Shown here one piece after another: positions 1 to 21,171 of a DNA stretch of 21,171 nucleotides. How positions within the stretch are numbered: position 1 is the first letter of the stretch; the number at the start of each line of letters is the position of its first letter. A program made the translations under genes and the position numbers. Source of the DNA: a virus; the IMG/VR virus record IMGVR_UViG_3300025137_000363, positions 1 to 21,171 of that record. One strand, given 5' to 3'. Under the pieces are notes generated by a model that saw nothing but the letters and a program-made list of their open reading frames with translations, made no database searches and had not been told where the DNA came from.

Positions 1-192
1 TGGGTCTTTGAGGCAGAGCCGCACGTCTGTGTGAAGTGTGGCGGTGAGCGTTGGCACACCAACAAATTCTGGGCGAACTGGCGAAAAGAATGGTTCGATG
101 GTGATGAAGAGGGCGGCGTTGACAAGTGGTGTCACGACTGTGATGGCGAGACATCCATCATGCCCAAGGATGAATGGGAAGGGGAGAATTGA
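1..192 (+). CDS. Partial CDS, C-terminal end of a Cys-rich (zinc-ribbon-like) small protein
   Basis: The reading frame is open from base 1 to a TGA at 190-192, giving 63 residues of C-terminus; the start lies outside the window. It holds two CxxC pairs (CVKC near residue 11 and CHDC near residue 44) separated by a Trp-rich acidic and basic segment, the layout of a four-cysteine zinc ribbon. It also carries several Trp residues and an acidic tail. The stop overlaps the next start by one base (TGATG), so the two genes are probably translationally coupled. Function is unknown. Binding of DNA or a host protein is a guess based on the zinc-ribbon shape alone. Confidence 0.7.
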   Translation, partial: WVFEAEPHVCVKCGGERWHTNKFWANWRKEWFDGDEEGGVDKWCHDCDGETSIMPKDEWEGEN

Positions 193-458
193 TGTCTTAT
201 GTTATTGTTGTAGACACCCTGTGCGAAGGATGGCAGGCATGGGGGGAGTCAGACGGGGGCATGCCAGAAATCTTTGCGACTAAGGCAGAGGCACAAAAAG
301 AAATTGATGAATCCTTTGCAGACTTGGTGTGCAATCAAATCCACAGTGGCATGCGACCAGACGAAGAACCGGAGGAGATGGTTATGCTGTTGCATGAATA
401 CGTTAAAGGCCGGAAGGCAGTTTATGAGGGAGCGAGTCATGAAAAAGTACGAGGTTAA
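192..458 (+). CDS. Small hypothetical phage protein (88 aa)
   Basis: An in-frame ATG exists upstream at 174, but the ATG at 192 is preferred. It is preceded by a purine-rich AAGGGGAG Shine-Dalgarno and forms a TGATG junction with the stop of the preceding gene. The product begins MSYVIVVDTLCEGW and is strongly acidic in the middle (DEEPEEMVM). It has no membrane segment or recognised motif. The N-terminal beta-strand followed by helices suggests a compact alpha/beta fold. Its 3' end overlaps the next gene by 20 bases. No function can be assigned. Confidence 0.75.
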   Translation: MSYVIVVDTLCEGWQAWGESDGGMPEIFATKAEAQKEIDESFADLVCNQIHSGMRPDEEPEEMVMLLHEYVKGRKAVYEGASHEKVRG

Positions 459-612
459 GATCAAAGCGACTGTCACCAAGACAGTTCGCGTGTTTGCCCT
501 TAACGAGGATGATGCCATTGAGGTTGCGAACGATGAGTTCACAGTTATGCATACAGGTGATCCTGAGAAGTATGAACAGGATACACTGAATATTTCAGAG
601 GTGCCATCATGA
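439..612 (+). CDS. Small protein resembling DpnD/PcfM-type proteins (57 aa)
   Basis: The ATG at 439 follows a GAGGGAG Shine-Dalgarno and starts inside the end of the previous gene. The product begins MKKYEVKIKATVTKTVRVFA and continues with NEDDAIEVANDEF. This is a strand-strand-helix arrangement: a beta-hairpin of alternating basic and hydrophobic residues, then an acidic 'EDDAIEVA' helix. The pattern resembles the short DpnD/PcfM-like family found in phages and mobile elements, whose role is unknown. That match is by eye and uncertain. The stop overlaps the next start in an ATGA junction. Confidence 0.7.
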   Translation: MKKYEVKIKATVTKTVRVFALNEDDAIEVANDEFTVMHTGDPEKYEQDTLNISEVPS

Positions 613-1454
613 CGGATTATTTTACAAAAGCTGGAAACATCGAAGGTCATGAAAAAATTGTTGATGAGTTCGAGCAAAGCATGTCATTGCCTGACCTTCC
701 GGAAGAGTATTTGATCCATGACGATAGGTACTACATTAATTATCGTAGTAAGCACAAAGAAGGTTCAAATATTAATAAGATGATTAACGACCAATATGTC
801 CCTGTAGTGGGGGGCTTGATTGAAGCGCAAAGGATTGGCAGGAACGAACCCGATGTTTTTTACAAATTGTTGGCAAAATGGCGTCATGTCACCAGCAATC
901 CTATGAACGTGTCAAACAATGTTTATAGCACACATTGCACATTGCTTTTTGTTCGCACAGATCACAAGCAATTATATAAAAAAGTTATAAAGGTTAAATT
1001 AAAAGTTCAAGCAGAATGCTATGACCTTGTTCATCACATCAATGAATTAAAACGCGTACCTGATAAAGCTGACGCGAACACACGTTTATTTCTTATGACT
1101 TCGAGGACTTCTGATTATGAGATAAGCCATAAATTTAAGCTGGATAAAATTAGACAGAAGCCTTTGCGTGTCTCTAATGCAAGATATGCATACGATAAAA
1201 GAAAGAGGAGAGCGACCCCAAGCTGGGCTGATCACGGTAGGATTAACAAAGTATATAAAGTCAGGAATAGCTTAAATAAGAAAGACGGAGCGGGGACATG
1301 GCACGTTGATCACATTGTGCCCCTCGCTGGGGAGAGAGGTGGTAAAAGAGTTGTTAGCGGATTACATGTTCATTTTAATTTGCAAGTAATACCTGCCAGA
1401 ATAAATTTAAAAAAGAGCAACAAGTGGGAAACAAAACAGGAGGTATCATCATGA
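609..1454 (+). CDS. HNH endonuclease-like protein (281 aa)
   Basis: The C-terminal third is a recognisable HNH nuclease domain. Residues 196-208 carry the KRKRRATPSW lead-in that often precedes phage HNH domains. Residues 232-239 contain H-V-D-H-I-V-P-L with the metal-binding/general-base His235. Residues 251-258 contain GLHVHFNL with N257, and residues 266-271 contain N-L-K-K-S-N. All core HNH residues are present, so a metal-dependent DNA nickase or nuclease is expected. Residues 1-190 match no family I know and could provide DNA recognition. The gene is richer in A/T and Lys/Asn codons than its neighbours, and much longer than the small genes on either side. That suggests a separately acquired, possibly homing-type gene, which is an inference. 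It starts at an ATGA junction (AGAGGTG Shine-Dalgarno) and ends in another. Confidence 0.88.
   Translation: MTDYFTKAGNIEGHEKIVDEFEQSMSLPDLPEEYLIHDDRYYINYRSKHKEGSNINKMINDQYVPVVGGLIEAQRIGRNEPDVFYKLLAKWRHVTSNPMNVSNNVYSTHCTLLFVRTDHKQLYKKVIKVKLKVQAECYDLVHHINELKRVPDKADANTRLFLMTSRTSDYEISHKFKLDKIRQKPLRVSNARYAYDKRKRRATPSWADHGRINKVYKVRNSLNKKDGAGTWHVDHIVPLAGERGGKRVVSGLHVHFNLQVIPARINLKKSNKWETKQEVSS
1438..1443 (+). promoter_or_regulatory. Strong ribosome binding site AGGAGG setting the start of the 65-aa gene
   Basis: A perfect AGGAGG lies 7 bases before the ATG at 1451. It favours that ATG over the upstream in-frame ATG at 1424, which has no Shine-Dalgarno sequence. The site lies inside the end of the HNH gene. 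Confidence 0.8.
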
Positions 1455-1648
1455 CAGTTGAACCAATAACGATAAACCAACTTGACGGACTGGCGGCAAA
1501 AGCTGTCGGGTTCGAGAACAAGTTGAAAAGAGAGTCCGATCCAAGGCTACGCAAACAGTATCGGACTAAGGCTGACCAGCTATGGAAGGCTGTTGAAGAG
1601 GGCGAGGGTGCTCGCCGTGATGCAGGATTTAAGGTTTACGAGGAGTAA
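1451..1648 (+). CDS. Small hypothetical protein (65 aa), helical and charged
   Basis: The start is set by an AGGAGG at 1438-1443 and an ATGA overlap with the HNH gene stop. The product has the segments ITINQLDGLAAKAVGFENKL and KAVEEGEGARRDAGFKVYEE. It is rich in Lys, Glu and Arg, predicted mostly helical, with no cysteines or membrane segment. No family is recognised. It lies in the small-gene operon between the HNH gene and a 75-aa gene that begins five bases after its stop, so it is probably made together with them. Confidence 0.75.
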   Translation: MTVEPITINQLDGLAAKAVGFENKLKRESDPRLRKQYRTKADQLWKAVEEGEGARRDAGFKVYEE

Positions 1649-1653
1649 AATAA

Positions 1654-1881
1654 ATGGCTTTAATAACACTAACAAAAGTGGATGAGACTACGCTAAATCC
1701 TGATCATGATGAGGTTCTTTATCTGATTGGTTCTAGCTTCTCAATGTATGAGCGCACCCTTTCACGCGGTGACAAGCATCGTAAGGTCACGCACATAATT
1801 GATGTGACTAATCGGGCTGGCTGGTTTGTGAGTGAGCCTATGGAAAAAATTATGGAGGTAATGCGGCTATGGGAAAAGTAA
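1654..1881 (+). CDS. Small hypothetical protein (75 aa)
   Basis: The ATG at 1654 follows a GAGGAG sequence that lies at the end of the previous gene, with five bases between the two genes. The product starts MALITLTKVDETTLNPDHDE and ends in a helix, PMEKIMEVMRLWEK. The strand-rich middle (DEVLYLIGSSFSMYERTL, then THIIDVTNRAGWFVSEP) could form a small beta-sheet. No motif is recognised. Its end overlaps the next gene by 13 bases, as is usual for this operon. Confidence 0.75.
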   Translation: MALITLTKVDETTLNPDHDEVLYLIGSSFSMYERTLSRGDKHRKVTHIIDVTNRAGWFVSEPMEKIMEVMRLWEK

Positions 1882-2054
1882 AAGCGTGGGTCATGGACAT
1901 GGAAGAAGATGCCATCGACATGACCGTTGAAGAATGGACGGACAAGCATGGTGAAAGCCTGATCGAAGTCTATCACGAGGCTCGCAGGAAATATGCGGAT
2001 TTGATAGAGGACAAAGACGATGATCAAATTATACAAACTAATCATGGACAGTAA
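1869..2054 (+). CDS. Small acidic hypothetical protein (61 aa)
   Basis: The ATG at 1869 has a GGAGG at 1854-1858, ten bases upstream, inside the previous gene. The product is very acidic (MDMEEDAIDMTVEEWTDKHG, then EDKDDDQ) and probably helical. It has no cysteines, membrane segment or known motif. Its last 35 bases overlap the start of the two-pass membrane protein gene. Small acidic early phage proteins sometimes act as inhibitors or DNA mimics, but nothing here proves that. Confidence 0.7.
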   Translation: MGKVKAWVMDMEEDAIDMTVEEWTDKHGESLIEVYHEARRKYADLIEDKDDDQIIQTNHGQ

Positions 2055-2301
2055 GCGTAACCCATTGTCCTACATTCCGGATAACAATACTCGGCATCTA
2101 GTCATGCAAATACTGGCATGGATGTGGTGCATAATTTTTGGAATGTCTGTCGGTTCTGTCACTGTGTTTGGTATCAGTGTAATAGCACACGCCCTGTTGA
2201 TAGCAGGTGTGTTTATTACGGCGGGTGTATTTGCAACAGCCAAACGCAAGCCACAGTATTTTGGTGGTCTTGGCAGGGGCAAAGGAGGTGAGCATGAGTA
2301 G
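2020..2301 (+). CDS. Small two-pass membrane protein (93 aa), holin-like topology
   Basis: After a polar N-terminus, residues about 28-46 (LVMQILAWMWCIIFGMSVG) and 48-72 (TVFGISVIAHALLIAGVFIT and beyond) form two hydrophobic stretches with only a short turn between them. A basic, glycine-rich tail follows (KRKP, GGLGRGKGGEHE). Length, two closely spaced helices and a charged C-terminus fit a class II holin topology. The gene sits in the early plus-strand block, far from the lysozyme, so it could equally be an unrelated membrane protein. The ATG at 2020 has an AGAGGAC Shine-Dalgarno and is preferred over the ATG at 2044, which has none. It overlaps the next gene by 8 bases. Confidence 0.75.
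   Translation: MIKLYKLIMDSKRNPLSYIPDNNTRHLVMQILAWMWCIIFGMSVGSVTVFGISVIAHALLIAGVFITAGVFATAKRKPQYFGGLGRGKGGEHE
2281..2290 (+). promoter_or_regulatory. Strong ribosome binding site AAAGGAGGTG
   Basis: This near-perfect match to the 16S rRNA tail lies 3 to 8 bases ahead of the ATG at 2294. It fixes that start for the 102-aa gene over the upstream in-frame codon at 2207, which has no such site. Confidence 0.8.
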
Positions 2302-2602
2302 CGTACAAAGATACACCGAGGATGTTTTGCTGCGAAACACCAACTACAGGTTGCGCGGCAGAGAAACATGGATCGATGTCAAAAATCTTTGCGTCAAGTT
2401 TACTCGTGAAGATCTGGGTGTTTCGATATCGATTTACCCCGAGGTTGATGAAGGTTTTGGGAAACCATTAAACAAGATTTTTGTTGCGTATACAGACGCA
2501 CCAGAATTGGAAGAAGATGCGGAAAAGCCGCGTAAAAACTTCCAACAAAAGAGACCCACAGGTAAGGGTTTCAGTCTAACTAAATTTATGAACAGAAACT
2601 AA
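2294..2602 (+). CDS. Hypothetical protein (102 aa)
   Basis: The start at 2294 is supported by AAAGGAGGTG immediately upstream and by the 8-base overlap with the membrane protein gene. The N-terminal 75 residues look like a small beta-rich domain (WIDVKNLCVKFTREDLGVSI, then KIFVAYTDAPEL). The C-terminus is basic and disordered-looking (KPRKNFQQKRPTGKG) and ends KFMNRN. The basic tail could contact nucleic acid; this is inference. No family is recognised. Confidence 0.75.
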   Translation: MSSVQRYTEDVLLRNTNYRLRGRETWIDVKNLCVKFTREDLGVSISIYPEVDEGFGKPLNKIFVAYTDAPELEEDAEKPRKNFQQKRPTGKGFSLTKFMNRN

Positions 2603-2612
2603 GGAGGATATT

Positions 2613-2882
2613 ATGGGTAGAACTAAAATGGTTGAGAATATGACTGACGTAGAACGTGCGGAGCATTATCAAAAGATCCGCGACGACAGAGATGAGCAAC
2701 TGCGTGTGTCAGCTATGCATTTGGATGACGAGCAACGCGAGGCAATCAAAGAGGCTCGTGACGTGCTTCAAAGTGTCGTTCAGTGCTGTCATGAAATCGG
2801 TGATGTGTGGATGTCCGATGTCAGTAAGATGGAAACAGCTTACTTCGCCTTGAAGAATCGGTTTCCGTTGGATGACGACTAA
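2613..2882 (+). CDS. Hypothetical helical protein (89 aa)
   Basis: A clean AAGGAGGAT lies before the ATG at 2613. The product is charged and helical throughout (DVERAEHYQKIRDDRDEQLR, then DDEQREAIKEARDVLQSVVQ), with a CC pair at the centre and an acidic end (PLDDD). It is likely soluble and could form a short coiled coil. No family is recognised. The stop is shared with the next start in a TAATG junction. Confidence 0.75.
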   Translation: MGRTKMVENMTDVERAEHYQKIRDDRDEQLRVSAMHLDDEQREAIKEARDVLQSVVQCCHEIGDVWMSDVSKMETAYFALKNRFPLDDD

Positions 2883-3049
2883 TGAAGTGGGTGCTAGTCT
2901 TGGTTGCTTTCAGCGGCGGGGACTTTGAAACAAAGACACTGGGCGGCTACGACACCGTCGCCCAGTGTCACGTCGCTACCACTGAGATATTTTGGGGTGA
3001 GAAAATGCCTATCAACGAAGGTCTAGTGTGTATGAGGATTGAGAAATGA
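2882..3049 (+). CDS. Very small hypothetical protein (55 aa)
   Basis: The frame opens at a TAATG junction with the preceding gene and closes in an ATGA junction with the following one, so its coding nature is supported by tight coupling at both ends. The product starts MKWVLVLVAFSGGDF, continues ETKTLGGYDTVAQCHVA, and has a second Cys in LVCMRIEK. The hydrophobic opening is one short strand or helix rather than a full membrane span. With two Cys residues a disulfide or metal site is possible. It resembles small conserved proteins I associate with marine bacterial and phage genomes, but no function is known. Confidence 0.65.
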   Translation: MKWVLVLVAFSGGDFETKTLGGYDTVAQCHVATTEIFWGEKMPINEGLVCMRIEK

Positions 3050-3294
3050 AACAAAGGATTCCAGATTGGCGAAGCATTCGCCAGCATCACGTCGTACCTG
3101 ATAAACGGTATAAGACAAACAATGAAATAGAATTGAAGCTAGCCCGGACAGAGTTAAGTTTAGAAATGAACTTCGAGGACGGGTGTCCGTGGTGCGGCAG
3201 TATAGGACGCGTGGAGGTGCATGGGCATACGCAATGTACATCTTGCCATCATGTTATAGATGATTGTTGTCAGGGAGGGTATTGTGATAATTGA
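3046..3294 (+). CDS. Zinc-ribbon-like small protein (82 aa)
   Basis: The C-terminal half holds cysteine pairs CPWC (residues 47-50) and CTSC (near residues 64-67), the usual four-ligand zinc-ribbon spacing. They are followed by HH and further cysteines in DDCCQGGYCDN. The N-terminal half is basic and helical (RSIRQHHVVPDKRYK). GAGGATTGAGAA precedes the ATG, and the start overlaps the previous stop (ATGA). A zinc-stabilised protein that binds nucleic acid or protein is likely from the motif; the actual target is unknown. It overlaps the next zinc-ribbon gene by 11 bases. Confidence 0.78.
   Translation: MKQRIPDWRSIRQHHVVPDKRYKTNNEIELKLARTELSLEMNFEDGCPWCGSIGRVEVHGHTQCTSCHHVIDDCCQGGYCDN
3272..3279 (+). 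promoter_or_regulatory. Ribosome binding site AGGGAGGG pointing to a GTG start
   Basis: The site lies about 5 bases before GTG at 3284. It is the reason for preferring GTG 3284 over the in-frame ATG at 3260, which has no Shine-Dalgarno and would overlap the previous gene by 35 bases, and over the ATG at 3317. Confidence 0.65.
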
Positions 3295-3565
3295 AGGTGA
3301 CGGAACATGGAATAAAATGATTAACGAAGGCAGATGCCCTCGTTGTTTTTCAATGATAAATGAAGAAAACAAGTGGTTCGTATGTGATGTTTGTTCTCTT
3401 CAGATTAATGACAAGAACCCAGACATGGACTGGTCTTTTGCAGTAGCCAATATTGAAAAACTTGTTATTGAAAAAATTGATTACATGATGGATCATCCAG
3501 ATAAGTATGATCTAAACGATATTAAAAAAGTGGAGGCTTCATGGAAAAGGATACTCAGGGGCTAG
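3284..3565 (+). CDS. Zinc-ribbon-like small protein (93 aa, GTG start)
   Basis: Starting at GTG 3284, the product contains CPRC and CDVC pairs about 15 residues apart, a typical four-cysteine zinc ribbon. A helical C-terminal half follows (VANIEKLVIEKIDYMMDHPD, then KKVEASWKRILRG). The order zinc ribbon then helix differs from the preceding gene, where the ribbon is C-terminal, so the pair are not obvious duplicates. It overlaps its neighbours at both ends (11 and 25 bases). Binding to nucleic acid or to a host protein is plausible but not shown. Confidence 0.75.
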   Translation: MIIEGDGTWNKMINEGRCPRCFSMINEENKWFVCDVCSLQINDKNPDMDWSFAVANIEKLVIEKIDYMMDHPDKYDLNDIKKVEASWKRILRG

Positions 3566-3714
3566 CAAGAATCATCAGGGTTCTTGACGAAGAGCTTACA
3601 GAGCTATTAAGTGTAGGCTTGTACAAACAGGCGGAGGAAACTAGAAAGCGCCTTTTGACATACGTTGATATGAGAAACCAAAAGAATGCGGAGTTAGAAG
3701 AACGTGTCAGATAA
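3541..3714 (+). CDS. Small helical hypothetical protein (57 aa)
   Basis: The ATG at 3541 has GTGGAGG about five bases upstream, inside the previous gene. The product (beginning MEKDTQGLARIIRVLDEELT) is almost entirely charged helix: Leu/Ile at regular spacing with Glu and Arg/Lys between, then KRLLTYVDMRNQKNAELEER. A short coiled coil or helical hairpin is likely. The frame is coupled on both sides, overlapping the preceding gene by 25 bases and the GTG-started gene after it by 11. No family is recognised. Confidence 0.65.
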   Translation: MEKDTQGLARIIRVLDEELTELLSVGLYKQAEETRKRLLTYVDMRNQKNAELEERVR

Positions 3715-3946
3715 CGTGGTATATTTAAAAGACAAAAGTATTAAGTTTATTCCTCACTCGGTTCCTGTTTTGTGCGAGATAGCTGGGGAATTAATGTCTG
3801 AAATATTGATCTTGGGTGAAGCCAAGGACGGATCAATAAAAATGATGACCACATGTGAAAGCGTACCTGACATAGTTTTTTATCTTGAGACAGCAAAGCT
3901 AGCGGCTCTGGGCTACGGCCTTGAAGAGGAAGAACCGAAAGAATAG
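3704..3946 (+). CDS. Hypothetical protein (80 aa, GTG start)
   Basis: The frame begins with GTG at 3704, inside the end of the preceding gene. Only a weak purine-rich sequence (GGAG further up) precedes it, so coupling may help initiation. The product begins MSDNVVYLKDKSIKFIPHSV and has a strand-rich core (EILILGEAKDGSIKMMTT), then a helix and an acidic tail (GLEEEEPKE). The KDGSIKMMTT element looks like one strand-turn-strand. No known motif. It is the last gene of the small-gene array before the SNF2 ATPase, with a 20-base gap holding that gene's AGGAGGGG. Confidence 0.72.
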   Translation: MSDNVVYLKDKSIKFIPHSVPVLCEIAGELMSEILILGEAKDGSIKMMTTCESVPDIVFYLETAKLAALGYGLEEEEPKE

Positions 3947-3966
3947 ATTTATTGTAGGAGGGGACA

Positions 3967-5424
3967 ATGAAATTTAATTATAAGACTGAACCGTATGCTC
4001 ACCAGCATGAGGCACTAATTCGCAGCTATGACAAAAAACATTATGGCTATTTTATGGAGATGGGCTGTGGAAAATCTAAAGTTCTTCTCGACAACGTGGT
4101 CTGGTTGTATGAGCAGGGCAAGATCGACACCGCGGTTATCGTAGCTCCGAAGGGGGTGTATCGTAACTGGCAGATTAGCGAGATACCCGCACACTTTCCC
4201 GATGACATAGAGCATGAGGTTTTTGTTTGGAAATCTAACCCCAACAAAAAGCAACAAGAGGAACTGTCGAACGCAGTTAAACATCGAGGCGGTCTTCGTA
4301 TATTACTGGCTAACGTAGAGGGCTTTGCCACAGGAAAACTGTCGAAGTATGTCGATCTATTTATGAAAGACTCTAAGGTGCTATTCGCAATTGACGAGTC
4401 AACTACGATAAAAAACCCCAAGGCAAAAAGAACTAAGGCACTGATAAAAGCAGGTGCGAGTGCCCCGTACAGACGTATTCTTACAGGATCGCCAGTGACA
4501 AAGTCACCTATGGATCTGTACTCACAGTGTGGTTTCTTGGACAATTCCTGTTTGGGTTTTTCTTCCTTCTACTCGTTCCAGGGCAGGTATGCGATAACAA
4601 GAACACAGCGCATGGGCGGACATAGTTTTCAACAAATCGTAGGTTACAGAAACCTAGAAGAGTTATCCGAAAGACTGGAAAGATTTTCGTTCAGGGTCAC
4701 AAAAGAGGAAGCTTTGGATTTGCCAAACAAAGTATATACGACGCGAGACGTTTACTTAAATGAGGAACAAAGCAAGCATTATATGTCTATAAAAAATAAT
4801 GCTATCGCCCTGCTGGATGAAGGTGAGCTTGTTTCTGCACCGTCAGTCATGACCCAGCTACTACGGCTTCAACAGGTACTGTGTGGTCATTTAATGACCG
4901 ACGACGGAGATCTTGTGGAGTTCCCTACCACTAGAATAAATGCCTTGATGGAAACCATTGATGAGATGACTGGCAAAGTTATTATATGGTCTAGGTTTCG
5001 ATACGACATAAGACGGATAGTTCAAGAGCTAACGAAGGTGTACGGAAAAGATTCAGTTGTCTCTTACTTTGGTGATACCAGCGATGAAGACCGACAGAGT
5101 GCTGTAAGAAAATTTCAGTTTGAAGATGTAAGATTCTTTGTAGCTAACCCGCAAACCGCAGGTTATGGACTGACGTTAACAGCCGCGACTAATGTGATCT
5201 ATTACGCTAATGATTTTAACTTGGAGACCAGAGTCCAATCCGAGGATCGGTGTCATCGCATTGGGCAAGATGAGTCAGTAATCTATGTTGATCTGGTTAC
5301 AAAGGGATCTGTTGACGAACATATTGTCAGGTCTCTTCGCTCGAAGATTGATCTTTCGGCAAAGACTCTTGGCGAACAAGCTCGTCAATGGTTGGAACTG
5401 ACCCCCCGCCGAAATGCCTATTAG
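3967..5424 (+). CDS. SNF2-type superfamily 2 DNA helicase/ATPase (485 aa)
   Basis: The two RecA-like domains of an SF2 SNF2-family ATPase are complete. Motif I is MGCGKS at residues 32-37. Motif Ia is in VIVAPKGVYRNW (58-69). Motif II is DEST at 144-147, in place of DEAH/DEGH. Motif III is LTGSPVTKSP at 173-182. Motif IV is in IIWSRFRYD (340-348). Motif V is TAGYGLTLTAA (398-408) and motif VI is QSEDRCHRIGQ at 425-435, the SNF2 signature. It should hydrolyse ATP to translocate on double-stranded DNA; strand separation is not typical of the family. Phages often carry short SNF2 proteins like this beside replication or recombination genes. An AGGAGGGG lies before the ATG. Its last 98 bases are antisense to the nuclease-like gene on the other strand. 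Confidence 0.95.
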   Translation: MKFNYKTEPYAHQHEALIRSYDKKHYGYFMEMGCGKSKVLLDNVVWLYEQGKIDTAVIVAPKGVYRNWQISEIPAHFPDDIEHEVFVWKSNPNKKQQEELSNAVKHRGGLRILLANVEGFATGKLSKYVDLFMKDSKVLFAIDESTTIKNPKAKRTKALIKAGASAPYRRILTGSPVTKSPMDLYSQCGFLDNSCLGFSSFYSFQGRYAITRTQRMGGHSFQQIVGYRNLEELSERLERFSFRVTKEEALDLPNKVYTTRDVYLNEEQSKHYMSIKNNAIALLDEGELVSAPSVMTQLLRLQQVLCGHLMTDDGDLVEFPTTRINALMETIDEMTGKVIIWSRFRYDIRRIVQELTKVYGKDSVVSYFGDTSDEDRQSAVRKFQFEDVRFFVANPQTAGYGLTLTAATNVIYYANDFNLETRVQSEDRCHRIGQDESVIYVDLVTKGSVDEHIVRSLRSKIDLSAKTLGEQARQWLELTPRRNAY

Positions 5425-5776
5425 ATGCGTTCTTGATAGCTATTTTGTTGCCGTTTTTTTGGAAGTTTGTTTGTGGTGTGTCGATCTGATGAGGGAACAA
5501 GGCGCAACGTCCTGACTCTAGGTCTACATACAAAAGTCTAACACCAAGTTTTAGTTGTGCGGGTTTAAGGAGACGAGAAATGATTGAGCCATTTTTTCTA
5601 CGGCCAACAGTTTTAACATCGAAACACAGAAGTTCTCCGGTCGGAGAGAGTGCAATTAAGTCAATGGGTCCTTGTTCAAGAAAAGGCTGGTACACATAGC
5701 AACCCTGAGACAAAAGCCAGTTGGCAGCAATTAATTCAGATCTTTTACCATCTCTAATTCTATGATCTGGTCTCAT
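5327..5776 (-). CDS. PD-(D/E)XK nuclease-like protein (149 aa), antisense to its neighbours
   Basis: The protein has the layout of small PD-(D/E)XK nucleases such as Holliday-junction resolvase-like enzymes. Glu14 lies in the first helix (GKRSELIAANWLLSQG), GPIDL carries Asp39, and FDVKT carries Asp53 and Lys55 on the next strand. A basic segment (VGRRKNGSI) follows. These are the expected metal and catalytic residues, so nuclease activity is likely. The C-terminal third (from about residue 110) is low in recognisable structure and is exactly the part that overlaps the SNF2 gene. GAGGGT lies 12 bases before the ATG at 5776. It is the only minus-strand gene within the early plus-strand block, and it faces the RHH gene across a 65-base control region. 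It may pair functionally with the SNF2 ATPase (inference). Confidence 0.85.
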   Translation of the reverse strand: MRPDHRIRDGKRSELIAANWLLSQGCYVYQPFLEQGPIDLIALSPTGELLCFDVKTVGRRKNGSIISRLLKPAQLKLGVRLLYVDLESGRCALFPHQIDTPQTNFQKNGNKIAIKNASNRHFGGGSVPTIDELVRQESLPKDQSSSEET

Positions 5777-5783
5777 TTGGCTA

Positions 5784-5813
5784 TTGACCCTCTACAACAA
5801 TATCGGATATGTT
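5784..5813 (+). promoter_or_regulatory. Candidate sigma70-type promoter upstream of the RHH gene
   Basis: TTGACC at 5784-5789 matches five of six -35 bases. TATGTT at 5808-5813 is a moderate -10 with an 18-base spacer. It sits in the only intergenic space between the leftward nuclease gene and the rightward RHH gene, where a promoter for 5842 onward is expected. The match is modest and was judged by eye. Confidence 0.4.
5800..5810. promoter_or_regulatory. Candidate operator: perfect inverted repeat ATATC-G-GATAT
   Basis: The 11-base palindrome overlaps the spacer end and the -10 of the candidate promoter, 31 bases before a gene for a ribbon-helix-helix protein. RHH proteins commonly bind short inverted repeats over their own promoter, so autoregulation is a reasonable inference. 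It is short enough to arise by chance. Confidence 0.3.
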
Positions 5814-5841
5814 TTATACAGGTTTTAAAAAGGAGAATAAA

Positions 5842-5985
5842 ATGGACACGAGTAAATGGAAGTCAGTTGCTGTTGCGATTAGTGTTTATACAACCCTAAA
5901 ACAAATGGCAGAAAAAAACCATAGAAGCGTTAGTAAGCAGTTAGCTTACTTGGTTGATAAAGAAATTTCTTCCGAGCGTAAATAA
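5842..5985 (+). CDS. Ribbon-helix-helix (Arc/CopG-like) small DNA-binding protein (47 aa)
   Basis: An AAGGAG lies eight bases before the ATG at 5842. The product fits the RHH fold: a short strand (WKSVAVAIS, residues 6-14), helix A (VYTTLKQMAEKNH), the turn RSVSKQ, then helix B (LAYLVDKEI). Alternating residues on the strand would insert in the DNA major groove of a dimer. At 47 residues it is a bare RHH domain without a second domain, like Arc. It lies just after a promoter-like region and a palindrome, and leads into the replication genes. A repressor or modulator of those genes and of the divergent nuclease gene is likely. Confidence 0.78.
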   Translation: MDTSKWKSVAVAISVYTTLKQMAEKNHRSVSKQLAYLVDKEISSERK

Positions 5986-5992
5986 CTTTTAC

Positions 5993-6029
5993 AGCGGTGT
6001 GCTGATGGGGGCTTTACTTACACCGTTTT
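5993..6029 (+). terminator. Weak hairpin followed by TTTT, possible terminator or attenuator
   Basis: AGCGGTGT at 5993-6000 can pair with ACACCGTT at 6020-6027 (six Watson-Crick pairs plus a G-T and an A-T at the base). The loop is 19 bases and the stem runs into TTTT. The long loop makes a strong terminator unlikely. GGCTTT (6010-6015) can alternatively pair with AAAGCC (6038-6043), which would exclude the first stem. It lies between the RHH gene and the 187-aa gene. Confidence 0.25.
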
Positions 6030-6031
6030 AC

Positions 6032-6037
6032 TATGAT
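6032..6037 (+). promoter_or_regulatory. Possible -10 element TATGAT before the 187-aa gene
   Basis: TATGAT matches the -10 consensus at five of six positions, 57 bases before the ATG at 6094. No good -35 is found at normal spacing, so it is a weak candidate promoter for the ssDNA-binding, primase and polymerase genes. Confidence 0.2.
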
Positions 6038-6093
6038 AAAAGCCTCAACCACTGCCGAAGGGCATTAACTTTGTAAACGATAGGAGAAGAACG

Positions 6094-6657
6094 ATGAGCG
6101 ATATTTTTACGCTGATGGATGAAGACGTCGAAGCTAACAAGTTTGACAATGTTGATGAGGAAAAAGGTTCGCAGTTATCGGATCTAATAAAAAAGTCCTT
6201 AGATATAGATAATAAAATAAAAGAGGCCGAGCAGTACCTCAAAGATTTAAAAATCCAAAAAAGAGAAGTGTCTGAGAAGGAAATCCCACAGCTTATGTTG
6301 TTGATGGGTATGGAAAGCATTTCTGTTGAAGGTAATAAAGTTGCCTTGAGACAGTTCGTGCATGCTCGTATTCCTGATGACATGAAAGATCAGGCTTTTT
6401 CTTGGATACGATCTATTGGGGAGGGGGACATAATTAAACACGATGTCACTGTCTCTTTCAACGCGGGACAAGACAATGTGGCAGGGTCAGTTGTCGAAGA
6501 CTTGCGAGACCAGGGGTTGGATCCTGCACAGAAAACTCACATACATCCACAAACACTCAAAGCATGGGTCAAGGGACGTATTGAGGCGGGTAAAGAAATA
6601 GACTTTGACACGTTCGGTGTCTTCGTTGGAACAGAAGCTAAGATTTCTAGGAGCTAG
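6094..6657 (+). CDS. Conserved phage replication-module protein (187 aa), coiled coil plus C-terminal domain
   Basis: AGGAGAAG precedes the ATG at 6094. The acidic N-terminus (LMDEDVEANKFDNVDEEKG) is followed by a long charged helix from about residue 25 to 65 (DLIKKSLDIDNKIKEAEQYL, then KIQKREVSEKEIP) that looks like a coiled coil. Residues 75-190 form a separate domain with VARLRQF-like strands (NKVALRQFVHARIP), AFSWIRSIGEG and a C-terminal HPQTLKAWVKGRIEAGKEID. I do not recognise a named family, though proteins of this type sit beside ssDNA-binding proteins in marine phages. It lies six bases before the ssDNA-binding gene, so a helper role in replication or recombination is the best inference. 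Confidence 0.85.
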   Translation: MSDIFTLMDEDVEANKFDNVDEEKGSQLSDLIKKSLDIDNKIKEAEQYLKDLKIQKREVSEKEIPQLMLLMGMESISVEGNKVALRQFVHARIPDDMKDQAFSWIRSIGEGDIIKHDVTVSFNAGQDNVAGSVVEDLRDQGLDPAQKTHIHPQTLKAWVKGRIEAGKEIDFDTFGVFVGTEAKISRS

Positions 6658-6663
6658 AATAAA

Positions 6664-7467
6664 ATGACAAATACACAAGTGGCGGAGGCCAAGAATACTC
6701 TACCTGTTAACATCATGGATGACATGTATGAAAACGCAGGGGCGGGCACAGAAAACTTAACCGCGGATGATATGCAGATTCCGTTTTTACGTATCCTACA
6801 ACCGCTATCACCACAACTTTTGAAGACTGATCCCAAGTATCTTAAAGGTGCGTCCGCTGGGGATTTGTTTAACACAGTTACCGGGGACGTGTGGGACGCT
6901 GATACTGGAGTGACCATTATACCTTGTGCCTTTCAGAAAAAATATCTGGAGTTTCAGATTCGTGAGAATGGCGGCGGATATGTTGGTGAGCATTCACCAA
7001 ATGCACCGGAGGTTAGAAATACTGAACGTGTTGGCGCGAGTGAGATGATGGCTTCAGGTAATGAGCTCATTGTATCTTTTCAGTTCCTTGTATTGGGTAT
7101 GACTCCAAACGGTAGTTTTCAACAGATGATTTGTGACATGAAAAAGACACAGACCAAAGTTGCGAAGCAATGGAACACAAGGCGTACTGGCCTGAAAATA
7201 ATGCACCCCACAAAGGGTCTGTTTACTCCACCCATGTGGGCTACTGTATGGCAGTTAAAGACGGTACAAGAAACCAACGACAAAGGATCGTGGTTCAACT
7301 ATGACGTTTCTAACTTAGATGCCAGCGCCGTTAGCCCGGAGGCTATGGCGGAGGCTAAGGGTCTTTTCACTAAGTTCCAGAAGGGTGAGATTAAAACTCA
7401 GGCTGGTACACAAGAAGAGATGAAAGAACAAGATAAATCAGACTTGGTAGATGACGTACCTTTTTAA
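6664..7467 (+). CDS. Probable phage ssDNA-binding protein (267 aa) with SSB-like C-terminal tail
   Basis: The 267-residue protein has a large strand-rich central region: DDMQIPFLRILQPLSPQ (residues 35-51), GVTIIPCAFQKKYLEF, and a basic segment rich in Lys and Arg (MKKTQTKVAKQWNTRRTGLK). A linker of acidic and Gln-rich residues leads to the extreme end DLVDDVPF. That tail matches the acidic, Phe-ended tip (DDIPF type) by which bacterial SSB recruits partner proteins. T7 gp2.5-like proteins also end in an acidic tail with a terminal Phe. Size and place between the 187-aa protein and the primase fit a phage SSB coating single strands during replication. No OB fold can be proved by eye. The start has GGAG 12 bases upstream. 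Confidence 0.72.
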   Translation: MTNTQVAEAKNTLPVNIMDDMYENAGAGTENLTADDMQIPFLRILQPLSPQLLKTDPKYLKGASAGDLFNTVTGDVWDADTGVTIIPCAFQKKYLEFQIRENGGGYVGEHSPNAPEVRNTERVGASEMMASGNELIVSFQFLVLGMTPNGSFQQMICDMKKTQTKVAKQWNTRRTGLKIMHPTKGLFTPPMWATVWQLKTVQETNDKGSWFNYDVSNLDASAVSPEAMAEAKGLFTKFQKGEIKTQAGTQEEMKEQDKSDLVDDVPF

Positions 7468-7497
7468 GTAAGTGATGGGTTTAGGGAACACATCAAA

Positions 7498-7526
7498 GCC
7501 TGACAGGGTTAACAGCTTTGTCAGGC
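7498..7526 (+). other. Perfect 8-bp hairpin between the ssDNA-binding and primase genes
   Basis: GCCTGACA at 7498-7505 pairs perfectly with TGTCAGGC at 7519-7526 around a 13-base loop that itself contains GTTAAC. The stem is GC-rich enough to form in RNA. No run of T follows (GCTTAAAAC), so it is not a standard terminator. It ends about 11 bases before the primase Shine-Dalgarno (AAAGGGG). It could be a leaky terminator, an RNA-processing or stability element, or a protein-binding site. Confidence 0.5.
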
Positions 7527-7550
7527 GCTTAAAACTTAAAGGGGCAACTC

Positions 7551-9083
7551 ATGAACGACCAAGAACGGTTCATGGCCGCGTTTGAAGGTTTCAGTTCGGC
7601 ACATGGACAGACACAAATATCTAGTGAGCGCAGGGCTGGCAAGCAAAAAGCTAAGTCATATATAGTTCGCAAACCACTAACATTAGACCTTGTTCTCGGC
7701 CACCTAGAGGGTCGCAATGGGGTTGGGTCTATACCTATCAATGAGTCTAACAAGTGTAGGTTCGGTGCTTTGGACATCGATCAATATCCGCTTGATCTAG
7801 TGGCTCTTGATAAGAAGCTACGCAGTATAGAAGTTCCTAGCGTGGTCTGTCGCTCCAAGTCTGGAGGGGCACACATATTCTTTTTTTTCACAGACTACAT
7901 GAGTGCAGGAGAGTTCCGTGACAAAGCATCAGAAATTGCATCGTATCTTGGATATGGTGGTTGCGAGATATTTCCAAAGCAGGAGCAGGTTCTTGTCGAG
8001 CGTGGCGATGTTGGTAACTTTATCAACCTTCCGTACTTTGATTCGGAACAGACGCTCCGCTACGCTATTAAGGAAGATGGCGAGCCCGCATCTTTAAAAG
8101 AATTTTTAGCTCTTGTAAAAGAAAGAACAGTAAAACCTGACACCTTTGTTGCTCTAACTCTTGGAGATCCCGTCCAGGAATTTAAGGAATGGGCACCGTG
8201 TTTAAGTTGCATGTTTGGTCAAGGTATTCCGGAGGGCACACGTAACACAGTTATGTTTGCGGCGGCGGTTGGTTGTAAGAAAGAACAGCCAGAGAACTGG
8301 AAGTCTAGACTCGAAGAGATTAACAACAAGTTTTGTAAACCTTCTGCTTTGCCTGCATCAGAGATAGTTACGATACAACAACAGCACGAGAAGAAAGAGT
8401 ATGGCTTTCCGTGCGAGCAGGAACCTTTAAAAAGTTACTGCAACAAAACACTTTGTAAGACAAAGAAGTTCGGTATTGGATCTCACACATCTAGCTTAGA
8501 TGTGACGGGTTTATGTGTGGTTAAGTCGGAGCCTCCGGTATGGTTTTGTGATGTGTCCGGTCAACGTGTTGAGCTTACAACGGATGATTTGCAGACACCT
8601 CAGAAGTTTCAGAAGGCTTGTATGGAACAAATACATAAGATGCCGCCAATGCTTAAGACAGCGGACTGGCAGGCTATCGTTGGCATGATGATGGAGGATA
8701 TGAGCGAGATAGAAGTTCCAGAAGAACTAACATACAAAGGTCAGTTTATGGATCTTCTCGAAGGTTTTTGTGATGGACGCGTTCAGGCGCAGTCATTTGA
8801 AGAGATTACACTTGGGAAACCATTCACAGAAGAGGATGGGTTTACTTACTTTAAAATTGAAGCCTTGATGAAGTACCTGCGCAACAACAAGTTTGACACG
8901 TATAGTAGGGGGCAAATTCAAGAAAGACTGAAAGAGTTAAACAACGGTCCAGCTAATGGACAGAAAAGATTCCCTACGACTATTGGGGAAAACAAACAGA
9001 TGCGCGTCTGGTGGGTTCCTTCTTTTAATCAGGAGGTCAAAGTATCGGGGATCGCGGTCCGAGGTGATGAGGTGCCGTTCTAA
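7551..9083 (+). CDS. Archaeo-eukaryotic-type primase (AEP, TOTE-like), 510 aa
   Basis: This is a DNA primase of the AEP superfamily. Metal-binding Asp75 and Asp77 lie in FGALDIDQY, and SKSGGAHIF (102-110) carries the nucleotide-binding S-G-G-x-H with His108. EIFPKQ (139-144) and GNFINLPYF (155-163) complete the palm. The set resembles TOTE-type primases. The middle has a conserved RNTVMFAAAVG helix (231-241) and cysteines C217, C220, C288, C297 and C302, the last three in FPC...SYC...LCKTKKFGIG. That spacing recalls the iron-sulfur or zinc domain of PriL/PriCT-type modules. Residues 340-510 have no clear family. The protein ends RGDEVPF, similar to an SSB tail tip. It should make primers for the PolA at 11303. 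ATG 7551 follows AAAGGGG. Confidence 0.9.
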   Translation: MNDQERFMAAFEGFSSAHGQTQISSERRAGKQKAKSYIVRKPLTLDLVLGHLEGRNGVGSIPINESNKCRFGALDIDQYPLDLVALDKKLRSIEVPSVVCRSKSGGAHIFFFFTDYMSAGEFRDKASEIASYLGYGGCEIFPKQEQVLVERGDVGNFINLPYFDSEQTLRYAIKEDGEPASLKEFLALVKERTVKPDTFVALTLGDPVQEFKEWAPCLSCMFGQGIPEGTRNTVMFAAAVGCKKEQPENWKSRLEEINNKFCKPSALPASEIVTIQQQHEKKEYGFPCEQEPLKSYCNKTLCKTKKFGIGSHTSSLDVTGLCVVKSEPPVWFCDVSGQRVELTTDDLQTPQKFQKACMEQIHKMPPMLKTADWQAIVGMMMEDMSEIEVPEELTYKGQFMDLLEGFCDGRVQAQSFEEITLGKPFTEEDGFTYFKIEALMKYLRNNKFDTYSRGQIQERLKELNNGPANGQKRFPTTIGENKQMRVWWVPSFNQEVKVSGIAVRGDEVPF

Positions 9084-9289
9084 TGGGATACATAGCTAAC
9101 TTTTACTGTGATAGATGTAAATCCAAATGGAAGGTGTTTTATAACAAGCACAAATCGATGAATGAAGGTGATGCCTGTCAGGTATGCACTGACGATAACC
9201 AATGGGGTACGGACAAAATGGTTGTCGTTGAACCTCATTTCTATACAGAAGTGGACTATGATGGATATGACCTTGAGGGCAAGTCGTAA
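9083..9289 (+). CDS. Small four-cysteine zinc-finger-like protein (68 aa)
   Basis: The ATG sits in a TAATG junction with the primase stop, and the gene's own stop forms another TAATG with the helicase start, so the three are coupled. Cysteines at residues 9 and 12 (CDRC) and at about 32 and 35 (CQVC) form a zinc-ribbon pattern spaced by a basic segment (KSKWKVFYNKHK). The C-terminal half is acidic and Tyr-rich (YTEVDYDGYDLEGK). Being locked between primase and helicase genes suggests a role in the replisome, perhaps as a DNA- or primase-contacting factor. That is inference. Confidence 0.78.
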   Translation: MGYIANFYCDRCKSKWKVFYNKHKSMNEGDACQVCTDDNQWGTDKMVVVEPHFYTEVDYDGYDLEGKS

Positions 9290-10803
9290 TGGAAACCACT
9301 ATCTTCGGACCACCTGGCACAGGAAAAACAACCAGGTTAATAAATATAGTACGTCAAGAAATAGAAGGCGGTACGCAACCGGAAAAAATAGCATTTGTTT
9401 CTTTTAGTAAAAAAGCTGCGGAAGAAGCACGGACTCGCGCCTCTGAAAAATTAAGCATGGATGTAAACCAAATGGCCTGGTTTCGCACGTTGCATTCATT
9501 TGCGTTTCAGACTCTTGGTCTTGGAACAAGGCAAGTCATGGGCGGCAAGGATTACAATAAACTAGGTGACTTGTTGGGGTTGGAATTTAAGGCGAGCGCA
9601 GGTGTTAAGATGGCCGATGGTCTTTTGTTCTCTCCTGGCAACGGCGGCGATGCGTATCTTACTATGATACAGATGGCTCGTGTAACGGGGACATCTATTG
9701 AGGAGCAGTTCTCTAGGGTTGCTAACAGGAATCTTCACTACCAACAACTCAAGCTAGTAGATCAGGTACTAAGAGACTACAAGGAAGACACCGGAAAGAT
9801 TGATTTTGTAGACATGATACAGGATTTTATAACGGAGGGTTACTGTCCTCAGTTAGATGTTCTTATTGTGGACGAAGCACAGGATCTAGTTCCCATGCAG
9901 TGGCAAATGGTTCATGAGGTTATGAAACCTTGTGCCAAGCGCATATATTATGCGGGCGATGATGACCAATGCATATACTCTTGGATGGGTGTGAACGTGG
10001 GAGATTTTCTTAACGCATCTGAAGATAAAATAATTTTAGATAAATCATATCGTCTTCCCATATCTGTTCATGGCATGGCGGATTCTCTTGTAAAACAACT
10101 ACATACAAGACAACAAAAAGTGTGGTCACCTACAGAAGAAGCTGGAAGTGTTGTCTGGCATCGTGATATCCTTGATGTGGACATAACAACCGGAGAGTGG
10201 TTAATACTTGCTCGCACCAATTACATCGCCAATAGAATCGCAAACAATCTTAAAGAACAAGGATTCCTTTACTGGCGTGAAGGTTCCGGTTGGTCCATCT
10301 CCCCCAATGTATTAACTGGAATAGAGGTGTGGTTGCGCTTATGCAAAGGTCAGTATTTATCTGCGACGGAAGTAAAGAAGTTATCAACGCTATTAACGCC
10401 AAACGTTATTACCAAGGCTGGCAGAAGAAAGCTGTCACTACTAGACGCCGAAGTAACTTACAATCTAACAGACATACAAAACCTGTGCTCGTTGAGCGCA
10501 ACAGAGCAAACTCCGTGGTACGAAGTCTTGAAAGTTTCGGAGACAGAGCGGATTTACATTACATCTGTAAGGCGGATGGGCGAGTCGATCTTGTCGGGGA
10601 AGCCGAGGATTCGGATATCGACGATACACAAAGCAAAGGGTGGAGAGGCGGATAACGTCGCTCTTCTTTTAGATTCTTCAAGAGCATGTGCGTTAAACCA
10701 AGATCAAGATTCCGAGCTACGGACATTCTACGTAGGTATCACTCGCGCTAAAAAAACATTACATCTAATTGAATCACAATCGCAACACGGGTTTCAGATA
10801 TGA
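9289..10803 (+). CDS. Superfamily 1 UvrD/Rep-like DNA helicase (504 aa)
   Basis: All SF1 motifs are visible. Walker A is GPPGTGKTT at 7-15. Motif Ia is FVSFSKKAAEEAR at 36-48. Walker B is VDEAQD at 194-199. Motif III is AGDDDQCIYSWMG at 222-234. Motif IV lies around DKSYRLP, motif V around RISTIHKAKGGEADNV (442-457), and motif VI is FYVGITRAKK at about 480-489. It should unwind DNA with 3'-5' polarity like UvrD/Rep. It is shorter than cellular UvrD (about 720 aa) because the 1B/2B insertions are reduced. With no hexameric helicase visible, it may be this phage's replicative helicase (inference). GAGGGC precedes the ATG. The stop overlaps the DUF6378 gene in an ATGA junction. Confidence 0.96.
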   Translation: METTIFGPPGTGKTTRLINIVRQEIEGGTQPEKIAFVSFSKKAAEEARTRASEKLSMDVNQMAWFRTLHSFAFQTLGLGTRQVMGGKDYNKLGDLLGLEFKASAGVKMADGLLFSPGNGGDAYLTMIQMARVTGTSIEEQFSRVANRNLHYQQLKLVDQVLRDYKEDTGKIDFVDMIQDFITEGYCPQLDVLIVDEAQDLVPMQWQMVHEVMKPCAKRIYYAGDDDQCIYSWMGVNVGDFLNASEDKIILDKSYRLPISVHGMADSLVKQLHTRQQKVWSPTEEAGSVVWHRDILDVDITTGEWLILARTNYIANRIANNLKEQGFLYWREGSGWSISPNVLTGIEVWLRLCKGQYLSATEVKKLSTLLTPNVITKAGRRKLSLLDAEVTYNLTDIQNLCSLSATEQTPWYEVLKVSETERIYITSVRRMGESILSGKPRIRISTIHKAKGGEADNVALLLDSSRACALNQDQDSELRTFYVGITRAKKTLHLIESQSQHGFQI

Positions 10804-11078
10804 GAAACAGAAAATACTTTTTAGAAAAAGCTGAAGAGTTAATCAACGGACCGAGGGCCAAGGAATACGGACCAGCGAAGTTTAATCATGAGCGCATAGC
10901 AACTATCTGGTCTGTTGTGTTAGGAAGACCTGTGACAGCGGAGCAAGTAGTGGCATGCATGATTGGGTTAAAGTTAGCACGTTTAGCCGAGGACATAACA
11001 AAGGATGATTCATGGGTAGATATTATCGGGTATGCTGCACTTGGAGGGGAGATTGTCAATGACCGCGATGAAAGCTGA
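10800..11078 (+). CDS. DUF6378-family protein (92 aa)
   Basis: The protein is helical and carries the pattern of DUF6378 proteins of phages: an N-terminal helix with LEKAEELINGPRAKEYG, then NHERIATIWSVVLGRPVTAE, and MIGLKLARLAEDITKDDSWV ending DIIGYAALGGEI. The acidic helix residues (ExxE, DxxxD) resemble those of MazG-like all-alpha NTP pyrophosphatases, and such a relation has been suspected for similar proteins, but activity is not shown here. A role in nucleotide-pool control would suit its place between helicase and polymerase genes. The start overlaps the helicase stop by four bases. Confidence 0.85.
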   Translation: MRNRKYFLEKAEELINGPRAKEYGPAKFNHERIATIWSVVLGRPVTAEQVVACMIGLKLARLAEDITKDDSWVDIIGYAALGGEIVNDRDES

Positions 11079-11313
11079 TGGATTTAACGACGCAATAATT
11101 GGCGTAGCTGAGAGATGCGGAAGTGATGATATCCTGGTATATGATGCTGAAAAGTGCATTGAAATATTAGTTGAAAGAGATGGCATGTCTTATGAAGAGG
11201 CATGCGAATACTTTTCATTTAATGTAAGTGGTGCCTATGTTGGCGAAGGAACTCCTACATTTGTGTGGTTTCTAACCCCAGAGGAAGCATTGGAGGAAGT
11301 TGATGAAGGCTGA
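11059..11313 (+). CDS. Conserved hypothetical protein (84 aa)
   Basis: ATG 11059 has GGAGGGGAG at 11043-11051 and is preferred over the upstream in-frame ATG at 11032. The product contains GFNDAIIGVAERCGSDDILV, YDAEKCIEILVERDGMSYEE, ACEYFSFNVSGAYVGEGTP and an acidic tail. The segment 'YDxEKCIEIL..RDGMS.EEA.EYF.FNV.GAYVGE.TP' is one I have seen in conserved hypothetical proteins of bacteria and phages; no activity is known. It overlaps the previous gene by 20 bases and the polymerase gene by 11, so it is probably co-translated with the polymerase. Confidence 0.82.
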   Translation: MTAMKADGFNDAIIGVAERCGSDDILVYDAEKCIEILVERDGMSYEEACEYFSFNVSGAYVGEGTPTFVWFLTPEEALEEVDEG

Positions 11314-13177
11314 TTTATTTGATATGGATGAAGAATGGTCACCTCCATCATCTTTACCGGACCTTACTGGGTGTGAGCGCATTGCAATTGATTTGGAAAC
11401 AAAAGATCCGAATCTAACAACTCTTGGCCCGGGCTGGTGCAGGGACGATGGATATGTGATTGGTTTTGCTGTCGCGGCTGGAGACTTTGTAGGATACTTT
11501 CCCATCCGGCATGAAGCGGGCGGGAATATGCCAGAGAAAATCGTTCTTAACTGGTTAAAGAAACAGTTAGCCACACCTAATATTGAAAAGGTCATGCACA
11601 ATGCTATGTATGACTTGGGCTGGTTACGCTGGGCTGGCATAGAGGTGCAGGGTAAAATCATTGACACGATGGTTGCTGCCCCTTTGTTGAACGAGAACCG
11701 CAGATTCTATAACTTAAACTCATTGGCTGGTGAATATCTTGGAGAGTACAAGAACGAGAAGATGCTTCGCGCCGCCGCTGAGATGTACGGGGTAGATCCT
11801 AAGTCCGGTATGTGGCAATTGCATGCTAACTTTGTTGGCAGGTATGCAGAGCAAGATGCCGCGGTAACATTAAAACTTTGGGACAGGCTGCGGGTGGAGG
11901 TAATGAAGGACGAGGTCTCAAGTATATTCCAGCTTGAGTCAAGTCTTATCCCTATCCTGTTGGACATGAAACAAAAAGGTGTTCGAGTCGATACTGACAA
12001 GGCAGAGCGAGTCAAAAAAGAACTTAAGAAAAGAGAAGACTTTTTACTTAAAGAAATAAAGGAAGAGACTGGCATCGTTGTTGAACCTTGGGCCGCTACA
12101 TCTGTAGCAAGAGTGTTCGATGCGCTTGGGCTTTCCTACAACAGGACAGAAGGCACGGATGTTCCCTCCTTTACAAAGAGCTTTCTTTCTAATCACGAGC
12201 ATCCTATTGCGAAAAAGATTGTACGCCTTAGAGAGTTCAACAAGGCCAACACCACATTTGTTGAAACAATACTTAATCATTCTCATAAAGGCCGTATTCA
12301 TTGTGACTTTCATCCACTTCGCACTGATGATGGGGGAACTGTAACGGGTAGATTTTCTTCATCCAACCCTAACCTTCAACAAATTCCAGCCCGAGATCCC
12401 GAGATCAAGGCTATGATTAGGGGCTTGTTTATACCAGAGGAAGGTTGCAAGTGGGGATCTTTTGACTATGCGTCTCAGGAGCCCCGTTGGTTGGCGCACT
12501 ACTGTGCTCAGTTGACTGGTGCAAACCGTCACCCTCAGATCGATAGTGTAGTTGAAATGTATAATAGTGGCAACGCTGATTTCCATCAGATGGTGGCAGA
12601 CATAGCCAGCATCACCCGCAAGGAAGCCAAGACTGTCAACCTTGGTATTATGTATGGCATGGGTAGAAAGAAGCTTGCGGGCGTTATGGATATTACAGAG
12701 GAAGATGCCAAGGTTCTTCTTAGTAAGTATCATGACCGGGTTCCATTCGTAAAAGGTATAGCGGACATGACCGCGGACCGAGCTTCTAAAAAAGGTGTCA
12801 TACGTACATGGTTAGGACGTAAGTGTCACTTCGACATGTGGGAGCCAAAGTCTTTTGGATACAACAAAGCAATGAAGCTGGAAGACGCGGTAGAAGAGTA
12901 CGGTGGACGGGGTATGATACGACGAGCATTTACGTACAAAGCCTTAAATAAATTAATCCAAGGTTCGAGTGCCGATCAAACAAAGAAGGCGATGGTCGAT
13001 TGCTACGCCGAGGGACTACTACCAATGCTGACAGTTCATGATGAACTGTGCTTCAACATAGAATCTCAGGACCAGGTGGAAAGAATTAAAGAGATAATGG
13101 AAACATGCGTCGAGGGATTGAACGTACCGTTTGAGGTTGACGCAGAAATGGGCGACAACTGGGGTGAAGTCGGATAA
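11303..13177 (+). CDS. polA: Family A DNA polymerase with 3'-5' exonuclease domain (624 aa)
   Basis: The phage replicative polymerase. Proofreading domain: Exo I AIDLET (Asp30, Glu32), Exo II HNAMYDLGW (Asp104) and Exo III YAEQD (Tyr181, Asp185) are intact. Polymerase domain: TGRFSSSNPNLQQIP (348-362), motif A FDYASQEPR (Asp388), motif B RKEAKTVNLGIMYG (Arg439, Lys443, Tyr451) and motif C VHDEL (His579, Asp580, Glu581). There is no 5'-3' exonuclease domain. Leu447 stands where E. coli Pol I has Phe762, the 'Leu762' type common in marine phage polymerases. The ATG at 11303 with GGAGG six bases upstream is preferred over TTG at 11300. It is the last gene of the plus-strand block. Confidence 0.98.
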   Translation: MKADLFDMDEEWSPPSSLPDLTGCERIAIDLETKDPNLTTLGPGWCRDDGYVIGFAVAAGDFVGYFPIRHEAGGNMPEKIVLNWLKKQLATPNIEKVMHNAMYDLGWLRWAGIEVQGKIIDTMVAAPLLNENRRFYNLNSLAGEYLGEYKNEKMLRAAAEMYGVDPKSGMWQLHANFVGRYAEQDAAVTLKLWDRLRVEVMKDEVSSIFQLESSLIPILLDMKQKGVRVDTDKAERVKKELKKREDFLLKEIKEETGIVVEPWAATSVARVFDALGLSYNRTEGTDVPSFTKSFLSNHEHPIAKKIVRLREFNKANTTFVETILNHSHKGRIHCDFHPLRTDDGGTVTGRFSSSNPNLQQIPARDPEIKAMIRGLFIPEEGCKWGSFDYASQEPRWLAHYCAQLTGANRHPQIDSVVEMYNSGNADFHQMVADIASITRKEAKTVNLGIMYGMGRKKLAGVMDITEEDAKVLLSKYHDRVPFVKGIADMTADRASKKGVIRTWLGRKCHFDMWEPKSFGYNKAMKLEDAVEEYGGRGMIRRAFTYKALNKLIQGSSADQTKKAMVDCYAEGLLPMLTVHDELCFNIESQDQVERIKEIMETCVEGLNVPFEVDAEMGDNWGEVG

Positions 13178-13179
13178 AA

Positions 13180-13202
13180 CTTCGTCTCTCGTTGAGGTGA
13201 AG
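13180..13202 (+). terminator. Possible RNA hairpin just after the polymerase stop
   Basis: CTTCGTCTC at 13180-13188 can pair with GAGGTGAAG at 13194-13202 in plus-strand RNA (seven Watson-Crick and two G-U pairs, 5-base loop), three bases after the polymerase stop codon. It has no T run after it on the plus strand. On the minus strand the stem has two mismatches but is followed by TTTT. A site for ending convergent transcripts is expected near here, but the structure is weak. Confidence 0.3.
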
Positions 13203-13263
13203 GTACTACCACACGTCGAGCCTAAACGAGCTCAATGTGAGGCCGTATTATTATTTAATAATT

Positions 13264-13713
13264 TCAGTTAGTTGCAAGTGCCAGCATACGGTTGACCAAA
13301 CGCCTTGCGCGGTTAGTTACCTGCGTGTACCACCTCGAATCGACCATCTCTTCGCTTGCTCGTTTGAAATCGCGGGCATCGACTGCCGCTTTCATGCCTT
13401 TAAACTTGGACAGGCGGGGTCTACCCATATTGAACATCATGTTGGCAATTATATGCTGACACTCTTCTGGCAGATCATCGAAGTCGTCGTACAAAACTTT
13501 GCACTCGTCAACCGTGATTGCCATGTCAAGCTTGAATAACTGATTGACACGATCTTGCTCGACCACTGTACCCACAGGCTTGCCATACTCTGGCTCACCT
13601 TCGAGGATCAAGTGACCGATGCCCGTTGTTTCCAGACCTAGATGGTCTAAATAAATTTCGTACTTACAGCCTTCGTCTTCGGCTATCTCTTTACGTAGCA
13701 CGTCTATATTCAT
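13264..13713 (-). CDS. T4-type lysozyme, glycoside hydrolase family 24 (149 aa)
   Basis: Cleaves the MurNAc-GlcNAc bond of peptidoglycan. The N-terminus aligns with T4 lysozyme: MNIDVLRKEIAEDEG with catalytic Glu14 (T4 Glu11), then IYLDHLGLETTGIGH with Asp23 (Asp20) and Thr29 (Thr26). The later IANMMFNMGRPRLSKFKGM (about residues 89-107) matches the T4 core helix. There is no signal peptide, so release to the wall needs a holin, or delivery within the virion. The gene is the last of the minus-strand block, and its ATG overlaps the end of the 1403-aa virion protein gene by four bases. This arrangement suggests synthesis with virion proteins. Confidence 0.95.
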   Translation of the reverse strand: MNIDVLRKEIAEDEGCKYEIYLDHLGLETTGIGHLILEGEPEYGKPVGTVVEQDRVNQLFKLDMAITVDECKVLYDDFDDLPEECQHIIANMMFNMGRPRLSKFKGMKAAVDARDFKRASEEMVDSRWYTQVTNRARRLVNRMLALATN

Positions 13714-16700
13714 GATATTCCTCGTTGTTGCATACGTTGTGCTAATTGCACAGTCCGTGGATCTCCGCCCATTAATGCTAAATCAGTTGGCGGTTGTGCC
13801 GTAATTTGTTGAATAGGAACGGGAACCGCTGAAGGGGAAGCAGCGGTTCCCACTTGCGCTACCGCCGGAGGATTGGCCGTAGCAGCAATTGGTAATGTAG
13901 GTTCAGATTGTGTCTCAACAGAGCTAAGTAAGTCAAGATCGGATTGATCTCCATCGTCTATTTCAAGTGGTTTCCCGGTCAGCGGACGTCGTAGTAATGA
14001 CTTACGTATTGCATTAAGCTCTTGTATAGGAAACTCTCCGCCATAGTCTCTTGTAGTTTTTCTGGCATCAGAAACAATTTCAGGAGAAATTACTTTAGGA
14101 CTAAACTCACCTTTTATAAGTCTATTAGCGTCACCCACACCGTTTTCTTTTAACGCTTTACGAATCTCTATTTCATTAAAGCCCAATGCTTTCATGTCCT
14201 TTACCAAACCGTACATGCGGTTTTGTTCACGGAAAAGTCTTTCGTTAACTTCCCTGTAAATATTTTTAATGTTTTCTGGGTCCATCCCATTTTTAACACG
14301 AGTGGCTCTATTGAAAACCTGGCCTATAGAACTAACAGTGTCAGTGTATTGATAAGATCCATACTTAGTTATGTCGTCAGCCTTAATTTTAGTCTCGGCA
14401 ACACCGCTAGCTAGTCGTAAGATTTCCTCAGCCATCTTACGCTCATTGCCTCTAGCATCCTTACCATTTTGAGAAGTTATAGCTTCAACAAGACGACTAG
14501 GCACGTAACCTATATTACCTCCAAGCTCTGGATCTTTGGTTATTTTACCAACAGTTTGCTCCACAATGCTGGGCATAAACGCTTCGGCAATATGAACAAT
14601 AGATTTTAGAGTTGCCTCCGGAATAGTGTCGTTTTTAAAATCACCCGATCCCAAATCGTACACAGGACTTTCTCCTGTGGGCTGACCTTTGCTTGCTGTA
14701 ACATCCAATACTTTTTTAGTTAAAATAGACGGTTCTGCAAACGGAGAAATTAACTCAAAAAACGCCCCCGCTGCTGCGTTAATAGCTACCTCCCCAGGAT
14801 TTAAGTCCAGAAGTGTTCCGTCATCAACGGCGTTTATAACTGCTCTTACGGGACGATTAAGAAAGTCATATGGATTGGTAAAACTGTAGTCTATATATGC
14901 GGTAGGTACAATTTTAGTGACTCCATCAATCTTAACCTTTTTAGTTGAAGTAGGAATAAGAGTAGAGTTTCTGCTCCAATCTGCCACGCGTCTTTGTAAA
15001 GCGTCCATGCTGTCTTGTGCCACGCCCGATAAACCCATCGCTGCCATTTGAATAGCAGGGCCGGAAACAGCAGCGGTGCTGGTAAAACCTATTAGGCGGC
15101 GCATTCCTATGTTTCTAACTTTAGGGTTAGAGGATTGCAGTTCCTTTACAGCAACTCCCAAAGTGTTGGCGCTGGTGCGTATAATTTCTGCGGGAAACGC
15201 AATAAAGTTTCCAAAGGGAACTCGTCGTAAAAGTCTAATTGCCTCTGGAACCCGCTCGTAGTTTGGCACTACATTTTTAACAATGTCCGCAGCATATTCA
15301 TCAAGATCTGCAAAACCCATGTCTCTTGCGTAAGCATTTGCATTGAACTCATCACCCAATGCTGAGATTATTTTGTTTCTTTCAAACTGGTAGTTGTATA
15401 TTTTCCAAATATCATCACCACCTTGATAGTAATCCCTGGCACGACTCGTTATTCTTTTGCCTCTTTCGATTATGGCTGAATCAAGAAATTGTCCCAGACC
15501 TGATTTGCCCAAGGTTCTTCTAACCAAACCCTTGCCTTGCGACACGTTTACACCAAAGCTATCGACTTCACTTTTAATAGAAACTCCGACACCTTCTTCC
15601 AAAAGTTTGTCGATCTCTCGAACCTGCGCTTGTGTTCCAACAACACCTAGATCCTGTAGCTTACGAAAATAGATTCCTTTGGCTTCATCCTCGGCCACCC
15701 CTAACATCTTTGCAAGTCTCGGAATCTCACCCTTGTATATGTTGTCAATAGTTAGAGCGATGGATTCACCTAAATTAGCTCCCCTGCCTACGTTACCCTG
15801 GGCTAAAGCAAACATACCCGCGGATGTTACGTTTCTAATTTGTGTAATAGGAGACAAAACAGTTTTTGAAAACTGAACTAAACCTTTTCCACGCAAAAAG
15901 TTACCCAAGATCATTCTATTAAGAGTGTCTTCAGTAGTGCCGCGAGGAACGGTCTTACGTGTTAATGCCTGATAGGCACCTTCTTTTGCATAAGTTCCTT
16001 GCATAGCTCCGTAGCTTATGTCTTTTACACCCTCGGTTCCTGTAGATAGTTGCTTATATGCTTCCGTTTTTCTTTGACCATTTGGTAGAACATCAGGAAG
16101 TTGCTCGTAAGCCTCTTTTGAAATAAATGTGCTATTTGGACCACTGTCCAGGTGGTTCTTAAAAAGATCATCATAGAAGTCATCAATGGCCTTAAACTCT
16201 GCAAGGTTTGATACAGTGGACACAAAAGACTCCATTGGATCTTTTATCTCTCCCAATAAAGCTCGAAGTGCGGGAGTCTCTATTTTTTTCTGTGTAAACA
16301 AAGAAGTCCGCAGTTTGTCTTTAACAACCCGTCCTACTTGTCCTGACCCCATTGATGTTAAAGTTGAGGGTCCATCGTACCTACTTACAAAGTTATCAAC
16401 TAAACTGGTAGCGGCACCCCTCGTTGTTCTGCGGTCTACACCAATGCCAGTAAACATAGTTTCGTCTTCAGGTAAGTTAAGCTGCCTGGCAAACTTTTCA
16501 GCCATCTCAGGATTTTCTTCATAAAATTTAATTGCATCCTGATAAGACTGTTTAAACGCATCAGTCTTAAACCAGTCGGGATCTTCAAAAGCTGCAAACT
16601 TACGACTCATATACGAGCCTAATTGCTCGTTGATGATGTTCTCCACATCAGGAATCATGCCCTTAGTAATTAGATCAGAGTTAGCTATCTGCTTAGTTAA

Positions 16701-17921
16701 CAGTTCTATCTGACCACGCATAGCTAAAGCCTCGCGTTGCATAAAGTCAGGTAACACTTTTACGAGATCGGTGGTTTTAGTTGGATCAAAATTACGAATA
16801 CCAAGGTGAGCCGCCTCTCTTTTTGCTGCTTCTAAAAACCCAGGTTCGCGGGCCAAGAATCCATATAGGATATTGATGGCTTCTACTTTTGTATTTGCAT
16901 CCCCGTTGGTCATAAGGTTTCGGAATGTTTGATTTTCCGTTCCGATAACTTTATCTAACTTACGCTCCAGTGATCTTATGATTCTACCAGAACGGTTTAA
17001 CTGTTGCTCTATCTTACCTGTCAAGCGTGACCTAGTTTCAAAGGCTCCTTGCGGAAGCATACCTCTAGAGCGAAAAAGACCTAGAATCTTGTCAGTAAAT
17101 TGACCAAAGCCATCATCTTTTTCTATTATCTTGGCTACAGAACTACCTACAGATTCTCCGGTTGCCGCCGCTAACCTAGAAAATCCAACGACATCGTCTG
17201 TTATACGCGCCGCCGCAACGGTTCCCTGTCCCGCTAAACCAAGAATCTTAAACGCGGGTTCGACAGCCGCGGTTGCACCTGCGGCCTCCGCAACAAACTT
17301 AAGTCTATTACCTAGCTGACGTTTAGCATTTTCGTGACCCCCTTGACCTATGTCCTGGGAAGTCATCGTAGGTCCTCCCTCAAAGAAGTCGCCGATAGTA
17401 GTAGTTCCATCGGAAGCAACCATGCCATCCACCACGCCTGCGGCTACTACCTGAGAAGCTCGGTTTGCGTTTTTACTGAAGTTGTACGCCCTAGCTGCTT
17501 TTGAAGCAAGACCCGCAGCGCCAAGACCAGGGACTACAAACTGTGTTATGACTTCTGTTAACTCCCCAGCGGTGCCAGTAGGATCAACACCTAAATATTC
17601 TTTTAGCTCATCTTTAGATTGAGATATCCTACGAGAGTAATCGGAGCCTGTAACAAGATCAGGCACCAATGCTCCAAGTTCTAGAAGACCAGATCCCGCC
17701 TCTATAACGCCACCGACCATACCTTCGCCGATCTCGTTCAATACACCCTCTTCTCTAAACTGAGCTAAGACGGGATCAAAGATAGAATCTTCTTCTTCCG
17801 ACCCGGACGAGTCTTGAGGTTTTTGAGTCTCTAAGTACTGTAGTATTTTTGCTTTAGCATCTTCGGGGCTAGTGCCATCGGGCAAGTTGTACCTCTGACC
17901 CTGATAAGTAAAAGTAGCCAT
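13710..17921 (-). CDS. Very large internal virion / DNA-ejection-type protein (1403 aa)
   Basis: The largest gene of the window. It opens with a short domain (TYQGQRYNLPDGTSPEDAKA, residues 5-24) found at the start of other phage virion proteins. A flexible acidic linker follows (to about residue 50), then amphipathic and hydrophobic stretches such as ITQFVVPGLGAAGLASKAAR (125-144). The middle is helical. Further on is SKTVLSPITQIRNVTSAGMF and a hydrophobic segment, FISPTST-like turns and Pro-rich end sequences (PTLPIAATANPPAVAQVG). No transglycosylase, protease or toxin motif was found. Size and place after three smaller structural genes match T7 gp16 (about 1318 aa), which forms part of the ejection tunnel. 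AAGGAAC precedes the ATG. The assignment is by context, not by a proven domain. Confidence 0.8.
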   Translation of the reverse strand: MATFTYQGQRYNLPDGTSPEDAKAKILQYLETQKPQDSSGSEEEDSIFDPVLAQFREEGVLNEIGEGMVGGVIEAGSGLLELGALVPDLVTGSDYSRRISQSKDELKEYLGVDPTGTAGELTEVITQFVVPGLGAAGLASKAARAYNFSKNANRASQVVAAGVVDGMVASDGTTTIGDFFEGGPTMTSQDIGQGGHENAKRQLGNRLKFVAEAAGATAAVEPAFKILGLAGQGTVAAARITDDVVGFSRLAAATGESVGSSVAKIIEKDDGFGQFTDKILGLFRSRGMLPQGAFETRSRLTGKIEQQLNRSGRIIRSLERKLDKVIGTENQTFRNLMTNGDANTKVEAINILYGFLAREPGFLEAAKREAAHLGIRNFDPTKTTDLVKVLPDFMQREALAMRGQIELLTKQIANSDLITKGMIPDVENIINEQLGSYMSRKFAAFEDPDWFKTDAFKQSYQDAIKFYEENPEMAEKFARQLNLPEDETMFTGIGVDRRTTRGAATSLVDNFVSRYDGPSTLTSMGSGQVGRVVKDKLRTSLFTQKKIETPALRALLGEIKDPMESFVSTVSNLAEFKAIDDFYDDLFKNHLDSGPNSTFISKEAYEQLPDVLPNGQRKTEAYKQLSTGTEGVKDISYGAMQGTYAKEGAYQALTRKTVPRGTTEDTLNRMILGNFLRGKGLVQFSKTVLSPITQIRNVTSAGMFALAQGNVGRGANLGESIALTIDNIYKGEIPRLAKMLGVAEDEAKGIYFRKLQDLGVVGTQAQVREIDKLLEEGVGVSIKSEVDSFGVNVSQGKGLVRRTLGKSGLGQFLDSAIIERGKRITSRARDYYQGGDDIWKIYNYQFERNKIISALGDEFNANAYARDMGFADLDEYAADIVKNVVPNYERVPEAIRLLRRVPFGNFIAFPAEIIRTSANTLGVAVKELQSSNPKVRNIGMRRLIGFTSTAAVSGPAIQMAAMGLSGVAQDSMDALQRRVADWSRNSTLIPTSTKKVKIDGVTKIVPTAYIDYSFTNPYDFLNRPVRAVINAVDDGTLLDLNPGEVAINAAAGAFFELISPFAEPSILTKKVLDVTASKGQPTGESPVYDLGSGDFKNDTIPEATLKSIVHIAEAFMPSIVEQTVGKITKDPELGGNIGYVPSRLVEAITSQNGKDARGNERKMAEEILRLASGVAETKIKADDITKYGSYQYTDTVSSIGQVFNRATRVKNGMDPENIKNIYREVNERLFREQNRMYGLVKDMKALGFNEIEIRKALKENGVGDANRLIKGEFSPKVISPEIVSDARKTTRDYGGEFPIQELNAIRKSLLRRPLTGKPLEIDDGDQSDLDLLSSVETQSEPTLPIAATANPPAVAQVGTAASPSAVPVPIQQITAQPPTDLALMGGDPRTVQLAQRMQQRGIS

Positions 17922-17939
17922 TAAAAGTTCCTTACTACT

Positions 17940-19232
17940 TTAATTTAAGTTAACAGTCCCATCGGTGTCCACGCTCTGCACAACACCCGTAGCTGCATTA
18001 GCCGCATCCACTTTGGCGGCTTCTGTGGCTATACCCATAAAGCTTGCCACTTTATTTCTACCTTCAGGAGTTGTTGCGTCCACACCAAGACCATTAGCGA
18101 TGGATTGCGCGTTCATGTTCTCCATTATCTGCTTGGCCCCACCACTAGTGTTTAGTAGCTTAAGAAAGACACCACTGATGTTAGGAAAATCTTTTTGAAT
18201 TGCATCGATAATAATAGCAGAAGCTGTTGGAGTTTTGGTTCGGGATTTAAGGGACGTAAGAGCATCGCTCAAAGTACCTTCATACCCATCATCCACCATA
18301 GCCTGTGCAATTATCAAGTCATCAGGTTTAATTTCAGCTTTGGCCGCGGCGGTATACTGAGCAGTCGCCATTGCAAGTTCTGCTTCATCAAACTTTTGAC
18401 CACGCGCTTTTTCGGCGGCAACTTCAGTTTTAGCCATTTCAGCCGCAGCAAGATTAATCGCACGTTCTGCTTCTTTTTCTTTGGCTTTGATTGCACCAAA
18501 CGTAGCAAGACTTTCTTTGCCGCCAGTGGCTACGTTAGTTAGAAAGTCCTGGCTTTGTCCTGCTGCTATGTTTAATCCGATATTCATAAGCATAAAGTCT
18601 CTTGATGTGCGGATGTCATCTACATCTGTAACTCCGGCCTCTTTTAAGAAATCTTTAGCGGATTGAAGGGCCTCTTTGTTGGTCTTTGGTTTTTTTGTTC
18701 CACGCAGTTCAGATATTTTATCAGTAAATGCATCCAACGCGGCTTGCGATTTTGACTTACCAGACTCGGCTTTATCTTTAGGATCGACCTTAGCCTTAGC
18801 CTTAGCCTTAGCAAAACCATCATTAGCGTCAGCAACCACATTGGGCGATATTTTTGGTGGTTCTTCTGATGCGTCACCTAAATCATCTTCACCAACATTT
18901 TGACCGTCAGGAAGTGTGTCGAAGGTTGGCGGCAAATCAGATTGACTTGGTAATACAGGTCCGGGGCCAGTCAGAGGAGCCTCCGGAAAAACAGGTAAAA
19001 CCCCACCTGTGGCTGTTAGAAGACTAGCATTAGACAGCGCGGGATTTTGTGCGTTCATTACGGCATTCATTAACTCAGGGCTAGATCCAAGTATTCCTGA
19101 CGGTCCCCGGGACAACTGGTTTCGTGAAGAAGGATCAACAAACATACGACGATTAAGCGGATTCTGCGCTCCGAGCCTCTGGTTCTCCAATTGGTTTCCA
19201 ATTGCATTACCTATATTAGTAAAAGCAGCCAT
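17940..19232 (-). CDS. Structural / ejection-type protein (430 aa), Ala-Lys rich
   Basis: GAGGAAA precedes the ATG. The N-terminal 130 residues are low-complexity and Pro/Asn/Gln-rich. Residues 141-148 are the repeat (AK)4, coded by four copies of a hexamer. Residues 212-237 (FMLMNIGLNIAAGQSQDFLT and on) match a motif I associate with marine phage virion proteins ('GL.IAAGqS...LTNV'). Residues about 245-300 form an Ala/Glu/Lys coiled coil (KAKEKEAERAINLAAAEMAK). The C-terminus is helical. It lies 18 bases upstream of the 1403-aa gene in the same transcript. A part in the internal core or tail is likely by position, comparable in place to T7 gp15, though it is shorter. Confidence 0.8.
   Translation of the reverse strand: MAAFTNIGNAIGNQLENQRLGAQNPLNRRMFVDPSSRNQLSRGPSGILGSSPELMNAVMNAQNPALSNASLLTATGGVLPVFPEAPLTGPGPVLPSQSDLPPTFDTLPDGQNVGEDDLGDASEEPPKISPNVVADANDGFAKAKAKAKVDPKDKAESGKSKSQAALDAFTDKISELRGTKKPKTNKEALQSAKDFLKEAGVTDVDDIRTSRDFMLMNIGLNIAAGQSQDFLTNVATGGKESLATFGAIKAKEKEAERAINLAAAEMAKTEVAAEKARGQKFDEAELAMATAQYTAAAKAEIKPDDLIIAQAMVDDGYEGTLSDALTSLKSRTKTPTASAIIIDAIQKDFPNISGVFLKLLNTSGGAKQIMENMNAQSIANGLGVDATTPEGRNKVASFMGIATEAAKVDAANAATGVVQSVDTDGTVNLN
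18788..18811 (-). repeat. Four tandem copies of a hexamer (CCTTAG on the plus strand)
   Basis: Bases 18788-18811 are CCTTAG repeated exactly four times. Read on the minus strand it codes alternating Ala and Lys, (AK)4, in the linker of the 430-aa protein. It is prone to slippage in whole six-base steps that would keep the frame. Confidence 0.9.
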
Positions 19233-19246
19233 TTACTTTTCCTCAG

Positions 19247-20131
19247 TTATCTAGTTGCACCATAAGCACCGAGGCCCGCGATTCCAAGTCCAAGTAACTG
19301 CGAACCCATGCTAGGTGGTGGAGTGTACGCTTGCGTTGTTGTTTGTTGTAGCGCTGGAACACCCCGGAAAATGTCCGACATAAAACCAACTTGCTGGAAC
19401 GGAAGCTGTTGTTGCGCCAATGCATTACGACGATCAATGTCAATCTGGCTTTGACCCATAAAGTCTCCACTACCAAACTGTTGTGTTAGCCCACCGATAC
19501 CCAACATTGTATTAATGTCTTGGACACCTAGCTGCTGCGCCTGAGCACCAAGGCCCGCGGCCCCCTGTCCCAGAGCTCCCATCATCTGAGCCTGTTGCAA
19601 CTGTTGCTGTGCTGCTTGATTGGCTAGCTGGTTAGCCTGTGAAAATCCTGCACTACGAAGCTGTGAACCTGTGCGAGCCTGTTGCTTTAGCACATCACCA
19701 GCTATCTGTCCCTGTGCCACGGCCTGACGAGATCCGCCAAAGGCCCCCGAACCAACGGCACTTGCACCAAGTTGATTTTGTTGAATAGCACCTTGCTCTG
19801 CAATGTCCGCATATTGCTGCTGAACTACGTCCTCCAGGTATGGATCCATGTATTGTTGATAAGATGTAGGGGTCGTTGTTGCACCTTGAGCGGTGGTAAT
19901 GCCCTGTCCAATAGCGTCTCCTGCCTGTTGTAGGAAAGGAGCATATGCACCTACACCCTGAGAGGCCAGTGTAAGAGCTTGCTGCTGCTCTGGAGAAAGT
20001 CCGGCCATTTGCTCTGGCGCGTATGGCAGAGAAACATCTTTAAGAGCTTCAGCTTGCGCGAAAATATCCGCCAAGAAATCTTCTTGAAACTTGGGTAGTC
20101 TTTGAGTTACTTCTTGCGTTGACGTTGCCAT
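19247..20131 (-). CDS. Structural / ejection-type protein (294 aa), Gln-Ala-Gly rich
   Basis: Opens with a helical segment (VTQRLPKFQEDFLADIFAQA). YMDPYLEDVV (94-103) and QLGASAVGSGAFGGSRQAVA (120-139) match motifs common in marine podovirus structural proteins. Residues 145-220 are long Gln/Ala helix (QANQLANQAAQQQLQQAQMM), and the end is a hydrophobic Gly-rich segment (LLGLGIAGLGAYGATR). No enzyme motif. In T7-like order this place belongs to small internal proteins such as gp14, which spans the cell envelope on ejection; the hydrophobic Gly-rich tail fits a membrane-active role, but this is inference. Start codon shared with the previous stop (TAATG). 14 bases separate it from the next gene. 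Confidence 0.82.
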   Translation of the reverse strand: MATSTQEVTQRLPKFQEDFLADIFAQAEALKDVSLPYAPEQMAGLSPEQQQALTLASQGVGAYAPFLQQAGDAIGQGITTAQGATTTPTSYQQYMDPYLEDVVQQQYADIAEQGAIQQNQLGASAVGSGAFGGSRQAVAQGQIAGDVLKQQARTGSQLRSAGFSQANQLANQAAQQQLQQAQMMGALGQGAAGLGAQAQQLGVQDINTMLGIGGLTQQFGSGDFMGQSQIDIDRRNALAQQQLPFQQVGFMSDIFRGVPALQQTTTQAYTPPPSMGSQLLGLGIAGLGAYGATR

Positions 20132-20955
20132 TATGCTGTGGCCTCCAATTCAGACATCATATCATATAAACGTGCCGCGCCGATATCCCTATCTCCACCG
20201 CCTGCACCTCTAACTGCCTTTGCTGTTAATACAAATTCACCATCCGACAACTTTGCGTTTACTGAGTCGGATGTACCTGTTCCAGGTCCTGTAACTTCGC
20301 CTAAAGCATTGTTGCGATCATATTCTCCGCCATCTTTGTATCCTTTTGGAGGAGTTCTATAGTCAAAGTCATCCTTTTGATACTCTTTTACTTCTTCGTT
20401 ATATGCAAGAACATCGGACGGAGTATCTAGATTATAAGTTCTGTTAGAAAAAGGTCCAACAACTTGTCCAAAAGCCTCACCTACGGGCTGCGCTCTAGGT
20501 GTTCCTTGCTCTTGCTTTTGATTAATTCCTGAAAGAGCACCAACAGCACCGATACCAAGTAAAGCATCTGACATATCTAAGTTATCAAACAAACCTTTTT
20601 TAGTACTTTCATTAACAGCCTGATCTATTCCTCCCGCCGCAGAATTAGCCGCGGATGTTTCTACGCCGTATAATTTATTTTGTAGAAAACCTGGACTAAC
20701 TCCCTGTTTCTGTAAACCCATGTTTTGAGCGGCTGTAGGAGAGATAAATGATGTTACTCCATAAGCAAGGGCAGCATTAGTTAAAGCTTCGTTAACAGAC
20801 TTACCCCCGGCAAGACCACCGATACCCGCACCAAGAGACGCACCCGCAGGTCCCCCAAAGTAAAAACCAGCCGCGGTGCCTGCTACAGAAAGCAAATCGC
20901 CAGTGTCTACCTTGTCTAGACCTATTACTTTTCCAAGATCTCCAAAAAGTGCCAT
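20131..20955 (-). CDS. Structural protein (274 aa), glycine-zipper N-terminus and conserved phage C-terminal motif
   Basis: N-terminal residues 20-52 (LLSVAGTAAGFYFGGPAGAS, then LGAGIGGLAGG) are a Gly/Ala small-residue stretch resembling a glycine zipper that can pack into membranes. The middle is disordered and polar. The C-terminus (about 223-274) carries GTSDSVNAKLSDGEFVLTAK then AVRGAGGGDRDIGAARLYDM. This 'GTSDS...LSDGEFV..AKAV.GAG' block recurs in virion proteins of many marine and other phages, and its exact role is not settled. The TAA of the gene upstream overlaps its ATG. It is the first full gene of the minus-strand late block within this window. Confidence 0.82.
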   Translation of the reverse strand: MALFGDLGKVIGLDKVDTGDLLSVAGTAAGFYFGGPAGASLGAGIGGLAGGKSVNEALTNAALAYGVTSFISPTAAQNMGLQKQGVSPGFLQNKLYGVETSAANSAAGGIDQAVNESTKKGLFDNLDMSDALLGIGAVGALSGINQKQEQGTPRAQPVGEAFGQVVGPFSNRTYNLDTPSDVLAYNEEVKEYQKDDFDYRTPPKGYKDGGEYDRNNALGEVTGPGTGTSDSVNAKLSDGEFVLTAKAVRGAGGGDRDIGAARLYDMMSELEATA

Positions 20956-21171
20956 TAGGTTACTACCTTTACAGTGCCACTGTCATTATACAGTGCTCCA
21001 GCCTCAAGTCCAGTTGCCGATGTAGGCAACGCCGTTAATGTTATTTTTGTTCCGCGAAGCTCACCGGGGTTACGTTCCTGTGTAATAAACAGTTCTAAGG
21101 TACGAATTAAATCCTGCATGTACTGGGAGGAATAGTCTGCGGGTGCTTCCGGCAGTCTTGGTGGTGCTATC
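20955..21171 (-). CDS. Partial CDS, small late phage protein (C-terminal 72 residues)
   Basis: The frame is open from the window's right end to TAA at 20955-20957, so the start lies outside. The 72 residues read ...IAPPRLPEAPADYSSQYMQD, then a helix (LIRTLELFITQERNPGELRG), then TKITLTALPTSATGLEAGAL and YNDSGTVKVVT at the end. The last part ('LPTSATGL..GALYND.GTVKV') looks like the ends of small marine phage proteins of the late block. No domain is known. Its stop overlaps the ATG of the 274-aa gene (TAATG), so these late genes are coupled. Confidence 0.7.
   Translation of the reverse strand, partial: IAPPRLPEAPADYSSQYMQDLIRTLELFITQERNPGELRGTKITLTALPTSATGLEAGALYNDSGTVKVVT

Follow-up and report, generated by a model that had tools for sequence, protein, structure and literature searches.

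Which motor opens the replication fork in a virus whose replication operon pairs a eukaryote-like AEP primase with an SF1 helicase, when in most studied viral and cellular replisomes a ring helicase does so? The stretch analysed here (21,171 nucleotides; the window) is an IMG/VR record that represents a 21-kb fragment of a marine phage, and the absence of a ring helicase was therefore judged on relatives, not on the window virus itself. A single operon encodes DUF7307, Pam3-Gp34, the AEP primase, a small Cys4 protein, a UvrD/PcrA-type SF1 helicase and a Leu762 PolA. Open reading frames and profile matches confirmed the module gene coordinates given by an earlier, sequence-only reading, and its gene list stood for AEP, SF1 and PolA but had overlooked an SNF2-type SF2 gene inside the window, outside 6094-13177. 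The features are:

3967-5424, plus strand: SNF2-type SF2 helicase/translocase (phrog_62, E = 7.7e-114; PF00176, E = 5.7e-20)
5327-5776, minus strand: UPF0102-like protein, probable PD-(D/E)XK-type nuclease (phrog_5018, E = 2.1e-9; UPF0102 sub-threshold, E = 0.014)
6094-6657, plus strand: DUF7307 / Pam3 gp33-like protein (PF23984, E = 5.1e-27)
6664-7467, plus strand: Pam3_Gp34-like protein (PF23977, E = 5e-61)
7498-7526, plus strand: hairpin in the Gp34-AEP gap, with a perfect stem of 8 bp
7551-9083, plus strand: AEP (CAPP-like) primase (AEP-TOTE PF22548, E = 9.5e-15; phrog_21866 'primase')
9083-9289, plus strand: small Cys4 protein, with a TAATG stop/start overlap at both ends
9289-10803, plus strand: UvrD/PcrA/Rep-type SF1A helicase with a possibly shortened 2B region (PF00580, E = 1.3e-26; PF13361)
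10800-11078, plus strand: DUF6378 protein (PF19905, E = 5.3e-30), with an ATGA overlap with SF1
11303-13177, plus strand: family A DNA polymerase with 3'-5' exonuclease (PF00476, E = 1.2e-63; PF01612); the frame opens at 11300, with ATG at 11303

Sequence and predicted fold place the 7551-9083 product in the AEP superfamily as an AEP-TOTE/CAPP-like member and predicted primase. Its closest solved relative is the CAPP Prim-Pol domain (PDB sequence match, E = 9.5e-15), and its predicted fold matches 7nqd (E = 3.5e-11, probability 1.00). Motif I (hDhD), motif II (sxH) and the acidic residue of motif III are all present; the catalytic residues D75, D77, SKSGGxH (S104-G-x-H108) and E139 are invariant in alignments of 15 and 77 relatives, and so, among aligned relatives, are four cysteines of the C-terminal domain (C217, C288, C297 and C302).

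The SF1 helicase retains motifs I-VI intact, and its nearest profile matches are PcrA (E = 1.4e-53), Rep (2e-48) and UvrD. Motifs IV and V are 190 aa apart, and because only around 80 profile positions separate the two stretches that align to PcrA, the sequence suggests a shortened 2B subdomain. Translocation would be 3'-5', as expected from SF1A family membership. Stop/start overlaps link the AEP, Cys4, SF1 and DUF6378 genes, which are predicted to be translationally coupled. Upstream of them, the hairpin-bearing Gp34-AEP gap has a predicted fold of -26.9 kcal/mol, and stems of at least 7 bp occur in 19 of 36 distinct Gp34-AEP gaps of relatives, many of them unrelated in sequence.

Alignment to Klenow puts leucine at the F762 position of PolA, as in all 87 relatives with a readable motif, and the enzyme is 46-53% identical to those of HTVC023P-type pelagiphages. 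Two-aminoadenine DNA (DpoZ/PurZ) was considered for the window and rejected, with no PurZ-like gene recognised there and a PolA nearest to the HTVC023P-type rather than the Acinetobacter enzymes.

We then followed these genes through related phages. All 24 INPHARED records carrying a window-type AEP also carry SF1; they comprise podo- and siphoviruses of Pelagibacter, Acinetobacter, Klebsiella, Salmonella, Providencia, Dinoroseobacter and Pseudanabaena. SF1 was likewise present in 73/73 testable close and 47/47 wider IMG/VR loci. Because SF1 accompanies AEP in every one of the 24 INPHARED and 73 testable IMG/VR cases, the pairing is, by these sequence counts, far beyond chance. PolA was found in 47/47 testable IMG/VR loci, DUF7307, part of the cassette core, in 64/64 testable relatives and Gp34 in 68/68. 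The sequence-only reading had proposed checking whether AEP, SF1, the Cys4 protein and PolA co-occur; AEP, SF1 and PolA proved invariant, but the Cys4 protein, present in 20 of 80 close relatives, is an optional member and was ruled out as a core factor. The order DUF7307-Gp34-AEP-SF1 is kept in nearly all wider IMG/VR loci, with the positions of SF2 and PolA varying, and in the Acinetobacter/Klebsiella/Salmonella group SF1 adjoins PolA, not AEP. Mirror-tree distance correlations in the ct3Et533-like group were alike for AEP-SF1 and other pairs (all 0.84-0.94), and for the whole set they were undefined for several gene pairs.

Gp34, a probable ssDNA-binding protein in the sequence-only reading, is possibly SSB-like. 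Its AF2 model has a pLDDT of 90.4, and fold searches gave no significant match in the PDB and weak SSB-like matches among viral structures; it co-occurs with a separately annotated SSB in phiVC8 and in Acinetobacter phages.

The sequence-only reading had said that it would be overturned if the rest of the genome encoded a hexameric helicase, and we looked for such a gene in the relatives. None of 79 AEP records reached the cut-off for DnaB_C in a profile search for the DnaB/gp4 domain that detected T7, the positive control. Nor did any exceed the cut-off for DUF5906 (0/71) or VapE (0/28), for which phiVC8, PaMx11 and PB1 served as positives; MCM was negative in 39 AEP records, and no IstB/DnaC-like helicase loader passed the cut-off in these phage genomes. 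These searches used profiles of known families, and a ring helicase outside those profiles would escape them. Sub-threshold AAA_25 matches, several of which fall on the SF1 P-loop, and weak matches in Nanhaivirus and G064 were all under the cut-off and were rejected. Neither a T7 gp4/DnaB-type nor an AEP-SF3 (D5/VapE)-type replisome was thus found among the AEP records.

The sequence-only reading had argued that, with no ring, SF1 would have to open the fork. The premise held in the relatives, but the step from it is weaker than it appeared: DnaB, DUF5906 and VapE are missing as well from five PolA-related phages that do not have the AEP/SF1 pair. Phages of this general type may thus replicate with no ring helicase of their own, and we dropped the absence of DnaB as sufficient proof. 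A better argument comes from phages that share the remainder of the module, in which, by sequence comparison, the pair is exchanged for a D5/VapE-type helicase. Three sister groups provide this evidence: phiVC8, PaMx11 and PB1 have SF2, DUF7307 and Gp34 as in the window group, with a D5/VapE-type AAA+ helicase, of the ring type, replacing AEP and SF1. PaMx11 carries a DUF5906 helicase and PB1 a RepB-type primase with VapE. The phiVC8/Mesyanzhinovviridae module (PMC11946847), which also has PolA in common with the window, fuses Prim-Pol and PriCT_2 to a DUF5906 SF3/D5-type AAA+ helicase, whereas the window has an AEP-TOTE protein and a separate SF1. Because SF2 is common to both module types, SF1 appears the likeliest fork motor.

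On balance, we favour as probable a phage-encoded fork machine without a ring helicase. SF1, encoded with AEP on one translationally coupled message, would open the fork, travelling 3'-5' along the template of the leading strand in front of PolA; AEP, bound to or recruited by SF1, would prime the exposed lagging strand, and the proofreading Leu762 PolA would elongate both strands. Gp34 and DUF7307 would be obligate accessories, possibly in ssDNA coating or loading, and SF2/SNF2 with the adjacent nuclease would form a shared accessory translocase pair, not a fork motor. In its favour, nearly all dsDNA viruses with a primase gene are reported also to encode a replicative helicase (PMC5862659), and CTXphi and Pf phages need host UvrD to replicate (PMC4439123, PMC4863604). 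Against it, UvrD-type helicases alone are discussed as poorly processive (PMC6302109), and SF1 lies next to PolA instead of AEP in the Acinetobacter/Klebsiella/Salmonella group. If an SF1A helicase tied to AEP does open the fork, the need for a processive ring would be relaxed in some very abundant marine phages; in one estuary, contigs with UvrD, SNF2 and Leu762 accounted for 16.4% of PolA-contig reads (PMC6302109). The question of which motor unwinds DNA in Leu762-PolA phages would then be open to testing.

A different arrangement, in which the phage brings the host DnaB ring to its fork, leaving SF1 and SF2 to accessory work (restart, recombination or removal of bound proteins) and AEP to make primers or prime restart, seems unlikely to us. 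The five PolA-related phages with neither the AEP/SF1 pair nor a detected ring helicase fit it, and use of host DnaB is established for lambda and others. However, no loader of the IstB/DnaC kind passed the cut-off, the sister modules exchange the pair for a D5/VapE-type helicase and not for nothing, SF1 was never lost (24/24, 73/73), which would be unusual for an accessory gene, and DnaB does not usually work with a primase of the AEP type.

Less likely again, and in our view improbable, is that PolA displaces the strand itself with no dedicated fork helicase, the SNF2 protein just remodelling DNA-protein complexes. Strand separation by PolA is proposed in PMC9069017, where some SNF2-linked viral Leu762 and Phe762 enzymes displaced strands in vitro, but among primer-extending Leu762 enzymes only 2/5 did so, at high enzyme concentration, and an invariant, translationally coupled SF1 would be left unexplained.

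The SF2 gene is present in 49/49 testable close IMG/VR relatives and in 28/28 AEP records; beside it, on the opposite strand, lies the UPF0102-like gene, and in DSL-LC04 a gene annotated as a PD-(D/E)XK nuclease also adjoins SF2. That SF2 drives the fork, with SF1 in the accessory role, is very improbable: SF2 is as invariant as SF1 in the AEP group, and HTVC023P-type phages have a DEAD/DEAH helicase among their core markers (PMC9599517), but among the 853 phage records that carry SF2 are three examined groups with a D5/VapE-type helicase, so that it does not replace a ring, SNF2 proteins are argued to be translocases without strand separation (PMC9069017), and its position shifts while DUF7307-Gp34-AEP-SF1 stays joined.

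The reading in which SF1 opens the fork can be set beside known systems. The AEP catalytic domain is homologous, in sequence and predicted fold, to those of CAPP/AEP-TOTE Prim-Pols (MpCAPP, PMC8211822; PDB 7nqd, 7p9j), which likewise have a PriCT-like C-terminal region with conserved cysteines; unlike them, the window protein stands alone, without TPR or CRISPR context, and shares an operon for phage replication with SF1. HTVC023P-type pelagiphages (isolates HTVC023P, HTVC027P, 023Pt_psg01 and DSL-LC04) have the same gene set in similar order. Their genomes are about 58.8 kb and have the helicases and PolA among their core genes, and the available text of PMC9599517 presents these genes as markers only, without analysis of the replication mechanism.

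Ring-free replication in Leu762-PolA phages is an already published idea: the Group II module of Chesapeake Bay virioplankton (Nasko et al. 2018, PMC6302109) combines a Leu762 PolA with UvrD-like and SNF2-like helicases and no ring, and the window matches it on gene set and residue 762. In those contigs UvrD was always accompanied by SNF2, and the authors contrasted ring with non-ring helicases. Only DnaG primases are discussed in the available text, and neither an AEP primase nor the DUF7307-Gp34-AEP-SF1 cassette nor the D5/VapE exchange was found there. What our sequence comparisons add as new is the invariant AEP partner, that cassette and that exchange.

The gene set is common in tailed phages; outside them, its arrangement is most familiar from herpesviruses, in which UL5/UL52/UL8 (PMC8187027, PMC12695949) join an SF1 helicase and an AEP primase in a replicative helicase-primase with no hexamer. 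By analogy, the window module may work like that complex without being a member of its class. UL5 is Pif1-like (SF1B) and moves 5'-3', whereas the window SF1 is UvrD/PcrA-like and expected to move 3'-5'; the herpesvirus AEP belongs to the NCLDV-herpes clade and its polymerase to family B, whereas those of the window are CAPP-like and family A; and the herpesvirus enzyme is a physical complex, whereas the window module is known from genes and predicted translational coupling. More tentatively, and with rather less confidence than in the mechanism itself, we suggest that many tailed phages of several lineages may replicate ring-free with a CAPP-like AEP and a UvrD-type SF1A moving 3'-5' on the leading-strand template, as a bacterial counterpart, reached by convergence, to the herpesvirus system with opposite polarity, in a cassette exchanged with AEP-SF3 ring modules. 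If SF1A tied to AEP does open the fork, these phages would offer a small, bacterially expressible model of a helicase-primase of the herpesvirus kind.

The AEP primase of the window is consistently accompanied by a UvrD-type SF1 helicase. Both lie in this 21,171-base virus fragment in the following order:

3967-5424, + strand, SNF2-type SF2 helicase, upstream of, and outside, the interval of the sequence-only reading
5327-5776, − strand, nuclease-like gene, convergent, likewise upstream of and outside that interval
6094-6657, + strand, DUF7307, right-hand part of the early region
6664-7467, + strand, Pam3-Gp34, right-hand part of the early region
7551-9083, + strand, AEP primase, right-hand part of the early region
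9083-9289, + strand, four-cysteine (Cys4) protein, between AEP and SF1
9289-10803, + strand, UvrD-type SF1 helicase, 3' of Cys4
10800-11078, + strand, DUF6378, 3' of SF1
11303-13177, + strand, PolA, right-hand part of the early region

Between AEP and Cys4, Cys4 and SF1, and SF1 and DUF6378, the stop codon of one gene overlaps the start of the next (TAATG, TAATG, ATGA), which indicates translational coupling. A 93-amino-acid frame spanning DUF6378 to PolA (11032-11313) has no Pfam match, nor does a minus-strand 1,403-amino-acid protein (13713-17921) that adjoins a phage lysozyme and probably either belongs inside the virion or acts in DNA ejection. The Gp34–AEP gap contains a strong hairpin (7498-7526). 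Stems of at least 7 bp, reaching 12 bp and often unrelated in sequence, occur in 19 of 36 distinct gaps of relatives (L006-L085), suggesting a conserved structure: an attenuator, processing site or priming/origin signal.

Among 50,697 phage records searched for the primase, 24 encode the window type and all 24 encode SF1. Within 80 close IMG/VR loci, counting each gene only where the contig extends far enough, Gp34 (68/68), DUF7307 (64/64) and SF2 (49/49) were invariably present; the proposed co-occurrence of AEP, SF1, Cys4 and PolA held for SF1 (73/73) and PolA (47/47) but failed for Cys4 (20/80). A wider set takes in a group of podoviruses of 41 kb as well as additional relatives, mostly 40–66% identical. 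All five AEP partners are present at every one of its 47 loci that are flanked by 6 kb on both sides; DUF7307–Gp34–AEP–SF1 order is nearly constant and the positions of SF2 and PolA vary. The SF2 and SF1 genes of one relative (G013; L079, L109 5996-7517) look fragmented, possibly through assembly indel errors. AEP, SF1 and SF2 also occur in Acinetobacter, Klebsiella and Salmonella phages (L003, L004, L091, L093) annotated with DpoZ and/or PurZ-like adenylosuccinate synthetase, which probably have 2-aminoadenine DNA. Meiothermus phage MMP7 (L096 6093-9599) carries a different AEP (Prim-Pol PF09250) beside a related SF1, and in Thermus phage Riverbug (L097 6376-8692) an unplaced 236-amino-acid 'primase' overlaps the SF1 gene; AEP–SF1 pairing may extend beyond the window's AEP family.

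The primase retains all AEP catalytic residues and matches solved CAPP Prim-Pol domains in profile searches (E 9.5e-15); its predicted structure (pLDDT 92.6) matches CAPP Prim-Pol structures (E 3.5e-11) and, at the 1e-3 level, cyanophage S-2L PrimPol. In its PriCT-like C-terminal domain C217, C288, C297 and C302 are invariant in 77 relatives and, by analogy with eukaryotic/archaeal primase large subunits, possibly form a zinc or iron-sulfur site; the PriCT-like domain of MpCAPP likewise has conserved cysteines (PMC8211822). SF1 matches PcrA (E 1.4e-53), Rep and UvrD in profile searches, with a short motif IV to V region (190 amino acids). PolA has Leu at the position equivalent to E. coli F762, as do 87 of 87 relatives with a readable motif.

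The sequence-only reading had left open a hexameric helicase elsewhere in the genome. Since the window is a fragment, we searched relatives, and none emerged: DnaB_C exceeded the cut-off in 0/36 and then 0/43 further AEP records (0/79), with T7 recovered as positive control, DUF5906 in 0/28 and 0/43, VapE in 0/28 and MCM in 0/39. UvrD and SNF2 were the only helicase families among the matches listed (25 of 40 Pfam families) for 59 larger frames of a 58-kb relative (G005). Ring absence alone is insufficient to support SF1 as fork motor: DnaB, DUF5906 and VapE are equally missing from five PolA-related phages that have no AEP/SF1 pair. Host DnaB might instead open the fork, which we consider unlikely; no DnaC/IstB-like loader exceeded the cut-off in the genomes searched. 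Strand displacement by PolA (PMC9069017) is less probable still.

What points to SF1 is an exchange. Gp34, DUF7307 and SF2 are common to hundreds of other phages, and the three examined groups that share them without AEP/SF1 (phiVC8, PaMx11 and PB1) all have a D5/VapE-type helicase, expected from its family to be hexameric. PaMx11 carries DUF5906, PB1 a RepB-type primase with VapE two genes further on, and phiVC8 a single fused Prim-Pol, PriCT_2 and DUF5906 protein. That phiVC8 protein, gp28 (L116 12981-15269), is annotated 'Integrase', a misannotation discussed for Mesyanzhinovviridae (PMC11946847). Primase plus ring-type helicase thus appears to be exchanged for AEP plus SF1 against a background that includes SF2, which suggests that the ring's functional counterpart is SF1 rather than SF2 and makes SF2 a very improbable fork motor.

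SF1A enzymes translocate 3'-5', so SF1 as the motor would run along the leading-strand template in front of PolA, and AEP would make primers on the lagging strand that is exposed. A shortened 2B region would suit a less self-inhibited motor, since Rep is activated when 2B is deleted.

The gene set itself has precedents: Nasko et al. 2018 describe contigs that encode a Leu762 Group II PolA together with UvrD and SNF2 but lack a ring helicase (PMC6302109), and published HTVC023P-type genomes carry the same set as the window (PMC9599517). In the literature available to us we found no account of an obligatory AEP partner, an invariant cassette across several phage lineages or exchange with AEP–SF3 modules. 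For the proposed mechanism, the UvrD-dependent replication of CTXphi and Pf phages is one precedent (PMC4439123, PMC4863604). Herpesviruses are another, in that they combine SF1 and AEP, but their helicase is Pif1-like and runs 5'-3' (PMC8187027, PMC12695949), whereas that of the window is UvrD-type and would run 3'-5'.
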